From: a virus
Virus record (IMG/VR): IMGVR_UViG_3300047548_000652
Coordinates: 92,382 to 156,381 of that record
Strand: one strand, 5' to 3'
DNA length: 64,000 bases
Shown here: positions 1-64,000 of the stretch, in pieces
Layout of the letters: every line of letters starts with the position of its first letter
Position numbering within the stretch: position 1 is the stretch's first letter
Program-made: the position numbers and the translations under genes
The notes under the pieces: generated by a model
What the model was told of the DNA's origin: nothing
Seen by the model: the letters and a program-made list of their open reading frames with translations, nothing else
Databases searched by the model: none

Positions 1-753
1 GTCATCTTTACGAGATATTGTAATATTGAAAGCAAGCAGCAACATAACTGCCAGTGGATCAAATACAAATATCACCAATAGTATCACAAATCTTACTGCT
101 TTGTCAATGACTTCATTGGACGAATCCTCGTAGATAACCTCTGCGACATATTTGAGAGGACCTACTTCTGCTTCTAACTTTTTGACTTCAGCATCACCCT
201 TGATCTTTTCAATACGCATAGGCTTTAGTTCTTCAAGAAGTTTATTCTTTTGATCTACAAGCTCTTGGCGATTCTTCTTTTGTTCTTTAGAAGCAGAAAG
301 AGCAGATGTTCCGCTTTTCTTTTCAATGATCTTATTGATTGAATCGTCAATGACCTTGATTTGCTTATCAATATCAGCAATCTCCTCTTGTTTGAACTTT
401 ATTTGCTCATCAAGAATTGTTTGTCCGCTGGCTGCACCAGTCTCAATAGATACCTGATGTTCAATATGAGCACGAGACAGAAAACCAAAGATGCCCATTG
501 ATGTGATGCCCATAAGGACGACTATCGCTAATAGAAAATATGACTTCACCCTCCATTTGATATATGACCAGTTATGATATAACCAGGATACTGCGACAAG
601 TTTACCTATTTCAAGAATTGATCCCATAATAACAACTGGCCAAAACGCACCAGCAAAGATTGCTGTAAGACCGATGATGCTGTAATAAGCAGCAACACCA
701 GACAATGCCAACCCTGTTATTAGCACAAGGAAGGCTAAAATATTGTGTTTCAT
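1..753 (-). CDS. Membrane protein with central coiled coil (partial, 3' end off the window)
   Basis: The frame is open from an ATG at 753 to the left edge, so the C-terminus is missing. The visible 251 residues begin MKHNILAFLVLITGLALS, a signal-like first hydrophobic segment. A glycine-rich segment (GLTAIFAGAFWPVVIMGS) and a third hydrophobic segment (about residues 72-92) follow. Next comes a long charged coiled coil rich in Lys and Glu (about 105-200), then another hydrophobic segment (about 220-240). This architecture matches a conserved but uncharacterised membrane protein of marine T4-like phages, which is recalled family knowledge, not a search. Its role is unknown; an inner-membrane position is inferred. 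It is the last gene of the minus-strand run here, downstream of the polymerase and its neighbouring nuclease-like gene. A weak late-promoter-like CATAAATA lies 30 bases upstream. Confidence 0.75.
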   Translation of the reverse strand, partial: MKHNILAFLVLITGLALSGVAAYYSIIGLTAIFAGAFWPVVIMGSILEIGKLVAVSWLYHNWSYIKWRVKSYFLLAIVVLMGITSMGIFGFLSRAHIEHQVSIETGAASGQTILDEQIKFKQEEIADIDKQIKVIDDSINKIIEKKSGTSALSASKEQKKNRQELVDQKNKLLEELKPMRIEKIKGDAEVKKLEAEVGPLKYVAEVIYEDSSNEVIDKAVRFVILLVIFVFDPLAVMLLLAFNITISRKDD

Positions 754-782
754 GACACCCTTCTGTTGTATATGTTAGCTTT

Positions 783-790
783 TATTTATG
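783..790 (-). promoter_or_regulatory. Weak late-promoter-like box CATAAATA
   Basis: Reading leftwards, CATAAATA differs by one base from the T4 late box TATAAATA. It stands 30 bases before the ATG at 753, the same spacing as the good late promoters in this window. It overlaps the end of the preceding gene, so chance is possible. Confidence 0.35.
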
Positions 791-1535
791 TGAAAAAGTC
801 GTCTAATGATTGTGTGTTATTTTGTTCTACTAATCGCAGCATTTTGTTTCTTTTTCTTGATTCAAAACATTTTTTTACAGTTTCTGGATTCTTCATTCCA
901 TTATTAGCAGATAATTTTGCTCTTGCTTCTGGATTATTTTCGAAATATTGTTTTACTGATTTTGATACTTTCGCTCTTGATTCTGGGTTTTTCGAAGGAT
1001 GTTTATTTGGATTATCCTTATAATATTGTTTCATTGATTTCGATATATTTGCTCTTGCTTCTGGATTATCCTTATAATATTGTTTTATTGATTTTGATGT
1101 GTTTGCTCTTGCTTCTGGATTATCCTTATAATATTGTTTTACTGATTTTGATTTGTTTGCTCTTATTTCAGGTCTTTTCATAGGATTATTTTCACCAGTT
1201 ATGAAGAAAGGATGAACCATTTTTCCGGCAGTAGCATTTAGACAAGACCCTTTCCTATCTTTACCATACAATCCGTGTTTTTGCCAGCCTTCTTTTATAA
1301 GTTCAGGTTCTTCGTCTCTAAATGTCTCAAAGAACTCATCATACACACCATACTTCAATATCTCTTTTGTCTTCACATATGATTCATCTTTCCATAGGTC
1401 AGCATAGGTTGTTGGGCTTCCCATATAAGAATCTTCTTCCGGTAAACAATAGCAAGACCTAATACCAAAGTAATATAGTGGTCTTTGTCTCTTTTTCTTC
1501 AAAGTAATTTTGTAGAGATACACATATTTTGACAT
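786..1535 (-). CDS. Putative homing endonuclease-like protein with NUMOD3-like repeats and clamp-binding-like tail
   Basis: This 249-residue protein starts at an ATG that shares one base with the stop of the DNA polymerase gene (TAATG). The N-terminal part (YYFGIRSC, then YMGSP) is reminiscent of the GIY-YIG-like fronts of phage free-standing endonucleases, but I cannot assign catalytic residues. From about residue 115 (GENNPMKRPE) it becomes a run of 18-residue units of the form ARANTSKSIKQYYKDNPE, which look like NUMOD3-type DNA-binding repeats. The last residues, SLDDFFT, match the type of tail that ends the polymerase (SLEDFFS) and gp55 (NLEAFFEK); in T4 such tails bind the sliding clamp. 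The position directly after gene 43 fits a mobile endonuclease. Function is inferred. Confidence 0.6.
   Translation of the reverse strand: MSKYVYLYKITLKKKRQRPLYYFGIRSCYCLPEEDSYMGSPTTYADLWKDESYVKTKEILKYGVYDEFFETFRDEEPELIKEGWQKHGLYGKDRKGSCLNATAGKMVHPFFITGENNPMKRPEIRANKSKSVKQYYKDNPEARANTSKSIKQYYKDNPEARANISKSMKQYYKDNPNKHPSKNPESRAKVSKSVKQYFENNPEARAKLSANNGMKNPETVKKCFESRKRNKMLRLVEQNNTQSLDDFFT
1009..1170 (-). repeat. 54-bp tandem repeats (three close copies)
   Basis: The unit recurs with an exact 54-bp period starting at 1009, 1063 and 1117, with a more diverged copy to the left. Each unit encodes 18 residues of the NUMOD3-like array in the gene at 786-1535. The low divergence between copies suggests recent expansion. 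Confidence 0.85.
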
Positions 1536-4084
1536 TACGAAAAGAAATCCTCCAGACTTGCTACTTTCTCAGTCTTCCAACCAATGCAATCAAGAATGAT
1601 TTTTAGTGGTTCAAGAAAACTCTTTTCAAACTGTGTATTATAGTCGATATACTTCTTTATGTCAAGGTCTTCTGGTATTGCCTGCGGAAATGATATCACA
1701 TTGCTTCTAATCGTGTTTGGCTCTTTTAGATAGATGAACTTGATCTTATCGGCATCCTTGATTAATGGATATTTCTTGGTTAGTTTCTTGGATTTGATGA
1801 GGTTATTATAAACAATAGACCCCCGAACATGAATAGGTGTACCCTTGGCATATGATCCAGTTTTATTGTCAGTATATGTATCAATACCGTTCACACCACG
1901 AGGAAACGCAATCTGGTCTTCTGGTAGATTAGTAAACTCTTTCCTAAAGGACTCAATGAACTCAATCATTTCATCTTCTGTCTTGGATAGCATAAAATCA
2001 ACAGAAGCAAGCAACTTTTCACGACAGGCTGAAGGTGTGGAACTTTTGATCATTTCAAGTCCCATAATCTTTACCTTGGGCTTTGTATATTCCACACCTT
2101 CGTTGTTGTATACATTTAGAATGTATCGTTTCTTTGCCGTCCAAATTCCTTTGTCCGCCAAGGCTTCTCGCTTCATAATCATCTTCTGTGCTAACGCATT
2201 AGTATATTCAGCAAGCTCATTATAAGACTTGTCAATATACGGCTGAATCTTATTTTCACAGACCTTATCCAAGAATGCGATAGTTTGTTTTGTTCCAGAA
2301 GACGGATTTGATGTAAGTACAGTTTTGCACACCAAGTCATCAAGAGATAGGTAAATTGAGTCAGTATCTGAGGCAATTACATAGTCCTTGTTAGATGATC
2401 CTAACACTCTATTTAGATAATCATTTAGTTTCTTTTCAATCCACCGAATAGCCAACTGACCAGATGTGGTAATGGCTGATGCCTGACGAACATCAAAGAA
2501 CCTGAAATATTGATTTCCCAAAGCACCATAGGCTGAGTTTAGACAAACTTTCTTAGCCAACTGGAGATTGTTGAAACGAGCGATTCTCTTTTCAATCTCG
2601 ATTCTCTTTTCTTTATCAGTTTCTTTTTCAAGTTCCTTCTTTGCTTCAATCGCTTTTTCTTTATACTTCGATCTGTCATTATACATAGTCTCCATAATAT
2701 GGGCAAGAAATCCCTGACCATCCACCTTGAACAACTGTCCATTTGGTGTGAGAGTAACACCAAGTTCTTTCAGGGCTCTTGTATCAACTTCTTTGTTGAG
2801 CATAGAATCAATGCTAATATTCTGCGAAATGATTTTACGCATTTCATTTGTGTAGTTTTCAGGCTCAATAAACTTGTCTGGACTAATATTGAACTGCATA
2901 ATCAAATGTGGATAAAGCGAGTTCAAGTCAAAGCTTGCCACCCAATTATGTAATCCAACCATAGGGTCTTTGACATATGCACCAACATATGCTTCATCCT
3001 TATCGTGTGATGTGATAGGAGGTAGAACCTTATGGTCTTTTCTTAGTTCATTGAAAATGATATTATCCCACATACGAACCTGGGCGAACACATCATCATA
3101 GTTTGATTTGCTGTCATATGCCAGAGTAAGAGCAAGGTCGATAAGCTTTAGTTTGTCGTCCAGCTTATCAACAAGCTCAACGTCACGAATATTATACTCA
3201 ATAAACTTTTGAAAATCTTCTTTGTATAGATTGTGCAGGTTACCGTATTCAGCATAGGATAACTTACGCTCACCAAGTTCTTCGTGGCAGATATGGTCTA
3301 ACTTATATGACTCTTGTGGTTTGAGAACAAATTTCTTATAGAGTTCAATATAATCCAGTGTACCAATACCCAGGAGAGAGTACGCAATCTGTTCCTTGCC
3401 CATAATATATGTGGTACGGTTTGTAACCTTATGCCAGGGAGAAAGTCTGTTCGCCTGTGTTTCACCAAGTATCTTTGTGATACGATTGATAAGATATGGA
3501 ATATCGAAGAACTTGATGTTCCATCCAGTTACAATATCTGGATAGTTCAAAGTCCAACGATCTAGGAATCTTTTGATGAGATCAATCTCGTCACTACATC
3601 TAACATATGTAACATCAGCACGATTATTAACAAACTCACCGCAGCCATATACAAAAATACCATCATGCATCCGGCAAGTAATAGCAGTAATAGATTCATT
3701 AGCCAATCCCGGATCAGGGAAGCCGTTTTCACTACCCACTTCGATATCGATGTTAGCAACATGTATTAAATTCTTATCCCAGTCTACATACGCATCTGCG
3801 TATAAATCAGAAATATACGCATACTCGTATTTTTGGTTTCCATAGACTTTGAAGTTGTCTACGTCCTTGTATTTATTGATAAAATCACGACAATCCCTGA
3901 TTGTCCCAGGCTTGATGCTGGACATATACTCACCAGAGATTGTCGTGTACTTTGTTGGTGTGTTAGTTCGTAGAAAAAAAGTTGGATGATAGTCCAACTT
4001 CTTCATTACTTTTCTACCGTTCTCAACCCCTCTATACAATATTTTAGAACCGTAGACTTGTACGTTAGTATAGAAGGATTGCAT
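1535..4084 (-). CDS. 43: Family B DNA polymerase (T4 gp43)
   Basis: This is the replicative DNA polymerase with 3'-5' proofreading. The 849-residue length is typical of marine T4-like phages and a little shorter than T4 gp43. Exonuclease motifs are visible: Exo I DIE (about 113-115), Exo II NIKFFD (about 189-194) and Exo III YNIRDVEL (about 297-304). Polymerase motif A is DLNSLYPH (386-393), motif B is KKVCLNSAYG (about 530) and motif C is SDTDS (about 595). The family usually has SLYPS in motif A, so His is a small variation. The C-terminal SLEDFFS is a sliding-clamp binding tail. In T4, gene 43 follows regA; here an 18-kb accessory block containing the sugar island separates them. One base overlaps the next gene downstream. 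Confidence 0.98.
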   Translation of the reverse strand: MQSFYTNVQVYGSKILYRGVENGRKVMKKLDYHPTFFLRTNTPTKYTTISGEYMSSIKPGTIRDCRDFINKYKDVDNFKVYGNQKYEYAYISDLYADAYVDWDKNLIHVANIDIEVGSENGFPDPGLANESITAITCRMHDGIFVYGCGEFVNNRADVTYVRCSDEIDLIKRFLDRWTLNYPDIVTGWNIKFFDIPYLINRITKILGETQANRLSPWHKVTNRTTYIMGKEQIAYSLLGIGTLDYIELYKKFVLKPQESYKLDHICHEELGERKLSYAEYGNLHNLYKEDFQKFIEYNIRDVELVDKLDDKLKLIDLALTLAYDSKSNYDDVFAQVRMWDNIIFNELRKDHKVLPPITSHDKDEAYVGAYVKDPMVGLHNWVASFDLNSLYPHLIMQFNISPDKFIEPENYTNEMRKIISQNISIDSMLNKEVDTRALKELGVTLTPNGQLFKVDGQGFLAHIMETMYNDRSKYKEKAIEAKKELEKETDKEKRIEIEKRIARFNNLQLAKKVCLNSAYGALGNQYFRFFDVRQASAITTSGQLAIRWIEKKLNDYLNRVLGSSNKDYVIASDTDSIYLSLDDLVCKTVLTSNPSSGTKQTIAFLDKVCENKIQPYIDKSYNELAEYTNALAQKMIMKREALADKGIWTAKKRYILNVYNNEGVEYTKPKVKIMGLEMIKSSTPSACREKLLASVDFMLSKTEDEMIEFIESFRKEFTNLPEDQIAFPRGVNGIDTYTDNKTGSYAKGTPIHVRGSIVYNNLIKSKKLTKKYPLIKDADKIKFIYLKEPNTIRSNVISFPQAIPEDLDIKKYIDYNTQFEKSFLEPLKIILDCIGWKTEKVASLEDFFS

Positions 4085-4104
4085 TTTTCACCTTTTTGTA
4101 AAGA

Positions 4105-4416
4105 TTAGTCTGGCATCATAATCTTGGATGATGGCATTACAATACCACCAAAAATTGAGTTATACTGGTTGATAAACTCTTGAATAGGCTTCATTATAAG
4201 CAAAATATGATCTTTATCAAGGGTAAACTCTTTCTCATCAGAGAACTCAGCCCAAGGAGCAAGACCTACTGTTGGAGTCTTTGGATCAGCCTTACTAGGA
4301 ACAATGGCAATCCTAACCGGATTCTTAATCTTTAAGAAATTGCCACCATCCATAGTAACTTCAGTCAAAATTTCTTCAGTGTTTATTAACTTCAATAATC
4401 TAATGTCTAGTGCCAT
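4105..4416 (-). CDS. Small Sm-like conserved phage protein
   Basis: This 103-residue protein reads IRLLKLINTEEILTEV, then KNPVRIAIVPS, LAPWAEFSDEKEF and a C-terminal FINQYNSIFGG. The same order of blocks (an IRL..EDVL..E start, INPLKVVY, a Trp-containing F-P segment, then a PS..M.DYY-like end) is found in the 156-residue protein at 37771-38241, so the two look like distant paralogues. The beta-rich pattern suggests an Sm/LSm-like fold and possible RNA binding, but this is inference. It lies 20 bases upstream of DNA polymerase and is probably co-transcribed with it. Confidence 0.6.
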   Translation of the reverse strand: MALDIRLLKLINTEEILTEVTMDGGNFLKIKNPVRIAIVPSKADPKTPTVGLAPWAEFSDEKEFTLDKDHILLIMKPIQEFINQYNSIFGGIVMPSSKIMMPD

Positions 4417-4419
4417 ATA

Positions 4420-4626
4420 TTATACCTCTTCCATAACAAAGTCATATACACCAATAGTCATCCACTTTTCAGGAATCAGAGTCACCTTTGATCCTGATTC
4501 ATTCTGGTAGGTGTATGCATTTTCTCTATCCATAATCTTCACAATCTTCTCCCAGCGGCCATCAAATGCACGCTGGACCAATTGTGTTTCAAGGATTTCA
4601 CTTACAAGCATCCAATTTTCCTCCAA
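4420..4626 (-). CDS. Small hypothetical protein
   Basis: This 68-residue acidic protein starts MEENWMLVSE and contains three Trp and an alternating strand-like pattern (SGSKVTLIPEKWMTIGVYDF). I do not recognise a family. Its start overlaps the end of the upstream gene by 29 bases and it ends three bases before the next gene, consistent with a packed operon of small genes leading into gene 43. Confidence 0.55.
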   Translation of the reverse strand: MEENWMLVSEILETQLVQRAFDGRWEKIVKIMDRENAYTYQNESGSKVTLIPEKWMTIGVYDFVMEEV

Positions 4627-4798
4627 TAAAGGCTTTCACTTCTTCATATTCATTACTAACATCCTGAACAGAACCATTGTTAAACCTTATGGTAAGGCTA
4701 CCAGGATTGTTTACTGATTGTGATATGCTAGTAATATGGTACTTATTGATTAGTATATACGATCCATCCACCCTTGTCAACTCAACAAAGTTGCTCAT
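4598..4798 (-). CDS. FlbD-like small protein
   Basis: Starting at the ATG at 4798 (66 residues), the protein begins MSNFVELTRVDGSYILINKY. An ITSI..S..NPGSLTIRFNNGS stretch and a helical VSNEYEEVKAFI end follow. This is the pattern of the FlbD/YlzI small-protein family, which has an LTR..G....N...I start and an acidic helix end. In phages the role is unknown. An in-frame GTG at 4804 is possible, but it overlaps the stop of the upstream small gene, and the ATG fits the spacing of the AAGAAG purine run better. Confidence 0.6.
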   Translation of the reverse strand: MSNFVELTRVDGSYILINKYHITSISQSVNNPGSLTIRFNNGSVQDVSNEYEEVKAFIGGKLDACK

Positions 4799-4800
4799 GT

Positions 4801-4971
4801 TCACTTCTTTTTCCTTGGTGCTGCTGGTTTCTTTGTGGTTGATTGCTTCTTAACAAACTCAGGAACAATTGTCTGTTCTTCAGTTGGCTTGACTTCAATA
4901 TTCTCAACGGCTTCCTTTGCCTTTATCAGCCCTACTCCAATATAGTCCTTTACCTTATCCCAAAACGACAT
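4801..4971 (-). CDS. Small hypothetical protein with lysine-rich tail
   Basis: This 56-residue frame was found by reading the gap. It starts MSFWDKVKDYIGVGLIKAKE, passes through an acidic linker and ends in a basic tail (KKPAAPRKKK). It overlaps the end of the upstream glycosyltransferase-like gene by 17 bases, and its TGA abuts the start of the FlbD-like gene. The tight fit between two genes and the ordered composition support it as real. Function is unknown; the basic tail could bind nucleic acid. Confidence 0.55.
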   Translation of the reverse strand: MSFWDKVKDYIGVGLIKAKEAVENIEVKPTEEQTIVPEFVKKQSTTKKPAAPRKKK

Positions 4972-5839
4972 TTACTTTCTCCTTTATCTCTTTATATAAT
5001 TGTTGCTCACCCGAATATGTGATAAACTTATAATCACACTTTGTAGGTATATTGTATATATGGCAATCCTGTGGATTAGCACCAAAACAAATCATTTTTT
5101 TATTTGGGTCATTCACATTATCATCAATTAGACTAAACACAAAAGGTCCTGAACTTTTTCCAATAATCACATCACAAAATTTAGAAAGATATGCAATCTC
5201 ATTTAGATCAAAATCTTTCCTTTGATTTATATTATCTGTGAAGAATACATTTTGATTGTTAGAAATAAACTTATGTGTTGCAATAAAAATAACATTTGGA
5301 TTTTCATCAGCCATATGATTTATCATATCGGCCATGTTACCATTATACTGACATTGACCAGAAAGGCCAGGACCATTACTCAGTAGAACCTTCTTTTTAT
5401 CTTTATGAGTTTCTAAGAATGTGTCTTGTAATGAATGATCTAATTTATCAAAGTTGATTGTTAGTTTGTATTCATCAATATCCTTGATTTTTAGATTTGT
5501 TCCAAGATCATTATTCAAAGACTTATAGATTAGATCATACATCTTGTGCATAAAAAGAAGATTACATGCAGCTTCCTTTTCAAAGAAACTGAAATATGAT
5601 CCTACCCAAGTATTGATAAAAACTGCTGTATTGGTTGCGGCCAACTTACCATTTTGACCTAGAGGGAAGTTATTCCCAAATGATAATGGCTCACAATCAA
5701 TATCAAAAAGCACCTTTGGGCTATTGAAATGTGCATAGAAATACTTACCCTCTAGTTGGGACATAATGTCTTTTATAAAGGGTTTACTGAGAAACACATC
5801 ACCATTATGATAATGATTGAAGAATATAATATCCTTCAC
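4955..5839 (-). CDS. Glycosyltransferase-like protein (possible GT-B / heptosyltransferase-like)
   Basis: This 294-residue protein opens with FFNHYHNGDVFLSKPFI, the G-D turn seen in GT9/ADP-heptose-type transferases. A central strand and nucleotide-binding-like stretch (KKKVLLSNGPGLSG) follows. Near the C-terminus, DVIIGKSSGPFVFSL sits where GT9 enzymes carry their sugar-nucleotide loop. I infer a GT-B fold acting on a nucleotide sugar; donor and acceptor are unknown. It is the last gene of the sugar island and overlaps its upstream neighbour by four bases, so translation is probably coupled. Confidence 0.55.
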   Translation of the reverse strand: MKDIIFFNHYHNGDVFLSKPFIKDIMSQLEGKYFYAHFNSPKVLFDIDCEPLSFGNNFPLGQNGKLAATNTAVFINTWVGSYFSFFEKEAACNLLFMHKMYDLIYKSLNNDLGTNLKIKDIDEYKLTINFDKLDHSLQDTFLETHKDKKKVLLSNGPGLSGQCQYNGNMADMINHMADENPNVIFIATHKFISNNQNVFFTDNINQRKDFDLNEIAYLSKFCDVIIGKSSGPFVFSLIDDNVNDPNKKMICFGANPQDCHIYNIPTKCDYKFITYSGEQQLYKEIKEKVNVVLG

Positions 5840-6183
5840 TGCTGAACACCCCTATAAATCTTTACTGAGTCTTCACGCAACGATCTACCCTTTGCAATAG
5901 AGTCATCAACAAGTAGATTGATTGCCTGTACAAGATTTGGCCGCTTCACCTTGAAGCAAATATCCAGCTTTCGCTTGATGTCTGCAACCTCACTGTCTGA
6001 CTTGGCTTCCTGAATGATATCTTCTAACATCCAGGTTCGAATGTGGAGAATGACAAGCTTTTCAATAATCTCTCCCAAGTTATCCGTCTTCACATATTCA
6101 ATCTCATTTGGGAGGTCTTGTTGAGATAAAATCTCATTTACCTTGTCTTTGATCAAGAAGTCAATCATTTCAGCAAAATCCAT
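5836..6183 (-). CDS. DUF4254-like helical protein
   Basis: This 115-residue all-helical protein has the block LHIRTWMLEDIIQEAKSD, then IKRKLDICFKVKRPNLV and INLLVDD. That corresponds to the DUF4254 pattern (L-H...W-x-ED, a K-R-x-I/L-D segment, N-Q..R, then an acidic end). DUF4254 members often lie beside glycosyltransferases in bacterial polysaccharide loci, and this one does too. The biochemical role is unknown. It is packed between the ColD-like enzyme and the GT-B-like gene with a one-base gap and a four-base overlap. Confidence 0.6.
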   Translation of the reverse strand: MDFAEMIDFLIKDKVNEILSQQDLPNEIEYVKTDNLGEIIEKLVILHIRTWMLEDIIQEAKSDSEVADIKRKLDICFKVKRPNLVQAINLLVDDSIAKGRSLREDSVKIYRGVQQ

Positions 6184-6184
6184 T

Positions 6185-7348
6185 TTATAGTTCTCCTATA
6201 ATCTTATCTAATAGTTTTATATCGCTTTCTGTCACAAACTGATTATTCCCCACATATATGCCATTGCTATGAATGATATCAGCATTTGGAAACTGTGTTA
6301 GGTCAGTTACAAAATCTTTCAAGTATGGTTGCTTCAATAGATTTCCTGCAACGATAGGTCTATATTCAATATTATTCTCATTTAGCTTATTTGTCAATAT
6401 CTTTTTTGTGTCCTGGTTGCGACAAATAATAGGGAAACAGAAACTACTGTTGTTTGGGTGGTAATAGACTGGATATATTTTATCTGTATGTTTTGTCATG
6501 GCCAGATAAAATTCCATGTATCTTTTTCTTCTATTGTTGATAAATCCATCCAGTTTTTGAATTTGAGATAAACCAAGAACAGCAGCAATTTCTGTATTTC
6601 TAAAGTTATATCCATCTGTTACGAACAAGAAAGATGGTTCAATACCAGGGTTTTCTTTTTGAATGTCCTCAAAGTTATTAGAAAATCTGGACAAACCGTG
6701 TGATCTTTTCATCAACATCAAATCATACAACTTATCATTGTCGGTACAAACCATACCGCCTTCAATAGTTGACATGTGATGTCCAAAGTAGAAACTAAAG
6801 GTAGCACCTTGTGAGTTTGCTCCTACTCTATAACCATCCAAAGTTCTGGCACCATGAGATTCACATACATCATCCAAGAAGATAGCCTTTGGGAATATCT
6901 TCTTATATAGGCTTATATTAGCAGGAATGCCTAAAAGATGTGTGGTAAATACTATCTTGATATCAGGATGTTCTTCTGCAATCCTCTCCATATGATCAGC
7001 ATCAAAACTAAAATGTTTGAGACTTACATCACAGAATATTGGTGTGAATCCCAACTGAAATACAGGATTGATATTTGTAACCCAAGTACAGGCCGGAACA
7101 AGAACCTTATCACCATCCTTTAGTGAATAAAGTTCCTTGATAGCAGCCAATAAAAGAAAGTTGGCAGAGCTTCCAGAAGTCACAAAGACGGCATGTTTAC
7201 ACCCAAGCCAATAAGACCAAGCTTTCTCAAACTCCTCAACCTTTGGTCCTTGAGTAAACTTATTAGATTTCAAAACAAACTTGGCCAAGTTCCATCTGTC
7301 ACAGAAGGTTAGTGTATCCTTCATCAAAGGCCATTTATACTCTTTCAT
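6185..7348 (-). CDS. PLP enzyme of the DegT/StrS family, ColD-like sugar 3-dehydratase
   Basis: This 387-residue fold-type I PLP enzyme contains FTQGPKVEEFEKAW, the phosphate-binding SGSSANFLLL and the Asp block FLDDVCESHGA. The position normally held by the Schiff-base lysine reads FYFGHHMSTIEGGM. A His in place of Lys is the hallmark of ColD (GDP-4-keto-6-deoxy-D-mannose 3-dehydratase) and RfbH-type dehydratases, so an ordinary aminotransferase such as perosamine synthase is unlikely. With GMD and an Fcl/ColC-like enzyme next door, the expected product route is towards GDP-colitose. This is inferred from motif and neighbours. It overlaps the upstream epimerase gene by 14 bases. Confidence 0.8.
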   Translation of the reverse strand: MKEYKWPLMKDTLTFCDRWNLAKFVLKSNKFTQGPKVEEFEKAWSYWLGCKHAVFVTSGSSANFLLLAAIKELYSLKDGDKVLVPACTWVTNINPVFQLGFTPIFCDVSLKHFSFDADHMERIAEEHPDIKIVFTTHLLGIPANISLYKKIFPKAIFLDDVCESHGARTLDGYRVGANSQGATFSFYFGHHMSTIEGGMVCTDNDKLYDLMLMKRSHGLSRFSNNFEDIQKENPGIEPSFLFVTDGYNFRNTEIAAVLGLSQIQKLDGFINNRRKRYMEFYLAMTKHTDKIYPVYYHPNNSSFCFPIICRNQDTKKILTNKLNENNIEYRPIVAGNLLKQPYLKDFVTDLTQFPNADIIHSNGIYVGNNQFVTESDIKLLDKIIGEL

Positions 7349-8279
7349 ATGTATTCCTATTCTCTAAAAACCAATCAATTGTTGTCTTCAGGCCATCTTC
7401 AAGTGATGTCTTGGCTTTCCAACCCATAGCATCAAGCTTTGATGTGTCCAGTGCTCTGCGTGGAGTTCCATTAGGCTTTGATGTGTCCCAGACAATATTT
7501 CCTGTATAACCAACCAAACCAGCAATCATTTCAGCGAGTTCTTTGATTGAGATTTCTCTATTTGGACCAATGTTGATGATTTCTGGATCATCATATTTTT
7601 CCATGAGGAAGATGCTGGCATCAGCCATATCATCAGCATATAGAAACTCTCTGGTTGGTGTGCCGTCACCGAAGCAAATGACCTCAGGATCGTTATTCTC
7701 TTTTGCAGCAATGAAACGATTGATAAAGCTTGGAATGACATGGCATTGATTGACCCGGAAGTTATCATTGATACCATAAAGATTGTTGGGCATCACAGAT
7801 ACAGTCTTTAGCCCATACTGTTCTGTGTACTTCTTACACATAATGTAACCAGCAATCTTGGCAATGGAATAACTGATATTAGTTTCTTCCAACGGACCAG
7901 TCATCAAATATTCTTCCTTGATAGGAACAGGAGCAAGCTTGGGATAGATACAGGCTGAACCTAAGAACAAAAGTTTTCTTGCACCTTTGATTAGTGATGC
8001 ATCAATAATATTAGTCTGTATTAGTAGATTTTCACGAATGAAATCTGCTGGATTAGATTTGTTATAACCGATACCACCAACCTTGGCAGCGGCCAAGAAG
8101 ACATACTTGGGTTTATGATAGTCAAAGAAGTCATACACACGATCCTGATCTGTCAAATCAAGATACTTATGATCCATCGTGATAATGTTATCATAACCCT
8201 TTTGTTTTAGCTGCCTGACAAGTGCGGACCCAACCAAGCCTCTATGTCCTGCCACATATATTTTATCATTACTTTTCAT
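7335..8279 (-). CDS. GDP-L-fucose synthase / GDP-colitose synthase-like epimerase-reductase
   Basis: This is a short-chain NAD(P)-dependent epimerase/reductase of 314 residues from the ATG at 8279, which has GAGG six bases upstream. Visible are AGHRGLVGSAL (cofactor loop), LGSACIYP (catalytic Ser and Cys), YSIAK (Tyr and Lys), CHVIPSFINRF (the His of Fcl) and GDGTPTREFLYADDMA, the GDP-fucose synthase signature. Fcl converts GDP-4-keto-6-deoxymannose to GDP-L-fucose. The homologous ColC acts after ColD to give GDP-L-colitose. The adjacent ColD-like gene favours the second reading, but sequence alone does not separate the two. Confidence 0.88.
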   Translation of the reverse strand: MKSNDKIYVAGHRGLVGSALVRQLKQKGYDNIITMDHKYLDLTDQDRVYDFFDYHKPKYVFLAAAKVGGIGYNKSNPADFIRENLLIQTNIIDASLIKGARKLLFLGSACIYPKLAPVPIKEEYLMTGPLEETNISYSIAKIAGYIMCKKYTEQYGLKTVSVMPNNLYGINDNFRVNQCHVIPSFINRFIAAKENNDPEVICFGDGTPTREFLYADDMADASIFLMEKYDDPEIINIGPNREISIKELAEMIAGLVGYTGNIVWDTSKPNGTPRRALDTSKLDAMGWKAKTSLEDGLKTTIDWFLENRNTYERV

Positions 8280-8412
8280 CAAGGGCCTCATTCAAAAACT
8301 TTTGTATTTCCTGTAACTGCTTTCTATAATAATCTTGAACATAACCATCATTATATCCACTTTTCATTTCTGTGATCATTTTTCTAATCTCATATTCAAC
8401 ACTATTGTCCAT
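8269..8412 (-). CDS. Small hypothetical protein (47 residues)
   Basis: The frame starting at the ATG at 8412 encodes a helical, charged peptide, [20 protein letters not shown] onwards, ending in LNEALDEK. It overlaps the end of the GMD gene by 11 bases and the start of the epimerase gene by 11. A longer frame reaching back inside GMD is not credible, because that part would be pure out-of-frame reading. Function is unknown; it may serve translational coupling between the two sugar genes. Confidence 0.5.
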
Positions 8413-9406
8413 GAATAACCATATCCTCCACAAGTTGCTTGAATGTATGCTTTGGTTTCCAACCAAGAACTTTGTGGGCTTTGGACGCATCACCAAGAAG
8501 ACTTTCAACTTCAGCAGGTCTAAAATACTTGGGGTCAACACGAACTATTTCTTTACCTGTTCGCTTATCAATACCAACCTCATTCAAACCTTCGCCCTTC
8601 CATTCAATAAACATACCAAAGTATGGAGATGCTTCTTCCACAAACTGACGAACAGAATATTGTTCTCCGGTTGCGATGACATAATCATCTGGCTTATTTT
8701 GCTGGAGCATCAACCACATTGCTTCCACGAAGTCCTTGGCATGACCCCAATCTCGTTTGGCATTTAGATTACCAAGATAGAGACAATCCTGTCTGCCACT
8801 TGAAATTTGTGACAGACCACGAATGATCTTGCGTGTCACAAAGGTTTCACCACGACGAGGGCTTTCATGATTGAATAGAATGCCGGATGAGGCGTGCATA
8901 TTATATGCTTCACGGTAGTTCTTTACAATCCAGAAGCCATAAATCTTGGCAACACCATATGGTGATCGTGGATAGAAAGGTGTTGTTTCTTTCTGGGGTG
9001 TTTCCTGAACCAAACCATAAAGTTCTGATGTGGATGCCTGATAGAAGCGAGTATATTTTTCAAGCCCAAGAAGCCGGATTGCTTCAAGCATTCGTAACGT
9101 TCCAACAGCATCAACCTGTGCTGTATACTCAGGCATTTCAAACGATACCTTGACGTGAGATTGTGCACCAAGGTTATATACTTCATCGGGACGAGTCTCA
9201 CGCATAATACGAATAAGATTAGATGAGTCTGTCAAATCACCATAATGAAGCTTCAGTCTTGGGTAAATATGATCGATACGATCTGTGTTGATAAGTGATG
9301 CTCGCCGCACAATACCATGAACTTCATATCCTTTGGAGAGGAGCAGTTCAGCCAAATAAGAGCCATCCTGTCCAGTGATACCTGTAATCAATGCTACTTT
9401 ATTCAT
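8402..9406 (-). CDS. gmd: GDP-mannose 4,6-dehydratase
   Basis: This enzyme converts GDP-D-mannose to GDP-4-keto-6-deoxy-D-mannose. The 334 residues start at the ATG at 9406 ([18 protein letters not shown]), with AAGGA six bases upstream; a TTG at 9412 is the alternative. Visible are the Rossmann loop GITGQDGSY, the GMD-specific [13 protein letters not shown], the STSELYG catalytic Thr/Ser, [10 protein letters not shown] (Tyr and Lys) and [15 protein letters not shown]. Length and motifs match the family throughout. It feeds the ColD-like and Fcl/ColC-like enzymes encoded immediately downstream. The short overlap with the preceding gene points to a single operon. Confidence 0.95.
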
Positions 9407-9408
9407 AA

Positions 9409-10437
9409 TCAATCCTTCAATAACAAGTTCAGTTTATCTGAGTTTCTTTCAATGTTTATGGCTTCACATGTTGGGAATGGATTTGATGATGCAAAATCAT
9501 TGATAATGATGCGTCGGGCATGGTTCACATCCATTACCAAATCACAATCTCCAAAACCAAGGTCTTTCAGCATCTTATATGTCACATTTCTATATTGTGA
9601 AGGTCGGGCTGTCATAAACACAATCTTACATCCCCTACTCATATACTTATGAAGCGTCTCAACATTCTTTTGAATGGGGGTATATTGTTGTCTGTAATAG
9701 GAGTTCTTACCATGTGAACTTTGATTGTAGCACACAACACCATCCAGATCACATACTATAGTAGGTCTGTCATTGAAAGTCAACCATTCCTTTAATGTTC
9801 CAACATTTACATAGTTTGTAACAGTAGATGTTGTGAAAATATGTCCCTGAGAAATCATGTATCCAATGATATTTGATATAAAGAGTTCTTTACCAAAATC
9901 TTTTAGATTTTCATAGGCTTTCTTATATTCATCAACAGATGCAAACTGATATCCACCAACACAGAAGGTATCAGACACAACTTGCTTTTCTACAATATTA
10001 GTGATTGTACCCTGATCATTTTGAATGATATAACTCAAGGCAGCAACACCAGCAAGATTCATATTGTCTGTCAATGTAGATGTATAAACAACATTACCCT
10101 CAACTGTCTGCATATCAAAGAAACTATCACAGTCTCTTACCATGAATGGTCCTGTAATATCGGTTCGTAGTAAGGCTTGATAAACAGTTTCAGCAGGTCC
10201 GCTGGTGGGTGTTTCAAGAATGATGATGTCCACAATATCTCCCAAACAATCCAGAATGATCTGTTCGGCATCATACATCTTTACATGTTCTCTCAAAAGA
10301 ACAATGTGAATCTTACCCGGAGTTTTCATCAAAGCCCGTTCAACCATAAGCTTCTTTGAATAATCTGTTAGAAGATACTTTGGTCTCATGCCAGGAAATC
10401 TACTTGAAAGCCCAGCACACGGAACAATCACATCCAT
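9409..10437 (-). CDS. Fused sugar nucleotidyltransferase and HAD phosphatase
   Basis: This 342-residue protein appears bifunctional. The N-terminal half starts with a nucleotidyltransferase signature, [18 protein letters not shown], with a D-C-D metal motif (RDCDSFFD, about residue 100). From about residue 228 a HAD-type phosphatase domain appears, with motif [10 protein letters not shown], motif II-like MTARPSQ and a distal IINDF acidic block. Such fusions occur in capsule and LPS loci that make activated sugars or polyols. The substrate here is unknown. The kinase-like gene just upstream overlaps it by ten bases, so phosphorylation followed by nucleotidyl transfer is a plausible pair of steps. 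Confidence 0.8.
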
Positions 10438-11162
10438 AGTTTATTTACCTCATTTATAATATATTGTTTATCAAAATCATTTTTGCAATAGGGCAGAACC
10501 CTTAGTAACATTAGAATATTCATTTCATTTGTAATATTAATATATTGTAATGCTTGACGGATGACTAATAGTTTTTCTTCCGCTTTGTATTTTTCATGAC
10601 GAACAAACCATTTACAAATCAAATCCTGATTTAGTTTTGCCAAATCAAATACAATCGAATCATATTCACTTGTAATCAAATCAATGAAAACAAACCTATC
10701 GGCTTTCATATCGTAAAGAATGTTTTCTAATGTCAAATCTCCCAGATACTTGGTACTGAATACCATCCTTGGTAGTCTATCAATCAACATTTTTTTGGTA
10801 AATGGAAAGCTCCCAAAATCAATGTTTTCAAGTTTTTGATGATATGTTTGTGTGTAATCCTTGAACTGCCCATCATACAATAATGTATCAATGCTGTCAA
10901 GAAAAAAGTCTATAAGTTTATCTGGATTGTTATATGATAGATATGTTTTCATATCAAGCCCATGAATATATTCCATATCTAGTATATCACCAGATACCGA
11001 ATAAATCTTTGGTACATTTACAATACCAGAAAGGGATTGAAGTCTTTCAACATTTCTGGCAACATTACCTATCTTACGAACAAATAGTTTTTCACTGTCC
11101 TGTATAAGATAGACTTTGCTGCCAGAATGTCCTTGTAGTTCCTTTATTACTTTTTCTTCCAT
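10428..11162 (-). CDS. Aminoglycoside/choline kinase-like phosphotransferase
   Basis: This 244-residue protein has the small-molecule kinase pattern: an N-lobe with GHSGSKVYLI and VRKI, a hinge LDMEYIHG, the catalytic loop LGDLTLENILYD (Asp and Asn visible) and the metal-binding FIDLITSEYD. The His that usually precedes GDL in the APH family is replaced by Leu, as in some capsule-locus relatives. Substrate is unknown; a sugar, polyol or choline-like compound is possible. It overlaps genes on both sides (10 and 16 bases) within the sugar island, so it probably serves the nucleotidyltransferase-HAD fusion encoded next. Confidence 0.7.
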   Translation of the reverse strand: MEEKVIKELQGHSGSKVYLIQDSEKLFVRKIGNVARNVERLQSLSGIVNVPKIYSVSGDILDMEYIHGLDMKTYLSYNNPDKLIDFFLDSIDTLLYDGQFKDYTQTYHQKLENIDFGSFPFTKKMLIDRLPRMVFSTKYLGDLTLENILYDMKADRFVFIDLITSEYDSIVFDLAKLNQDLICKWFVRHEKYKAEEKLLVIRQALQYINITNEMNILMLLRVLPYCKNDFDKQYIINEVNKLWM

Positions 11163-11854
11163 AGGGGCATATCATCACGAATCAAACTATGTGGTGTTCC
11201 ATTATATAACCCTGGTGGAAACGGATTTTTCATATCAACATATATTAATCTTTCACCAACCAAACCATTATGGTGTAGATTAGCAGACATCATTTCTTCA
11301 CCATTCATTTGATATCCAATCTTATAATACGTCTCCATGTTGATATATGTAGACATGTACTGATTCATAACATACGACGAACCAAATGCAAACTGATCAT
11401 TTCCAAAGTCACGGGAGGGCACCATACGGCAGTTTGGAATGTATATTTTTGTTGGGTCTAGTTGATCAAATGGAATAGAAGAATTCAAAGCATAATCAAA
11501 TCTAGTTTTCACAACCCAATCATACTGCTGTGTCTTTACCTCATGGTCAATCTTATACAGACAGGATCGAAACATTGAATAATAGGCATATGCTGAACTT
11601 GATGCTGGAAACTTTACTGCATCAGGTGTGCGAGTATATTTGTTGTTTAGAACCTGTGAAAACACAAAGTATTCTTCTTCAACACCCTTTACTGGTTTAT
11701 ATAGATCAAATACATCATTGTTGTCATACACACCATTTTTCCAGGTGTGAATGAAAATATCACAATCATGATGATCAAGAAGATTTCGTTTTAGATATTC
11801 ATAACCTTGCTTATAGGCTCTGGGCTGACCAGAAATACATACCGCTATTCTCAT
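11147..11854 (-). CDS. Glycosyltransferase-like protein (capsular type)
   Basis: This 235-residue protein begins RIAVCISGQPRAYKQGYEYL, followed by CDIFIHTW, VVKTRFDY and NDQFAFGSS. This sequence order occurs in a family of putative GT-A-like transferases found in phage and capsule loci (ISGQ.R start, then D-I-F-I-H-T-W, then R-x-D). The R-F-D in KTRFDY may be the metal site. Donor and acceptor are unknown. It overlaps the GT10 gene upstream by four bases and the kinase-like gene downstream by 16. Confidence 0.65.
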   Translation of the reverse strand: MRIAVCISGQPRAYKQGYEYLKRNLLDHHDCDIFIHTWKNGVYDNNDVFDLYKPVKGVEEEYFVFSQVLNNKYTRTPDAVKFPASSSAYAYYSMFRSCLYKIDHEVKTQQYDWVVKTRFDYALNSSIPFDQLDPTKIYIPNCRMVPSRDFGNDQFAFGSSYVMNQYMSTYINMETYYKIGYQMNGEEMMSANLHHNGLVGERLIYVDMKNPFPPGLYNGTPHSLIRDDMPLWKKK

Positions 11855-12717
11855 ATCACACCTTTATAAACATTATTCATAAACCATTTACTAAATCTAT
11901 TTGTATCGAGTTTATTATTTCTAGGATTTAGTACAGGCTTGTTCAACATATCATTATACTTATCATCGTTTTTATCAAGGTCTATGATAAAATCAATCAT
12001 GTCTTCATCACTATCAAAATCATGTCGATTGATAAATGCATCTGGATTGAAATCTATTTCTACTGTTGGACTTCCCCAATAGATTGGAATAGTTGAGCAG
12101 TATAATGCATGAAATATCTTCTCTGTCACATAACCAGGATATGATGAGTTCTCATAGCAAATATTGAACTTATGCTGTGCTAGAAAATGGAACTTGGATT
12201 TTTGAGCATTGATTCCATCTCTTGGTAGTACAAACCCTACATTGTTGAAAAGTGGTCCTCCACTATTCACTCTCTTATAGTTCGATATCCTATGAAAGAT
12301 ATTATTTCTTTCTTGACATCCACCATTAGCAACCACAAAACTACAAAACTGTTTTTGGTCAGTAGAATATAGTCTGCCCTGTCTAATATCAGGCAATCCA
12401 ATCTTCTTTAGATGAACCCAGTTATCCAATACATACAAAGGAAGTCTATAATGCCTTGAATCTTCCATATGATCAAAAGACAAGAAGAAATCGGCATTAT
12501 AGTTCCAAGGTCTTCGATTTTCACCTGTAAAGAATATCTTCACACAGTTATTATATTTTAGATTACTTTGACCAAAGGTTTCATCAGCAAAGATGAGATA
12601 TTCTGGATTCACATCATCTCTAACAATATCAAATGCTGAGGATAGAGTATCAATAAAGAACTCGTCCATTGTTGGAAAGTAGTCTGTGAATCCAAGTTTT
12701 AGTAATGGCTTTGTCAT
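11851..12717 (-). CDS. GT10-family (alpha-1,3/4-fucosyltransferase-like) glycosyltransferase
   Basis: This 288-residue protein contains the GT10 donor-binding signature: KFNICYENSSYPGYVTEKIF, then an A-L-Y-C-S-T-I-P-I-Y-W-G segment (about residues 190-220). GT10 enzymes use GDP-fucose, and some family members accept other GDP-6-deoxy sugars. The neighbouring GMD, ColD-like and Fcl/ColC-like genes would supply just such a donor. I infer transfer of fucose or colitose to a glycan; the acceptor could be a virion component or host surface polysaccharide. Four-base overlaps on both sides indicate a tightly coupled operon. Confidence 0.88.
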   Translation of the reverse strand: MTKPLLKLGFTDYFPTMDEFFIDTLSSAFDIVRDDVNPEYLIFADETFGQSNLKYNNCVKIFFTGENRRPWNYNADFFLSFDHMEDSRHYRLPLYVLDNWVHLKKIGLPDIRQGRLYSTDQKQFCSFVVANGGCQERNNIFHRISNYKRVNSGGPLFNNVGFVLPRDGINAQKSKFHFLAQHKFNICYENSSYPGYVTEKIFHALYCSTIPIYWGSPTVEIDFNPDAFINRHDFDSDEDMIDFIIDLDKNDDKYNDMLNKPVLNPRNNKLDTNRFSKWFMNNVYKGVI

Positions 12718-13331
12718 ACTGTGTATACCGCATCTCTACCATGAATCATTATCTGCAACTTGTAACCTTTACTGTGTAGAAAACTATCAATGTCTGGTGT
12801 TGGGTCTTCTATTGTAATAACTGGTTTGTATTCATTGATTATGTTCTCTGCTCCATATAGGATATTCATCTCATATCCTTCAGTATCCAAAGCAATAAGA
12901 TCACATGAAGCCAAACACAAATCATCAATACGATATGTCGGTAGAAAAGATGATTCGGTTGGTCTTACAATGTTCATACCTTTGTTGTGTGCATTTGTTC
13001 TAAACACCTCAACAAGACCATTGGACTTTCCCAATGCACCTTGTGCCTTGATAACATTATCAGTTTGACAGTTCAATGTCAAACAAAAAAAGTTTAGTGG
13101 GTCTGGTTCAAAGGTATAGACAGTATCAAATGATTCGGCAAGTAATCTGGGGAATACTCCACAATAACCCCCAGCCTGAATAGCAACCCCTTTATTTTTT
13201 ACAAGTCTACTCCATACAGTGTTATATGCATCAAACCCTTCAAGGATTGATTCAAATGCAGTATCACCAATAATCTTCAACCATCGACGCTCACCGATAG
13301 TAACATTCTCAACCTGTTCTGCATATGACAT
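12714..13331 (-). CDS. FkbM-type SAM-dependent methyltransferase
   Basis: This 205-residue protein has a glycine-rich AIQAGGYCGVFPRLLAE SAM loop with the family Glu-Pro block VYTFEPDP. These are followed by LTLNC, a R-I-D-D-L block, ALDTEGYEMNILYG and an IED-type ending. This order matches the FkbM family, which often O-methylates sugars in polysaccharide loci. A role in trimming a phage-made glycan is inferred. It overlaps the GT10 gene by four bases and lies three bases after the next upstream methyltransferase gene. Confidence 0.82.
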   Translation of the reverse strand: MSYAEQVENVTIGERRWLKIIGDTAFESILEGFDAYNTVWSRLVKNKGVAIQAGGYCGVFPRLLAESFDTVYTFEPDPLNFFCLTLNCQTDNVIKAQGALGKSNGLVEVFRTNAHNKGMNIVRPTESSFLPTYRIDDLCLASCDLIALDTEGYEMNILYGAENIINEYKPVITIEDPTPDIDSFLHSKGYKLQIMIHGRDAVYTV

Positions 13332-13334
13332 GTA

Positions 13335-13934
13335 TTATGCCTTCACCCAAAATGAAACCTGATTTTTTGATCGTAGGAGTGGAATACGAATCTTATTTTC
13401 ATCCTTAAAGGATTTGATAGCATCATGGACATGAGGAACATGTGTATCATGTATAAAAATATAACCGCCCGATTTGATCTTGGGATACCAATCTTTTAAG
13501 TCTCGTTTGATACCATCATATGTATGATCCCCATCAAGTAAAACAAAGTCAAGGGACTCTTTACGAGAAGTCATAGCAGCCTTGTGTGAATCCATAACTT
13601 TTAGTTCATAACGATCCTTGTATGGTTCAAGGTTCTTTTCAGCAATAGTCTTATACTGATCCATATCTTCCTGACTTCTTACAGTTTCATAATCAGTATG
13701 GGGTTTATATGAATCAACCCCATATAGCATTTTGATATTTGGACATTCTTCCAGGAGAACATACGAAGATTCACCTTTGAGAACACCCACCTCCACACCA
13801 GTAATATCATCACCACGCATTCTCTTGATATATGGAACCATGGCATAGGCAGATAAGAATGTGAAAGGCCACAGTCCTGCTGACTTACATTCTTCAATAG
13901 AAAAAAACTCTGGATTACCAAGCATATCATACAT
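13335..13934 (-). CDS. Class I SAM-dependent methyltransferase (Methyltransf_24-like)
   Basis: About 199 residues from the ATG at 13934. A TTG at 13940 and an ATG at 13925 are alternatives, the last having GGAG at nine bases. Visible are the SAM loop GVEVGVLKGESS, an acidic MLYGVDSY strand end, LLDGDHTYDGIKRDL and GGYIFIHDTH. This is the pattern of the Methyltransf_24 family, in which the DGDH block binds a metal or substrate; many members act on sugars or rhamnosyl residues. Substrate is unknown. It starts inside the end of the upstream glycosyltransferase gene. Confidence 0.8.
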   Translation of the reverse strand: MYDMLGNPEFFSIEECKSAGLWPFTFLSAYAMVPYIKRMRGDDITGVEVGVLKGESSYVLLEECPNIKMLYGVDSYKPHTDYETVRSQEDMDQYKTIAEKNLEPYKDRYELKVMDSHKAAMTSRKESLDFVLLDGDHTYDGIKRDLKDWYPKIKSGGYIFIHDTHVPHVHDAIKSFKDENKIRIPLLRSKNQVSFWVKA

Positions 13935-14829
13935 CTCCAAACTTTGATTTAATCCTGCTCACGAGTTCTGGAATACGATCCCACTGATGAACAACCACAA
14001 ATGGCTTATCATACTTATTGACGATTGTACCATCCTCTTTTATTGTTGGTTGAGTATCCTCATAGTACATATAATATTTCTTCCAGTTTTCTGGATTGTC
14101 CTTTATCGAACCACCAAGATCACCTGATCCAGCTTCCACAGCCTTTACTGATGTTCCAAGTTGAACTGCCCAGCCATCATCATTGGTTGTAAACCATGTA
14201 TCATTTAGAAATGGTTCTGTATTGATAAGGAAGTTATAAACAGCCTGATCAACAATAGAAATCTGTCGATTTACACTCATTTGGAAAATAAGAAGCATCA
14301 ACCCCTTGACATGCATCACATCTCCGGCAATAACACCAACATTGTTGATCATCTTGGTCTTGAGCTTATCATGGAAATATGGACCAAAGGTATCATAAAG
14401 ATTCTTATTGCCCCAAGGCTCAAACTGATATTGCATACCCTCTGATGATGCAACAAGAGAATGGAAAACCATTCCGTTTTCTAACCATGTGGATGGATTA
14501 TCCTGAAACACAACATCCCTAGTATCTGTTGTAATAACATTTCGATACTTATTACCATGAGTGTTCAAATAGTTCCACAAATAGAAAAATCTCTCGACAT
14601 GAGGAGCACCATTGTTGTGTGCAACCACATCACCATTTTCCTTTTGCTTACCATAAAGAGCAAGTTCAACACCATTCTCTGTAAGTTTATCAATTGTTGC
14701 CTTTGTCATATTTGTACCGACAATAGCAACATCACCAGTAAAGCCAGACTTACGAATAGAGTTTACCCAATACTTGAGTTTATCCCAATCATAACCAACG
14801 GCTGCACCAATAATCAAGTCTTTTTCCAA
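13927..14829 (-). CDS. GT-A-like glycosyltransferase
   Basis: This 300-residue protein starts LIIGAAVGYDWDKLKYW followed by S-I-R-K-S-G-F. It has a D-x-D-type block ITTDTRDVVFQDNP (about residue 100), NVGVIAGD and a DQAVYNFLI segment. In nucleotide-diphospho-sugar transferases such elements bind the metal and donor sugar. The specific family is uncertain. It overlaps the GT2 gene upstream by 16 bases and the methyltransferase gene downstream. Confidence 0.65.
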   Translation of the reverse strand: MEKDLIIGAAVGYDWDKLKYWVNSIRKSGFTGDVAIVGTNMTKATIDKLTENGVELALYGKQKENGDVVAHNNGAPHVERFFYLWNYLNTHGNKYRNVITTDTRDVVFQDNPSTWLENGMVFHSLVASSEGMQYQFEPWGNKNLYDTFGPYFHDKLKTKMINNVGVIAGDVMHVKGLMLLIFQMSVNRQISIVDQAVYNFLINTEPFLNDTWFTTNDDGWAVQLGTSVKAVEAGSGDLGGSIKDNPENWKKYYMYYEDTQPTIKEDGTIVNKYDKPFVVVHQWDRIPELVSRIKSKFGDV

Positions 14830-15563
14830 GGGTATTCTCCATTATGCTTTTGTTTCATTATTTCATTATACTTTGAGAAGATATCAATATCTCCACCATA
14901 TGCTTTATTCATGTCAGGTAGATTGTAGTTTAGAGTATGTAGACCAGTAGTATCATAGTTAGATTGATGTTTAACAAACGTGAAGAACCGGCGATCACCA
15001 CCCCAACCATAATGCCATATTTGGCATACATTTATGAACCATTCCCTTTTGAAGCAATATGATGATGTGTCAACCAGATGCTGAGTACCATCAGACCATG
15101 CTATGGGCCATCTTCCAATAGCCTCACAACAATCATCAGCCAAGTATTCATCGCCAACATATACTTTACGCAAGGAATAGGCAAAGTCAAGTTGTTTTTC
15201 TTCTATTGTATTGACAAGAGATTCAATATGATTTTCATCAAACCAGTTGTCTTCATCCAAAAATGCAATATAATCAGTATTGATTAGGTGTGGAAAAGCT
15301 GCATAGATACGGTGCCCATAGAAACCATTTGATCCCGTATTTTCAGGTAGAGTTGCAAACCGAACATATTCATCTTGGTTTAGATTTCGGGATTGCTCAA
15401 AAATATCTATTGTTTTCTGATAATGATGTGGTCCATCAATAACCAATAGATGATGAATATTTTTATAAGTTTGATTATGTACGCTTTGAATACATTTTAG
15501 TAGTTTATCATTACCAGTTGTTGGTGTTAGAACCGTAACTGACTTTTCTATTTTCAGTTCCAT
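14814..15563 (-). CDS. Family 2-like glycosyltransferase
   Basis: This 249-residue protein has the typical GT2 opening SVTVLTPTTGNDKLLKCI, then SVHNQTYKNIHHLLVIDG. The acidic metal-binding block is YIAFLDEDNWFDENHIE (about residues 95-112). A long C-terminal region contains GWGGDRRFF. It would transfer a sugar from a nucleotide donor; specificity cannot be read. It lies four bases after the 2OG-oxygenase gene in the island. Confidence 0.8.
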   Translation of the reverse strand: MELKIEKSVTVLTPTTGNDKLLKCIQSVHNQTYKNIHHLLVIDGPHHYQKTIDIFEQSRNLNQDEYVRFATLPENTGSNGFYGHRIYAAFPHLINTDYIAFLDEDNWFDENHIESLVNTIEEKQLDFAYSLRKVYVGDEYLADDCCEAIGRWPIAWSDGTQHLVDTSSYCFKREWFINVCQIWHYGWGGDRRFFTFVKHQSNYDTTGLHTLNYNLPDMNKAYGGDIDIFSKYNEIMKQKHNGEYPWKKT

Positions 15564-15566
15564 ATA

Positions 15567-16133
15567 TTACTCCGCATAGTGTAGGTAAGAACTCAATAAA
15601 AACTTTTCGCCTTTGATGACTGGACAGCCTTTATGTGGAAATAACCACATGGGTGGAAACATAAACACACTACCCTTGTTTGGTTTATTACTAATACCAA
15701 GAAGTGGAAAATCAGTATGACCACCTTCTTCAACATCATTGAGGTACCAGAAGAATACAAGGAATCTTTTGGCTGTTGAGTTGGAAACAGCATCAACATG
15801 AGTATCAAACTCATCAATGCCGTTAGCTTGATAATGCTTTATTCTAAACTCTTCAAAAGCATACTTTTCTGGCCAATAAGTAGTTTCTTCAGGCAAACGA
15901 GATTTATATTCATTGATAAGAGAGAATGACATGCCCATGATATAATCATGTATCACAGGATGAATCATTTGATGTTTGGTTAGATTTAGTTGAGTAAAGT
16001 TGGGTCTGGCTTTTTGATCATATCGTTCATGTAGTTGAGGGTTTGTACGAAACAAAGAAACCATCTCGTCACAAACCCTTGGGTCTAATGTATTATCTTT
16101 TGAGAAACAGAAATCACTCAATATTCTATTCAT
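15567..16133 (-). CDS. 2-oxoglutarate/Fe(II)-dependent oxygenase (prolyl 4-hydroxylase-like)
   Basis: From the ATG at 16133 (188 residues, MNRILSDFCF), which has AAAGG nine bases upstream. Motifs fit the 2OG-Fe(II) family: EEFRIKHYQANGI, the metal ligands in FDTHVDA (H-x-D), then WLFPHKGCPVIKGEKF with the distal His and the 2OG-binding Lys/Arg position. The R-F-L-V-F-F-W-Y-L-N block followed by EEGGHTDFP is characteristic of phage prolyl-hydroxylase-like proteins. It could hydroxylate a protein or a sugar. Frames reaching further upstream are not supported. Confidence 0.8.
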   Translation of the reverse strand: MNRILSDFCFSKDNTLDPRVCDEMVSLFRTNPQLHERYDQKARPNFTQLNLTKHQMIHPVIHDYIMGMSFSLINEYKSRLPEETTYWPEKYAFEEFRIKHYQANGIDEFDTHVDAVSNSTAKRFLVFFWYLNDVEEGGHTDFPLLGISNKPNKGSVFMFPPMWLFPHKGCPVIKGEKFLLSSYLHYAE

Positions 16134-16182
16134 AATAAAAAGCCTTTCACAGTCAATAGTATATAGTAATATTTTTACAGTA

Positions 16183-17055
16183 TCATAGTCTGGCGAACTG
16201 GAAATGCATCCAGTCGTAATTCCTTTCAATACCTAGTGAAATAGCACCTTCATCATATACAAATTCCCAGAACTTCTTGTATACTGGTCTTGCTAATGTA
16301 GCATTGCTGCGACCCCATTTCAACTGGTTATTATCAGGATCGATATCAACTGCGATACCCCAGGAATGCATTGACCATGCAGAACCGCCACGCATCTTAC
16401 GAACATTCAATGTGCCGCCCCACATATCAAGGCGAAGCTCACGAATCTTTTCCATACCATAATAATCAAGTGTACGCTGAAAGATTCGCTCCATATTGTC
16501 ATGAACTTTTCTGTGGCAGGACCATGAACGAACAGTTTGCTTTGGTTCCCAAGCAATACGCATTGGATATGGTAGATTTAGAGTTACCTGATTTGACCCA
16601 GGTTTACCATAAAATGATGTACAATCACTTTGTCTTGGCCAGTTTGATGCTGGTGTTTCTTTTACAGGCTTAGCTGTAGGAACAGGGGCAGGAGCAGGCT
16701 TTGCTCTGGCTTCATTGATATCTTCGATTCTATCCCGCCAAGTTGTAGCCAATTGTGCTGTGTATGCTTCTCGGGCATAGTTTGTCTGTGGGCCAACCAA
16801 CCCATCAATGTCTAATCCAGTTGAACCTTGAATCTTCATTGAACGATATACTGCTTGCTCAGCCGCAGTGGTGAGTCTCTTATTATTCCAACCCTTGGTA
16901 TCGATCTTATATGACTTCAATAGACTTTGAATAGCAGCAATTGTTGCCGCATCAATCTTGCCGTTAATATCACCATTATAGTGATTGTCAGCCTTTAGTA
17001 GAATTTGAATAGCAAAGTTGATATTCTCAACATGTTTTATTGTTGTGGTTGTCAT
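16183..17055 (-). CDS. Endolysin: peptidoglycan-binding-like and M15 D,D-peptidase domains
   Basis: This 290-residue protein probably cleaves peptide bonds in host peptidoglycan at lysis. The N-terminal 100 residues (INGKIDAATIAAIQSLLKSY, LVGPQT) resemble a peptidoglycan-binding repeat. A Pro/Ala linker (AKPAPAPVPTAKP) follows. The C-terminal half is an M15/VanY-like peptidase with MHSWGIAVDIDPD (His and Asp zinc ligands) and DWMHFQF (catalytic Glu position read as Asp, plus zinc His). No signal peptide is seen, so export would need a holin, which I cannot identify here. A mini-ORF with a strong ribosome site overlaps its start. Confidence 0.88.
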   Translation of the reverse strand: MTTTTIKHVENINFAIQILLKADNHYNGDINGKIDAATIAAIQSLLKSYKIDTKGWNNKRLTTAAEQAVYRSMKIQGSTGLDIDGLVGPQTNYAREAYTAQLATTWRDRIEDINEARAKPAPAPVPTAKPVKETPASNWPRQSDCTSFYGKPGSNQVTLNLPYPMRIAWEPKQTVRSWSCHRKVHDNMERIFQRTLDYYGMEKIRELRLDMWGGTLNVRKMRGGSAWSMHSWGIAVDIDPDNNQLKWGRSNATLARPVYKKFWEFVYDEGAISLGIERNYDWMHFQFARL

Positions 17056-17116
17056 TGGCTTTCTTTTTCACTCCGTATGTTATAAATTCCCATTCCTCTA
17101 TAGTGTATGGTAACAT
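17027..17116 (-). CDS. Possible 29-residue leader ORF overlapping the endolysin start
   Basis: An ATG at 17116 with a near-perfect AGGAG seven bases upstream opens a 29-codon frame (MLPYTIEEWEFITYGVKKKA and on). It ends 29 bases inside the endolysin gene in another frame. The endolysin ATG itself has only a weak, distant purine run. Translation of this mini-ORF could therefore deliver ribosomes to the endolysin start. It may be only a regulatory leader and not a functional peptide. Confidence 0.45.
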   Translation of the reverse strand: MLPYTIEEWEFITYGVKKKANDNHNNKTC

Positions 17117-17148
17117 TTTAGTTCTCCTGATATATATGAGACGAAATA

Positions 17149-17168
17149 GGCGGGGTTTTACCCCCGCC
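17149..17168 (-). terminator. GC-rich hairpin after the lipoprotein gene
   Basis: A 7-bp GGCGGGG/CCCCGCC stem with a short loop lies ten bases past the lipoprotein stop. The following T-run is short (TATTTC), so termination may be partial, leaving read-through to the endolysin. Confidence 0.6.
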
Positions 17169-17177
17169 CATCTTTAC

Positions 17178-17324
17178 TTACTTTGCTGGCTCAGTCGTTG
17201 CTGGTGCAGTTACAGCAGGAGCATCCTTCTTTTCGGAGTTTCCATTTGTTACATCACCCTGTACCTTACAGGCACCAAGAGCAACAGCAGATAGTGCAGC
17301 AAGTGTAATTGCAAATAGACGCAT
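17178..17324 (-). CDS. Small lipoprotein (48 residues)
   Basis: This short gene encodes MRLFAITLAALSAVALGACK and then a hydrophilic Ala/Thr/Pro-rich tail. The first 19 residues are a classic lipoprotein signal with lipobox LGAC and Cys at 19. The mature part would be about 30 residues, anchored in a host membrane. It lies directly upstream of the endolysin, where phages often keep lysis helpers such as o-spanins, and it also resembles entericidin-type lipoproteins. Neither role is shown. It follows the hsp20 gene by about 20 bases and ends before a GC-rich hairpin. Confidence 0.75.
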   Translation of the reverse strand: MRLFAITLAALSAVALGACKVQGDVTNGNSEKKDAPAVTAPATTEPAK

Positions 17325-17343
17325 GATATAGTCCTTTCTCATA

Positions 17344-17889
17344 TTAGAGATTTAGATTTTCTAGTCGGTCTCTTTCTAGTGCATCCCGATCAAGATTACC
17401 AAGATTAACATTACCAATGTCAGCATTACCAAGGTCAACATGGAAAATTCTGCGTTCATTGATTTCAATCTTCTTAGCTTTCTTTGATTCAGGAATAAAT
17501 CGCTCAAGCCAAATCTTGAGCATTCCGTTGATAAGATCGGCATTCTTTACTTCAATTGTGTCAGCAAGAGTAAACTTGCGAGTGAAGGCCCGATCTGCAA
17601 TGCCCTTGAAAACATAATCATGTGTATCGTCTGTGGAAACAGAGCCTTTGATTGTAAGCACTCCATCTTCAAGCACAAGTTCAATGTCCTGTTTGCCAAA
17701 TCCGGCAACAGCCATTTCAATCACATAAGTGTTTTCTCCGGTCTTTTTGATATTGTATGGAGGATAGGAAGGAAGTTTGGCTAAGTTGGTGTGAAAGTCA
17801 CTCATCTTTTTGAAAACATCATCAAAGCCTACAGCACCCTTAGCAAAGTCATTTAGAAGTGATGTATTGAAAATATCTAGTTTAGTCAT
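17344..17889 (-). CDS. Small heat-shock protein, Hsp20 / alpha-crystallin family
   Basis: This 181-residue chaperone has an alpha-crystallin domain: YPPYNIKKTGENTYVIEMAV, then GFGKQDIELVLEDGVLTIKG, YVFKGIADRAFTRKFTL and a GMLKIWL strand. These match bacterial IbpA-type proteins. T4-like cyanophages also carry hsp20, so the assignment is well founded. Unusually, the tail holds five-residue units (DLGNA DIGNV NLGNL DRDAL) resembling pentapeptide repeats. It probably holds unfolded proteins in the host cytoplasm, perhaps during capsid assembly. A strong sigma70-type promoter and a 5' hairpin lie upstream, indicating early expression. Confidence 0.93.
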   Translation of the reverse strand: MTKLDIFNTSLLNDFAKGAVGFDDVFKKMSDFHTNLAKLPSYPPYNIKKTGENTYVIEMAVAGFGKQDIELVLEDGVLTIKGSVSTDDTHDYVFKGIADRAFTRKFTLADTIEVKNADLINGMLKIWLERFIPESKKAKKIEINERRIFHVDLGNADIGNVNLGNLDRDALERDRLENLNL

Positions 17890-17952
17890 TGTTCATACTC
17901 CTTGAATAAGCGAGTTGTTTTTAGTTAGTTATTCTTCCGTTCGGCAAGAATG

Positions 17953-17989
17953 GGTGTTGGGTACGCAAAACCTTTTTAACCCCAACACC
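17953..17989 (-). promoter_or_regulatory. 5' stem-loop at the expected transcript start of hsp20
   Basis: A 9-bp GGTGTTGGG/CCCAACACC stem encloses a 19-base AT-rich loop. It begins immediately downstream of the -10 region, so the hsp20 mRNA would start at or within this hairpin. It could stabilise the message or respond to temperature; no function is shown. It could alternatively terminate transcripts arriving from the PAAR gene. Confidence 0.5.
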
Positions 17990-18022
17990 ATTATATATAA
18001 CACATTTTATGTGGTTTGTCAA
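17990..18022 (-). promoter_or_regulatory. Sigma70-type promoter for hsp20
   Basis: TTGACA (18022-18017) is followed after 17 bases by TATATA, which overlaps a TATAAT at 17995-17990. The -35 box is perfect consensus. The promoter lies at the end of the PAAR gene and points at hsp20, consistent with host RNA polymerase use early in infection. Confidence 0.8.
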
Positions 18023-18026
18023 GTGG

Positions 18027-18320
18027 TTAGTAACAAAAAGTATCACCGCTTCCTTCAGCAGTTTGATTTTCAGTTGGAGCAAGATGTTTCGGGCTTGCAC
18101 AATCACTTGTTGTTTGATCCGGCCCATGAACAATGATATTCTTATTTTCTACAAATATTGTAGACCCTGTGGTGTTTGTTAAAGCACCACCCCCGTGTGT
18201 ATTTTTATCACCAACAACAGCCCAAAGTTGATTATTTACATAAACCGTGGATTGTCCTGTTACCACTGTTGTGGCACCACAAGCACGAGAATGGCCATGA
18301 ATGTGTGCTGCCTTTGCCAT
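18027..18320 (-). CDS. 5.4: PAAR-domain spike tip protein (T4 gp5.4-like)
   Basis: From the ATG at 18320 (97 residues, MAKAAHIHGHSRACGATTV). The N-terminal IHGHSRACGATTVVTGQSTVYVNN and a later GDKNTHGGGALTNTTGSTIFVENK give the PAAR repeat pattern. In this fold His and Cys residues bind a metal ion and cap the membrane-piercing needle. T4 gp5.4 has this role on gp5. Its start overlaps by one base the stop of a needle-like gene, supporting joint assembly. The C-terminus is Cys-containing and unusual. Confidence 0.85.
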   Translation of the reverse strand: MAKAAHIHGHSRACGATTVVTGQSTVYVNNQLWAVVGDKNTHGGGALTNTTGSTIFVENKNIIVHGPDQTTSDCASPKHLAPTENQTAEGSGDTFCY

Positions 18321-18613
18321 TATGAACCACACCTACAAGTTCCACAACCACAATCACTCTTTTCATAATCGTCAGTTGTTTCTGTTTTTTTATGTGGGTT
18401 CAAATGAATAGAATCATCACCCTTGAGTACCAACTTTTCCTTGGCATGAATCTCAATGTTATCAGCATTGAAGTTCATTTTTTCCGATTCAAATCTCATT
18501 TCTTTAGCACCTACTACATCAACTGTGCCATCAGGATTGATAGTAACCGTAACACCATAGGCACTAAGAACTTCTTTTGAAGGTACCAAATATCGTAGAT
18601 TAGACTTTGGCAT
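18320..18613 (-). CDS. Probable tail-spike needle protein
   Basis: This 97-residue protein has an N-terminal beta segment (VTVTINPDGTVDVVGAKEM). A repetitive alternating pattern with acidic residues follows (ESEKMNFNADNIEIHAKEKL, VLKGDDSIHLNP), typical of triple-stranded beta-helix needles such as the gp5 C-terminal domain. It ends in a Cys cluster (CGCGTCRCG), possibly for metal binding at the tip. The PAAR gene is fused to its stop (TAATG), which supports a spike role. It overlaps the dUTPase gene by 14 bases. Identification is by pattern only. Confidence 0.55.
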   Translation of the reverse strand: MPKSNLRYLVPSKEVLSAYGVTVTINPDGTVDVVGAKEMRFESEKMNFNADNIEIHAKEKLVLKGDDSIHLNPHKKTETTDDYEKSDCGCGTCRCGS

Positions 18614-19121
18614 CTGCTTTTACTCCGGTTGAACCAAGACCGCCAACTCTATCTGTTCTTTGCTTTGGGGCCTCTGTTGTTTCTTCAATGATATATGAAA
18701 GACTTTTCACAAGTTCTGCCTGTGCAATTCTATCGCCATTTGAGATTCTAACCTTATTGCTTGATGTATTCTTTAGAATGATGAATGTTTCCTGGAAATA
18801 GTCTGAGTCAATCACAGCTTCAAGATTGGCAAGGACAATACCCTGCTTATATGAAAGACCAGATCGTGGATGAATACGAACAGAATGTCCTTTTGGAATA
18901 TCAAAGATAAGTCCTGTTGGAACAAGAACTCGGTCTCCAGGCATAATGGTTATTTCATTGTTACTGGTAAGCAAACCTTCAAAAGGTGTGTTTGTTTCTT
19001 TATATCCATTGTATGTCTGCTTACCAAAAAACTGGGCAGCAATATCAAAACATGCTGCTTCCTGTGTAGCAAATGATGGTAACTTGACTTCAGGATGAGT
19101 TTTATAAATCTTCAGTTTCAT
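18600..19121 (-). CDS. dut: dUTPase
   Basis: This 173-residue enzyme hydrolyses dUTP to dUMP and pyrophosphate, keeping uracil out of DNA and feeding dTTP synthesis. All five trimeric dUTPase motifs are visible: ACFDIAA, HPRSGLSYKQGI, a D-S-D-Y motif with the catalytic Asp (VIDSDYFQE), NGDRIAQAEL and the C-terminal arm RVGGLGSTG. An insertion of about 20 residues follows motif 1 compared with the short bacterial enzyme. It acts in the host cytoplasm. Confidence 0.96.
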   Translation of the reverse strand: MKLKIYKTHPEVKLPSFATQEAACFDIAAQFFGKQTYNGYKETNTPFEGLLTSNNEITIMPGDRVLVPTGLIFDIPKGHSVRIHPRSGLSYKQGIVLANLEAVIDSDYFQETFIILKNTSSNKVRISNGDRIAQAELVKSLSYIIEETTEAPKQRTDRVGGLGSTGVKADAKV

Positions 19122-19151
19122 TCATTTCTCCATAATAAAGTTTATGTATAG

Positions 19152-20495
19152 TTAAGTTATTTCTTCCCAATCAATAGTGGCAAAAATATCATCACCAGCC
19201 TTTGATGTCTGTGCCGCAATCATAAAGACTGTGTTAGTTCCATTGAAAGAGTTTCTTTCAAGCTGATATTTAAATAGTCCATCTCCAAGTTTTACTGGTG
19301 TTGATGCTTGGTTTGTCACAGTCACAAATCCAGAAACAAAGTCTGTGCCTCCTGTAAATGAGGCAGCATTGATATTATACTGAACCGATGAATCTGTTCC
19401 TCCACTTATCCACAATCCACCCGTAACATCGGCACCGACAACAACCTTATACTTTACGACTGAACCAGAAGCAGACGCAGCCGCAATATTTACATCCTTG
19501 GGAATAACAATAGCACCATCCCGTTCAGATTTCAAGCGAATACATACCACTGGATACCAAGTATCTGCTGATGCCAGATCATAACCTGTGTTCGCACCAT
19601 GACCAACCGATCTTGGACGACCTCTTAGGTCATAACCACCCTCTGAAATGACTGATGCACAAACAATACGAAGATTGCTGGCATTACTAGTGTTAGCGGT
19701 GTTCTGAATCTCTGCACGAACTGGTAAGCAGGCTGTTCCCATATAAGGAGCATCAAGAATATTGGCGTGATGGAATGAATGACAATGAATCAATCTACCG
19801 TTGATAACAAAGCCACACCGAACTGAACCCATACCAAGCCATTCAATATCAATAAACATGATCTGGGCCTTTGACATATCCAAAGTAAGACCAGATGGAT
19901 TACGATTTTGAACGGGCTGACCTTCAGTCCATGCACCTGTATTTGTGCCGTCAAGAGTATCAATATTCCAGTCAGCCTTGGCTACACGGATTTCCTGAAC
20001 TGTACCATTTGAGTTTGTGCGTTTCACAAAATAAAGATTGTGTCCGTCCTGCTCAATAAAGATACCGTTCTGTGTTCCAAAGTATCCATATCTTTGTCTC
20101 AGGCCAGTCTGGGCTGGTGCCATGACATAGGTCTGTAGAATCTGTAGAGACTTACCGGGCTGATATGCAAACACACGAGAAGACTCACGATAGACATAGG
20201 CACCATTTGATGTGCCAAGTGAGCAAATGATTGATGATGAGTTGGCATCATGTCTATAAGAACTATCAAAAGCAGAGTTGGCAGTATTGATCCTACCATT
20301 ATCCTGATAACGGTGGAAGGAATCAAAGAGAGTTAGTGGTTGTGAAATTCTGGCTCGACCGAAAGCATCAACAGCCATACCTGATGGATTTGCTCCACCA
20401 ATAACATTACCGTACTGATCTGCCAACATGACAGTTTCAAATAGGGTTTTTTCTTGTGGTAAGAACTGGTTGGTGTCTTTACGATACTGTGCCAT
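19152..20495 (-). CDS. Virion structural protein of marine T4-like phage type
   Basis: This 447-residue protein is rich in Asn, Thr, Ala and Gly with beta-strand-like patterns throughout. It begins MAQYRKDTNQFLPQEKTLFE and contains NPSGMAVDAFGRARIS followed by LTLFDSFHRYQ. I recall similar proteins annotated as structural in marine myoviruses, but I cannot name a T4 counterpart. It could be a head fibre, whisker or tail decoration. It ends one base before the HAD gene begins in reading order and is followed by dUTPase. Confidence 0.6.
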   Translation of the reverse strand: MAQYRKDTNQFLPQEKTLFETVMLADQYGNVIGGANPSGMAVDAFGRARISQPLTLFDSFHRYQDNGRINTANSAFDSSYRHDANSSSIICSLGTSNGAYVYRESSRVFAYQPGKSLQILQTYVMAPAQTGLRQRYGYFGTQNGIFIEQDGHNLYFVKRTNSNGTVQEIRVAKADWNIDTLDGTNTGAWTEGQPVQNRNPSGLTLDMSKAQIMFIDIEWLGMGSVRCGFVINGRLIHCHSFHHANILDAPYMGTACLPVRAEIQNTANTSNASNLRIVCASVISEGGYDLRGRPRSVGHGANTGYDLASADTWYPVVCIRLKSERDGAIVIPKDVNIAAASASGSVVKYKVVVGADVTGGLWISGGTDSSVQYNINAASFTGGTDFVSGFVTVTNQASTPVKLGDGLFKYQLERNSFNGTNTVFMIAAQTSKAGDDIFATIDWEEIT

Positions 20496-20496
20496 T

Positions 20497-21210
20497 TTAT
20501 TCCGCTACCTTTTTGAGTTTGGCTTGTTTGCCCTGAACATGTATTCCACTAAACTCCACACCAGGATGAAGTTCTCGTAATGTTTGTCCTGATGGATTTG
20601 CTGCAACACCATGGATCGATGTGACATTTGCTGGATGATCATCATAACCTACAACCTTTTTGATTGTATGTCCTTGAGCACCAAGCCTACGAATAACCTT
20701 GTTTAGAGTTCGGGCTTTGTTTACATGGGTTGGATTCTTACCTTCATTGCCTGCTCTATGAAGATGAATCTTATCCATATCAAGACCCATTTGTTTCAAA
20801 GAACCAAGAAGAATATGGGGTTGCTGCATATCTGATCTGGCAGTAATGATATGGACATGATGGCCAGCATCAACAAGCCTTTGAGCATGACGGATCATCT
20901 TATGAATAGGAGAAGCAGACTCAGCAAACTTTTTAGAACTTGCAAACTCGCTGTAATCATATGAATGTCCTGGTTTTAGCTTATGGCTATTGTAACCGGA
21001 AGTAGAAAGAGTTTCTACTCTCTTACCATTCTCATCTTTCACATGAATCTTGGCACCTTTTTCTGGATCGTGATGGACGAGTGTATCATCCATATCAAAC
21101 CAGTGAAGATGTTCCTCTGGCTTTACTCCACCTTCAGGCTTGGTATACATGGCCTGAGTTAGTTTCTTCCTCAAAGATTCTTCTTCTAAAAATGCCTTGA
21201 ATGTTAGCAT
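20497..21210 (-). CDS. HAD-family phosphatase-like protein
   Basis: This 237-residue protein carries HAD motif I (HWFDMDDTLVHHDP, about residues 36-49), motif II-like ITARSDMQ, a Lys-containing segment and an acidic motif GYDDHPANV (about 192). The nucleophile Asp and acid/base Asp are present, so phosphatase or nucleotidase activity is possible. The N-terminus, MLTFKAFLEEESL, is like the short capsid-targeting starts (M-x-[TS]-[FY]-x-x-F-[IL]-x-E) of T4 internal head proteins. That reading is speculative. It lies one base downstream of regA. Confidence 0.7.
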   Translation of the reverse strand: MLTFKAFLEEESLRKKLTQAMYTKPEGGVKPEEHLHWFDMDDTLVHHDPEKGAKIHVKDENGKRVETLSTSGYNSHKLKPGHSYDYSEFASSKKFAESASPIHKMIRHAQRLVDAGHHVHIITARSDMQQPHILLGSLKQMGLDMDKIHLHRAGNEGKNPTHVNKARTLNKVIRRLGAQGHTIKKVVGYDDHPANVTSIHGVAANPSGQTLRELHPGVEFSGIHVQGKQAKLKKVAE

Positions 21211-21621
21211 TTAGGATGCTTCCCTTTTCTTTTTGCCTATTGTGTATTTCTGCACCAAGTTCCATTCACCCTTTTCTTTATGAGAGATAATCTTGATTTG
21301 TGAAATAGGGACTGTTGGTGATTTGCTTTTTTCCTCATCAACAAGATCAACCAATTCCCATTCGTGAAGAAGATTGGCTATTGTATTTCTTCGGGCCACA
21401 TCTTCTTCTGTAAAATCAGAACTCTTTCCATCCAATAAAAATAACTCTTTAAAATGAAGAATGTAATACTTAGATTGTTTGTGTAGAATATGACAGCTTT
21501 GATATAGTGTCTTTTCTTTACGTGAAGAAATTCCAATCCTGGACAGTGTTTCTCTCACCTTTAGAAAGTCATCAGGCTCTACGAGTTTCACTTCTATTAG
21601 TTCGTTTAGATTCAATGCCAT
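21211..21621 (-). CDS. regA: RegA translational repressor
   Basis: This 136-residue RNA-binding protein represses translation of phage early mRNAs by covering their start regions. The core DDFLKVRETLSRIGISSRKE with TLYQSCHILHKQSKYYILHF and KELFLLDG is nearly that of T4-type RegA. The ending is longer than T4 RegA (122 residues) by a basic tail (YTIGKKKREAS). As in T4 it follows gene 62, here overlapping it by 50 bases. Confidence 0.96.
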   Translation of the reverse strand: MALNLNELIEVKLVEPDDFLKVRETLSRIGISSRKEKTLYQSCHILHKQSKYYILHFKELFLLDGKSSDFTEEDVARRNTIANLLHEWELVDLVDEEKSKSPTVPISQIKIISHKEKGEWNLVQKYTIGKKKREAS

Positions 21622-21997
21622 TATTCAATCCACCCTTATGTATCCTTTTTCTTAGGTCATCGACTTGTTCTTTCGATAGCAAGGTCATAACAACTCTGGC
21701 TTTCTCGTCCGAGTATTTATAATACTCTTTGATAACCTCTAGGTCTTCTACCTTTTCCCTTTTGAGCCATTTTTGATATGGTCTTTTGTAAGGTCTGACT
21801 ATATTTAGCAAATAAGAATATTGCATGGTTTTATCAGTATTGGGTAGCATATTCATTTGATTAGCATACATAACACAATCCATATGTTGTGAAAGAGCCT
21901 TATTCACAACATATGGAACATAGTCTTTTTCATTATCAAGACAAGGTTTCTTGGTCTGTAGAATAGAGGGAATAAGTTCTTTGAATAGGTCTGTCAT
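21572..21997 (-). CDS. 62: Clamp-loader small subunit (T4 gp62)
   Basis: Starting at the ATG at 21997 (141 residues, MTDLFKELIPSIL). It contains YVPYVVNKALSQHMDCVMYA and YSYLLNIVRPYKRPYQKW, then EYYKYSDEKARVVMTLLS, the gp62 pattern. With gp44 it loads the gp45 clamp. In T4 genes 44 and 62 are adjacent; here a restriction-modification pair intervenes, and the gp62 start lies 62 bases inside the 3' end of the methyltransferase gene. The extra N-terminal frame upstream of 21997 is out-of-frame methyltransferase sequence. Confidence 0.93.
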   Translation of the reverse strand: MTDLFKELIPSILQTKKPCLDNEKDYVPYVVNKALSQHMDCVMYANQMNMLPNTDKTMQYSYLLNIVRPYKRPYQKWLKREKVEDLEVIKEYYKYSDEKARVVMTLLSKEQVDDLRKRIHKGGLNNGIESKRTNRSETRRA

Positions 21998-22883
21998 TTT
22001 TATCACTATCCAATCTTGATGAGTATAATAAAATCTCTTTAGCTTTTTTAGCTTCTTTTTTACCATCACTAGTTGTTGATCTTCTACCAGCAGTATAAAC
22101 TATATCATACATCTCGTGATGGAGTCCTCCCATATTATCTTCATAGAATGAATCATTTGTATCTCTATTACAATAATAGACTAGATGACCTTCATTATCA
22201 GCCTTCTTAGAAAAATCAATCAGTTTTTTGTGATCATCGTCTGTAAAAGTTTGGCCGTATTGAGTATACGAGTTTCTATAGGGTGGGTCAAAAAAGAAAA
22301 AACATTTTCCTTTTAGTTTTGAGCAACAGTCTTTCCAATCTCCAGAATAAATATCAACATTTTGAAGAAACTCGTGCCATTCTATAACATTTCTCTTGTC
22401 ATAAACATGGTTTTTTTGGTTTAACAAACCTGCTGGTGTTGCAAATCTCCCATTAGAATCTTTCATTGTTTGAAAGATTCCATTGAATGCAGTCTTCATC
22501 AAAAAGTATAGAGTAGCAGACTCTTTTGTTGGAGTGAGTGTAGTGTAGTGTTTAGTGTAAATATCTCTTATTTCATAAAAGAATGCCTTGCGGTCAGTTT
22601 TATTCAATGACAAATATTTGTTTGACAGGATATCACAATCTTCAATAAAACTTTGTACATCATTTTTAATCGTTCTATAAAGATTCATAATCTCGGTATT
22701 GATATCATTAATAACAAACTTTACTCCTGAAGGTCTTTTTGATGCAATATGAATCGTCATCGCCCCACCACCAAAGAATGGTTCAACATATGTATCATAA
22801 TCTTGATATGGGATACCAGGAGATATTTGATACTTGATGATCATTTTGTTCTTACCGCCTGCCCACATATACAATGGCTTCAT
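21936..22883 (-). CDS. DNA adenine-N6 methyltransferase (D12 class)
   Basis: This 315-residue enzyme of the D12/Dam class has the SAM-binding start PLYMWAGGKNKMI, a FEGGG-like motif VEPFFGGGAM, NDIN at the acidic strand end and the catalytic DPPYRNSYTQYG. A target-recognition region lies between. It transfers methyl groups to adenine in a specific DNA site, which cannot be predicted here. The EcoRI-like nuclease gene upstream overlaps it by four bases (ATGA), so the two form a compact restriction-modification pair and not an orphan Dam. Gene 62 starts within its 3' end. Confidence 0.92.
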   Translation of the reverse strand: MKPLYMWAGGKNKMIIKYQISPGIPYQDYDTYVEPFFGGGAMTIHIASKRPSGVKFVINDINTEIMNLYRTIKNDVQSFIEDCDILSNKYLSLNKTDRKAFFYEIRDIYTKHYTTLTPTKESATLYFLMKTAFNGIFQTMKDSNGRFATPAGLLNQKNHVYDKRNVIEWHEFLQNVDIYSGDWKDCCSKLKGKCFFFFDPPYRNSYTQYGQTFTDDDHKKLIDFSKKADNEGHLVYYCNRDTNDSFYEDNMGGLHHEMYDIVYTAGRRSTTSDGKKEAKKAKEILLYSSRLDSDKNDRPIQRTYSLYSTDQETLS

Positions 22884-23437
22884 TCGAGTCCACTTTCTGT
22901 TATTACATTTATCATATATTGCTTTATTTCTTCTCTAGTAAATCCGACAGGACTAATAATCCAAGACTGACCATATTTATAAAGGATGTTTGTTTTTTTA
23001 TTGTTATCTTCCATCATTAAAAATGTTTTTGCGAAACGAGTACAATAAGAATCTTCATCAAATCCTTCACGGGAACCAAATGTTACATAACGAATATTTC
23101 CAAAAAGATATTTTGAGATACTATAATTTTTTGACCATCTTTCAATAGCATTACCACCCCTACCCTGCTTTTTGGCTTCAAAAATGCCCACTACATTACC
23201 ATTTTTATACCAAATGCCCCCATCTGGCACAAATCCTATTTCAATACCTTTACTCTTGAGTAAAGATTTATCAAGAGATTTAGAATATGTATACCCAAGA
23301 TGGGAAATTTCTTTATATATTTCTTCTCTAAGTTCTTTTAATGTACTATCCAAAGATTTGGCATGAATATCAGTCGCAACTGTTCCTTTTTGGATGCCTC
23401 CTTTAAATATATCATCTCTTTGAGATGCAGTTTCCAT
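22880..23437 (-). CDS. EcoRI-family type II restriction endonuclease
   Basis: From the ATG at 23437 (185 residues; AGGA eight bases upstream; a TTG at 23443 is the alternative). The core reads GFVPDGGIWYKNGNVVGIFE followed by AKKQG and then GNAIERWSKN. EcoRI and its relatives have PDGG, a spacer, (V)EAKHQG and GNAIER.HKN in the same order. The Asp of PDGG and the Glu and Lys of EAK are the PD-(D/E)xK metal and catalytic residues, all present. It is shorter than EcoRI (277 residues). It is expected to cut DNA lacking the cognate methylation. Expression is coupled to the methyltransferase, and it begins ten bases after gene 44. Confidence 0.85.
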   Translation of the reverse strand: METASQRDDIFKGGIQKGTVATDIHAKSLDSTLKELREEIYKEISHLGYTYSKSLDKSLLKSKGIEIGFVPDGGIWYKNGNVVGIFEAKKQGRGGNAIERWSKNYSISKYLFGNIRYVTFGSREGFDEDSYCTRFAKTFLMMEDNNKKTNILYKYGQSWIISPVGFTREEIKQYMINVITESGLE

Positions 23438-23447
23438 TTTCAATTTC

Positions 23448-24386
23448 CTATTTTATCTCACATTCAACCATGATTTCTGTTAGACATGCAACCATGTTGA
23501 TCTCTTGGTCTGCCACAAATGCAGCCTGATACTGATACTTACCCAAGATCACCACTGCAATAGGAATACTATCAGGTTTTAGGTATTCTGTCAAGCCCTC
23601 GTATATCTTACGAAAAATCCTAGAAGAATCAATATCAGAGTTCATCACAACCCATTTACGCATTGCTGTGAAGTCTTTGTTCTTAATGCTCTTAATGAGT
23701 TCATCCAAGTTTCGAACATTGCTGATCTGTGCCAGAACACCAGCATCAATGTTTCCGCCCGATGCATATCGTTGAATTTCATTTAGAGTACGACGATAAT
23801 CAGGAAAGAACTTTTCAACGATCTTTACAAGAACAGTCTTATCATATGTGATATTCTCTGTTGATAGAATTGTCATAAGACGCTTTAGAAAAGCCAAGGC
23901 CATCTTCGGCTTCTCATCCGATTTCAATGTAAAGTCAATAACAGAACATCTGGAATGCAAGGCATCAATCAAACGGGACTTGAAGTTACATGTAAGAATG
24001 AACGAACAGTTTGTTGAAAACTCCTCAATAGCACCACGTAGGGCAGCCTGTGCTTCTGGTGTGATATAGTCTGCCTCATCAAGAATGATGACCTTACGTC
24101 CACCAGATATTGAAACAGTGGATGCGTAGGACTTGATCTTGACACGCAGGGTATCAATACCTCGCTCATCAGAAGAGTTGATGAAAAGAGGATTGATACC
24201 TAGTTCATTACACATGGCCAGGGCAATAGTAGTCTTACCCACACCTGCTGTTCCTGTCAGCATCAGGTTTGGAATATTTCCTGATTTGACATATGACTCA
24301 AATGTATTTTTTAGACGGTCAGGTAAAATACAATCGGCCACTTTATGTGGCCGATATTTTTCTACAAAAAGATATTCCTCAGTCAT
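23448..24386 (-). CDS. 44: Clamp-loader ATPase large subunit (T4 gp44)
   Basis: This 312-residue AAA+ subunit of the gp44/62 clamp loader has KYRPHKVADCILP at the start and Walker A TGTAGVGKTT (about residue 45). Walker B is VIILDEADYIT, the sensor 1 region is FILTCNFKSRL and the arginine-finger SRC motif is LHSRCSV. These are diagnostic for RFC-type loaders. It shares one base with the dsbA-like gene upstream. The normal partner, gene 62, lies about 1.5 kb further on because of the inserted restriction-modification pair. Confidence 0.97.
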   Translation of the reverse strand: MTEEYLFVEKYRPHKVADCILPDRLKNTFESYVKSGNIPNLMLTGTAGVGKTTIALAMCNELGINPLFINSSDERGIDTLRVKIKSYASTVSISGGRKVIILDEADYITPEAQAALRGAIEEFSTNCSFILTCNFKSRLIDALHSRCSVIDFTLKSDEKPKMALAFLKRLMTILSTENITYDKTVLVKIVEKFFPDYRRTLNEIQRYASGGNIDAGVLAQISNVRNLDELIKSIKNKDFTAMRKWVVMNSDIDSSRIFRKIYEGLTEYLKPDSIPIAVVILGKYQYQAAFVADQEINMVACLTEIMVECEIK

Positions 24387-24643
24387 TACGATAGAACCTC
24401 GTTATAAAACGTCTCAAATGCATCATTCTGTTCAACCTCATCCTTGAAGTTGGCCTTATGATACACCTTGGCTAGTCGCCGCACAACCTTTTTATCGAGT
24501 GTTAGTTCTTCAGTTACCTTGTTGATAATCTCTTTTTGTAGATCACGCTCTGCTTCAATGCGTGTCATGGAGTTTGACATTTCCTGAATTGCATCACGCA
24601 GCTTCTTACGATCTTCAGTTGATAGTGAGTTCACAGTTGACAT
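24386..24643 (-). CDS. dsbA: DsbA-like late-transcription DNA-binding protein
   Basis: This 85-residue helical protein has EELTLDKKVVRRLAKVYHKA followed by an acidic DEVEQNDAFETFYNEVL end. T4 DsbA (about 89 residues) has the same arrangement: an acidic helix, then DELG-x-D-x-K-x-x-x-R-L-L-x-L-Y-H-K, then an acidic C-terminus. T4 DsbA binds double-stranded DNA near late promoters and aids gp55-dependent transcription. It lies between genes 45 and 44, whose products act in the same late-transcription system. The assignment is by remembered pattern. Confidence 0.7.
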   Translation of the reverse strand: MSTVNSLSTEDRKKLRDAIQEMSNSMTRIEAERDLQKEIINKVTEELTLDKKVVRRLAKVYHKANFKDEVEQNDAFETFYNEVLS

Positions 24644-24656
24644 GATATATTATCTC

Positions 24657-25316
24657 CTACTTAATCGCTTCGAACGCATTGAAGTATGTGATCTTCCGTG
24701 TCTTGGATTTGAACCGGGCAAACATAGGAAGCTTGATATCTACAGTATAATCATCAGATAGTAGTTTGATATTCTCGGTTTTGATAGTAGCAATAAAATC
24801 ATCACCTGAATATTCACCAATACTTGTCTTTGCACTGTTACATGTATCATCCTTACGGTCATGAACAATAAGTGTGAGTTCACCATTCTTACCCTGAACA
24901 GAAAGATGTGGTAGATTGTTCATTGACGCAATACGCAGAAGTTTTGTTAGAGTTGCCTTTGGTAGATCAAAAGACACATTTGGATTTTGAACAGTTAGAC
25001 TCTTATCCTCGGGTGGTGTCTTGATCAACTCAGGACTACATGCATAGTAGGTTAGATTTAGAGAACCATCATCAAGAGTAACCTTCTTATCATCAAAGGT
25101 TAGCTCTGGTGAGTTTAAGGCTGAGATATTTCCAATAAAATGATTTAGGTCATACACAGCAAACTTGGATGGAAAGGTATCCTCAAACTCAGCCTCAGCC
25201 ATGATGCTATGATCTTCTGAGATTGTCTTTTGAATATTACCCTTTAGAAAAACAACACCTGTATTGATCGTGGAAAAGTTCTTCATTACAGTCATAGTAT
25301 AGTCGCTTAGTTTCAT
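24657..25316 (-). CDS. 45: Sliding clamp (T4 gp45)
   Basis: This 219-residue DNA polymerase processivity clamp also acts as mobile enhancer for late transcription. Characteristic blocks are FSTINTGVVFLKGN, FAVYDLNHFIGNISAL, an ACSPELIKTPPEDK region and a C-terminal MFARFKSKTRKITYFNA. Length is close to T4 gp45 (228). Proteins in this window that end in clamp-binding-like tails are gp43, gp55 and the nuclease-like protein at 786-1535. It leads the 45-dsbA-44 cluster. Confidence 0.96.
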   Translation of the reverse strand: MKLSDYTMTVMKNFSTINTGVVFLKGNIQKTISEDHSIMAEAEFEDTFPSKFAVYDLNHFIGNISALNSPELTFDDKKVTLDDGSLNLTYYACSPELIKTPPEDKSLTVQNPNVSFDLPKATLTKLLRIASMNNLPHLSVQGKNGELTLIVHDRKDDTCNSAKTSIGEYSGDDFIATIKTENIKLLSDDYTVDIKLPMFARFKSKTRKITYFNAFEAIK

Positions 25317-25332
25317 ATCAAATCTCCTTGAC

Positions 25333-25968
25333 TTATTTGTTCACATTACCACATCCACGGAATACAGTCAACATATATTCGATGTTGGTTTCAAGTTGTT
25401 CCTTTGATCCATCATTGTATAAATGATAGTGGAAGTGCTGCCCAATCCAGGCCCATTCAGAAAGATGAATGTCTGGATGCCTTTTGTACATTTCAAACTT
25501 TTCACTTATGTTATGATCATATGCTGTGTCGTACCATTCAGGATCAGGACCACGAATAACACGGACCACAAATCCACCCTTTCTTTTGATGAAATCAATC
25601 TCATTTGGAAATCTCACATCAGTGATGACAACATTTTCTATACCATCAATCTTGCGTTCCAAAGAATCAATCCAGATATTGTTCCCCAGAACATCACGAC
25701 AAGCCTCTGTTCCAAAGAACTGTAATGCCCATCGTGGAGTTATTTCACGCCTGAACTTGGCACTCCAGAATGCATCTGCTTTTTCTCTAAAGGCTCTACT
25801 TTCATCTGTATCACCTTCCAAAAGGTGCCGTGGCCATCCAAAGATGGAAGCCACAGCGTCTTTTAGATTATCAGCAAATGCTACTTTTTGAAAGCCAAAC
25901 TTTGATACAAGAACATCACCTGCGGTCCCTTTCCCCGAACCAGCAAAACCAACAACACCTAGTATCAT
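25333..25968 (-). CDS. 1: Deoxynucleoside monophosphate kinase (T4 gp1-like)
   Basis: This 211-residue P-loop kinase has Walker A GVVGFAGSGKGTAGD at the N-terminus, then FADNLKDAVASIFGW, RWALQFFGTEACRD and NVVITDVRFPNEID. These are features of phage dNMP kinases such as T4 gp1. It phosphorylates dNMPs (in T4 including dGMP, dTMP and hydroxymethyl-dCMP) to feed dNTP synthesis; base preference cannot be read. It sits between a glycosyltransferase and gene 45 with short spacers. Confidence 0.88.
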   Translation of the reverse strand: MILGVVGFAGSGKGTAGDVLVSKFGFQKVAFADNLKDAVASIFGWPRHLLEGDTDESRAFREKADAFWSAKFRREITPRWALQFFGTEACRDVLGNNIWIDSLERKIDGIENVVITDVRFPNEIDFIKRKGGFVVRVIRGPDPEWYDTAYDHNISEKFEMYKRHPDIHLSEWAWIGQHFHYHLYNDGSKEQLETNIEYMLTVFRGCGNVNK

Positions 25969-25977
25969 ATCAACCTC

Positions 25978-26796
25978 TTATAGCGAACCAGTTAATGATG
26001 CGATTCTTGGCATATCACCAGGGAACTCATAAGTTCCAATGTGGCCAGTCTTCATCCAAGGACACAACCAAACCTTACCGCCAATGGCTCTCCAATACTG
26101 ACAGAACATATAGTCTTCACTCAAGTATCGATGTGAATCTGGATCAATGATTGTATCAAAGAATGCATGGATATATCTTGAACCATCAAAGTTGGCTTGG
26201 CCGATATGATCTGGCTTATAGTTTAGATGTGGATATTCTTCCTTGAACTTTTCAAAGACTTCACGCTTCACCATCATAAAGCCTGTACCGATTTCCATAA
26301 CTTCTAGTGGTTCGGTTACTTTAAACTGTTTTGTGCCAGGAACAGGATTGAAAACATAGTCACCTGTCAGTCCAGATAAATCTGATGGATTCCATTTTGA
26401 ATCATCAAAGTTGGGATCAGCAAGAACTTTCTTTGAAGCCTTCCATACCTGATTCCAATTTAAACTCTTTTTTGGATAGGGTGCACCAACAATTTCTTTG
26501 TCGAGTGCCAGGAGTGCCAGGACATCCTCTGGATTGAAATGAATGTCTGAGTCGATAAAAAGTAGATGTGTGAAACCAGAACGTAGAAACTCGTCTACCA
26601 GATAGTTTCTTGCTCGGGTGATTAGGCTTTCATTGAATAGGAATGAGAATCGAATCTCAATACCATACTTCATTGCAACTGTTTGAAGGTCGAGGCAGGA
26701 CTTCATATAAAGTCCGTGGTTGAAGCCACCATACATAGGTGTCGCAATAAACAACTTACACTTCCTTAGGTCTTCAACTTTGATAGATAGTTCCAT
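25978..26796 (-). CDS. GT-A glycosyltransferase of cyanophage type
   Basis: From the ATG at 26796 (272 residues; GGAG ten bases upstream; an in-frame ATG at 26805 has its GGAG too close). It has an IATPMYGGFNHGLYMKSCLD start, the donor/metal D-x-D block LLFIDSDIHFNPEDVLALL (about residue 80), IVGAPYPKK, then MEIGTGFMMVKREVFE and LSEDYMFCQYW. Such proteins are common in marine T4-like phages. Acceptor unknown; it is separate from the large sugar island. Confidence 0.8.
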   Translation of the reverse strand: MELSIKVEDLRKCKLFIATPMYGGFNHGLYMKSCLDLQTVAMKYGIEIRFSFLFNESLITRARNYLVDEFLRSGFTHLLFIDSDIHFNPEDVLALLALDKEIVGAPYPKKSLNWNQVWKASKKVLADPNFDDSKWNPSDLSGLTGDYVFNPVPGTKQFKVTEPLEVMEIGTGFMMVKREVFEKFKEEYPHLNYKPDHIGQANFDGSRYIHAFFDTIIDPDSHRYLSEDYMFCQYWRAIGGKVWLCPWMKTGHIGTYEFPGDMPRIASLTGSL

Positions 26797-26860
26797 ACTA
26801 CACATTCTCCATTCTGTATCATTATATCGGGAGTGCCATCCCGCTAGTATATATGTGCGA

Positions 26861-26891
26861 AAATAGGGCCAGCGGTTTGCCAGCCCTATTT
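26861..26891 (-). terminator. Intrinsic terminator after the MoxR-like gene
   Basis: A 9-bp AAATAGGGC/GCCCTATTT stem lies about 18 bases past the stop of the MoxR-like gene and ends in a T-run (TATTTT). The A- and T-rich flanks are symmetric, so it could also act in the other direction. It separates the ATPase transcript from the glycosyltransferase-clamp operon. Confidence 0.8.
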
Positions 26892-26908
26892 CTTTTAGAC
26901 TTTATTTC

Positions 26909-28225
26909 TTAGAAAGGAATCTCATCTGGTGTTGTCATCTTTACTGGAACCGTGACTGTGTACTGAAATGATGCTGCATCATAAAGAATTGTATTCAACA
27001 AGCCTACATCAACAGTACCTGAACCATCAGCAAACTGCCAAGTACCACCTACATTAGAAACGACTTTCTTTTCAGTGGTTGGCTGTGCTGCTGGAGCAGG
27101 AGCACCAATGGTCTCGTCAATCTTTTTGTACAAGTCCATAAACGAGTTCTTAGTATCAACATCAAACCGATTGAGACACAACTGAATTGCCTTTTCACGG
27201 TTGCCCTTGAAGATTGCAAAGGCTTCGCAGATGTGAACCAGACGACGAGTCGAAATGATTTCTGAGATTGCACCTTCGGCAAAAGTCTTACGAACAATCT
27301 CAGCCCAAGTCACAAGCTTCTCAACAAACTTGTCATCGGCCATACCAGACTTGGCAAGCACTGCGTTTAGAATCTTTGCCTCAGTCTTTGCATTGGGATA
27401 TTCCTGTTCCATTGTAACAGAGAAACGCTCAAGGAACGCTTCGTTCATAACGTTGGTGCCGATAAAGCGACCATCATCAGAACCCTTACCCTTTGTATTG
27501 GCCGTGGCAACGATATTGAAGCCAGTAGCAGGGGCAACATACTTGTTGATCTTCTTTAGATAGATGCCCTTACCTTCAAGGATAGGCTGGAGACACATCA
27601 GCTTGTTAGAACCAAGATCAACCTCGTCAAGCAGTAGAAGTGCACCACGTTCCATTGCGACAATGACCGGACCATTCTGCCATACGGTCTTACCGTCAAT
27701 CAAACGGAAGCCGCCGATCAAATCGTCTTCATCAGTTTCAATCGTAATGTTGACACGGATGCACTCACGCTTTTCGGCAGCACAAACCTGTTCAACCATC
27801 ATTGTCTTACCGTTACCAGATAGGCCGGTGATATACAGGGGATAGAACTTACGAGAAGCAATGATAGAACGAACATCCTTGAAATGACCGAACGGAACAT
27901 AACCAGCAACCTTTTCAGGCACAAGCGACACTTCGGTCGTTACGGTGGAATCAGACTTTACCAAAGAAAGAGCCATATTTACGGTTGCCTCATTATCCAT
28001 TGTTACAGGGGCGGGTGTTACTACTGGTGCGGCAGCAACAGGGCCAGAGAGAGAATACACACCACGAGAAACACGCAGGGTGGAATCATTCAAAAGCCAC
28101 GTAGGTAAACCAATACCAGATTCCTTACATACTTCGGTAACCTGCTGCCGAGTAATACTTGTAATAGTACCATACTTTGCGGCAACAGCATCAGTAAACT
28201 TTTGACGGTCAACAGTCTTAGCCAT
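26909..28225 (-). CDS. MoxR/CobS-like AAA+ ATPase
   Basis: Start taken at the ATG at 28225 (438 residues, MAKTVDRQKFTDAV), because the promoter -10 lies at 28263-28258, so an upstream start would not be transcribed. An N-terminal helical domain precedes the ATPase. Walker A is ITGLSGNGKTMMVEQV, followed by NITIETDEDDLIGGF. Walker B is ALLLLDEVDLGSNK, then NIVATANTKGKGSD and NEAFLERFSV. This is the CobS/MoxR pattern. Such ATPases work with a VWA partner to remodel protein complexes or drive metal insertion, and the VWA gene lies next door. Confidence 0.9.
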   Translation of the reverse strand: MAKTVDRQKFTDAVAAKYGTITSITRQQVTEVCKESGIGLPTWLLNDSTLRVSRGVYSLSGPVAAAPVVTPAPVTMDNEATVNMALSLVKSDSTVTTEVSLVPEKVAGYVPFGHFKDVRSIIASRKFYPLYITGLSGNGKTMMVEQVCAAEKRECIRVNITIETDEDDLIGGFRLIDGKTVWQNGPVIVAMERGALLLLDEVDLGSNKLMCLQPILEGKGIYLKKINKYVAPATGFNIVATANTKGKGSDDGRFIGTNVMNEAFLERFSVTMEQEYPNAKTEAKILNAVLAKSGMADDKFVEKLVTWAEIVRKTFAEGAISEIISTRRLVHICEAFAIFKGNREKAIQLCLNRFDVDTKNSFMDLYKKIDETIGAPAPAAQPTTEKKVVSNVGGTWQFADGSGTVDVGLLNTILYDAASFQYTVTVPVKMTTPDEIPF

Positions 28226-28257
28226 CTTTAGAACCTTTCTCTCATCATCATAAGAAT

Positions 28258-28286
28258 AATATATCACAGTGAAACGGGAAAGTCAA
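28258..28286 (-). promoter_or_regulatory. Sigma70-type promoter for the MoxR-like gene
   Basis: TTGACT (28286-28281), a 17-base spacer and TATATT (28263-28258) stand 33 bases before the ATG at 28225. The -35 hexamer lies inside the 3' arm of the hairpin that follows the VWA gene. Confidence 0.8.
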
Positions 28287-28320
28287 GGGCTGATTTTATC
28301 AATGTTTTCAGCCCTTGACT
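28281..28320 (-). terminator. Perfect 13-bp hairpin after the VWA gene
   Basis: Arms AGTCAAGGGCTGA and TCAGCCCTTGACT are perfect complements with a 14-base loop, eight bases past the VWA stop. The downstream side has only TTT, so it may be a partial terminator. Its 3' arm carries the -35 box of the next promoter. Confidence 0.7.
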
Positions 28321-28327
28321 AGTTGAC

Positions 28328-30532
28328 CTATGCAACCCGACAAACCTTATCCATAAACTTGGACAGTAGCACTCGGTTTACAGTTTTCTTTTCGGCAAAC
28401 TTGATAAAGGCACTTGCGAGTCTCTGTTTGGATATGCCAGGGGCAACAGACTCAAACTTATCAGCCGATTTAGTTTGAGTGTTGATGATGTAGTAATCAT
28501 CATAGCCCTTGCTTGAAATTGCAATGTAACCGTTATCACTCCACTGTTTCTTATTCTCAGCATTGTATGGATCAAGCAAGTAACCAGCATTACGCAATGA
28601 ACCACTATGAAGATAGAAGCCAATAACATTACTTTGTGTTCGATCCTTGAGAATTTTCAACAAGGTATCAGTCATAACCTGACCGTGCATACTATTGATG
28701 TTATATGACTTCTTCATAACGGTATCATTTAAAATATACATATTACCCTTTGGTTTGTGGGGCAAGTATGTTCTGCTTTGATCGTGGTAACCAGTAATAG
28801 AATCCGATCCACCATCAGTCAAGAAAATGGTATTCACACCCTGCAACTTATTCTTTTTACGGAAGTCATTGACGATAGTTTCGGCAACAACAATCGCTTG
28901 GTTGAGCGGTGTGGATTCCATCTTATCACAAGGATAGTAAAGCCTATTCGTTGCGTGAGCAAACAGGATTTCAAATGCCTTGTTTAGAGTAGAGGTGTTC
29001 ATCCGTGAAGATAGGATGTTTCGCAGTTTGAAGTTATGAAATGTGATATCGTTTGTTTTATAATCAAACTGCTTACTAAATCTTTCCTGTGAGTCGGCTT
29101 CACGGAACAGATACACATCAAAAGGAATCTGCACTCGCTTACAGAACATCACAAGAGACATTAGCTGCTTCATTGTATATTCAATGTTATAGACCATTGA
29201 ACCTGACCAATCAAGGAACATACAGAAGCCATAGTTTTTACCCTCGGGCACTACCGATGTACGACGGAAAATATCATCATTGTACTTGTATGAAAACATC
29301 TTGTTTGTGTCAATAACACCAGTCTTAGCAATACGAGTGCGAGAGTAAGCATCGGCACGTTTCTTCATTTCAAACTCTTTGACCATGAAAGAGATTGAGT
29401 CGTTTTCCTTTTGCTTGAATGTCACAAAGTTTTTCTGGGCACTCTGTACACTAGTCCAGTTAGACTTGTAACGAGCATACTCCTTTTCCATTTGTGGAAT
29501 AACAACAGAGAAGTCATCAACAATGTTTTTGATATCATACTTTGGAATCGTCAAATAGACATAGTTGACATCATCATTACGAACAATGGTATCCAAGTTT
29601 TTGTTAGCGGCTTTTTCAGTTTCGCTATCTGGGATATCGTTTTCTGTTGAATCAAATGACCCACCAACCTCACTATTCTTGCTTGGCTTTGACTTTACTT
29701 TTGATTCAGTTTCATCGTCACCAGATTCTGAGTCTGCGTCACCATCGCCTTCATCACCATCAGCAACATCATCAGATTCATCGTCACCATCAGTGCTAAC
29801 ACTTCCAATACCATCATCAGAGTCATTGCTATCCTCACCATCACCATCAACATCTTCATAGTCAAAGTCCATATCATCTTCATCAACTTCATCTAACTCA
29901 ATGTCATCAGATGCAGTTTGACTCTTGATCTTATTGGCATCAAGACAGAACTTATAAACATCTTCGGTCAATGCAATCACATCTTCAAATGTTTCGGCAT
30001 TGTCAATACGATTGACGAAAACCATTTCAGGGGCAGAAAACTTGATACCAAGTAATACGCCACCCTTGAAGTACATATTGAGACGATCAATAAAATTGAA
30101 AGAGTTTACATCCTTACCAAGCGTACCAAAGAAATTGCGTTCAAACAATTCCTTATAGCCAGCAACATAGTTGCGGCGTGAACCAGGATAACGACGCTTT
30201 TGACGCTTGTCGATACGAGCATCTTCAATGACGTTCATAAAGTTTTTGATGGCACCCCTTGCCTTATCAGGGTTTTCAGGGTGATACTTTTTCGCAATGG
30301 CATTGATATGTTCAATCCAGGCATCACCCGGAGTGTCCAAAGCGTGGCCCGTTTCGTGAACCACAAGCATATCATACAAGTCATCAGAAATATTCTGCCA
30401 TACAGGTAGAATAAGGTTGCGATTCTTTACATCAAAAGAGGCAGTCTTTGCACCGGGACTATGCATAACAGTAATATTTTCAGTGGCCAATAGTCGGGCC
30501 AACTGAGATTTGATTTGATTTGTTGCGGTCAT
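28328..30532 (-). CDS. CobT-like VWA protein with N-terminal HExxH motif
   Basis: This 734-residue protein has three parts. The N-terminal region contains DMLVVHETGHALDTPGD (HExxH, about residue 56), a zinc-peptidase-like motif. A strongly acidic stretch (about 215-275, dozens of Asp/Glu/Ser) is typical of CobT. The C-terminal von Willebrand A domain has the MIDAS motif MFLDWSGSM and FLTDGGSDS. CobT with CobS and CobN forms aerobic cobaltochelatase. Marine phages carry cobS-like genes, but no CobN is seen here, so cobalamin synthesis is not proven. A protein-remodelling MoxR-VWA pair is an alternative. Confidence 0.85.
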   Translation of the reverse strand: MTATNQIKSQLARLLATENITVMHSPGAKTASFDVKNRNLILPVWQNISDDLYDMLVVHETGHALDTPGDAWIEHINAIAKKYHPENPDKARGAIKNFMNVIEDARIDKRQKRRYPGSRRNYVAGYKELFERNFFGTLGKDVNSFNFIDRLNMYFKGGVLLGIKFSAPEMVFVNRIDNAETFEDVIALTEDVYKFCLDANKIKSQTASDDIELDEVDEDDMDFDYEDVDGDGEDSNDSDDGIGSVSTDGDDESDDVADGDEGDGDADSESGDDETESKVKSKPSKNSEVGGSFDSTENDIPDSETEKAANKNLDTIVRNDDVNYVYLTIPKYDIKNIVDDFSVVIPQMEKEYARYKSNWTSVQSAQKNFVTFKQKENDSISFMVKEFEMKKRADAYSRTRIAKTGVIDTNKMFSYKYNDDIFRRTSVVPEGKNYGFCMFLDWSGSMVYNIEYTMKQLMSLVMFCKRVQIPFDVYLFREADSQERFSKQFDYKTNDITFHNFKLRNILSSRMNTSTLNKAFEILFAHATNRLYYPCDKMESTPLNQAIVVAETIVNDFRKKNKLQGVNTIFLTDGGSDSITGYHDQSRTYLPHKPKGNMYILNDTVMKKSYNINSMHGQVMTDTLLKILKDRTQSNVIGFYLHSGSLRNAGYLLDPYNAENKKQWSDNGYIAISSKGYDDYYIINTQTKSADKFESVAPGISKQRLASAFIKFAEKKTVNRVLLSKFMDKVCRVA

Positions 30533-30557
30533 AATGTCCTCTCACAAGTTATACATA

Positions 30558-30586
30558 ATAATAACACAGCCAAAATGAAATCGCAA
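30558..30586 (-). promoter_or_regulatory. Sigma70-type promoter for the VWA gene
   Basis: TTGCGA (30586-30581), 17 bases, TATTAT (30563-30558), then GAGAGG before the ATG at 30532. A 15-bp palindrome stands 11 bases upstream of the -35, exactly as at the promoter at 30853-30881. Confidence 0.65.
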
Positions 30587-30597
30587 CATACAAAAAT

Positions 30598-30612
30598 GCA
30601 TGGCTGCTATGC
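30598..30612. promoter_or_regulatory. Palindromic element GCATGGCTGCTATGC (copy 1)
   Basis: This 15-bp near-palindrome (consensus GCATRGCWGCYATGC) is repeated in inverted orientation at 30893-30907. Each copy lies 11 bases upstream of a candidate -35 box. The symmetry suggests binding by a dimeric regulator; the protein is unknown. Confidence 0.6.
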
Positions 30613-30615
30613 AAA

Positions 30616-30819
30616 TCATACTTTGGGTAATCGCACTTTCATCATTTGCGATGATGACATATCCCTGGGTGGAACCTTTGTAAGCTTCCAGGGTGTCCAC
30701 TTGTATCCAAAACGTGGATCACGGTACTGTGATCGTCTAAACCACTTACCATCCTTATTTTGAACATGGTGTGATTGTGATGTGTAGTCCATAGAATAAG
30801 TTGTATAAACTATATACAT
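30616..30819 (-). CDS. Small basic hypothetical protein
   Basis: This 67-residue protein starts MYIVYTTYSMDYTSQSHHVQ and is rich in Lys, Arg, Trp and Pro (KWFRRSQYRDPRFGYKWTPW). GGAGG stands ten bases before the ATG at 30819, supporting that start. The gene is bracketed by the two copies of a 15-bp palindrome and has its own candidate promoter. Family and function are unknown; the basic, aromatic composition would fit nucleic-acid or polymerase binding, which is a guess. Confidence 0.6.
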   Translation of the reverse strand: MYIVYTTYSMDYTSQSHHVQNKDGKWFRRSQYRDPRFGYKWTPWKLTKVPPRDMSSSQMMKVRLPKV

Positions 30820-30852
30820 TTGTCTACGACCTCCATCAGCGATTATGTAAGT

Positions 30853-30881
30853 ATATTACCACCATCCAACCCAAAATTCAA
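30853..30881 (-). promoter_or_regulatory. Candidate promoter for the 67-residue gene
   Basis: TTGAAT (30881-30876), 17 bases, TAATAT (30858-30853), 34 bases before the ATG at 30819. The hexamers are only moderate. The shared upstream palindrome at the same distance as in the VWA promoter strengthens the call. Confidence 0.5.
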
Positions 30882-30892
30882 TAAATGATAAT

Positions 30893-30907
30893 GCATAGCA
30901 GCCATGC
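30893..30907. promoter_or_regulatory. Palindromic element GCATAGCAGCCATGC (copy 2)
   Basis: This is the exact reverse complement of the element at 30598-30612, with one further matching base outside. It stands 11 bases upstream of the -35 of the candidate promoter for the 67-residue gene. A related half-site (GCATAGC) occurs at 30914-30920. Confidence 0.6.
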
Positions 30908-30931
30908 TAAAAACGCATAGCTACATACAAC

Positions 30932-31123
30932 TCAGGCTTCCCAAGCCCCATGTATTACACACCAGTCAGCAATACATTTCTCTTTTGTAATAAGAGAACT
31001 ACGTTCACCAAACTTGCGAATCATTCTGTGTCGCCAATGATGCCAGTACAACTCCAAAATCTCATCCTCGGTTTTATACACAAGTTCTGGGGCACCGGGC
31101 TCATTATAGCAATAAGTTTTCAT
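30932..31123 (-). CDS. Small conserved marine-phage protein
   Basis: This 63-residue protein has the pattern EDEILELYWHHWRHRMIRKF, then ITKEKCIADWCVIHGAWE. I recall this arrangement from small uncharacterised proteins of marine T4-like phages. It is rich in Trp and His, with three Cys. No function is known. Its start overlaps the preceding gene's stop by four bases, so it is translated as part of the operon running from the recombination and phosphate-transport genes. Confidence 0.6.
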   Translation of the reverse strand: MKTYCYNEPGAPELVYKTEDEILELYWHHWRHRMIRKFGERSSLITKEKCIADWCVIHGAWEA

Positions 31124-31299
31124 TTATCAACCTCTAAACTTTTGTCTAATAATGCTTCTACAAGATTTGTGTATTCTTTTAGAATTTCTGCTTTTTTGTT
31201 GACAACGATCCACACATTTCTATTTTTTGCGTGGACCAATGCCAAGTCTCCTTTTTTACCTAAAAGGAAGCAATCTTGTGTAAGCATATCAAACTTCAT
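31120..31299 (-). CDS. Small hypothetical protein
   Basis: From the ATG at 31299 (59 residues, MKFDMLTQDCFLLGKKGDLA); a TTG at 31308 is the only alternative. It has an alternating strand pattern (LALVHAKNRNVWIVVNKKAE) followed by a helix (NLVEALLDKSLEVDK). The start shares a base with the upstream stop (TAATG). I do not recognise the family. Confidence 0.55.
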   Translation of the reverse strand: MKFDMLTQDCFLLGKKGDLALVHAKNRNVWIVVNKKAEILKEYTNLVEALLDKSLEVDK

Positions 31300-31520
31300 T
31301 ATTGCCAACCTGTATCAAAGTCATCAACAAACCAAGAGTTATAGAATGTTCTACGCTTTTGAGACATAGGTGGAGTGAAGTCAATCTTATCGAAAGAAAC
31401 GGCAGACTTACAACAAGTACAGGTACCAATATACATAACCATTTCGTTTTTCTTTATGGCTGGATAATAACTCCAGCTATGATAGTTGAAAAAACAGGCT
31501 ATTCTTCTTAGAAATCTCAT
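31299..31520 (-). CDS. Small Cys-containing hypothetical protein
   Basis: From the ATG at 31520 (73 residues, MRFLRRIACFFNYHSWSYYP). It contains YIGTCTCCKSAVSFDKI with a C-x-C-C cluster, plus an upstream Cys and several His, so a small zinc site is possible. It overlaps the end of the phosphate-transporter gene by four bases (ATGA), so expression is coupled to it. A frame extending further upstream is antisense-like reading inside the transporter gene. Function unknown. Confidence 0.55.
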   Translation of the reverse strand: MRFLRRIACFFNYHSWSYYPAIKKNEMVMYIGTCTCCKSAVSFDKIDFTPPMSQKRRTFYNSWFVDDFDTGWQ

Positions 31521-32512
31521 ACCGTGAACTCCATAGCTAAGAACCAGAATGCATAGGCTAACAACGCAGAACAGGGAATAGTAAGAATCCAGGCAACCAC
31601 AATATCTCGTGCTTTCTTCCATTTTACTTTTGGTTCGGGCTCGCTGGCACCTACACCAAGAATAGCACCTGTGATTGTGTGAGTTGTGCTAACAGGAATA
31701 CCAACAGCACTGGCAACAAATAACATACCACTACCACCAGCCTCAGCACAGAAACCCTGTTTACAGTTTAGACTTGTAAGTTTGAAACCAAGTGTTTGTA
31801 CGATCTTCCATCCACCAGCAAGAGTACCAAGACCCATAACAGTAAATGAAACAAAAACAACCCACATTGGAATAGCATCTTCTTTTGTGAGATAACCACC
31901 AGCAATAAGGATTAGAAAGATAATACCTGCTGTCTTTTGGGCATCATTGGCACCGTGTCCCATTGAATAACACGCCGCTGAAACCAACTGTAGTCTTTTG
32001 AACCATTTGTTTGTGATTGGTGTATCTTTTGGAAACATATTTCGCATTGCTGTATGAATACCAGCACCAAGAATAAATCCAATCATTGGAGCAACGACAA
32101 TAAATGCCAGAATGGGATAGAACCCAGGAAGAACCGCACCTGTACCAAAAGAAGGTACAGCAGCACCAATCAAACCACCAATCAAGGCGTGTGATGAACT
32201 TGTTGGCATTGCCAAATACCAAGTAATCATATTCCAGGTAATAGCACCCATCAAACAACCAAACACAACTTGTAGGGTGATTGCTTCAGGGGTGATAATA
32301 CCTTTACCCATTGTTGCTGCTACTTTGAGCGAAATGAAAAACATAACAATAAAATTAAAAAATGCTGCCATACAGACAGCTTGAAGTGGTGTTAATGTTT
32401 TTGTTGCCACGACTGTTGCGATACTATTAGCAGCATCGTGGAATCCATTTGTGAAGTCAAATATCAGGGCGATAATGACTAGTGCACACGTTATATAAAA
32501 TACTGTATCCAT
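31517..32512 (-). CDS. Inorganic phosphate transporter, Pit/PHO4 family
   Basis: This 331-residue integral membrane protein carries both family signatures: FDFTNGFHDAANSIATVV near the N-terminus and MGHGANDAQKTAGIIFL in the second half. At least nine hydrophobic segments are visible, for example MWVVFVSFTVMGLGTLAGG. Pit proteins import metal-phosphate complexes with protons (or sodium) through the cytoplasmic membrane. It is shorter than E. coli PitA (499) but near the length of compact bacterial Pit proteins. Carried by a phage it would act as an auxiliary gene that raises phosphate supply for DNA synthesis. It is followed by a coupled Cys-rich gene and preceded by a thermonuclease gene. Confidence 0.94.
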   Translation of the reverse strand: MDTVFYITCALVIIALIFDFTNGFHDAANSIATVVATKTLTPLQAVCMAAFFNFIVMFFISLKVAATMGKGIITPEAITLQVVFGCLMGAITWNMITWYLAMPTSSSHALIGGLIGAAVPSFGTGAVLPGFYPILAFIVVAPMIGFILGAGIHTAMRNMFPKDTPITNKWFKRLQLVSAACYSMGHGANDAQKTAGIIFLILIAGGYLTKEDAIPMWVVFVSFTVMGLGTLAGGWKIVQTLGFKLTSLNCKQGFCAEAGGSGMLFVASAVGIPVSTTHTITGAILGVGASEPEPKVKWKKARDIVVAWILTIPCSALLAYAFWFLAMEFTV

Positions 32513-32520
32513 AAAATCCT

Positions 32521-32976
32521 CTATTTTTTTCTACACCAATCAGTTGACTTTTTTTCGCCGTGATATTCAACTGCATGGCCTTTTTCAATCATTAGTTTAC
32601 TAAGATATTTACCATCAATCTCCAAGTCTCCCAAAACTCTACCTCCATACTTGTCCCACTTTTTCAAGTGAATCTTTACATCCTTTGCCTTAGATAATGT
32701 TTCTTCAACAAACTGTTTGGCAGCAATGGATTTCAAGTCTTCAAGTTTACATTTGGCAAGAATGCCTTTCTCTGGTGTATCAATACCAAGAACTCTCAGA
32801 TTTAGTTTTTGATTTAGTTCTTTGGGTAAAAATGGTGCTTCAATCTCAATCGTGTCGCCGTCTATCACTCTATTGATTGGATAAGAATATGTTCCAGGTA
32901 TTTGTACAAAATGACTTAGAACTGCCAGGGTAGCAGTAGCAGCAACGGCTGTCAATGTGGTTTTATTTTCTTTCAT
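32521..32976 (-). CDS. Thermonuclease-like (SNase) protein with N-terminal signal or anchor
   Basis: This 151-residue protein has a hydrophobic N-terminal segment (TLTAVAATATLAVLSHF) and then the SNase fold: INRVIDGDTIEIEAP, LRVLGIDTPEKG (Arg and Glu positions of the active site) and KYGGRVLGDLEIDGKYLSK. Staphylococcal nuclease uses two Arg, a Glu and calcium-binding Asp residues, and equivalents can be seen. It probably acts in the membrane or periplasm on DNA. Its location just after gene 46 is curious; a role in host DNA breakdown or exclusion of other DNA is only a guess. Confidence 0.85.
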   Translation of the reverse strand: MKENKTTLTAVAATATLAVLSHFVQIPGTYSYPINRVIDGDTIEIEAPFLPKELNQKLNLRVLGIDTPEKGILAKCKLEDLKSIAAKQFVEETLSKAKDVKIHLKKWDKYGGRVLGDLEIDGKYLSKLMIEKGHAVEYHGEKKSTDWCRKK

Positions 32977-32978
32977 TC

Positions 32979-34694
32979 CTATGATATTATCCTACTGAAG
33001 TTTTTCACTTTTCCAAACTTATATACTTTTTTGAACTTATCAATGAGTGAGTCTGTTTTGTGGCTGATGATAAGAACATTGGTATCCCCAACCAGCGACC
33101 ACATAATCTTTAAAAACTCATCTGTGCCATTGGCATCCAAAGAACCATCAAAGACCTCATCAAAGATAAGTAGATTGGTACTGGCACTGTTTCTTAGTTT
33201 TGCTATTGATCGCCAAGCCATAAGAATGGCAAGGTCTATACGAAACTTTTCACCCTCACTGAAGTTTTGATAACTAAACTCATCTCTGTATCTGGACTTT
33301 ATTGTTTCTTCAAACTGTTCGTTGATATTGAAGTTCACAAAGAAACCCATATCCAGCAGGTATTTATTGATCTGTTTATTGATGATAGGCAGATACTGCT
33401 TGATGATTTTGGTTTTGATACCGCCATCCTTGAGTAGTTGTGCGGCTGTATCAATATACTTTCTTTCTTCAAAGAGTTCAGTCTTTTCATTATAAAGACT
33501 CGATAGTTCGTTTGTGATCTTATCAAGTTCTGCCTGACTGCTTTGAGATAGAGTATCAGCCTGTGATATATTATCGGCCTGTGCTTTCAGGGTCTTTATG
33601 TTGGAGTTGATATAGACAATATTGGATTTGATCTGGGCTTGCTTTTCTCTCAGTTTGGATGCTTTCTGTAGCTTTGATTCAATCTCATTCAGTTCATCCA
33701 CAACAGCAGACATTTGCTTGGCAATATCAGCAAGACCAGTTTTCAACTTGCCTATGTGTTCATTATGCGAACATATCTTGTTAGACTTGAATGTCTCATC
33801 CAAGTTTTGCTGACAGGTAGGGCAGGTAACATTCTCACCCAGAAACTTTACTTCACCCTCATATCTATTGAGATTGGTTGAAATCTGAGATTGAAGTGTG
33901 ATAAGTTTTTTGTGCTTATTCTTCAACTTGAACTGAGCCGTTGTTTCATCCAATAGACTATCGTGTTCTTTGGTAATTGTTTCCAAATCAGCAGTATACT
34001 TCTCAATAGCCTCTTTGTTTTCAGCAATAAGAGTTTCAATGTCTTTAATTTTGGAGGCATTATTTTCTTTTAGATTTTCCAGTGTCTTTTCTACAAAGAC
34101 CTTTGAATCTTCCTTTGACTTGATTTCAATCTTGTTCTTTTCAATGTTTTCTTTGTTGGCTTGAAGTTTCTGCTTTACAATACCAGACATCACAGAAAAT
34201 ACTTGAATATCAAGCAGGTCTTCAATCACAGCCCGTCTATCAGCAGGAGTCAACTGCATAAATGGTGTGAATGATGCTGATCCAAGAATAACAATCTGGC
34301 AGAATGTCTTGTAGTTCATCCGCAAAATGAACTTTTCAAGGTAGTCCTGGTAATCCTTGGATGCTGAGTCTTGGTTGATAAAGACACCATCACAATGTAT
34401 TTCAAATATAGTGGGTTTGATTCCCCTGATGATTTTATACTTCTTATTGTTTGTGGAAAATTCAATCTCAACCACACAGTTCTTCTCATTGATAGAATTA
34501 CATAGTTGTGGTTTATTGATCTTCCTGAACGGCTTACCAAACAAAACAAAGCATAGAGCATCCAGGATTGTTGATTTCCCAGCTCCATTTTCACCAATAA
34601 TCAAGGCATTTGAATACTTGTTTAGTTCAATTTCCGTAAAGACATTACCAGTTGATAACAAGTTCTTCCAGCGGATTTTTTCGAATACGATCAT
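32979..34694 (-). CDS. 46: Recombination endonuclease subunit, SMC-like ATPase (T4 gp46)
   Basis: This 571-residue Rad50/SbcC-like ATPase, with gp47, resects DNA ends for recombination-dependent replication. Walker A is IGENGAGKSTILDALC (about residue 34) and a Q-loop region precedes the coiled coil. The zinc hook CPTCQQ sits mid-protein (about 292), the signature region is FSEGEKFRIDLAI and Walker B is LLIFDEVFDGSLD. Length matches T4 gp46 (560). It overlaps the small gene upstream by four bases. Confidence 0.97.
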   Translation of the reverse strand: MIVFEKIRWKNLLSTGNVFTEIELNKYSNALIIGENGAGKSTILDALCFVLFGKPFRKINKPQLCNSINEKNCVVEIEFSTNNKKYKIIRGIKPTIFEIHCDGVFINQDSASKDYQDYLEKFILRMNYKTFCQIVILGSASFTPFMQLTPADRRAVIEDLLDIQVFSVMSGIVKQKLQANKENIEKNKIEIKSKEDSKVFVEKTLENLKENNASKIKDIETLIAENKEAIEKYTADLETITKEHDSLLDETTAQFKLKNKHKKLITLQSQISTNLNRYEGEVKFLGENVTCPTCQQNLDETFKSNKICSHNEHIGKLKTGLADIAKQMSAVVDELNEIESKLQKASKLREKQAQIKSNIVYINSNIKTLKAQADNISQADTLSQSSQAELDKITNELSSLYNEKTELFEERKYIDTAAQLLKDGGIKTKIIKQYLPIINKQINKYLLDMGFFVNFNINEQFEETIKSRYRDEFSYQNFSEGEKFRIDLAILMAWRSIAKLRNSASTNLLIFDEVFDGSLDANGTDEFLKIMWSLVGDTNVLIISHKTDSLIDKFKKVYKFGKVKNFSRIIS

Positions 34695-34885
34695 ACTTTT
34701 CTATCTATTGTGAGATTATTGTCTATACGAATATGTTTGTTGTTCCAGGTCCAACATTCACCTGTCTCTTGTTGAAAGCATACCCAAAGCAAATCAATTT
34801 CCAAGCCATAGTCAATAAGAAAGTGTGCTACTGCTTTTCCTTTGGGTGTTATCATCATCAAAGGTGGATTCAATTGTATCATCAT
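34691..34885 (-). CDS. Small conserved protein between genes 46 and 47
   Basis: This 64-residue protein reads IQLNPPLMMITPKGKAVAHF, then IDYGLEIDLLWVCFQQETGE and CWTWNNKHIRID. I recall the same small protein in the same place, between genes 46 and 47, in marine T4-like phages. The function is unknown; the conserved position suggests a link with the gp46/gp47 nuclease. It overlaps gene 46 by four bases and gene 47 by one. Confidence 0.75.
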   Translation of the reverse strand: MMIQLNPPLMMITPKGKAVAHFLIDYGLEIDLLWVCFQQETGECWTWNNKHIRIDNNLTIDRKV

Positions 34886-35961
34886 TATTCAATATGTTCA
34901 CTTTCCAATGCTTCAGCATATATGTTTTTCATATAAGACTTCATTCTACCATTATCAATATTCAAAGTCAAGCCATCAATATACTTGTTCAATAGTGTTG
35001 GTGTATCCTGTGCCTGATCCACAACCTCATCATCATTATCTATGATAGTAGAAATGTCTTCAACGATTGATATGTCCACTGGTGATACAGCATAGAGTTT
35101 ATCCAACAGTAAATCAAAGGCATATGGATTTGTTCTGTTAGAGCATAGGACTTTGATATAACAATGGGCATACTCACTATAATCTGTTGATTGGATATGC
35201 TTCAACATATCTGGTTCTTTTACATCATCATATTCAATCGTTTTGAATATTCTGTGTGGATTACGAATAAACTCAAACTTCTTTGTTTCAGTATCAAAGA
35301 CTGTAAATCCACGGGGATCGCCATAGTCTGCCCAGGTATGTTCAGTAAAGGCACCAAGATAATGAATATTGCCTTGTGATGATTTAGAATGATAATGACC
35401 AGAAAACACCAAGTCAAAGTCTTTGAAAATACTTCTATCATCACCGTGATCTGAGACAATACCCTTGAATAACTGAAATCCAGTTATTTCAAAATGACCC
35501 ATCAAAATCTTGGAAGATGTTGTCTTTATTGTGTCATAACTTTGTTTGGAATTTGACGGACAAATCCAAGGCATAAGTTGTATTTCAACACCATCAATAT
35601 CAATAAGTTCTGGTTCTGTAAAGGTAAGAATATTTTGATACTTACCTTTCACAATTTCATCCAATGAGTTCACAGTATGAAGATCACGATAGTATTGATC
35701 GTGATTACCAGCAATGATATATGTCGCAATACCTCTCTTATCCAAAGGAATAAGAAATTCTTCTCGGGCAGTCTTTGCTGTCAAGAAGTTCAAATGCTTT
35801 CTGCGATCAAACAAATCACCAAGATGAATGACTGTCTCTATCTCATTATCATCAATATATTGAAAGAACCATTTGAAAGACTTTTTGAAGTAATCAAGAA
35901 ATACTGGTGAATCATTTCTTACTCCAAGATGTGTATCTGTTATGATGGCAATCTTAGTCAT
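34885..35961 (-). CDS. 47: Recombination endonuclease subunit, Mre11/SbcD-like (T4 gp47)
   Basis: This 358-residue metallophosphoesterase-type nuclease has the motifs ITDTHLG (motif I), IHLGDLFDRRKHL (II), IAGNHDQYY (III) and FSGHYHSKS (later His pair). It partners gp46 in double-strand-end processing and in host DNA degradation. Length is close to T4 gp47 (339). The gene starts eight bases inside the preceding coiled-coil gene. Confidence 0.97.
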   Translation of the reverse strand: MTKIAIITDTHLGVRNDSPVFLDYFKKSFKWFFQYIDDNEIETVIHLGDLFDRRKHLNFLTAKTAREEFLIPLDKRGIATYIIAGNHDQYYRDLHTVNSLDEIVKGKYQNILTFTEPELIDIDGVEIQLMPWICPSNSKQSYDTIKTTSSKILMGHFEITGFQLFKGIVSDHGDDRSIFKDFDLVFSGHYHSKSSQGNIHYLGAFTEHTWADYGDPRGFTVFDTETKKFEFIRNPHRIFKTIEYDDVKEPDMLKHIQSTDYSEYAHCYIKVLCSNRTNPYAFDLLLDKLYAVSPVDISIVEDISTIIDNDDEVVDQAQDTPTLLNKYIDGLTLNIDNGRMKSYMKNIYAEALESEHIE

Positions 35962-36142
35962 GATCTCTATAAATTTTCCACAGGTCTTTTTCTAACTCAA
36001 TAATTCTTTTGTTGGCATCATATAAAGCCTGATGAAGAATATCCAACTCAGTTGCCGCCTTTTGAAGTAGCTGATTTCTTTCTTCAACCTTTTTATCATT
36101 TGTGATAACAACAAGTTCAAGGAGTTGTTTTTGAATAGACAT
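35954..36142 (-). CDS. Small coiled-coil protein
   Basis: This 62-residue, strongly helical and charged protein (KKVEERNQLLQKAATELDIL, ANKRIIELEKDLWKIY) has heptad spacing of Leu and Ile. It overlaps gene 47 by eight bases. No family is recognised. Its coiled-coil character suggests an oligomeric accessory factor, but nothing more can be said. Confidence 0.55.
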   Translation of the reverse strand: MSIQKQLLELVVITNDKKVEERNQLLQKAATELDILHQALYDANKRIIELEKDLWKIYRDHD

Positions 36143-36153
36143 GTCTGGTGTTC

Positions 36154-36396
36154 CTATAACTTACTCTGGAGATTTATTTTTTCCATAAGTAGGGCCTGAT
36201 TTTGCTGGGTAAGTTCTTTGATCTGTTCATTGTTTGATAGAATGTGTGCATGAGTTCGATATAGTTCAGCCCACTCCAACAAACCATTTTCAAAGTATGT
36301 CTGTGCTAATGACATAGCACAGTTTTTACAAATCAAGGGACCACCACAGTTTACACCAGGACCCAAATCTTCTTCTTGTTGAGTTTCTTCGGTCAT
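36154..36396 (-). CDS. Small Cys-motif plus coiled-coil protein
   Basis: This 80-residue protein has an N-terminal NCGGPLICKNCAMSLA with three Cys (C-x6-C-x2-C), which may bind metal. A helical second half with Leu/Ile heptads follows (NEQIKELTQQNQALLMEKIN). It overlaps the upstream gene by four bases. No function is known; its neighbours are small genes between gene 55 and gene 47. Confidence 0.5.
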   Translation of the reverse strand: MTEETQQEEDLGPGVNCGGPLICKNCAMSLAQTYFENGLLEWAELYRTHAHILSNNEQIKELTQQNQALLMEKINLQSKL

Positions 36397-36605
36397 GCCT
36401 TCTTCCTCTTTGGAGGGAACTTACCCATGTTTGCCATATTGACCTGATTGTCATACTTTTGAATGGCCTTGGTGATCTCTCTATTGATTGCATCCAGTCG
36501 TAGGCGATAGTTGCCTCTCAGGTATACATTGTCTCTTTCGTTTAGCATACCATCAATAATATGCTGAATTTGAAAAGGAATGTTTGTTGTATCTTTCGTT
36601 TCCAT
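36393..36605 (-). CDS. Small hypothetical protein with basic C-terminus
   Basis: This 70-residue protein begins METKDTTNIPFQIQHIIDGM, continues in a charged helical region (YRLRLDAINREITKAIQKYD) and ends GKFPPKRKKA. The start overlaps nothing upstream (four-base gap) and the stop overlaps the next gene. No family is recognised. Confidence 0.5.
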   Translation of the reverse strand: METKDTTNIPFQIQHIIDGMLNERDNVYLRGNYRLRLDAINREITKAIQKYDNQVNMANMGKFPPKRKKA

Positions 36606-36609
36606 ATCT

Positions 36610-36804
36610 TTACTCGTCCTTTTTATTGGTAAGAAAATACCCCAGATAAAACCAAAACAAATAGATTGATGTATTCACCAAAATGACAAGATAGTCATTA
36701 CCAATGACGTACTTGATTTGAAATAGGGTAGTTATCATAAAAAATGATGCAGCACTACAAACGAGTAGTACTGCCATAAAGATATTATATATGTAAGTTT
36801 TCAT
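36610..36804 (-). CDS. Small membrane protein with two transmembrane segments
   Basis: This 64-residue protein has two hydrophobic stretches, IYNIFMAVLLVCSAASFFMI and YLVILVNTSIYLFWFYLGYF, joined by a short polar turn and closed by a basic TNKKDE end. It would be a hairpin in the inner membrane. Its position between gene 55 and other small genes gives no clear role; a holin is conceivable because of size and topology, but that is speculative. Confidence 0.6.
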   Translation of the reverse strand: MKTYIYNIFMAVLLVCSAASFFMITTLFQIKYVIGNDYLVILVNTSIYLFWFYLGYFLTNKKDE

Positions 36805-36806
36805 GT

Positions 36807-37382
36807 TTATTTCTCAAAAAATGCTTCTAGGTTACTCTTTGTCTGTTTACGCTTCTGTTTCTTTACTCTTTCTTTTTCTTCAAACTTTGACATAAACTGA
36901 TTGATGTTATCGTACATTTGACTAGGCATTATATGTGAATCGCTGTCGTCTGTCAATAGCGAAAGATCATGTATGTTTGTGATTGTTTCTTGGAAGTTCT
37001 TGTAGATTGTGTATCTGTTCTTTTCTTCTTTGTATATTCTACGAAGGAAAGCATAATAAATCACCTGAGTAAAGTATGCAAAGGGGTTCTGTCCTCTACC
37101 AGATACAGGGTCTACATAGTCTGGATTGTAGTCCTTGAAATACAATAAACAGTTTTCGACACCATCGGCAATCATTTCATCTCTGAAAGAATAATTTATG
37201 AAACATGGCTTGGTTGATAACTTTTCTGCAATTTTACAAATACACTCACCTATGTAGTTTGAAATCTTTGGGTCTTCCTTACCTGCTTCTCTGGCCTCTT
37301 TGAGTTCTTTATGATATTTGACAATCTCATCATAAAATTTCTTGTTGTCTATGTATTGTGTTCTTCTTTTTGTAGCCTTCAT
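36807..37382 (-). CDS. 55: Late-transcription sigma factor (T4 gp55)
   Basis: This 191-residue sigma-like protein directs host RNA polymerase to TATAAATA late promoters. The conserved core is RGQNPFAYFTQVIYYAFLRR with KEEKNRYTIYKNF, matching the sigma region 2-like part of gp55. The N-terminal domain contains CICKIAEKLSTKP and DGVENCLLYFKDY. The C-terminus is SNLEAFFEK, a hydrophobic-acidic tail like the gp45-binding end of T4 gp55. Late boxes with the expected sequence occur in front of the structural genes here, consistent with function. Confidence 0.96.
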   Translation of the reverse strand: MKATKRRTQYIDNKKFYDEIVKYHKELKEAREAGKEDPKISNYIGECICKIAEKLSTKPCFINYSFRDEMIADGVENCLLYFKDYNPDYVDPVSGRGQNPFAYFTQVIYYAFLRRIYKEEKNRYTIYKNFQETITNIHDLSLLTDDSDSHIMPSQMYDNINQFMSKFEEKERVKKQKRKQTKSNLEAFFEK

Positions 37383-37394
37383 GCACTTTTCCTC

Positions 37395-37422
37395 TTGACA
37401 AGCCTTGACAACCCTATATAAT
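37395..37422 (+). promoter_or_regulatory. Consensus sigma70 promoter on the opposite (plus) strand
   Basis: On the plus strand TTGACA (37395-37400), 16 bases, TATAAT (37417-37422) are both perfect hexamers. A second TTGACA lies at 37405-37410. No plausible plus-strand gene follows, so the transcript would be antisense to the genes from 37484. A weaker minus-strand promoter for gene 55 (TTGAAA at 37441-37436 with TATATA) overlaps the same site, so the direction of use is uncertain. Confidence 0.55.
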
Positions 37423-37483
37423 CGCTGTGTGGCGGTTTCAATGAATATCTTTAGTTATCTTATATGTTCTCTATGATTCTCTC

Positions 37484-37771
37484 TTAGACATTAGTTAGTG
37501 CTTTCATCTTCTTGATCTGCTTCTCTAATATAGGTCCTCTATCAGGCCACTTGATCATTGGTTTAGTGTTATCCTTGTTTAGGTTCTCCAATAGAGGTAG
37601 GAATATCTTTTGTACTGCATGTAGTCTCATCTTCAAGTCATCAACCTGTTCTTGTAATGATGAATACTCAGGGTTTAGTTCTATGATTTCTTCTTCATTA
37701 GCAAATGTAAATCCAAAGTCACTATCACTATCATCCATCTCAAGATAGTTATTCTTTTTCATCTCAGCCAT
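37484..37771 (-). CDS. Conserved small marine-phage protein
   Basis: This 95-residue acidic protein begins KKNNYLEMDDSDSDFGFTFA, has a coiled coil (LQEQVDDLKMRLHAVQKIFL) and then PLLENLNKDNTKPMIKWPDR. I recall this D-F-G-F and P-L-L-x-N-L-x-K-D ... W-P-x-R pattern from T4-like cyanophages, between uvsW and gene 55. Function unknown. It overlaps the Sm-like gene by one base. Confidence 0.7.
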   Translation of the reverse strand: MAEMKKNNYLEMDDSDSDFGFTFANEEEIIELNPEYSSLQEQVDDLKMRLHAVQKIFLPLLENLNKDNTKPMIKWPDRGPILEKQIKKMKALTNV

Positions 37772-38241
37772 TAGTGTAGAGTCCTTTTGTTCTTGGTTAG
37801 AGTTTCTATTGCTTGTTTGATATAATCAAGTTCATCCTCAACAAGACCATCCCCTATATCATTAGATTCTGCTTCACCTTCTGTGATATTGGAATGTTCT
37901 TCATCTAACTTTACCACATCCTTTGTTTTATCTAATCTATATAAAGCCTCATAGTAGTAATCAGCCATTTGTGTTGAAGGAATACATGAGGTGATGACAT
38001 CCTTTGGTTTTACAATAAATTCCTGAGTAGAACATATCTTAGGAAATACCCATTCAATCAAAGATAGCATAAGACTTCCAGGTCTCTCCCCCACCATGTA
38101 AACTACCTTTAGAGGATTGATTAGAACATAGTGTTCTTTGGAGTTTTCTTCTACCATAAGGATTTCACATAGAACATCCTCACCTGTTGATAGTCTAATA
38201 AATCTTAGAGGAGATTCTTCATCAGTATTAGCTTCATTCAT
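37771..38241 (-). CDS. Sm-like conserved phage protein with acidic tail
   Basis: This 156-residue protein has a beta-rich first 100 residues: FIRLSTGEDVLCEILMVEEN, then INPLKVVYMVGE, LIEWVFPKI and a C-terminal STQMADYYYEALYR. The shorter protein at 4105-4416 shows the same order of blocks. The pattern suggests an Sm/LSm-type fold, hence possible RNA binding, but that is inference. The remaining third is acidic and helical. It lies in the uvsW-55 interval together with another conserved small gene. Confidence 0.6.
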   Translation of the reverse strand: MNEANTDEESPLRFIRLSTGEDVLCEILMVEENSKEHYVLINPLKVVYMVGERPGSLMLSLIEWVFPKICSTQEFIVKPKDVITSCIPSTQMADYYYEALYRLDKTKDVVKLDEEHSNITEGEAESNDIGDGLVEDELDYIKQAIETLTKNKRTLH

Positions 38242-38259
38242 ATCAATGTATTTCCTTTA

Positions 38260-39738
38260 CTACTTTTTTAGTTCTATCTTATATACCTTGAATGAAAACT
38301 TTTCTTCTGCATAGATTTTTATTCGATCAGAGAAATGCTTCAAGGTGTAGTTTTCATGTTTCTTCCATCGCATATCATCGGCAATATCAAAGAGAACTGC
38401 TGATGTTTTTGTCTGGGATAATCTTAGACCACGGCCTATGGATTGTAGGTTTCTTACCCTTGACTTTGATGGGGAAGCGAATATAATGTTGTGTAGATTC
38501 TTGATGTTCACTCCTGTACTATAAACTCCAAAGGATGCAACAATAATGGCATTTGTTTCTGTTTCAACCAGTTGTCTTATTTCTTCCCTGGTATCAACAT
38601 CAACATTACCATGAATAAAGAATATCTTTCTGCCATCTGGATTATTACTTGTCAAGATATCATACAGTATTTTACCATGCTTTTCAACATATTGATACAG
38701 AATAAGTGTATTACCATTTAAAGAAGATGCAAGGTTTATTATGAACTTGTTTCTGGCTTCATTTAGTACCAGATATTCTATCTCTTGTTGATAAGTATAG
38801 TCCTTGTACATCTTACATATATCGTCAGGATGTTTCAATAGCAAACATTTGATTGACATATCTGCTATGTGTTTTGCATCCATGAGTTCTTTGGTTGTCA
38901 CACTCTTTTTGACAGGACCAAACAAACCTTCAAGGACTAACTTATGAGTTTTTGTACCATCCAGTGTGCCAGTGGTACCTATACGATACTTTGCATTTAC
39001 CAGATTTGTCATTATGTCTGTAAGGGACTTGGCCTTGAATAGATGTGCCTCGTCTCCTATCACCGCATCAAACTGTCTAAAATACTCCTTATGGACTTTA
39101 TACAACGATTGCCATGTCGATATAGTGATAGGGCAATCCGATTGCTTATCCTGTCCAGAATATATCCTATGTACGAGAGCATTTGAATCGAACCCATAAT
39201 CAGCGAAATCAGTAGCCAACTGACTAACAAGAGAAATATTAGGAACAATGATAAGAGTTCTCCTATGACCGAGAGCATCGTGTAAATACCTCAAAATAAG
39301 ATAGATGATAAGACTCTTGCCAGATGAAGTAGGACTAAGAAGCATAACCCTGCGGTTACGAATGCAATAGACAAAACTGTCCACCTGATAATCTCTGGGA
39401 GTATATTTGATGTTGAGGGTTTTGATAAAGTCTTGGGCTTCTTTGACGGAAAATTCAGTATTGTATTCTTCGTTCTCATAGTCACATCTATACCCCCTGT
39501 CTTTACAAATCTTAAAAATATGCGGGACAAGACCACGATATATCTGTTTGTTTGTGATGTTGAAAAGTCTTATTTTTCCATCCCAAAGTTTTGCTCTGTA
39601 TTGTGGAGTAAACTGATAACCAGGAACATGGAAAGTGAAGGCATCCTTTATCTCGTGTGCTAGACCTTCTTCACAATCAATCTTTACAAAGGCTTCGTTT
39701 ATATTTTTGATTGTTATTTTACTGTCTTCACTATCCAT
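38260..39738 (-). CDS. uvsW: RNA-DNA/recombination helicase UvsW
   Basis: This 492-residue SF2 helicase unwinds branched DNA and R-loops and in T4 helps switch from origin to recombination-driven replication. Visible are RDYQVDSFVYCIRNRRVML, motif I LLSPTSSGKSLIIYLI, motif II VIGDEAHLFKA, motif III-like IGTTGTLDGTKTH, motif V-like YSTGVNIKNLHNIIFA and motif VI QSIGRGLRLSQ. The N-terminal domain (about 100 residues) matches T4 UvsW (503). It overlaps uvsY by eight bases. Confidence 0.97.
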   Translation of the reverse strand: MDSEDSKITIKNINEAFVKIDCEEGLAHEIKDAFTFHVPGYQFTPQYRAKLWDGKIRLFNITNKQIYRGLVPHIFKICKDRGYRCDYENEEYNTEFSVKEAQDFIKTLNIKYTPRDYQVDSFVYCIRNRRVMLLSPTSSGKSLIIYLILRYLHDALGHRRTLIIVPNISLVSQLATDFADYGFDSNALVHRIYSGQDKQSDCPITISTWQSLYKVHKEYFRQFDAVIGDEAHLFKAKSLTDIMTNLVNAKYRIGTTGTLDGTKTHKLVLEGLFGPVKKSVTTKELMDAKHIADMSIKCLLLKHPDDICKMYKDYTYQQEIEYLVLNEARNKFIINLASSLNGNTLILYQYVEKHGKILYDILTSNNPDGRKIFFIHGNVDVDTREEIRQLVETETNAIIVASFGVYSTGVNIKNLHNIIFASPSKSRVRNLQSIGRGLRLSQTKTSAVLFDIADDMRWKKHENYTLKHFSDRIKIYAEEKFSFKVYKIELKK

Positions 39739-40183
39739 TTGGTCTCATTATCTTTTCCCAATCGACTATTGATTTCAACTGCCAAGTCCTATTATTGATT
39801 TCTTTGATGATGGCATTACAATAGTCAACAATCTCGTCATGTATAACTTTTCTAAGCAGTAGTTTGTTTAGTTCTTCATCTCCCTCCAGATACAACCCAA
39901 TCTCTTTACCTAGCTTCTTTTCAAATGGTTCAAGATTGTATTTTTGTAGGTCTTCCAGGTTATTTAGGTCGCCTTTATAATACTCATACTTTATGCGTTT
40001 TAGTTTGGTATAGTCGGCCATGATTTTGTTTGACATCAGCCTGTGATATGATAGTATGTTTAGATACTTGGAATGGAGCTTAGGTATTCTTGCAAGTTCT
40101 TTTGCTGCTTCTGTTTCATCAATGGATGAATCATTGAGCCATTCTTCTGTAAGATCATCAAGTTTTACTGGTGGTTTTAGCAT
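39731..40183 (-). CDS. uvsY: Recombination mediator UvsY
   Basis: This 150-residue protein loads the UvsX recombinase on single-stranded DNA covered by gp32. Signature blocks are ARIPKLHSKYLNILSYHRLM, TKLKRIKYEYYKGDL and IIKEINNRTWQLKSIVDWEK. Length is close to T4 UvsY (137). It is the first gene of the uvsY-uvsW group and is preceded by its own sigma70-like promoter overlapping the end of gene 3. Confidence 0.95.
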   Translation of the reverse strand: MLKPPVKLDDLTEEWLNDSSIDETEAAKELARIPKLHSKYLNILSYHRLMSNKIMADYTKLKRIKYEYYKGDLNNLEDLQKYNLEPFEKKLGKEIGLYLEGDEELNKLLLRKVIHDEIVDYCNAIIKEINNRTWQLKSIVDWEKIMRPNG

Positions 40184-40219
40184 TATATGTACCCATAATA
40201 TATTAGTATGTAATTATCA

Positions 40220-40248
40220 CATATACAGTATAGCTATACCATTGTCAA
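40220..40248 (-). promoter_or_regulatory. Sigma70-type promoter for uvsY-uvsW
   Basis: A perfect TTGACA (40248-40243), a 17-base spacer containing the palindrome TATAGCTATA, and TATATG (40225-40220). The -35 lies within the last codons of gene 3, and the promoter points to uvsY 37 bases further on. Confidence 0.7.
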
Positions 40249-40761
40249 GCGAGTAATCTTATAATAATCATATCTAAACACAATATCTGCTGAAAGAATA
40301 GTATCTGCTGTATCTGCTGTACTAAAGTTGATTGAACTTAGAGATACAGGATGGCAGTTATAGAACTGCACACGAATATTATTGATATTGGCGTTGGTGT
40401 TTATTGTCAAAATAGCATCATGGTATAGTTTTTTGTTTGGGTCATAGAACTTTTTATATTGATCATATGACTCAGGTTTTGTTAGGGCATTTAACCAATC
40501 GAGTGTTTCTTCCCATACCTTAAGGTCTTCATCAATGATGGCGGTAACGCTTAGTTGGTCATAGACAAGTTTGTCTCCATGTCGATACATGTTTGCAAAC
40601 GGAGAAGGCACAGTAACAGCAGAAGTTGATACTCCAGGTATTTGTACTGATGTGCAGAAGTATGTAAGGAATGGCATTGTAGCAAACGAAAAGGTATATT
40701 TCGTTGGCTGTAGAAATGATGTATTCTTTGGGATTCTGCTTAGTATTGTTTCTGTTGTCAT
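40234..40761 (-). CDS. 3: Tail completion protein with tube-like fold (T4 gp3-like)
   Basis: This 175-residue protein, close to the 176 of T4 gp3, caps the tail tube and sheath in that phage. The pattern YTFSFATMPFLTYFCTSVQI followed by PGVSTSAVTVPSPFANM and then KVWEETLDWLNALTKPESYD is the gp19/gp3 tube fold. Position between gene 23 and uvsY matches marine T4-like phages. A TATAAATA late box stands 30 bases upstream, after a strong terminator ending the... gene 23 side; expression is therefore late. Confidence 0.8.
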   Translation of the reverse strand: MTTETILSRIPKNTSFLQPTKYTFSFATMPFLTYFCTSVQIPGVSTSAVTVPSPFANMYRHGDKLVYDQLSVTAIIDEDLKVWEETLDWLNALTKPESYDQYKKFYDPNKKLYHDAILTINTNANINNIRVQFYNCHPVSLSSINFSTADTADTILSADIVFRYDYYKITRLTMV

Positions 40762-40790
40762 ATGCTATTCCAATTGATACAGTATAGACC

Positions 40791-40798
40791 TATTTATA
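40791..40798 (-). promoter_or_regulatory. Late promoter TATAAATA for gene 3
   Basis: Perfect T4 late box 30 bases before the ATG at 40761. It lies just downstream of the gene 23 terminator, so gene 3 gets its own late transcript. Confidence 0.85.
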
Positions 40799-40812
40799 TT
40801 ACACCATAAAAA

Positions 40813-40834
40813 AACAGGGGCCAAAGCCCCTGTT
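40813..40834 (-). terminator. Strong intrinsic terminator after gene 23
   Basis: A 9-bp AACAGGGGC/GCCCCTGTT stem with a 4-base loop is followed by seven T residues in the minus-strand direction. This is the clearest factor-independent terminator in the window and ends the major capsid transcript. Confidence 0.95.
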
Positions 40835-40864
40835 CCTATTCTTACTTTCCAAGTCTCCCACAGA

Positions 40865-42199
40865 TTATGTGAGATTACGGACCCGGAAAATTCTGTAGTA
40901 AACGTTTGAACGGTCCTTGATAACGCCGAGACCAGCGGTAGCACCTTCAGCGAATGGGTTTGCGACCATGCCGTAGCGGGTCTTAAAGCCAATCTTGGGC
41001 TGGAAGGTATCTTGACCGATAGCACGAACCATCTGGAGAGGAACGTAGGGGCAATAGAAGATGCCAGCGTCATAGGGTGATGTGCCCTTATAACCAACGG
41101 TGCAGAGTTCGTCGCCGTTAGCAGAACCACCGAAGTAAGGATCGATGTAGACCTTTACACGGCCATGTAGTGTACCAGCAAAGGTATTGCCGGTGTCGTC
41201 AACCTGTAGGTTAGCCTGTAGAGCAGGTGTATAGTCAAGAACACCAGCCATAGCAAGAGCGGATGCAACGTCTGAAGAAACGATTAGAACGTTGCCTTTG
41301 CCACGACGGGTTGCCTTGGCGATAGCGTTACATTCACGCTCGATCTGGAATACAAGACCCTTGAACTTTTCAACTGACCAACGGCCATTTGAGTCTGTAT
41401 CGAGGTCGAATGTACCAGCAGTTGTAACACCGTACTGAGCACCAATGATGGCTGAACCGTAGATTGTACGGACAACTTCACGGTTGATTTCAGCAAGGAT
41501 TTCGGTTGACAGAATGTTGGCTAACTCTGTCTCAGCATCTAGGCCGTGAACAGCCTTGAGGTCCTGAGCAAGTTCCATGGTGTATTCTGCCTTTAGAGCA
41601 CGGGTACGAGCGGAGACTGTAACCTTGTCGATTGAGAATGCCATTTCAGCAAACTGGTTAGTACCAGAATCACCAAGACCTTCACCCTGAGCGGTTGTCA
41701 TACCATTAGCCCAACCATAGGCAGAGTTGCCTGTAGCAAGATCAAATACAGGGTTTGTGTTAGAAGCAGAACCAATAACAGAGCCGTTAGCACCAAGAGC
41801 GTTTGTGCCAGAGAATGCTGTGTTAGCTTCTGTGTAGAAAGCTTCTGTGCCGTTCTGTGCCTTGTACTTTGAACGCATTGCGAAGATTAGTCCGGTTGGA
41901 CCAGTCATTGGCTGAACGCCGCAGATGTCATAGGCAATGAGGTTGGGGAGAGCACGACGAACAAGTGAAATGAGGATTGGGTCATATGAACCAAGGTTAG
42001 CATTTCCTGAACCCATACCACCAGAGAAGTTGGTAGGAGCAGATTCGTTTAGCTGGCGTGATTCTTCAGCCATAGCACGTTCCTGGTTTTCAAGAACGAT
42101 TGCTGTGACAGCACGCTTGTAGGGGTCTTTGATTTGAGAGAGACCATCATGGTCAAGAACTGGTGACCACTTTGACTCTAGTTGCTCGGTTAGATACAT
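40865..42199 (-). CDS. 23: Major capsid protein (T4 gp23)
   Basis: This 444-residue shell protein starts MYLTEQLESKWSPVLDHDGL. It contains SYDPILISLVRRALPNLIAY and DICGVQPMTGPTGLIFAMRS, the hallmark of T4-type capsids, and a long insertion-free HK97 fold. A prohead protease site of the L-x-E type is visible (QLNE before SAPTNFSG, about residue 52), so the N-terminal part would be removed on maturation. Its own late promoter and a strong terminator bracket the gene, as expected for the most abundant virion protein. Confidence 0.98.
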   Translation of the reverse strand: MYLTEQLESKWSPVLDHDGLSQIKDPYKRAVTAIVLENQERAMAEESRQLNESAPTNFSGGMGSGNANLGSYDPILISLVRRALPNLIAYDICGVQPMTGPTGLIFAMRSKYKAQNGTEAFYTEANTAFSGTNALGANGSVIGSASNTNPVFDLATGNSAYGWANGMTTAQGEGLGDSGTNQFAEMAFSIDKVTVSARTRALKAEYTMELAQDLKAVHGLDAETELANILSTEILAEINREVVRTIYGSAIIGAQYGVTTAGTFDLDTDSNGRWSVEKFKGLVFQIERECNAIAKATRRGKGNVLIVSSDVASALAMAGVLDYTPALQANLQVDDTGNTFAGTLHGRVKVYIDPYFGGSANGDELCTVGYKGTSPYDAGIFYCPYVPLQMVRAIGQDTFQPKIGFKTRYGMVANPFAEGATAGLGVIKDRSNVYYRIFRVRNLT

Positions 42200-42241
42200 T
42201 TTAGTTATTCTCCTTTATGGAATCTATCTATTCTATAGATA

Positions 42242-42249
42242 TATTTATA
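42242..42249 (-). promoter_or_regulatory. Late promoter TATAAATA for gene 23
   Basis: Perfect late box 42 bases before the gene 23 ATG at 42199, in the short gap after gene 22. Confidence 0.88.
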
Positions 42250-42255
42250 TTTCTG

Positions 42256-43572
42256 TTACTTTGGTAAAGATTTACCAAGAACCTTGACATATCTTGCCAT
42301 GGGGCCTTGTAATTCTTCTGAGATCATACCTTTTGTGTCATCAACGGCAGAATCAAAATAGTTTGTGGTCTTTACTGATGTTGGGAAATAACTTTCCTTT
42401 AGAGTATGGACCTTGTTTGCGAAATCATCGGTAGTTATAAACTCGATGTTTTCACATAGAGAGCGTAGTCTTTCGGCCTGGGTGACTGTTAGGTCTGAGC
42501 ACACATCAGCAACAATCTCTGACTTTCTGGACTCTGAAATCATCTTTGTTAGAGAGATATTGTTTTCAATTTCTTCGTTCAAACGAGCTTCAAGTTCTTC
42601 AACCTTTGAACCAAGATTTTCAACAACATTTACCTTTTCTTCAGGGATGTCGATATAATGCTCGGCAAAAAGGTTACGGAGACCTGAGATAAATTCTTCG
42701 GTTAACTCAGTGCGAAGACCTGCTTCAATGGCAATCTCATTTTCAGAAACCCATTGTTCAACAACATATGACAGATAATCATTTACCTGCTCTGTTAGTT
42801 CAGCACGGATATTGGCAACTTCTTCTTCAAGAGAAGCAGCATAGGCTTCTTCAAGAACAGAAACTTCTTCGTTTACACGAACTGATACTGCTGATTCAAA
42901 GATTGTCTCAGCCTTTGAACGGAAGTCTTCAGAAAGATTTTCACCAGCAAGAAGGGCATCAACATGCTCTTTCATCATCTTCTTACGGTCTTCCTTCTTA
43001 TCTTCATCTTCTTCGTCCTCACTTTCGTCTTCATCCTCATCTTCACCATCTTCCTTGTCTTCTTCCTTGTCTTCATGATACTTTTCAGAGACAAGTTCAA
43101 AGTTCTCGTCGATGGCCTGTTGAATTTCTTCTTCAGTTAGACCTTGAGCAATACATTCATCAATGAATGCTTCAAGTTCTTCTGTAATCTCAATTTCTTC
43201 TTCAAGATTTTCACCATCATCTTCCATTTCTTCAGCCATTGTAGAAGCCTTCATAGGTTCGGCTGGAACAGCGGCCTGTGCAGACTTGCTTGAATCCTTC
43301 TTTGACTTGGTAGCAGCCTTTGCAGAGGGAGGAACATCTGTGTTGTTTACAAGAGCAGGACCAAGGTCTTCATAGTCCTCTGAATCGGGAGGATTTGAAC
43401 CAGGGTTTGCAAATGGGGCTTCGGCCTTACCAGGACGTAGTGATGCCTTGGCAGGTGTTAGTGTCTTGGCGTCACGATCAAATGAACCAAACTGATCTGG
43501 TGAAACGGAAGGATAAGCACCTTCCTCTTTCATTAGAATAGCCTTTGCTGTTTCTGTTAGGGATTTTCCCAT
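42256..43572 (-). CDS. 22: Prohead scaffold protein (T4 gp22)
   Basis: This 438-residue protein is much longer than T4 gp22 (269). The mid part is extremely acidic (EEDKEDGEDEDEDESEDEED and following). The C-terminal helical part (VNVVENLGSKVEELEARLNE, EIENNISLTKMISE) resembles the gp22 core. Position between genes 21 and 23 and the late promoter in front fix the identity. The scaffold is cut up by the gp21 protease during head maturation. The acidic insert is the source of the extra length. Confidence 0.9.
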   Translation of the reverse strand: MGKSLTETAKAILMKEEGAYPSVSPDQFGSFDRDAKTLTPAKASLRPGKAEAPFANPGSNPPDSEDYEDLGPALVNNTDVPPSAKAATKSKKDSSKSAQAAVPAEPMKASTMAEEMEDDGENLEEEIEITEELEAFIDECIAQGLTEEEIQQAIDENFELVSEKYHEDKEEDKEDGEDEDEDESEDEEDEDKKEDRKKMMKEHVDALLAGENLSEDFRSKAETIFESAVSVRVNEEVSVLEEAYAASLEEEVANIRAELTEQVNDYLSYVVEQWVSENEIAIEAGLRTELTEEFISGLRNLFAEHYIDIPEEKVNVVENLGSKVEELEARLNEEIENNISLTKMISESRKSEIVADVCSDLTVTQAERLRSLCENIEFITTDDFANKVHTLKESYFPTSVKTTNYFDSAVDDTKGMISEELQGPMARYVKVLGKSLPK

Positions 43573-43600
43573 AATTGATTACTCCTTTATTTGGTATATC

Positions 43601-43608
43601 TATTTATA
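43601..43608 (-). promoter_or_regulatory. Late promoter TATAAATA for gene 22
   Basis: Perfect late box 28 bases before the gene 22 ATG at 43572. It lies in the gap behind gene 21, so the scaffold has a dedicated late start. Confidence 0.87.
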
Positions 43609-43612
43609 TATT

Positions 43613-44263
43613 TTACAATTTTGAAATGTAGTTCTCGAATAGTTTCAGAGCTACAGCCTCAATGTCGGATTTACTCGCTTGTTTGATCATTCTTTTTGCA
43701 CGATCAAACTCCAATTCTTTCCATTTTCCATTCTCAAAAATCCATTCTTTGTTTTCACATATGCCCTGGACAAATGCGTCTGGGGCAGATGGGTCTGCAA
43801 CAATATCGGCTGCTGTAGCCAACTTGAAATCATCCTGAACTAGTTGGTATCCATTGTGTGGTTTTAGAGACCCTACGCCTCTTGTAGATACACCTAATTG
43901 AACGCCACCGTCCAAAAGACCTTTCACAATATTACCCATATTTGTGTCAAGTATCTTGGCCTTACCGATGAAGTTTGTTCCATCGGGTTTTAGGCTTGTA
44001 ATCATATGAGAAACCCGGTCAAGGTTTATCGAAGGTGTGTCTGGATGTCCTAACTCACCCAGAGCACGATTCTTTGTAACATATTCCTTGTTATATCTTT
44101 CAACCTCTTTACGAAGAGTATCGAAAGGATAAACTCTACCATTACGGTTTTGTTTTTCGGCCTGCATAAAAACACCTTCAATCACATAGGATTTCTTCTT
44201 GGTGCCTTTATCTTCTGTAATAAGAACTTTTACGTCCTGAATTTCTTCTTTGATGAGCTTCAT
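43613..44263 (-). CDS. 21: Prohead core protease (T4 gp21)
   Basis: This 216-residue serine protease matures the prohead by cutting after L-x-E-type sites. Visible blocks are GVFMQAEKQNRNGRVYP, RALGELGHPDTPSINLDRVS (His position) and GVQLGVSTRGVGSL (Ser position), the herpesvirus-assemblin-like pattern. Length is near T4 gp21 (212). It is translated right after a small basic gene. Confidence 0.95.
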   Translation of the reverse strand: MKLIKEEIQDVKVLITEDKGTKKKSYVIEGVFMQAEKQNRNGRVYPFDTLRKEVERYNKEYVTKNRALGELGHPDTPSINLDRVSHMITSLKPDGTNFIGKAKILDTNMGNIVKGLLDGGVQLGVSTRGVGSLKPHNGYQLVQDDFKLATAADIVADPSAPDAFVQGICENKEWIFENGKWKELEFDRAKRMIKQASKSDIEAVALKLFENYISKL

Positions 44264-44270
44264 TGTTTCT

Positions 44271-44510
44271 CTATCCTAGTCTTTCTCTTTTCTGTAAAGA
44301 ACGCTTTCTTTTTCTTATGATTTGGGCCATTTTTCTTTTGCGTTTGCGTGAACCTTTTTTGGCACCGAGTTTTCTTTTTCTTCTTTCAGCGGCAGACATT
44401 CTTGTTAGTTGTCCGTCCTGTATTTTCATGCCAGGGACATTAGAAACTTTCTTTCTACGCTCAACCTTGCCTTTGCGAATACGAAGTTTTATAAGTTTAA
44501 CTCTTGCCAT
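44271..44510 (-). CDS. Small highly basic prohead-region protein
   Basis: About half of the 79 residues are Lys or Arg (RIRKGKVERRKKVSNVPGMK, RKRKLGAKKGSRKRKRKMAQ). The sequence NVPGMKIQDGQLTRMS is conserved-looking among marine T4-like phages in this position, as far as I recall. It lies where T4 has genes 67 and 68. A role as a DNA- or scaffold-binding core component inside the head is inferred; the strong charge complements the acidic gp22. Confidence 0.65.
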   Translation of the reverse strand: MARVKLIKLRIRKGKVERRKKVSNVPGMKIQDGQLTRMSAAERRKRKLGAKKGSRKRKRKMAQIIRKRKRSLQKRERLG

Positions 44511-44515
44511 ATTAT

Positions 44516-45598
44516 TTACTCTTTAAAAGGAATTTCATCGCCAATTTTCTTTTTCCAATCAATAGGCTTATTGGGTTCAGGGTCTTTGATTCCTGCTTTT
44601 CCTCTTTCATGTTGTGCAATGGCTCTTTTTTCTTGGGCCTGCAAATCTTCAATTCTCTTTTTTGCTTCGGCACCTATTCGAGCAGATTTAGCCATTCTTT
44701 CAACATACTTAGGGTCTTTCATTTTCTCTTTTTCATTAAGATGTGCTCTAATATGATTTTCGAAGTCTGTTCTAACACTGGGGTGTAGTTTTTCCCAAGA
44801 ACTGCCTGTCATATGAATCCAAGGCTGCTTTTTATTCTCTACACCAGACACAAGACTATGCATGTGTTTTGCTGCTGTTGTTACATCTGTGCCTTTTTCA
44901 TTGACTGCTTTGCCTGCTGCTCTTCTAAAATAATCATCTTTTCTTTCTTTATAGTCTCTAATTTTTTCACCACCCAGAGTAGCAGCATTTATTTCAGCAT
45001 CTCTCATATCACCATATGATTCTTCTGCACCCAAAGTTTTCTTGGCTTCCTTACCAAATCTTTCTCTTTCAACATTTGATTCTGTGAGACCTCTGCGTTG
45101 TCTCCATATAGAAGGAAGAATCATCTCACCTGTTGCTGTATGGACTTTACCATCAGGCCAGACAACAGCCTCATTGAATTGATGGGCAGCAACAATCTTT
45201 TTCATCTCATGAAGTTTAGATTTCAGCACATCTGTGATCTCTTGTTCAAGAAGATTATTTGCAAGGTCATAGTTCTTATTGATGATATGATCTACTGCTT
45301 CCGCCAACTTTTTGTTTTCTGTTGATGTCTTTTTCATTTTTTGTCCTTGCCTTATTGCCCTTCTTGTGCCGATTACCTTACTTGCTAAAACTGAACCTGG
45401 AATGAGAACTGCTGGTTTTGTTCCCCCTAGGGTGTATCCAACAGCGGCAGCTTGTGCCACATCTGCCATTGCATCCTTAAATCTTTTACTTCTAGGAACA
45501 CCTTGTCCTGAATAATCTTTTTTGGTTACTCCTAGGACAGAGCCCAGAGCTTTTGCTGTATTCTTACCAAACTTTTCTTCTAGTTTCTTCTTTGACAT
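44516..45598 (-). CDS. Large uncharacterised prohead/virion protein
   Basis: From the ATG at 45598 (360 residues, MSKKKLEEKFGKNTAKALGS). An N-terminal Gly/Ala-rich region (AAAVGYTLGGTKPAVLIPG) precedes a helical segment (AVDHIINKNYDLANNLLEQE, then KLHEMKKIVAA) resembling the gp67-like protein at 47397-47555. The rest is charged and helical. Position among 21, 20 and 67-like genes suggests an internal head or core protein. No family is recognised with confidence. Confidence 0.55.
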   Translation of the reverse strand: MSKKKLEEKFGKNTAKALGSVLGVTKKDYSGQGVPRSKRFKDAMADVAQAAAVGYTLGGTKPAVLIPGSVLASKVIGTRRAIRQGQKMKKTSTENKKLAEAVDHIINKNYDLANNLLEQEITDVLKSKLHEMKKIVAAHQFNEAVVWPDGKVHTATGEMILPSIWRQRRGLTESNVERERFGKEAKKTLGAEESYGDMRDAEINAATLGGEKIRDYKERKDDYFRRAAGKAVNEKGTDVTTAAKHMHSLVSGVENKKQPWIHMTGSSWEKLHPSVRTDFENHIRAHLNEKEKMKDPKYVERMAKSARIGAEAKKRIEDLQAQEKRAIAQHERGKAGIKDPEPNKPIDWKKKIGDEIPFKE

Positions 45599-45599
45599 A

Positions 45600-46097
45600 T
45601 TACACAATACCTGCCATATTGAATGCAGTTGGGTCTGCTGTTTGACCTGCATCGTATGATGTTGAATCTTTTCTTACATCTACAAATAGTGTGATTGCAT
45701 CATTTGATGTTGGGCTTACTAATGTATAAAGAATACCTTTGGTATTTGCCGCTGGGCTTGTGATGACAGCATTGTCACCAGATGTTCCTGTTAGATTGTA
45801 ATCAAATGAACCAGACTTGAATGAAACGATATCTGTGTTTGCATCATTTTGCCATCCAAGGATACCATATCCTGATACCATACCGGAATGACCGTATACT
45901 CTTTTGATTGATACTGAGTATGATGGTTTTGGATTTGTATTTGATATTTGGCCTGTACTGTTTATTGCATATGCCAAATCAGAGAATGTAATAAGACTTG
46001 CATTTGCAGTGGCAGTACCATCTGGAATGATAACATACTTTAGTAATGCTCTTTTGTTATTATCTATTAGTTTTTGTAATGATACTTTGTTTGCCAT
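45600..46097 (-). CDS. Probable structural protein (beta-rich)
   Basis: This 165-residue protein is rich in Ser, Thr, Asn and Gly. It starts MANKVSLQKLIDNNKRALLK and has a beta-type body (YSVSIKRVYGHSGMVSGYGI, NAVITSPAANTKGILYTLVS). It lies in the head gene cluster, four bases after the neighbouring 426-residue gene. A decoration or cement protein is possible, but I cannot identify it. Confidence 0.5.
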   Translation of the reverse strand: MANKVSLQKLIDNNKRALLKYVIIPDGTATANASLITFSDLAYAINSTGQISNTNPKPSYSVSIKRVYGHSGMVSGYGILGWQNDANTDIVSFKSGSFDYNLTGTSGDNAVITSPAANTKGILYTLVSPTSNDAITLFVDVRKDSTSYDAGQTADPTAFNMAGIV

Positions 46098-46101
46098 CTG
46101 T

Positions 46102-47382
46102 TTAGTGCCTTATTACAAAGTTGATTGCTTGCTTGAATGTGGTTGCGTTCTCGTTTAGCATTTTTGAGAACTTCTTTTTGTTTTTAGTATTTAGGCTTTC
46201 ATAAACCTGCAATACCTTTTTTGCTACTCGATTATTTAGATTGATAGTTGAATCATTTTCATTGAAGGTCATTTCATATGAGTTGATGTCATTTTCAACA
46301 ATATGCTTGATTTTGTCGAGGTTTGTTTCTTCTCTATATAATCTATCAGCATTATACTTATCTTGTGCACTAATAGTTGATCTTTGTCTGGATGGATCAC
46401 CCACTTTTTCTCTTGGATCAAGAGTGAACGCATATTCTCTCTTACCAGACATCTCTTGGCCGACTTTTTCAGCACGACCAATAGCAGCATCAGCACCTGT
46501 TACTGCGTCAACAGCGGCAGTTAATCCTGCACCTGCTGCTGCACCTAAACCTGCACCTGCGGATGAAGCCTTACCACCTTTTCCCCTTTTAGCAATATCT
46601 CTTGCTTTCTTTGCTTTTTTAGAAATATCTCTTGCTTTCTTTGCTTTTTTAGCAGCGTCATAGGCTTTTTTCGCAATAGAAGCACCTCTTGCCAATAGTC
46701 CTGCCCCTGCTCTTAAAGCAGCCCCACCTAATATTGGAGCGATTAATGGTGCAACTTCATCTAGTTGATGATGCTCTCTTAGAGAAGATACTTTTTGTCT
46801 AAATGATTCGGTTACAGCAGTTGGTTTTGGTGTAACTTCTGTTGCTTTCTTTTTTCTAATGTCCTTGATTTTTGCCATAACATTTTTCAATGCAAGAGCA
46901 TGACTTACACCCAACTTTCTGGAAGTTGACATATCAGATGCCTTGATCATTTGCTTGGCCATATTATAGGCAACTTTTCTTTCCTCTGGAGGAAGGTTCA
47001 TAATCTGTGAGGGAGTAAGTTTTCTTACAACTTTTCTCAGTCCACGTCTTTCAGGCTGTTCTTCCTTGGCAGCTTTATATTGAGCAGCTATTGCAGGATA
47101 TTTTTTTAACAAAGCATCATATGTGTTATCATCCTTGGGTTTTCTTGCCTCATTTAGAGGTGATCCCAGAACATCAGACTTTGGACCAAATGGAATAGAC
47201 ACATACTTGTCTAATGCCTGTGAATAATATAGAACAACCTTTTGATTATCAGGATACACTCTAATAGCCTTTCTTTTTAGAACAAGAACAACAGGAACTT
47301 CTTTATCTGATGGATATCCAGCAGGTCTTCTCTTATCAAACTTAGATAGATGATCTTTGGGTGTTCTTGATTCAGAAGACAT
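46102..47382 (-). CDS. Uncharacterised head-cluster protein with Ala/Gly/Lys-rich centre
   Basis: This 426-residue protein begins MSSESRTPKDHLSKFDKRRP and contains VVLYYSQALDKYVSIPFGP. A helical region (MNLPPEERKVAYNMAKQMIK), a long Ala/Gly/Lys-rich middle (AAKKAKKARDISKKAKKARD, then GAGLGAAAGAGLTAAVDAV) and a C-terminal helical domain (NNRVAKKVLQVYESLNTKNK) follow. A direct 30-bp repeat encodes the doubled KKAKKARDI unit. It probably belongs to the prohead core or packaged proteins. Identity unknown. Confidence 0.55.
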   Translation of the reverse strand: MSSESRTPKDHLSKFDKRRPAGYPSDKEVPVVLVLKRKAIRVYPDNQKVVLYYSQALDKYVSIPFGPKSDVLGSPLNEARKPKDDNTYDALLKKYPAIAAQYKAAKEEQPERRGLRKVVRKLTPSQIMNLPPEERKVAYNMAKQMIKASDMSTSRKLGVSHALALKNVMAKIKDIRKKKATEVTPKPTAVTESFRQKVSSLREHHQLDEVAPLIAPILGGAALRAGAGLLARGASIAKKAYDAAKKAKKARDISKKAKKARDIAKRGKGGKASSAGAGLGAAAGAGLTAAVDAVTGADAAIGRAEKVGQEMSGKREYAFTLDPREKVGDPSRQRSTISAQDKYNADRLYREETNLDKIKHIVENDINSYEMTFNENDSTINLNNRVAKKVLQVYESLNTKNKKKFSKMLNENATTFKQAINFVIRH

Positions 47383-47396
47383 GCTTAATATCCGTT

Positions 47397-47555
47397 TTAT
47401 TCTTGGGTTGGATTTTCAAAAATATTTTGAGCGAGTGTTGTTTTCATTTCTTCGATCTTCTCAAGAGCCTTCTCTGAAAGAACACTATTGATAGATGATC
47501 TCATACCTTCCAGATTGCTTTCAAGAATACAATCCAATGCTTTTTCAATACTCAT
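47397..47555 (-). CDS. 67: Prohead core-like small protein (gp67-like)
   Basis: This 52-residue frame reads MSIEKALDCILESNLEGMRS, INSVLSEKALEKIEEMKTTL and then AQNIFENPTQE. Marine T4-like phages carry a short acidic helical gp67 between genes 20 and 21 with such an M-S-I..I....N-L..M start and E-K-x-E-E-x-K block. The position (after gene 20) and a perfect TATAAATA box 36 bases upstream support this. It is presumably part of the scaffold core. Confidence 0.65.
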   Translation of the reverse strand: MSIEKALDCILESNLEGMRSSINSVLSEKALEKIEEMKTTLAQNIFENPTQE

Positions 47556-47591
47556 GTGATGTTATGCTCCTCTATACTATGTGTAATAATA

Positions 47592-47599
47592 TATTTATA
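47592..47599 (-). promoter_or_regulatory. Late promoter TATAAATA for the 67-like gene
   Basis: Perfect late box 36 bases before the ATG at 47555. It overlaps the last codons of the portal gene 20. Confidence 0.85.
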
Positions 47600-49322
47600 T
47601 TTCATTAGTATTATCATCTGCTAACATTACTTTTTCTGTTGCTGATTGCTTTTTCTTCTTTGTTGTTGCTTTTTTACTCTCTTGTTTTGGCTGCTGCTGT
47701 TGTTGTGTAGGGGCAGCAGGAGGTGGTATTGGTTGTCCAGGTGCTGGTGGAGGTGCAGGCTGTCCAGGTTGTGGTGCCATGGGCTGTTGCATGATTGGTG
47801 TTCCAAACTGATCTACAGGAACAGGATTGCCAAACTGGTCTGTTGGTACTGGTGGAGATTCATTTTGAATCTGGGCATCAATCTCTTGAATTTCTTCATC
47901 AGTCAAATGAAGAACATTTTTACGAACCCATTCCATTGAATAATATCGACCAACATATGGATCAACAAGTTGTAAAATAGAAACTCTGTTTGTTAGGAGT
48001 TCTGCTTCTTTTAGTTCATTGAAGTTATTGTCTTTTTTGAAGTCATACCAGATGTCTTCCTTGAATAGCTGCCATTCTTCTTCAGTGCAAATCTTCTTCA
48101 ATACAAGTTGTACTCTAAGAAGATCATCAAACATGGTTGAGAACTTATTTCTCAATCTTTGTACAAACTTTGTAAACTTCAACTCATCTCTGGTGATTTC
48201 TGTTGTTCTTCCGAGTGAAAATCCTTGGTTTTGTTCCAGTCTTGACATAGGAACACCAAGAGCCTTGTATAGTTTTTTCTCAAAGTATTTGACATCTTCA
48301 AGTTCGCCTAGGTTTTGACCACCAGGAAGGGTTGTGATTTCTGTGCCCTTACCACCTTCACGACGGGGTAGCCAAAAATCTTCAAGCATGGAAAGATGCT
48401 TACGATCATCACGAATCTCACCTGTGGTGCTATCATAAACAAGTTTATTGCGATACTTGACCATGATATCTCTTAGATACTGGTCTGCTTTTACTGTTGG
48501 CATATTACCAACATCGATATAGAAGATTCTGCGTTCAGGAGCACGAGATAGCCTGTAAATAACAGTTGCATCTTCAATCATACGCAACTGGTTTAGTGGC
48601 TTGATCGCCTTATGTAAATATGAGAGAACCATTGCTCTCTTGGCATCCATCAAACCTGAATTGACATTTACGATTGAATCTGTTGCAATGCGAGTTCCAA
48701 GGTTAGAATGTGCCCCAATAACACCACGTTCATTATACAAATAATATTCTTTTTGTTGCTTGATTACTTCCATGCCAGTCTTAGGGTCTTTGGTCTTTTG
48801 AATCTCACGAATCTTACGAATGCGGCGTGGGTCTATGTATCGTAGTTCCTGAATACCCAAGGCAGGATTTACTTCATTGATAACAATATGATAGAACATT
48901 CTTCCGTCGATATACCATCTTCTAAAGATGTCATGACCCATGTTACCAAAGTTTAGAAGTCTAAGTATATTATCAAACTCTTCATTGATCTTATTTTTTA
49001 CATTCTGTGAAATCTTTAGATCATCCATATTGAGTTCAACAGAATGACCGGCATCATCCATGATAATTGCTTCATTGACTATTTCATCAATTGCAGTCTC
49101 AAGTTCAGGCTGCATAGACATTTCACGGTAACGAGTAACAAGTTCAATTTCATTTCTTACAACACCATCAAGGTCAACATATGTTCCATAGTAAGCACCA
49201 GATTGTATGGTGACTGCACCATCATCATTCTGTGGTAGAGCAAATGTTTTTTGTTGTTCTGCTGTCTTAGGGTTTTCTTGTGGCTTACGTCCTATCTCAA
49301 ACCCAAAAAGTGTTATCGCCAT
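47595..49322 (-). CDS. 20: Portal protein (T4 gp20)
   Basis: The 575-residue portal forms the dodecameric DNA entry ring of the head. Hallmarks are GAYYGTYVDLDGVVRNEIEL, RYREMSMQPELETAIDEIVN, RIRKIREIQKT and LPGGQNLGELEDVKYFEKKL, typical of T4-type portals used in marine diversity surveys. The C-terminus is a Pro/Gln-rich extension (MAPQPGQPAPPPAPGQPIPP) ahead of a Lys-rich segment, longer than in T4. Confidence 0.97.
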   Translation of the reverse strand: MAITLFGFEIGRKPQENPKTAEQQKTFALPQNDDGAVTIQSGAYYGTYVDLDGVVRNEIELVTRYREMSMQPELETAIDEIVNEAIIMDDAGHSVELNMDDLKISQNVKNKINEEFDNILRLLNFGNMGHDIFRRWYIDGRMFYHIVINEVNPALGIQELRYIDPRRIRKIREIQKTKDPKTGMEVIKQQKEYYLYNERGVIGAHSNLGTRIATDSIVNVNSGLMDAKRAMVLSYLHKAIKPLNQLRMIEDATVIYRLSRAPERRIFYIDVGNMPTVKADQYLRDIMVKYRNKLVYDSTTGEIRDDRKHLSMLEDFWLPRREGGKGTEITTLPGGQNLGELEDVKYFEKKLYKALGVPMSRLEQNQGFSLGRTTEITRDELKFTKFVQRLRNKFSTMFDDLLRVQLVLKKICTEEEWQLFKEDIWYDFKKDNNFNELKEAELLTNRVSILQLVDPYVGRYYSMEWVRKNVLHLTDEEIQEIDAQIQNESPPVPTDQFGNPVPVDQFGTPIMQQPMAPQPGQPAPPPAPGQPIPPPAAPTQQQQQPKQESKKATTKKKKQSATEKVMLADDNTNEI

Positions 49323-49373
49323 AATTTATCCAGCCTTCTTTATGTTACTGATCATTATATATAGTTGTCGTTA

Positions 49374-49412
49374 TTATACACCATATGAGATCACTTCTCA
49401 TATGGTGTATAA
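49374..49412 (-). terminator. Perfect 17-bp hairpin between genes 19 and 20
   Basis: Arms TTATACACCATATGAGA and TCTCATATGGTGTATAA are exact complements around a 5-base loop. No T-run follows on the minus strand, so it is not a textbook terminator. A partial terminator or RNA processing/stability element between tail tube and portal messages is likely. Confidence 0.6.
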
Positions 49413-49433
49413 ACTTTTTCTGCCATAATATTA

Positions 49434-50042
49434 TTATGGAATGATTGGAAGAATTGGACTTGTTGTGACATTTGCACCAAGAGTATCTGTGGTTGGTCCG
49501 TTTGAACCACCAGCCCACTCCCACCATTGATATGCAAAGGTTACAGCATATTCTTCAATGGTATCATTAGCACCCCAATCAAGTTCAATTGGAGAAAGGT
49601 CTATTGGGAACATACCAATAAACTTATACTTCTTAGAAGGTGTGCCATCCTTATTGAATTGTGTAACGTAACCGTCCTGTTGATATCCACCATCACCCTT
49701 GGTGAATGCTGGATTTCTTAGGTTTCCGCTATGTGAGTTCATACCACTCATCCACTTTTCAAAAGCATCACGAATGGTAAAATCTTCATCATTGATAATG
49801 GTTACTGTCCATTCTGTAAACTGACGATTGCCAGCAAACTTTAGTTCACGACCAAAGTAAAACTGAGGAATCTGGTTTACTGTTGAACCAGGAAGCTGAG
49901 CAGCACGAGCCATAAATGAAAACTGTGTCTGTGCTCCTCCACCAGCAGTTAGTGTGGGAAAAGTTAGATCACACTGAAATAAATTAGGACGGGCACCGTC
50001 ATAATTCATCTGTGCTCTAAATTCTTGTACTTTGAAAGCCAT
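49434..50042 (-). CDS. 19: Tail tube protein (T4 gp19)
   Basis: This 202-residue protein builds the inner tube through which DNA passes. Hallmarks: FKVQEFRAQMNYDGARPNLF, FMARAAQLPGSTVNQIPQFY, FGRELKFAGNRQFTEWTVTI and DFTIRDAFEKWMSGMNSHSG. Length is slightly above T4 gp19 (163), with a C-terminal extension ending in a Thr/Pro-rich segment. It has its own perfect late promoter. Confidence 0.96.
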   Translation of the reverse strand: MAFKVQEFRAQMNYDGARPNLFQCDLTFPTLTAGGGAQTQFSFMARAAQLPGSTVNQIPQFYFGRELKFAGNRQFTEWTVTIINDEDFTIRDAFEKWMSGMNSHSGNLRNPAFTKGDGGYQQDGYVTQFNKDGTPSKKYKFIGMFPIDLSPIELDWGANDTIEEYAVTFAYQWWEWAGGSNGPTTDTLGANVTTSPILPIIP

Positions 50043-50068
50043 TTTAGTAAAACTCCTTGTTATGTGAC

Positions 50069-50076
50069 TATTTATA
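50069..50076 (-). promoter_or_regulatory. Late promoter TATAAATA for gene 19
   Basis: Perfect late box 26 bases before the gene 19 ATG at 50042, in the short gap after gene 18. Confidence 0.87.
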
Positions 50077-50084
50077 TACTAATA

Positions 50085-51788
50085 TTAGAATTTACCAACA
50101 ATTTCTTCAAATGCAACACCAGTTCTAACAGCCACGAAGTTGAGCTGAATGTAGTTGATGCTACGAGCAGGCTTGATATAAATGTCACCGATAAACTCGT
50201 TACGATCAATAACTTCAGGAGTATTATTTGTTGTATCGCAAACAACCTTGAAATCGTAGATACCACGACGACCCTGTACGTCACGAAGGAATGGCTCAAC
50301 TAGTGCAACAAATTGTGCTCTGGTGAATTCATCGTTGAACTCAAAGAGTGAGTACTTGGCAGCACGGGCAATAGCTTTTTCAAGAACAATGAATAGACGA
50401 CGAACGTTGATACGATCAAACGCAGATGGTTTAGCCTGCATTGTCTTATCACCATAAAGGACAACACCTTCACCTGGGAACGAAACAACAGGATTGATGC
50501 CATTCTTATAAAGTTCGTCACGGTCTGTCTTGTCTGGATTCCAGGCAAGTTTTACAACATTCTTGATCTGACCACGGTTGAAACCAGCGGGTGAATACCA
50601 AGGATCACGGTCAAAGTCTGTACGAACACAAAGACCGGCAATATCAGCATTAAGAGGAACCCAACGATATACATTGTTATACTTATCAAACTGATACTTC
50701 CAACCAGAATCCATGACGGCATATGAGGTTGATCTCTGGATTGTGGCATTTCTGTATGCAACAGCATCTTCGGCTTCATCACCAATATTGTTTACAACAT
50801 CGGCTCTTTCGGGTGAGATAAAAGCAACACAATCTTTTCTATATTCAACAAGATTATCAATAACGTGTTGAACAACATTTGAAGATGCAGCACCAGTAAC
50901 AACAAGAGAAATATCAACTTCTTCAGAGTTTCTAAACTTATCATATGCTAGATTGATATTACCATCGGTTGGTGAAGCGTCAATGCCACCAGCAAGAGAT
51001 GCTGTATATGAGTTATTGTCCTGAATAAATGTTGTATTAGATGCTGCTGATCCCCAGTTCATATTTGCTGCGGGTTCATTTGGCTTATTGATAACATAAA
51101 CATAACGTGAACGATCATTAATAACATTTACATAATAATTGCTTGAACCATCATCATTCGTAGCATCAACAGCCTTAGAAACATAACCAAATTTTTCAAG
51201 AACAGTATTGGAACTACCTGTGAATTTTCCATCTTCATCAACAATGATAATATGCATTTCATCATTTGCTGATCTATTTGCAACACCATATGTTGATGTC
51301 CCTGGAACACCATTAAATTCTTCTGTATATTCCCAGGAAGAATACGCATTTGAGTTTGCAGATGCGAAAACAGATATCTTTAGAGAGTTTCCTAATGATC
51401 CGGGATATCTTGCGGCAAACTGACCGTAAGTATTGGATGCTGATAGATCAAGATATTCTATCTCATATTGATCTCTATTTTTGATTAGAATACCATTAGC
51501 ATTTGAGGTTGCATTTTTAGCAACAGAAGTATTAGCTGCACGGACAACCTTTAGGTTCTGTCCATAAGCCAAGAAGTTTGCAGCAGAGAAAAATGATGTA
51601 AATGTATCATTTGTGGGTTTGCCAAAAGTATTGACAAGTTCAACTTCATTGCTTAGTGTTACAATAGCGTCAACTGGACCCCAGACGAAATTTCCAACAA
51701 AAGCACCTTCTGTGGTGCCAACTGATGGAACAATCGTGGTTAGGTCATACTCTTTGACATAGACGCCTGGTGAAAGGTAAAAAGCCAT
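50085..51788 (-). CDS. 18: Tail sheath protein (T4 gp18)
   Basis: The 567-residue contractile sheath subunit begins MAFYLSPGVYVKEYDLTTIV and has GAFVGNFVWGPVDAIVTLSN. The conserved C-terminal core is SFPGEGVVLYGDKTMQAKPS, FDRINVRRLFIVLEKAIARA and YIKPARSINYIQLNFVAVRT. All are hallmarks of gp18. It is shorter than T4 gp18 (659), as in other marine relatives. Confidence 0.97.
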   Translation of the reverse strand: MAFYLSPGVYVKEYDLTTIVPSVGTTEGAFVGNFVWGPVDAIVTLSNEVELVNTFGKPTNDTFTSFFSAANFLAYGQNLKVVRAANTSVAKNATSNANGILIKNRDQYEIEYLDLSASNTYGQFAARYPGSLGNSLKISVFASANSNAYSSWEYTEEFNGVPGTSTYGVANRSANDEMHIIIVDEDGKFTGSSNTVLEKFGYVSKAVDATNDDGSSNYYVNVINDRSRYVYVINKPNEPAANMNWGSAASNTTFIQDNNSYTASLAGGIDASPTDGNINLAYDKFRNSEEVDISLVVTGAASSNVVQHVIDNLVEYRKDCVAFISPERADVVNNIGDEAEDAVAYRNATIQRSTSYAVMDSGWKYQFDKYNNVYRWVPLNADIAGLCVRTDFDRDPWYSPAGFNRGQIKNVVKLAWNPDKTDRDELYKNGINPVVSFPGEGVVLYGDKTMQAKPSAFDRINVRRLFIVLEKAIARAAKYSLFEFNDEFTRAQFVALVEPFLRDVQGRRGIYDFKVVCDTTNNTPEVIDRNEFIGDIYIKPARSINYIQLNFVAVRTGVAFEEIVGKF

Positions 51789-51840
51789 TTTTATACACTC
51801 CTTTGTGTAGGATTGGTTATAGTTATAATTCTTACCTTAC

Positions 51841-51848
51841 TATTTAGA
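51841..51848 (-). promoter_or_regulatory. Late-promoter-like box TCTAAATA before gene 18
   Basis: One mismatch to TATAAATA, 52 bases before the gene 18 ATG. The distance is greater than for the other late promoters, so the call is tentative. Confidence 0.4.
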
Positions 51849-51861
51849 ATTTTGGGTATTT

Positions 51862-53538
51862 TCAAAGTTTATGTTTATTGCTGAGAATATCAAATTCGAC
51901 CATATCGAATGGGTATCTACTTTTTCTATCGGTAACCCAAACATCACCATCAGCATCAATATTCCTATCAAAAGGATCATCAAGACCATTATCAATAAGA
52001 CCAAAGGGAATAATGTCCTGATCCATAACATTCAATTGTTCTTGTTGTAGAGATTGTCTTATGTCATTATTAATATTTTCTTTGAAGTATCTTTGAGCAG
52101 TCAACCATCCAAAATGGACTAAAGTCATGGCTAAATCATCCGTATTACCTTCTTCTGCCTTGAATGTTTTCTTATCGGCAGAGAAAGTTGTCAGTTCCAT
52201 GATTGTGTCAGCATCATTGATTATAAGCTTATCAGACTCAATAAGAGTTTTGAGATTCGCACAGCCAGTAATCTTTGTCTGGTGTGTGGTTTTTAGACCA
52301 TAGGCAATCTTTTTCTTGAATCCAGGTGAATGTTGCTGACCCTGCTTACCCTTCATTTCAATTTTGATTAGGTTTTCATAGGCAAGCTCATGATGCAAAA
52401 TATCAGCAACCTGTAGACCGATTGAATTGATTTCTACAAGAACAAAAGCTTCATTATATTTTTGAGCCGCCTGTAAGATTACGGTTGGAAACAAGAGAGG
52501 GGTAATGGCATTGTTTCTATACTTGGCTACTAATCTATAAGGAATAGATGTCACATCAATAATAGAGAATGCAGAATAATCCAGATTTTGACCTTCTGCC
52601 ACATCAACTGTCATACAATAAGTATGTCCAGGCTCGGGTTCTTTATGAACATCAAGACAGCCATCTGTATAAAGTGGATTATGCCAGACAAGAGATGATA
52701 GTTTTGCAGGATGGATTAGGGTGTTTGTTGAACCAATAAAGTCGCACTCAAACTCTTGACGAAATTGGTCGGCAGATGTGTTACGAATGGTCTGTTCTTT
52801 CCATGCTTCATCACGACCAGGAACCATAGACCAATGAATTTCAATAGGTTTATAATCTGACCTTTTCTCAACTGCATCGTTCCACATTCTATAAAATAGG
52901 TTCAACCCATTTGGTGTTGAAACGATGATGACCTTTGTTGTCTTACCAGAAGAAATGGTGGGATAGGTAGACATGAAGAACGCTTCGGCAATATTATTAG
53001 GCACGAACGCAAACTCGTCCAAGAATATGATGTTGAATGATCGACCACGAACAGAACTGCCTGATGTTGAATCTGCTATTGCTCTTGATCCATTGGAAAG
53101 CTCTATAGAACCCTTGTTCCATTCAACCACTCCTTGCTGTAAGAACTTGGGTAAGTATTCAAATGCAAGCTGCAATCTTCCCATGATTTCACGGGCTGTT
53201 GCCGACTTGTTGGCAAGAATAGCAACATTATAGTTTTCGTTGAAAAGAACAGAATGCAGCAAATATGCAACAGATGTTGTTGTTTTACCTACCTGTCGGG
53301 GAAGTTTACAAATAGAGAATCGTTCATCATGAAACGATTGAAGCATGTCCTTTTGAAAATCCCACATCTCAAAGGGCATAAGACCTTTATCAACGTTGAT
53401 GATTTTCATGTAGGTTGTGGCAAAATATACAGGATCGTTGGCACACTTAATAAACTCATCTATCTCTTTTTGGGTGAAAGTGTGCTTGTAATCGGACCTC
53501 GGTAAGTTTGGATTATTGTTATAGCCTTTAGATGCCAT
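51862..53538 (-). CDS. 17: Terminase large subunit (T4 gp17)
   Basis: The 558-residue DNA packaging motor has an ATPase and a nuclease. Walker A is SICKLPRQVGKTTTSVAYLL (about residue 75-94) and Walker B is FNIIFLDEFAFVPNNIAEAF. The C-terminal nuclease starts with MTVDVAEGQNLDYSAFSIID (Asp metal ligand), with further acidic residues in FVLVEINSIG and STFSADKK-type segments. Length is close to T4 gp17 (610). It cuts concatemeric DNA and fills the prohead through the gp20 portal. Confidence 0.97.
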   Translation of the reverse strand: MASKGYNNNPNLPRSDYKHTFTQKEIDEFIKCANDPVYFATTYMKIINVDKGLMPFEMWDFQKDMLQSFHDERFSICKLPRQVGKTTTSVAYLLHSVLFNENYNVAILANKSATAREIMGRLQLAFEYLPKFLQQGVVEWNKGSIELSNGSRAIADSTSGSSVRGRSFNIIFLDEFAFVPNNIAEAFFMSTYPTISSGKTTKVIIVSTPNGLNLFYRMWNDAVEKRSDYKPIEIHWSMVPGRDEAWKEQTIRNTSADQFRQEFECDFIGSTNTLIHPAKLSSLVWHNPLYTDGCLDVHKEPEPGHTYCMTVDVAEGQNLDYSAFSIIDVTSIPYRLVAKYRNNAITPLLFPTVILQAAQKYNEAFVLVEINSIGLQVADILHHELAYENLIKIEMKGKQGQQHSPGFKKKIAYGLKTTHQTKITGCANLKTLIESDKLIINDADTIMELTTFSADKKTFKAEEGNTDDLAMTLVHFGWLTAQRYFKENINNDIRQSLQQEQLNVMDQDIIPFGLIDNGLDDPFDRNIDADGDVWVTDRKSRYPFDMVEFDILSNKHKL

Positions 53539-53988
53539 TTACTTGTTTTTCTTTTTCACTTTTTCTATACTTAGATTTTGAGGTTTTGATTCTGGTTTTA
53601 GTGTCACTTCATTTTCATATGGATTATTAAATCTATTTTGCATTGTAGCGTGCCAATCGATGTCTGAGTGATGAACATCAGCACTTACGGTATGTGTGTG
53701 ATTTCCTGTGTTTATTACATCTGGGGACCAATGTGTGCCAAGATTTTTGGTATTTACCTGACGACCTTTAGATATTTTAAGAGTTCTATTGAGTCTAATG
53801 AAACCATCCTTATTTATTTTTGACTTTAAATCTCTCACAACACTCTTATGATAGTTTTCTGGAGAAGATGCGTCATAACCCATTTCTTTAGCCTCATCAG
53901 CATAAAATGGAAGTTCATCTCCTTTTATTTGTTTGTATGTTGGTATCTTAAGTTTTTCTTCTGTAATAAAATCTTTGAACGATTTCAT
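53539..53988 (-). CDS. Possible ADP-ribosyltransferase-like protein with capsid-targeting-like N-terminus
   Basis: This 149-residue protein starts MKSFKDFITEEKLKIP, close in form to the capsid-targeting start of T4 internal proteins (MKTYQEFIAEA-type). The remainder has an R-x-N-R strand (GFIRLNRTLKISKG), a LGTHWSPD turn and IDWHATMQNRFNNPYENEVT. The order Arg, then S/T-containing turn, then E-x-E resembles the R-S-E layout of ADP-ribosyltransferases such as Alt and Mod. No such activity is proven. It begins four bases inside the upstream small gene. Confidence 0.4.
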   Translation of the reverse strand: MKSFKDFITEEKLKIPTYKQIKGDELPFYADEAKEMGYDASSPENYHKSVVRDLKSKINKDGFIRLNRTLKISKGRQVNTKNLGTHWSPDVINTGNHTHTVSADVHHSDIDWHATMQNRFNNPYENEVTLKPESKPQNLSIEKVKKKNK

Positions 53989-54173
53989 TTGTTTTCTAAT
54001 CTCTCCCAGACCTTATCAAATACAGCATCCTCACCTTTGAGGAATGATAGATTGATGCTATGATTTTTAGTTATGGTTAGTAACTCTGTATAAAAAGATT
54101 CCCTTGATTCTTCAGGGATATGTTTTATGATCAAATAAAGTAGCTCGTGAAAAAGTGTTACTACACAAGACAT
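53985..54173 (-). CDS. Small hypothetical protein
   Basis: This 62-residue protein begins MSCVVTLFHELLYLIIKHIP and continues EESRESFYTELLTITKNHSI before a charged end. The hydrophobic first 17 residues could be a membrane or packing helix. It lies between gene 16 and the ART-like gene, overlapping the latter by four bases. No family is recognised. Confidence 0.5.
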   Translation of the reverse strand: MSCVVTLFHELLYLIIKHIPEESRESFYTELLTITKNHSINLSFLKGEDAVFDKVWERLENK

Positions 54174-54176
54174 TCT

Positions 54177-54605
54177 TTACTCCTTATTCTTTATCTGCTT
54201 TAGTAAATCACTTGTTGTTCCAACAAATACTGCCTTTTCAACTGTGATTGCCCCTTCATCAACCTTCTTTTTACCAGCATCGGTTAGCATATCTTTCTTT
54301 TTCTTTTGAAGGTCATACAACTGATTAGAAGTTTCGGCCACAGTTTTCATCATCTGGGCTAATACCTCATATGCTCTGGGATGCTCTGTATTACGAGCCA
54401 AAGCAATCATTTCGTCAATAACAACATCACCATTCTTTACGATGTTTCTGAGGGTATCACGAGTGAGATTGTAATCATCTTCAATATGATCGCCTGTTAT
54501 CTTTTCAGGCTTATGTAGAGGCATAATCTCCTGTTTTGTTTCAGGTTTTGATATCTCTACTGGAAGCCCAAGTAACTCACTCATTTTCTTGTCAAGGTCA
54601 TTCAT
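54177..54605 (-). CDS. 16: Terminase small subunit (T4 gp16)
   Basis: From the ATG at 54605 (142 residues, MNDLDKKMSELLGLPVEISK; GAGGA six bases upstream; ATG 54611 is too close to it). The helical core YNLTRDTLRNIVKNGDVVID, MIALARNTEHPRAYEVLAQM and MKTVAETSNQLYDLQKKKKD matches gp16 of T4-type phages (164 residues in T4). It regulates gp17 and selects DNA for packaging. It begins three bases after the end of gene 15. Confidence 0.9.
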   Translation of the reverse strand: MNDLDKKMSELLGLPVEISKPETKQEIMPLHKPEKITGDHIEDDYNLTRDTLRNIVKNGDVVIDEMIALARNTEHPRAYEVLAQMMKTVAETSNQLYDLQKKKKDMLTDAGKKKVDEGAITVEKAVFVGTTSDLLKQIKNKE

Positions 54606-54607
54606 AA

Positions 54608-55564
54608 TCATTCCTCAGTTTCAGGCCATTCTTTAATCTGCACATCATATCCAAAATCATCTCCAGGTTCGGCATCTATTGGATCAGGTTCAACTGTAAT
54701 CTGGGCAAGCTTGATGGGGGTTGCATCAAAACTAGCTATTTGATATACAGCATTTGTTGATACTGCACGGATAGTATTGTTTACTGTAAAGTTTCCTTGG
54801 ACAGCACCAAGAACAAGTTTATCAAGTTCTGGGCTATAATCATTCACGAGACCATATGCAGTTGCTGTGTCAAATCTGTCCCCTTGATAAACAGTATCGC
54901 TCATAATGAACTTTCCGTTGCCAGAACCAAGATTTATCTTGGTAATATAACCACGAACCAGATTTGGATCGTTGAAGATGTTTGCGATAGACTTGCGAAT
55001 AATCTTTGGTTTGGAAATAGGACCAAAGAAGTATCCCTTTACTGTAAAGGTCAAAGTCCAGTATACATATCTAACTGAATCATTATCACCTTCATACTGA
55101 ACGTTTTGCTGAACACTATTGAGTAGTATTGGAATATCCTTTAGAAATCCAAGTTCTGTTACAGGATTTATTGTGACTGTGTAATCAGGATTGAAATATG
55201 GAAGTATTTGTTCTACAATATGAGCACCATCATCTATGGTCTTGCTGTATACATTGACCTCAAACGAAATATCATAGGGCACACCCATATATTGTGAGGC
55301 AACTCTGGATGAAGAATCAGCAGCGGCAATCTTTAGTAGAGAAGATTGTTTTCTGCTTGGATCATATGAAATATTGGTTATCTCAAAAGACATTCTTGGT
55401 AGGATAGCCTGAACATCTCTATACAGGTCAGGGTCAGAGTTTAGACGAGTAACCATTTTGTCTTTTGGTGCATAGATAATAGGCACCTTGAACCTGGATA
55501 CTTCTACATTATTGTCTTTACTTTGATAACGAACAACGACAATATTATTGAAAATATTACCCAT
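54608..55564 (-). CDS. 15: Tail sheath completion protein (T4 gp15)
   Basis: This 318-residue protein forms the terminal ring of the tail. The pattern VEVSRFKVPIIYAPKDKMVT, RMSFEITNISYDPSRKQSSL and PYDISFEVNVYSKTIDDGAH, then EQILPYFNPDYTVTINPV fits gp15. A C-terminal beta extension (about 90 residues, GNGKFIMSDTVYQGDRFDTA) is longer than in T4 (272) and resembles a segment in gp14 (GNYFIGEQVYQG). A GIY-YIG gene interrupts the usual 14-15 order upstream. Confidence 0.9.
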   Translation of the reverse strand: MGNIFNNIVVVRYQSKDNNVEVSRFKVPIIYAPKDKMVTRLNSDPDLYRDVQAILPRMSFEITNISYDPSRKQSSLLKIAAADSSSRVASQYMGVPYDISFEVNVYSKTIDDGAHIVEQILPYFNPDYTVTINPVTELGFLKDIPILLNSVQQNVQYEGDNDSVRYVYWTLTFTVKGYFFGPISKPKIIRKSIANIFNDPNLVRGYITKINLGSGNGKFIMSDTVYQGDRFDTATAYGLVNDYSPELDKLVLGAVQGNFTVNNTIRAVSTNAVYQIASFDATPIKLAQITVEPDPIDAEPGDDFGYDVQIKEWPETEE

Positions 55565-55637
55565 TATAATGACATATTTTCTTAGAAGCTTATAATAGAA
55601 ATGTGTATTGCTTAGCGTGACACAGACTCCTTTACGA

Positions 55638-56282
55638 TTACTTCATATTTAGGTTAGATGGATGGTCCTTTGGTCTATTTTTGGCTATCTCACTAAGTTT
55701 CTTTTTAGTTTCTTGTGAAACTGGTTTGCGAACACGATTTTTCGCTTTTTCACTCATTTTAGTTTTAGATTCTTCTGTATGGGATTTTCCAAAAAAAGGA
55801 TTCTTTTCTCCCATATGAGATTTGGATATTTTATTACAAGTTTCTTCTGTTATTATTTGCTTGGCTCTTTTTTCTTTGATTCTTTTCTTTGATTCTTCTG
55901 TATGGAATTTTCCTTTTATCCAAGGTGTTTTGCCAAACATTGGATTGTTTTTTCCTAAGTTTCTTTCTTTCATGCTTAGGATTTTTGATTGACTTTGAGA
56001 CCAATGACCAAAATGTCTATTCGATAGGTTATAATATTTTTTACCAAGTTGATCATCAGGTATCAGCGAAAGCCATCTATATTCTTCTTCTAACATTACA
56101 TTTCTATCAATGTTTCTTTTTATTATTCTTCTTTTGAAATCATTTGGCCTTCTTCGATACGCTTCACGCATTCTTTTAGACGAACATACATAACCATCAT
56201 TTTCTGTTCCATAGTGACATCCTATATAATACATTTTACGCTTTTTATCGAACCAAATATAAATAAATCCCGACTTTTCCAT
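55638..56282 (-). CDS. GIY-YIG homing endonuclease with NUMOD3-like repeats
   Basis: From the ATG at 56282 (214 residues; GGAG six bases before). The GIY-YIG domain is complete: FIYIWFDKKRKMYYIGCHYG gives the two signature strands (IYI..., YYIG), then RMREAYRRRPNDF and the metal-binding Glu region NVMLEEEYRWLSL. From about residue 112 NUMOD3-type repeats occur (GKNNPMFGK, GEKNPFFGK, HTEESKKRIKEK). It lies between genes 15 and 14 and has its own TATAAATA late promoter. It presumably cuts intronless relatives near its insertion site. Confidence 0.9.
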   Translation of the reverse strand: MEKSGFIYIWFDKKRKMYYIGCHYGTENDGYVCSSKRMREAYRRRPNDFKRRIIKRNIDRNVMLEEEYRWLSLIPDDQLGKKYYNLSNRHFGHWSQSQSKILSMKERNLGKNNPMFGKTPWIKGKFHTEESKKRIKEKRAKQIITEETCNKISKSHMGEKNPFFGKSHTEESKTKMSEKAKNRVRKPVSQETKKKLSEIAKNRPKDHPSNLNMK

Positions 56283-56312
56283 CATACTCTCCTAATAAAA
56301 TAGACTATGATG

Positions 56313-56320
56313 TATTTATA
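56313..56320 (-). promoter_or_regulatory. Late promoter TATAAATA before the GIY-YIG gene
   Basis: Perfect late box 31 bases before the endonuclease ATG at 56282, in the gap after gene 14. Transcripts would also serve genes 15 and onwards. Confidence 0.8.
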
Positions 56321-56328
56321 AAATCGTG

Positions 56329-57201
56329 TCAGTTAGGCATTCCAAATGGGTTTTGTTCCATAACGGAAATAAGGGTATTTGCTTCTGTTTGAATCTGTTT
56401 GTTGTCAAACATGTCGTAATAGACATAATCACCCATAGTATCACTGGTAGAAACAGACCTTACAGTATTGGATGTATTTCCAACAAGATTTGCTGTTGTG
56501 GAGAAAGTTCCCTTGACATCCACCAGATATATCTTGCTGTTGGATGGGTCCCAGTTGGATACCTTGGCAGAAGCATTTGCTGTTGAATATGAAAGCCCTT
56601 GATAGACCTGCTCACCAATAAAGTAGTTTCCAGAGCCACCAAGTTGAAGTTCTATTGTATATGACACAGTATCCTCAACATCATCAATAACATCAACTCC
56701 TGTGTTAAACTTCTCATTAGAAGAACGATAGGTTTCACATCGTAGTTCGTATACATAAGGAACTTTATATCCTTTAGTGAAAAATAGTAGTTCTTCTTCG
56801 ACAAACTTAATTTCAAATATTTTGTTCATTACAGGAACAAATAATAGATCACCTTCCCGTGGTCTTATAGTTATGTTGGTTGGAATATTCTTATCAAACA
56901 TTCTTTTTGCCACGATAAAGTTTGAGTTTTCACGGACCTCAAGACCAAACTTAGAGAAGAAATCACCCCCCCCTTCATATCCATCAACATTGGCAATATA
57001 CATTTCAATGAGATATGCTTTTTCAAACTTGGATTGCATATTCTCACCAAAGATGACATCTGTGTCATCCCAATCTTCTCTGGGCATATAGTAGATATCG
57101 TGGCCATTCATACGAATAGATTCAACTAATAAATCCTCAAACAAAAATTGCTCTGAGGACTTTCTACCAGGAAATGGTCTAAAATAATGGTTAGTTGCCA
57201 A
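56329..57201 (-). CDS. 14: Neck protein (T4 gp14) with inferred TTG start
   Basis: This 290-residue neck protein joins head to tail. It contains LLVESIRMNGHDIYYMPRED, VIFGENMQSKFEKAYLIEMY and GGGDFFSKFGLEVRENS, matching gp14. Relatives usually begin near ATNHYFRPF; here the codon before A-T-N-H is TTG at 57201, with GAAGGA nine bases upstream, so TTG is taken as start. No in-frame ATG precedes it (an earlier TTG lies at 57243). The upstream 10 bases are shared with the end of a GIY-YIG gene. The C-terminal beta extension is longer than in T4. Confidence 0.88.
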   Translation of the reverse strand: MATNHYFRPFPGRKSSEQFLFEDLLVESIRMNGHDIYYMPREDWDDTDVIFGENMQSKFEKAYLIEMYIANVDGYEGGGDFFSKFGLEVRENSNFIVAKRMFDKNIPTNITIRPREGDLLFVPVMNKIFEIKFVEEELLFFTKGYKVPYVYELRCETYRSSNEKFNTGVDVIDDVEDTVSYTIELQLGGSGNYFIGEQVYQGLSYSTANASAKVSNWDPSNSKIYLVDVKGTFSTTANLVGNTSNTVRSVSTSDTMGDYVYYDMFDNKQIQTEANTLISVMEQNPFGMPN

Positions 57202-57586
57202 GATTTTTATTCCTTCTTCTTTCCCAATATAGTTTTCTCGCAATAGACATTTTTTGTTTGGTCTCTAAAGATGCTTTATGACCTTTGAGTTTTCCCTTTT
57301 GAGCCTTACTCATCTTTTGTTTAGATTCTTCTGTGTGCTTTTTTCCATATAAAGGATTATTACTGCCAGACACATCTTTATGATTTTTAGATATTTTTTT
57401 CCTAGATTCTATGCTTAGACCTTTTTTATTCTTTATAGATACATCAGGTCTTTCATTATATTGTTCTTTCATTATTTTTGATGAACATATATAGCCATCA
57501 TTAGTTGATCCTTTATGAGAACCAACATAAAGTTTATTTGTTTTATGGTCTGTCCAACAATATACAAATGCTTCTTTTTCAACCAT
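57191..57586 (-). CDS. GIY-YIG-related protein, apparently lacking the catalytic Glu region
   Basis: This 131-residue protein is related to the nuclease at 55638-56282: AFVYCWTDHKTNKLYVGSHK, NDGYICSSKIMKEQYNERPD. After NERPD it jumps straight into NUMOD3-type repeats (SIESRKKISKNH, NNPLYGKKHTEES), missing the roughly 50-residue stretch that holds the metal-binding Glu in the longer relative. It may therefore be inactive or a remnant. It lies exactly between genes 13 and 14, and its last codons overlap the start of gene 14. Confidence 0.8.
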   Translation of the reverse strand: MVEKEAFVYCWTDHKTNKLYVGSHKGSTNDGYICSSKIMKEQYNERPDVSIKNKKGLSIESRKKISKNHKDVSGSNNPLYGKKHTEESKQKMSKAQKGKLKGHKASLETKQKMSIARKLYWERRRNKNLGN

Positions 57587-57591
57587 ATATT

Positions 57592-58335
57592 TTATCCAAC
57601 ATAAAAACCCAAAGGCTCCTCATAAGTATTTCTAATGAGTTGTTCCAAATCTTGTATTTCTTGAACTGCCTCATCATATATCTGTTGACCATTCATCATT
57701 ATACCACCTGGAAGTTGCATACCCTGGAACTTCTTCATGTTGGTTCCCCACTGACGCTTCATGTAGGCAACACCAAGCCTTTTTAGCATTCGATCATTCC
57801 ATACATCAGGATAGGTACTTGGATCAAGAATAATATAACCTTCAATGATGATATATTCATTTACCTGAATATCATATGACCAATCCCAATCAATATAAAG
57901 CTTATTTGAATGTCTGGTGAACCGAATAGGTGTCTCTCCAGAGAACAACATGTCCAGTGTACGGATATGTTGTTGAGTTAGAACATAGTTAACATATGAT
58001 GTTGATGTAAAGTCATATAGTTCATGTAGACGAAGTTGGTATCTCAGGTCAAACATATTGACTGAGGCATTGGTCGATCCAACAGGGAAGATTCGAGTAA
58101 CACCTATGATATTATCGGTGATAGGAATGAACTTGTCGTCTTTATTTTGTTGGGTGATCTGGTGTTTTAGATACCAGCGTTCAACTCCATCAAAATGAAA
58201 GTCTTGGTAATATTGCAAAGCCATATCAACACAATCATCAACCTGATCATCATCAATGTTGATATCCAAGACTGGTGCCCCAAGTTGTCTTAAGCACCAA
58301 TCTTTATATTGTTCTCTTGTTGTTGGAATAGCCAC
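57592..58335 (-). CDS. 13: Neck protein (T4 gp13)
   Basis: The 247-residue head completion/neck protein begins TREQYKDWCLRQLGAPVLDI. It contains DDCVDMALQYYQDFHFDGVE, VTRIFPVG and YLIDWDWSYDIQVNEY-type strands, and LKRLGVAYMKRQWGTNMKKF, all characteristic of gp13. Length is below T4 gp13 (309). A TATAAATG late-type box stands 26 bases upstream. Confidence 0.93.
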   Translation of the reverse strand: MAIPTTREQYKDWCLRQLGAPVLDINIDDDQVDDCVDMALQYYQDFHFDGVERWYLKHQITQQNKDDKFIPITDNIIGVTRIFPVGSTNASVNMFDLRYQLRLHELYDFTSTSYVNYVLTQQHIRTLDMLFSGETPIRFTRHSNKLYIDWDWSYDIQVNEYIIIEGYIILDPSTYPDVWNDRMLKRLGVAYMKRQWGTNMKKFQGMQLPGGIMMNGQQIYDEAVQEIQDLEQLIRNTYEEPLGFYVG

Positions 58336-58360
58336 CCTTATTATCCCTTATAAAATGTTT

Positions 58361-58368
58361 CATTTATA
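58361..58368 (-). promoter_or_regulatory. Late-promoter variant TATAAATG for gene 13
   Basis: One mismatch at the last base to the T4 late box, 26 bases before the ATG at 58335, the same distance as the perfect boxes. Confidence 0.65.
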
Positions 58369-58372
58369 TTTA

Positions 58373-58756
58373 TTATCCTAATGCAATAGCAAGTGCAACC
58401 GCAGCAGCAAGAGCGGCATTTGCTGTATTATATGCTGTATTAGCCTGAGAAAAAGCAGGTGTGATATTAGCTGTTATAGTAAAAGAATCATTGAGAGCAT
58501 TGGCAGATAGTATAATATTTTCCCCACCACCAATGGATAGAATATCATCTTTTATATCTGCTACAAGAAATGTTCCACCGACATTGACAGTATTATAATA
58601 AAATCCAGCTCCAGATAGTTCAGTAATAGCACCATTTGCTGCTTTATAAAACAGTTTACCATCAGCATAGTTTATGGCTAACTCACCATTCGCCAAAGAC
58701 GATGGTGAACTTCCGGGAATAGCAGATTTTTTTAGTGCGATTACTGTATTAGCCAT
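58373..58756 (-). CDS. Small tail-fibre-type structural protein
   Basis: This 127-residue protein starts MANTVIALKKSAIPGSSPSS, then LANGELAINYADGKLFYKAA, a common N-terminal module of marine-phage fibre proteins also present in the gene at 59277-60710 (MANTVIQIKRS). It ends with a short Ala-Asn heptad run (FSQANTAYNTANAALAAAVA). A short fibre or fibre-attachment protein is inferred. It shares a base with the coiled-coil gene upstream. Confidence 0.65.
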   Translation of the reverse strand: MANTVIALKKSAIPGSSPSSLANGELAINYADGKLFYKAANGAITELSGAGFYYNTVNVGGTFLVADIKDDILSIGGGENIILSANALNDSFTITANITPAFSQANTAYNTANAALAAAVALAIALG

Positions 58757-59232
58757 TAGAAGTCATTTATTTCCAATAAGTCGGTGGGTTGTTCTGTTTT
58801 TTCAACCAGAAGCACCTCAGCCTTTGGTGTTGCCTTTTGCTTTTTTCTATTTATATTAGCTGGTTGATTTATGACTTCTTCTATTCTTTTATTGAGATTT
58901 GATATGGTCTCATCTTTTTCATTTATGATTCTTTTCATTTCTGTAATCTGAGATATCAAAGAGTCCATATGTGAGACCTTATTTCTCATTGCATTGAATT
59001 GTTCTTCCCATTTACGGGCATCATCCTTAGCTTTATTATATTCAAAATCAGCTTTTTTATTGTCTTCAACCTGATTTCGCAAGGAAGCAATCAACTCATC
59101 TTTTTCACGGATAAGTTCATTAGATACTTTGACCTGTGTTTTTAGTTGAAGTGTGGTTGCCAAGTATTCATGGATTGTTCCAACAGCAGTATCAATATAG
59201 GCATTGACGTATTTAGTTTGTGTGTCACTCAT
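58756..59232 (-). CDS. Coiled-coil protein
   Basis: This 158-residue protein is dominated by a long coiled coil (KTQVKVSNELIREKDELIAS, MKRIINEKDETISNLNKRIE). A basic linker and an acidic C-terminal end (PTDLLEINDF) follow. The position between two fibre genes suggests a tail-associated or assembly factor, but no family is recognised. Confidence 0.55.
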   Translation of the reverse strand: MSDTQTKYVNAYIDTAVGTIHEYLATTLQLKTQVKVSNELIREKDELIASLRNQVEDNKKADFEYNKAKDDARKWEEQFNAMRNKVSHMDSLISQITEMKRIINEKDETISNLNKRIEEVINQPANINRKKQKATPKAEVLLVEKTEQPTDLLEINDF

Positions 59233-59276
59233 TTTTATTCACCATTATATTATCCTTTATATTTTAAATATGTTGC

Positions 59277-60710
59277 TTAGAACGATCCTCCGTCAAGATG
59301 GGAGAAAGCAGGTGCACCAGCCGCTGTTGCAGTTAGAACCTGACCTTCTGTACCGGCTGCTGTTACCTTGATTGGTCCTGTTGTATTACCATAGAGCACA
59401 CCATTTTGTGTAAATGATGTCATCCCTGTACCACCATATAGAACATCAATAGTGCTAGCATTCCATGTACCAGCAGAAATAATACCAATACCAGTGATTC
59501 CTGTGTAAGAACCGGAAATTCTACCAGATGGAACTGTTCCTGTTGACAGATAAGAGGCATTGGCTGCATTTACATTGGCTGTGTTTGCAAAATCAAAGGC
59601 CGCATTAGCTACAGAATGGGCAGAGTTGGCAAATGCATAAGAAGCGTTAGCAGTTTCATGAGCTGTATTTGCATGTGTTCTTGCTGTATTGGCCTGTACA
59701 AATCCTGCATTGGCAGTTTTATATGCAGCATTGGCATGAACAAAAGAAACATTAGCATGTGTGAATGCAGCATTTGCATGAACAAATGTATCTGTAATCC
59801 AAGAGATTGCATTTACACCACCGAGTTTTAGATTACTTGTGATGAGGTCGGCATTTAAAACAGCAATGGTAAATCCATTTGCTGTTGGATCAATATGATT
59901 ACCGTCCGCTTCCTGGTCATACCCATAAAATAGATAGTATTCTTTTGAGGTATGTTCACGGTACAAACCAGTATGAACATTTGATCCAGTGGCGTTGACA
60001 TAATTTGCAATAAACCCAATATCAACAGCATCGGTTGTATAATTATTACCAGCAAGATATAGTAGTGGATCAGAAATACGAAGAGTTTCAGTATTTGCAA
60101 ATATTGTGTTACCTGTAAGGAATAAAGTTCCTGTGATAGTTACTGAACCATCAATTGTACCACCATTAGCCGAGAACCTAGTATTAGCAAAACTATAAGC
60201 ATCATTGGCTTGAGTAAACGCTGCATTTGCATGAATAAATGACGCATTGGCTGTTTCATGAGCTGTATTTGCATGTGTTCTTGCTGTATTGGCCTGTACA
60301 AATCCTGCATTTGCCGTAGAATGAGCAACATTAGCATGTGTATAAGAAGTATTGGCTTGCTCAAATGCAGCATTTGCATGAACGAAAGAAGCATTAGCCG
60401 TTTCATGTGCTGTATTGGCATGAGTGCGTGCTGTATTGGCTTGATCAAATGCTGCATTAGCCTGTGTAAATACAGCAGCATTATTGCCTGTATTTGCTGC
60501 CTCAAAGGCCGCATTTGCTTGTGCAAAAGCTTGACTTGTTAGGTCTGTCCAATATTGTCCACCAACTTCAACAACACCATTACCAGAGGTATTACCAAGA
60601 AAGAGTTTACCTGAAAGATAGGAGTATGCTGGTTCAGCCGCCGAAAGAGAACCATTGGCGGGTGTTGCCGTGGCATTCGATCTTTTGATTTGTATAACTG
60701 TGTTTGCCAT
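59277..60710 (-). CDS. Tail-fibre protein with Ala-Asn heptad coiled coils
   Basis: This 477-residue protein has the MANTVIQIKRS and GKLFLGNTSGNG fibre N-terminus. About 100 residues of heptads follow, each with the form A-N-x-A (FTQANAAFDQANTARTHANT). A globular middle domain (ISDPLLYLAGNNYTTDAVDI, LYREHTSKEYYLFYGYDQEA) leads to a second heptad run and a C-terminal repeat-type end (GTGMTSFTQNGVLYGNTTGP, LTATAAGAPAFSHLDGGSF). Ala and Asn at core positions are typical of trimeric phage fibres. Two 59-bp identical stretches, 600 bp apart, encode parts of both heptad runs. Likely a host-recognition or connector fibre. Confidence 0.8.
   Translation of the reverse strand: MANTVIQIKRSNATATPANGSLSAAEPAYSYLSGKLFLGNTSGNGVVEVGGQYWTDLTSQAFAQANAAFEAANTGNNAAVFTQANAAFDQANTARTHANTAHETANASFVHANAAFEQANTSYTHANVAHSTANAGFVQANTARTHANTAHETANASFIHANAAFTQANDAYSFANTRFSANGGTIDGSVTITGTLFLTGNTIFANTETLRISDPLLYLAGNNYTTDAVDIGFIANYVNATGSNVHTGLYREHTSKEYYLFYGYDQEADGNHIDPTANGFTIAVLNADLITSNLKLGGVNAISWITDTFVHANAAFTHANVSFVHANAAYKTANAGFVQANTARTHANTAHETANASYAFANSAHSVANAAFDFANTANVNAANASYLSTGTVPSGRISGSYTGITGIGIISAGTWNASTIDVLYGGTGMTSFTQNGVLYGNTTGPIKVTAAGTEGQVLTATAAGAPAFSHLDGGSF
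59653..60311 (-). repeat. Pair of 59-bp direct repeats in the heptad fibre gene
   Basis: Bases 59653-59711 and 60253-60311 are identical and exactly 600 bp apart. Each encodes the same heptad segment of the two coiled coils. Recombination between them would delete the globular middle domain. Confidence 0.85.
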
Positions 60711-60713
60711 GAC

Positions 60714-60947
60714 CTAAAAGGTTCCTCCTGATATATTGGGCAAAATCTTTATTACATATTTTCCACTGACTTCATCATAAACAAGAGTTTCATTATTATC
60801 TGGGTCAGAAGCATCCACATCTGAAAGGCTGGACAAAGTTCCGGCATTTTCTGGTATAATACCAACAGTGCGAATCTGCGTTCTTTGTTGATTATTTATA
60901 CTTATTCGGTTCTTTGATGGTGAAACAACTGTGACTTTGACTGCCAT
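60714..60947 (-). CDS. Small fibre-associated structural protein
   Basis: This 77-residue protein reads VTVVSPSKNRISINNQQRTQ, then LSDVDASDPDNNETLVYDEV and SGKYVIKILPNISGGTF. The L-V-Y-D-E..S-G-K-Y-V segment is common in short marine-phage tail proteins, and the GGTF end mirrors the DGGSF end of the neighbouring fibre. Function is otherwise unknown. A TATAAATA string lies inside the gene at 60893-60900, but the distance to the next gene is too long for a typical late promoter. Confidence 0.6.
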   Translation of the reverse strand: MAVKVTVVSPSKNRISINNQQRTQIRTVGIIPENAGTLSSLSDVDASDPDNNETLVYDEVSGKYVIKILPNISGGTF

Positions 60948-60952
60948 ATGTT

Positions 60953-61294
60953 TTATACCTTGGTAACGCTGGGAGTGACAGTGATAATACCTTCAAGCAC
61001 ACGAGTTGTTACATTATTATTATCCACTGCTTTGACATCAAATAAATATCTTCCGGGCTTCAGATTGGCGGTGTTGGCTGCTGGTAGTGATAGTGTTATT
61101 TCACCATTGGATGCATTTGTTACGGTACAAATAAGATTGGCTGAAGCATTGGTTGAATAATAGGACCGTCGAAGTTGTGATGTGACTGTATAGTTGGCTA
61201 CATTTATAGGCGTGTTTGTCACATCATCAGTTAGATTGATGACATTATTGAATGTTGCATTTTGGTCCATGTATAGTTCTACAAAAGCACTCAA
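60953..61294 (-). CDS. Beta-sandwich tail-associated protein
   Basis: This 113-residue beta-rich protein has FVELYMDQNATFNNVINLTD, TVTSQLRRSYYSTNASANLI and ANLKPGRYLFDVKAVDNNNV followed by a final beta strand. The layout resembles BppU-like/Ig-like modules found at the base of phage receptor-binding complexes. Function is inferred from pattern and position. It lies five bases from the next gene. Confidence 0.6.
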   Translation of the reverse strand: MSAFVELYMDQNATFNNVINLTDDVTNTPINVANYTVTSQLRRSYYSTNASANLICTVTNASNGEITLSLPAANTANLKPGRYLFDVKAVDNNNVTTRVLEGIITVTPSVTKV

Positions 61295-61300
61295 AGTCTT

Positions 61301-61738
61301 TTACCTTCCTGCTGCTGAACGGAAAAAATCGTCAATATCATCAGATGTTGCACCAGATGCAGTCATAATCTGGTTTAGTAGTGGGTTAGAGCGTAGGTAG
61401 GTATCTGCTGCAAAATCTGTTTCAGCAATGATTCTTTCATTTCCATCAGATATTGCATCAAAAATAGATTGAATCATCGCTGGTGGAATACCTGTTCTAG
61501 TCATATCTAGGGCTTCTTGTGGTGTGATAAGGGATCGTTCTCTCAGTTCAATAGCACATTGCCGACGAGTGATTGATTGTGGTACAGGAGGTGGTGGCGG
61601 AATGTATGGTTCAGGTTGGTTGCCTTTAGATAACCACAACAAGTATTCCTGATAATCCCTGTTACCGCCATCAAAAGGAATAAAGGCATTGTCTGTTGTG
61701 CGATGTACTGTTGTTGGTGATGATGTTAGTTTGTACAT
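61301..61738 (-). CDS. Tail protein of the fibre-assembly/attachment type
   Basis: This 145-residue protein has the pattern TVHRTTDNAFIPFDGGNRDY with QEYLLWLSKGNQPEPYIPPP, known from proteins next to fibre genes in many phages. A helical C-terminal half (QCAIELRERSLITPQEALDM, DFAADTYLRSNPLLNQIM) follows. It ends ATSDDIDDFFRSAAGR. A fibre-assembly chaperone or small tail subunit is plausible. The poly-Pro linker is notable. Confidence 0.65.
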   Translation of the reverse strand: MYKLTSSPTTVHRTTDNAFIPFDGGNRDYQEYLLWLSKGNQPEPYIPPPPPVPQSITRRQCAIELRERSLITPQEALDMTRTGIPPAMIQSIFDAISDGNERIIAETDFAADTYLRSNPLLNQIMTASGATSDDIDDFFRSAAGR

Positions 61739-61750
61739 AATGTTTATTCC

Positions 61751-62845
61751 TTATAATTCTGCTGATGCTGCCCAATGAAAAGACGCTCGAGATTGAGCTG
61801 TACCTTGTGTGTAAATCTTAAATCCAGAAGTTCCGATATTATCTACAGCAATGGGAGTAGTATTGTTAATTATTGAATCTCTTGTATATCTAGACGCATT
61901 ACCTACTGCATCCCATATAGTCATTGACGGAGCCACACGTTTAGAAACAGCAAATCGCACTCTCGCTGGACTGTTTGCGGCTATATAAAAATCCTCTATA
62001 GAATCTGTCAAGCCAAGATTGCTGCCTGGAACAGTGGTTACACTATAACTCTGTTCATAATACCTCTGACACAACTGCAACTCCACACCCGGTGGTCGAA
62101 CCTCAAACGGTGTGGCTACCGATCCAGCCTCAAGTTGAACCTGTGCAATATCAAAAGTACCGGATTGTTGTCCCAGTGAGTTTGTGCGAGAGTTGAAGTT
62201 AGACCCAGCATCAAACCAGAAGATTAAAATCAGTACGTCATTATTATCTGTGCCTAATGTTTTACCAGAGATTGATGGAATATTGGCTGTAATCATAAAC
62301 TTTTTCCATGAAGTTGTAAGGGCACAAGTTGTTACACCAATAGCAGTCACAGCAGATGATGGTGAACCTCCTGTACCAAAGGTTTGAGCAAACTCAACAG
62401 CAATATTTTTAGAGGCATCAGCCTTTGCCCAAAAAGACAGGGTTGCTGTTTGACCAGCCAGTGTTCTAACAGATTCAATACGTTGATCAAAACGAACATA
62501 ATTGGCAGCATTGGCTACAGATGTTACAACTGTTCTATGAAAATAAGATGGTTCGTTGGGTACATCCGTCTGCCCTAAAGTAAACGTTTGTCGGGACACA
62601 TTAGCTGTTGATCCAACTCGGGGATGATTCCACCTATCCGCACAATACTGTACGTTAAGAACATCCGTAAAGCTTGTACCTCTTTGCCAATAGTCAAAGT
62701 TACCATTGATGACTTTGTTTCTAAATGAGGCTACTGGTGAGACCGCAGAACCACCTGCTGACACAACATTGGCTGATACATTGCCCGTGGTCACAATGCT
62801 GATGTTATTTGCTACGCTACCTGTTGTAATATATGATAATGGCAT
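61751..62845 (-). CDS. Tail fibre with putative carbohydrate-binding domain
   Basis: This 364-residue protein has a short N-terminal fibre part (TTGSVANNISIVTTGNVSAN). A typical phage-fibre lectin-like domain follows: FRNKVINGNFDYWQRGTSFT, NVQYCADRWNHPRVG, LSFWAKADASKNIAVEFAQT, FDIAQVQLEAGSVATPFEVR and LQLCQRYYEQSY. This N-G-N-F-D-x-W-Q-R-G ... A-D-R-W pattern is a jelly-roll carbohydrate-binding module. Receptor binding is inferred. Confidence 0.8.
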   Translation of the reverse strand: MPLSYITTGSVANNISIVTTGNVSANVVSAGGSAVSPVASFRNKVINGNFDYWQRGTSFTDVLNVQYCADRWNHPRVGSTANVSRQTFTLGQTDVPNEPSYFHRTVVTSVANAANYVRFDQRIESVRTLAGQTATLSFWAKADASKNIAVEFAQTFGTGGSPSSAVTAIGVTTCALTTSWKKFMITANIPSISGKTLGTDNNDVLILIFWFDAGSNFNSRTNSLGQQSGTFDIAQVQLEAGSVATPFEVRPPGVELQLCQRYYEQSYSVTTVPGSNLGLTDSIEDFYIAANSPARVRFAVSKRVAPSMTIWDAVGNASRYTRDSIINNTTPIAVDNIGTSGFKIYTQGTAQSRASFHWAASAEL

Positions 62846-62860
62846 TGTCTGTTCAGTTCC

Positions 62861-64000
62861 TTAGTTGTTCGTCATACTATTTAGTTTTTTCTTCAAGGTT
62901 TCTACCTCAATCGATAGTTCTTGTACAGCCTTGATCAGTATCGGATAGGTCTTCATTGGGTCTGCTTCCCATTTATCGGGGTTTTCTTTATGAACCAGAC
63001 GAGTATAGTCATGTGAGTTGAACTGGTTTTCAACCTCATCAAGTTCCTGTGCAATGAATCCAAGGTCTTTGCGACCCTTGAATGTACCATCCCGGCGATT
63101 CCAATCAAATCGGACAGGTCTGAGTGCAGTGATAAAGTCAAGACCATAGGGTACAGGTTCAATATTGGTCTTATCCCGAGCATCAGACAGTGATGAGATT
63201 GTGGTGTCATTGCAGCGAAGGTTATCAACAGAGGCATTACCAAGTGTGAAAGTATTGTTTGATGTGGCGGTTGGTGGTTCAGCATTAAAACCAAGACAGG
63301 TATTATTAGTACCTGTGGTGATTGTATCTCCTGATTGAGAACCAACTGCTGTGTTTTGGACACCTGTGGTGTTGGAATATAGTGTACCAATACCAACAGC
63401 CGTATTAAGACCACCTATTGTATTACTGAATAATGCTTCACGACCAACTGCTGTGTTATTGCTACCTGTGGTGCTGGAGTTTAGTGCATTTATACCAACT
63501 GCTGTGTTATATGTGCCTATGGTGTTATTGTATAGTGCTTGATCACCAACTGCCGTATTAAAAGAACCAGTTGTGTTAAAACGTAATGATACTCTACCCA
63601 ACGCTGTGTTGTATTCACCAGTTGTGCTATCTCGTAATGCATAACCACCAAATGCCGTGTTAAAACGGGCTGTTGTGTTGGAAAATAAAGTCTCTATTCC
63701 AACTGCTGTGTTTTGGATGCCTGTGGTGTTGGAATATAGTGCATTCATACCAACTGCTGTGTTTTCGGTGCCTGTGGTGTTGGTATATAGTGCTGCCTGA
63801 CCAACTGCTGTGTTATTGGTGCCTATGGTGTTGGAGAGCAGTGCTGCATAACCAACTGCTGTGTTATTGGTGCCTGTGGTGTTGGTATATAGTGCTGCCT
63901 GACCAACTGCTGTGTTATTGGTGCCTATGGTGTTGGAGAGCAGTGCTGCATAACCAACTGCTGTGTTATTGGTGCCTGTGGTGTTGGTATATAGTGCTGC
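62861..64000 (-). CDS. Long fibre with 17-residue repeats and C-terminal S74 chaperone domain (partial)
   Basis: The frame stays open through the right edge, so the N-terminus is missing; a start at 63748 would be an internal Met. At least twelve 17-residue units of the form NTAVGxxALYSNTTGxx run from 64000 to about 63250, consistent with a trimeric fibre shaft. The end carries an S74 intramolecular chaperone: SLSDARDKTNIEPVPYGLDF (Ser-Asp cleavage site), LGFIAQELDEVE and a C-terminal coiled coil (VQELSIEVETLKKKLNS). Such chaperones guide trimer formation and are then cut off. Receptor-binding fibre or spike is inferred. Confidence 0.88.
   Translation of the reverse strand, partial: AALYTNTTGTNNTAVGYAALLSNTIGTNNTAVGQAALYTNTTGTNNTAVGYAALLSNTIGTNNTAVGQAALYTNTTGTENTAVGMNALYSNTTGIQNTAVGIETLFSNTTARFNTAFGGYALRDSTTGEYNTALGRVSLRFNTTGSFNTAVGDQALYNNTIGTYNTAVGINALNSSTTGSNNTAVGREALFSNTIGGLNTAVGIGTLYSNTTGVQNTAVGSQSGDTITTGTNNTCLGFNAEPPTATSNNTFTLGNASVDNLRCNDTTISSLSDARDKTNIEPVPYGLDFITALRPVRFDWNRRDGTFKGRKDLGFIAQELDEVENQFNSHDYTRLVHKENPDKWEADPMKTYPILIKAVQELSIEVETLKKKLNSMTNN
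63767..64000 (-). repeat. Perfect 102-bp tandem repeats in the fibre gene
   Basis: The 102-bp unit, equal to two 51-bp (17-codon) subunits, repeats without mismatch with period 102 from 63767 to the right edge (more than two copies). More degenerate 51-bp units continue to the left. Identity at the DNA level points to recent expansion or active exchange. Confidence 0.9.

Follow-up and report, generated by a model that had tools for sequence, protein, structure and literature searches.

Where does translation of an essential phage gene begin once a homing endonuclease gene has come to occupy the space directly before it, and did that endonuclease supply the start? The question is raised by gene 14 in the window, the 64,000-nucleotide stretch of DNA analysed here, which comes from a virus record of 156,381 bases, a T4-like myovirus represented by one metagenomic contig. 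Gene 14 is an essential virion gene that encodes a neck protein. In the window, gp13, gp14 and gp15 are encoded in that order on the minus strand, to which all window features below belong.

The gene 14 start and the endonuclease reading frame

Gene 14 (56329..57201) specifies a protein of 290 residues when read from a TTG, the neck protein or head closure protein Hc2 (PF11649, E 8e-30; PHROG 460, E 2e-71). The match to PF11649, together with gp13 upstream and gp15 downstream (PF16724, E 6e-61), identifies the product as the T4 gp14 neck protein. Gene 13 (57592..58335; PHROG 211, E 1e-40), which encodes the neck or head-tail adaptor protein Ad2, starts with GTG and ends with a TAA at 57594-57592. 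Five nt after this stop, at 57584..57586, is the ATG of a 131-residue open reading frame (57191..57586) that matches NUMOD3 (PF07460, E 5e-17) and PHROG 314, homing endonuclease (E 8e-8).

On the minus strand, the junction with gene 14 reads ...AAA GAA GAA GGA ATA AAA ATC TTG GCA ACT AAC CAT TAT TTT.... As an earlier note on this DNA had proposed, a TTG (57199..57201) directly precedes the codons for ATNHYF within the 3ʹ end of the endonuclease reading frame. It occupies the alignment column that holds the ATG of relatives. The ribosome site assigned to gene 14, GAAGGA (57211..57216), was likewise found inside the endonuclease gene, with AAGGA 9 nt upstream of the TTG, and the claimed absence of an in-frame ATG is borne out, the first lying 30 codons downstream. 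The endonuclease reading frame ends ...AAT CTT GGC AAC TAA; its stop (57193-57191) falls in gp14 codons 3-4, giving an 11-nt overlap with gene 14 codons 1-4 (57191..57201) whose register is identical in a related endonuclease locus (L027/L089). Seen in the sequence alone, gp14 has both its ribosome site and its start codon within the 3ʹ-terminal part of a decayed endonuclease reading frame. RNA structure over the gene 14 start gave no signal (z 0.39). By a rough Shine-Dalgarno-weighted start picker applied to the window, about 67 of the 78 genes start with ATG.

The earlier assignment of the upstream gene to the GIY-YIG class stands in that the reading frame is that of a homing endonuclease, but not as a complete GIY-YIG domain; only NUMOD3 passes a Pfam threshold. 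The C-terminus matches PF07460 in two stretches of the 131-residue reading frame, and near the N-terminus FVYCW...YVGSHKG aligns with the GIY...YIG motif of intact relatives. Residues 5-48 are 68% identical to L089 (the L027 contig), and identity to phage relatives over the first 48 residues is 68-71%; a search of the Pfam library gave no GIY-YIG match. The catalytic Glu and Asn belong to a segment (LE/FE..ILK and FYN in L027/L089, L086 and L087) that is absent, and in the alignment with these loci the window protein jumps from ...YNERPD directly to the NUMOD3 part (roles of the GIY-YIG catalytic motifs taken from PMC2988022). Because this segment is missing, we read the gene as a degenerate descendant of a free-standing GIY-YIG/NUMOD3 endonuclease and not as a working member, most likely a deletion derivative that has lost catalysis but retained both ends, and site-specific cleavage and homing would be expected to be absent. 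Loss of the catalytic segment with retention of both ends is the outcome to be expected were gp14 dependent on the 3ʹ end of the endonuclease gene.

Within the same family, L086 (2149-2745) carries an in-frame stop inside a NUMOD3 repeat and is a further copy in decay. The window also contains a second free-standing GIY-YIG/NUMOD3 endonuclease, of 215 residues, between genes 14 and 15 (55638..56285); its catalytic segment is present and it is apparently intact. A T4 late-promoter-like TATAAATA lies upstream of this second gene (window 55638-56320), and leaders similar to its own are found in related L004-family cassettes at 13/14. Among isolates, endonuclease relatives (Sinorhizobium phiN3) sit elsewhere, adjoining nrdC.11, and not at 13/14.

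The insert-free relative and the origin of the TTG

The closest insert-free relative of the window is L014 (gp13 83% and gp14 79% identical), its sister with a support of 96 in a gp14 tree of 113 rows from whose alignment the start region was left out. The GTG start of gp13 (window 58333-58335) is common to the window and L014, ATG being found in nearly all others. Since L014 is closest for both gp13 and gp14 and has the same gp13 GTG, both flanks of the window insert share their nearest kin. The 13/14 junction of L014 lacks the insert and measures 6 nt, the gp13 stop TAA being followed by GGGATC and then ATGGCAACAAAT; in the window, TAA is followed by AATAT, the endonuclease ATG and, at the far end of the endonuclease, AAAATC and then TTGGCAACTAAC. 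This comparison of the junction with a close insert-free relative, suggested in the earlier note as a check, reveals that the homologous codon there is ATG. Measured from the gp13 stop, the endonuclease ATG (5 nt) lies near the 6-nt offset of the L014 gp14 ATG, as would be expected if the insertion had displaced or taken over the old start.

It had been suggested that the parasite supplied the TTG by inserting exactly at the old start codon. The ribosome site inside the insert and the ATG of L014 agree with this claim; its further part, that the TTG necessarily came from the parasite, is not supported. The sisterhood of the window and L014 implies either that the insert and the TTG arose on the same branch, in one order or the other, or that the insert was lost in L014. 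Because ATG and TTG differ by one base and the three preceding bases (ATC) match the L014 empty site, a later A-to-T change appears about as probable as arrival of the TTG with the junction. The TTG is also not an automatic product of insertion, because most inserts at this site leave ATG in place (17 dereplicated insert-bearing lineages), including those of L086 and L087, which are of the window's family; these two loci rule out the TTG as a trait common to that endonuclease family. In a third same-family insert (L027 from 2983 onward and L089-L092 from 3013 onward, five near-identical contigs), an extra T at gp14 codon 7 puts the ATG-MATNHYF start in a different frame from the remainder of gp14; +1 frameshifting, a broken gene or an unrecognised start would each account for this. 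A TTG in relatives without the insert had been named as evidence against the claim; none is seen in the nearest, L014, and one occurs further away, in L151, whose gp14 follows a 41-nt leader that holds no endonuclease reading frame.

We consider it probable that a free-standing GIY-YIG/NUMOD3 endonuclease gene inserted between gp13 and the gp14 start and displaced the old initiation region, and that gp14 is now translated from the TTG through the AAGGA inside the parasite. Ribosomes that terminate 8 nt inside gp14 would perhaps aid its initiation. The remnant of the dead gene would have been retained because deletion of its 3ʹ end would silence essential gene 14.

Start codons across the 13/14 insertion hotspot

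Many unrelated inserts are found at the 13/14 junction, among them GIY-YIG genes of several families, HNH genes, a 491-residue endonuclease-like gene (L005) and an insert with no endonuclease features (L029). In addition to the window, gp14 starts with TTG in L004/L006, which carry a different, intact GIY-YIG enzyme, in L140, where the inserted enzyme is reverse-oriented, and in L151. GTG starts are found in one clade (L156-161), with endonucleases in some members and not in others. A second endonuclease of L140, located before gp13 (11803-12552, minus strand), begins MATQITNRNDF, which resembles the MATITNRNDF with which gp13 opens; start capture of this kind, accompanied by duplication, may also have taken place at gene 13.

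The pattern used for the first gp14 census (MA[TV][SN]HYF) was biased toward ATG, and a start-independent search was added as a correction; chance matches in scans with TTG- and GTG-start patterns were excluded by translation. The start state changes 11 times on the gp14 tree. Junctions of at least 12 nt, a threshold picked after the data had been seen, precede all 16 non-ATG gp14 genes versus 25 of 92 ATG genes, and among independent phylogenetic pairs 8.7 go the same way and 0 the opposite way (median p 0.004). In the start-blind subset the corresponding counts are 11/11 and 6/46, with 6.7 of 7 pairs the same way and 0 opposite (median p 0.016); thresholds of 5-20 nt applied to this subset leave 5.5-6.7 of 7 pairs in agreement. 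Presence of an insert alone (gap of at least 250 nt) was not a significant predictor of a non-ATG start with pairing (median p 0.125); for dereplicated rows taken without phylogenetic pairing, Fisher p was 0.010-0.016. In the census, gp14 has left ATG for TTG, GTG, ATT or ATC only at junctions of at least 12 nt. Such longer new junctions consist of an endonuclease gene, the fossil of one, or a short leader, possibly the scar of one; judged from these sequences, rewritten junctions and non-ATG gp14 starts are associated in general.

The single base that separates the window from the L014 site could reflect ordinary drift of the start codon, in which a change from ATG to TTG was neutral or lowered expression and was linked to the insertion only by chance. 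Drift would also accommodate the GTG of gp13 in the same lineage, which is used without any insert, the TTG of L151 and GTG of the L156-161 clade where no endonuclease is present, and the insert-only association that loses significance after pairing. However, non-ATG gp14 occurs at 0 of 67 short, unmodified junctions (<12 nt) in the census and at 0 of 40 in the start-blind subset, and the cyanophage and Methylophilales isolates inspected all have ATG with junctions of 1-6 nt. Drift is a rather unlikely explanation.

Self-protection, in which the gp14 start region would be the recognition target of the endonuclease and a carrier that had lost the ATG would be immune to cutting, is very improbable. 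Cleavage sites distant from the endonuclease gene have been reported (PMC2988022); with a cut site outside the insert, donor resistance would have to come from sequence differences, and two TTG lineages (L004 and the window) carry different endonucleases. Yet most carriers keep ATG, and free-standing enzymes are reported to cut hundreds or thousands of bp away (reviewed in PMC2988022). A sequencing or assembly error at the junction, conceivable in a single metagenomic contig, deserves little credence, as the nearest relative is the same for both flanks and another lineage also has TTG at this codon, in two independent contigs (L004 and L006). Hardly any weight can be given to a gp14 start at the upstream TTG (57241..57243), which would add 14 residues: the frame is open, and this is the sole candidate start after an in-frame TAG 21 codons upstream of the gene 14 TTG, but it has no recognisable Shine-Dalgarno sequence, the extra residues are endonuclease coding sequence in another frame, relatives begin at the 57201 column, and the start picker, not told the answer, preferred 57201.

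Apparent ATT and ATC starts and known systems

ATT is a very rare start codon. Apparent ATT starts of gp14 are nevertheless found in T4-like metagenomic lineages (L191, L202, L211, L231, L214, L216, L230, L177 and L179), and apparent ATC starts in L193 and L220; there were no ATT starts of gp14 among the isolates inspected. The junction is 12 nt or longer in all of these loci, and in several there is an endonuclease gene or fossil. In nearly all, a recognisable Shine-Dalgarno sequence lies upstream of gp14 column 1, and an in-frame stop is located 3-11 codons upstream with no ATG, GTG or TTG between. Given that gp14 residues 2-7 are conserved, initiation at the ATT/ATC column is the simplest reading. 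A GTG or TTG at gp14 codon 5 is a formal alternative in L191, L202 and L231, whereas L211, L214, L216 and L230 have no such alternative before about codon 19.

Among L191, L211 and L231, the HNH endonucleases share 60-66% identity and the gp14s behind them just 48-60%, yet all three gp14s start with ATT. L191 and L231 have exactly the same 16-nt junction, GTAGGAACCTAAA-ATT, which this endonuclease family takes into gp14 backgrounds of 48% identity, and the 16-nt tail GTAGGAACCTAAAATT is identical in L191, L231 and the fossil L202 and occurs nowhere else among the loci examined. The insert-free sisters L196 and L221 start gp14 with ATG. The endonuclease ATG of L231 overlaps the gp13 stop by one base beyond the spacing seen at most sites, as does the gp14 ATG of L196; similarly, the endonuclease ATG of L069 lies 1 nt past the gp13 stop, at the offset of the gp14 ATG in L082.

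Decayed copies retain the same arrangement. The L202 fossil (around 1671-1773) consists of 29 codons of the HNH family, MNHKHHIIPKHMGGTNDPFNLVELTVEER followed by a stop, 86% identical to L191 over 28 residues, and keeps the ribosome site, the tail and the ATT directly before gene 14; its sister L195 has ATG. In L177 (around 2357-2401), a 12-residue HNH fossil lies directly before gene 14, with ribosome site and ATT kept. When L216 and L214 are compared with L230 for scars, L216 has a 14-nt leader only, the last 10 bases of which are identical to the tail of the L230 endonuclease; ATT follows in both. The short leaders of L161, L193, L220 and L151 are presumed to be endonuclease scars, and L053 looks like a clean deletion of an endonuclease of the L034 type.

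Tentatively, then, 13/14 endonucleases may repeatedly capture the native gp14 initiation region and supply in its place a ribosome site and a weak start (TTG, GTG, ATC or even ATT) carried by the cassette. The phage would thereafter depend on the parasite's 3ʹ end, and degenerate or almost wholly erased endonucleases would persist as the translation start of an essential gene, a translational addiction in which AUU initiation is spread by a mobile element.

Parts of this arrangement are familiar from T4, in which the GIY-YIG seg genes are intergenic (segG between 32 and 59, segF between soc and 56), gene 32 promoters lie inside segG, and embedded control signals of essential neighbours are said to favour retention (PMC2988022). 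Like these, the window endonuclease is an intergenic GIY-YIG gene between conserved phage genes with a neighbour's control signals inside. In contrast to T4, the captured signal is translational, namely the downstream gene's ribosome site and start codon; that codon is no longer ATG, and the endonuclease has probably died. T4 mobE, segC, segF, mobA and mobC overlap their upstream genes, for which translational coupling or ribosome scanning has been proposed (PMC2988022). The window has a comparable start/stop overlap between endonuclease and neighbour; however, the dependence in T4 is that of the endonuclease on the upstream host gene, whereas here the downstream host gene would depend on the endonuclease 3ʹ end. 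Insertion of mobE in Aeh1 nrdA likewise reshaped an essential phage gene, which is in pieces and still functional (cited in PMC2988022 and PMC10448857); there the nrdA protein is split, whereas in the window only the gp14 initiation region would have been replaced. No precedent for a captured translational start in a decayed endonuclease was found in the literature searched.

T4 parasites were known to embed the promoters of neighbouring essential genes; here, an essential virion gene has its ribosome site and its start codon embedded in the same way. Apparent AUU and AUC starts of this structural gene would be mis-called by gene callers limited to ATG, GTG and TTG. Related loci provide the full series of empty site, live endonuclease, decayed endonuclease and short scar, which makes testable the idea that a selfish gene may protect its remains by serving as the translation start of another gene.
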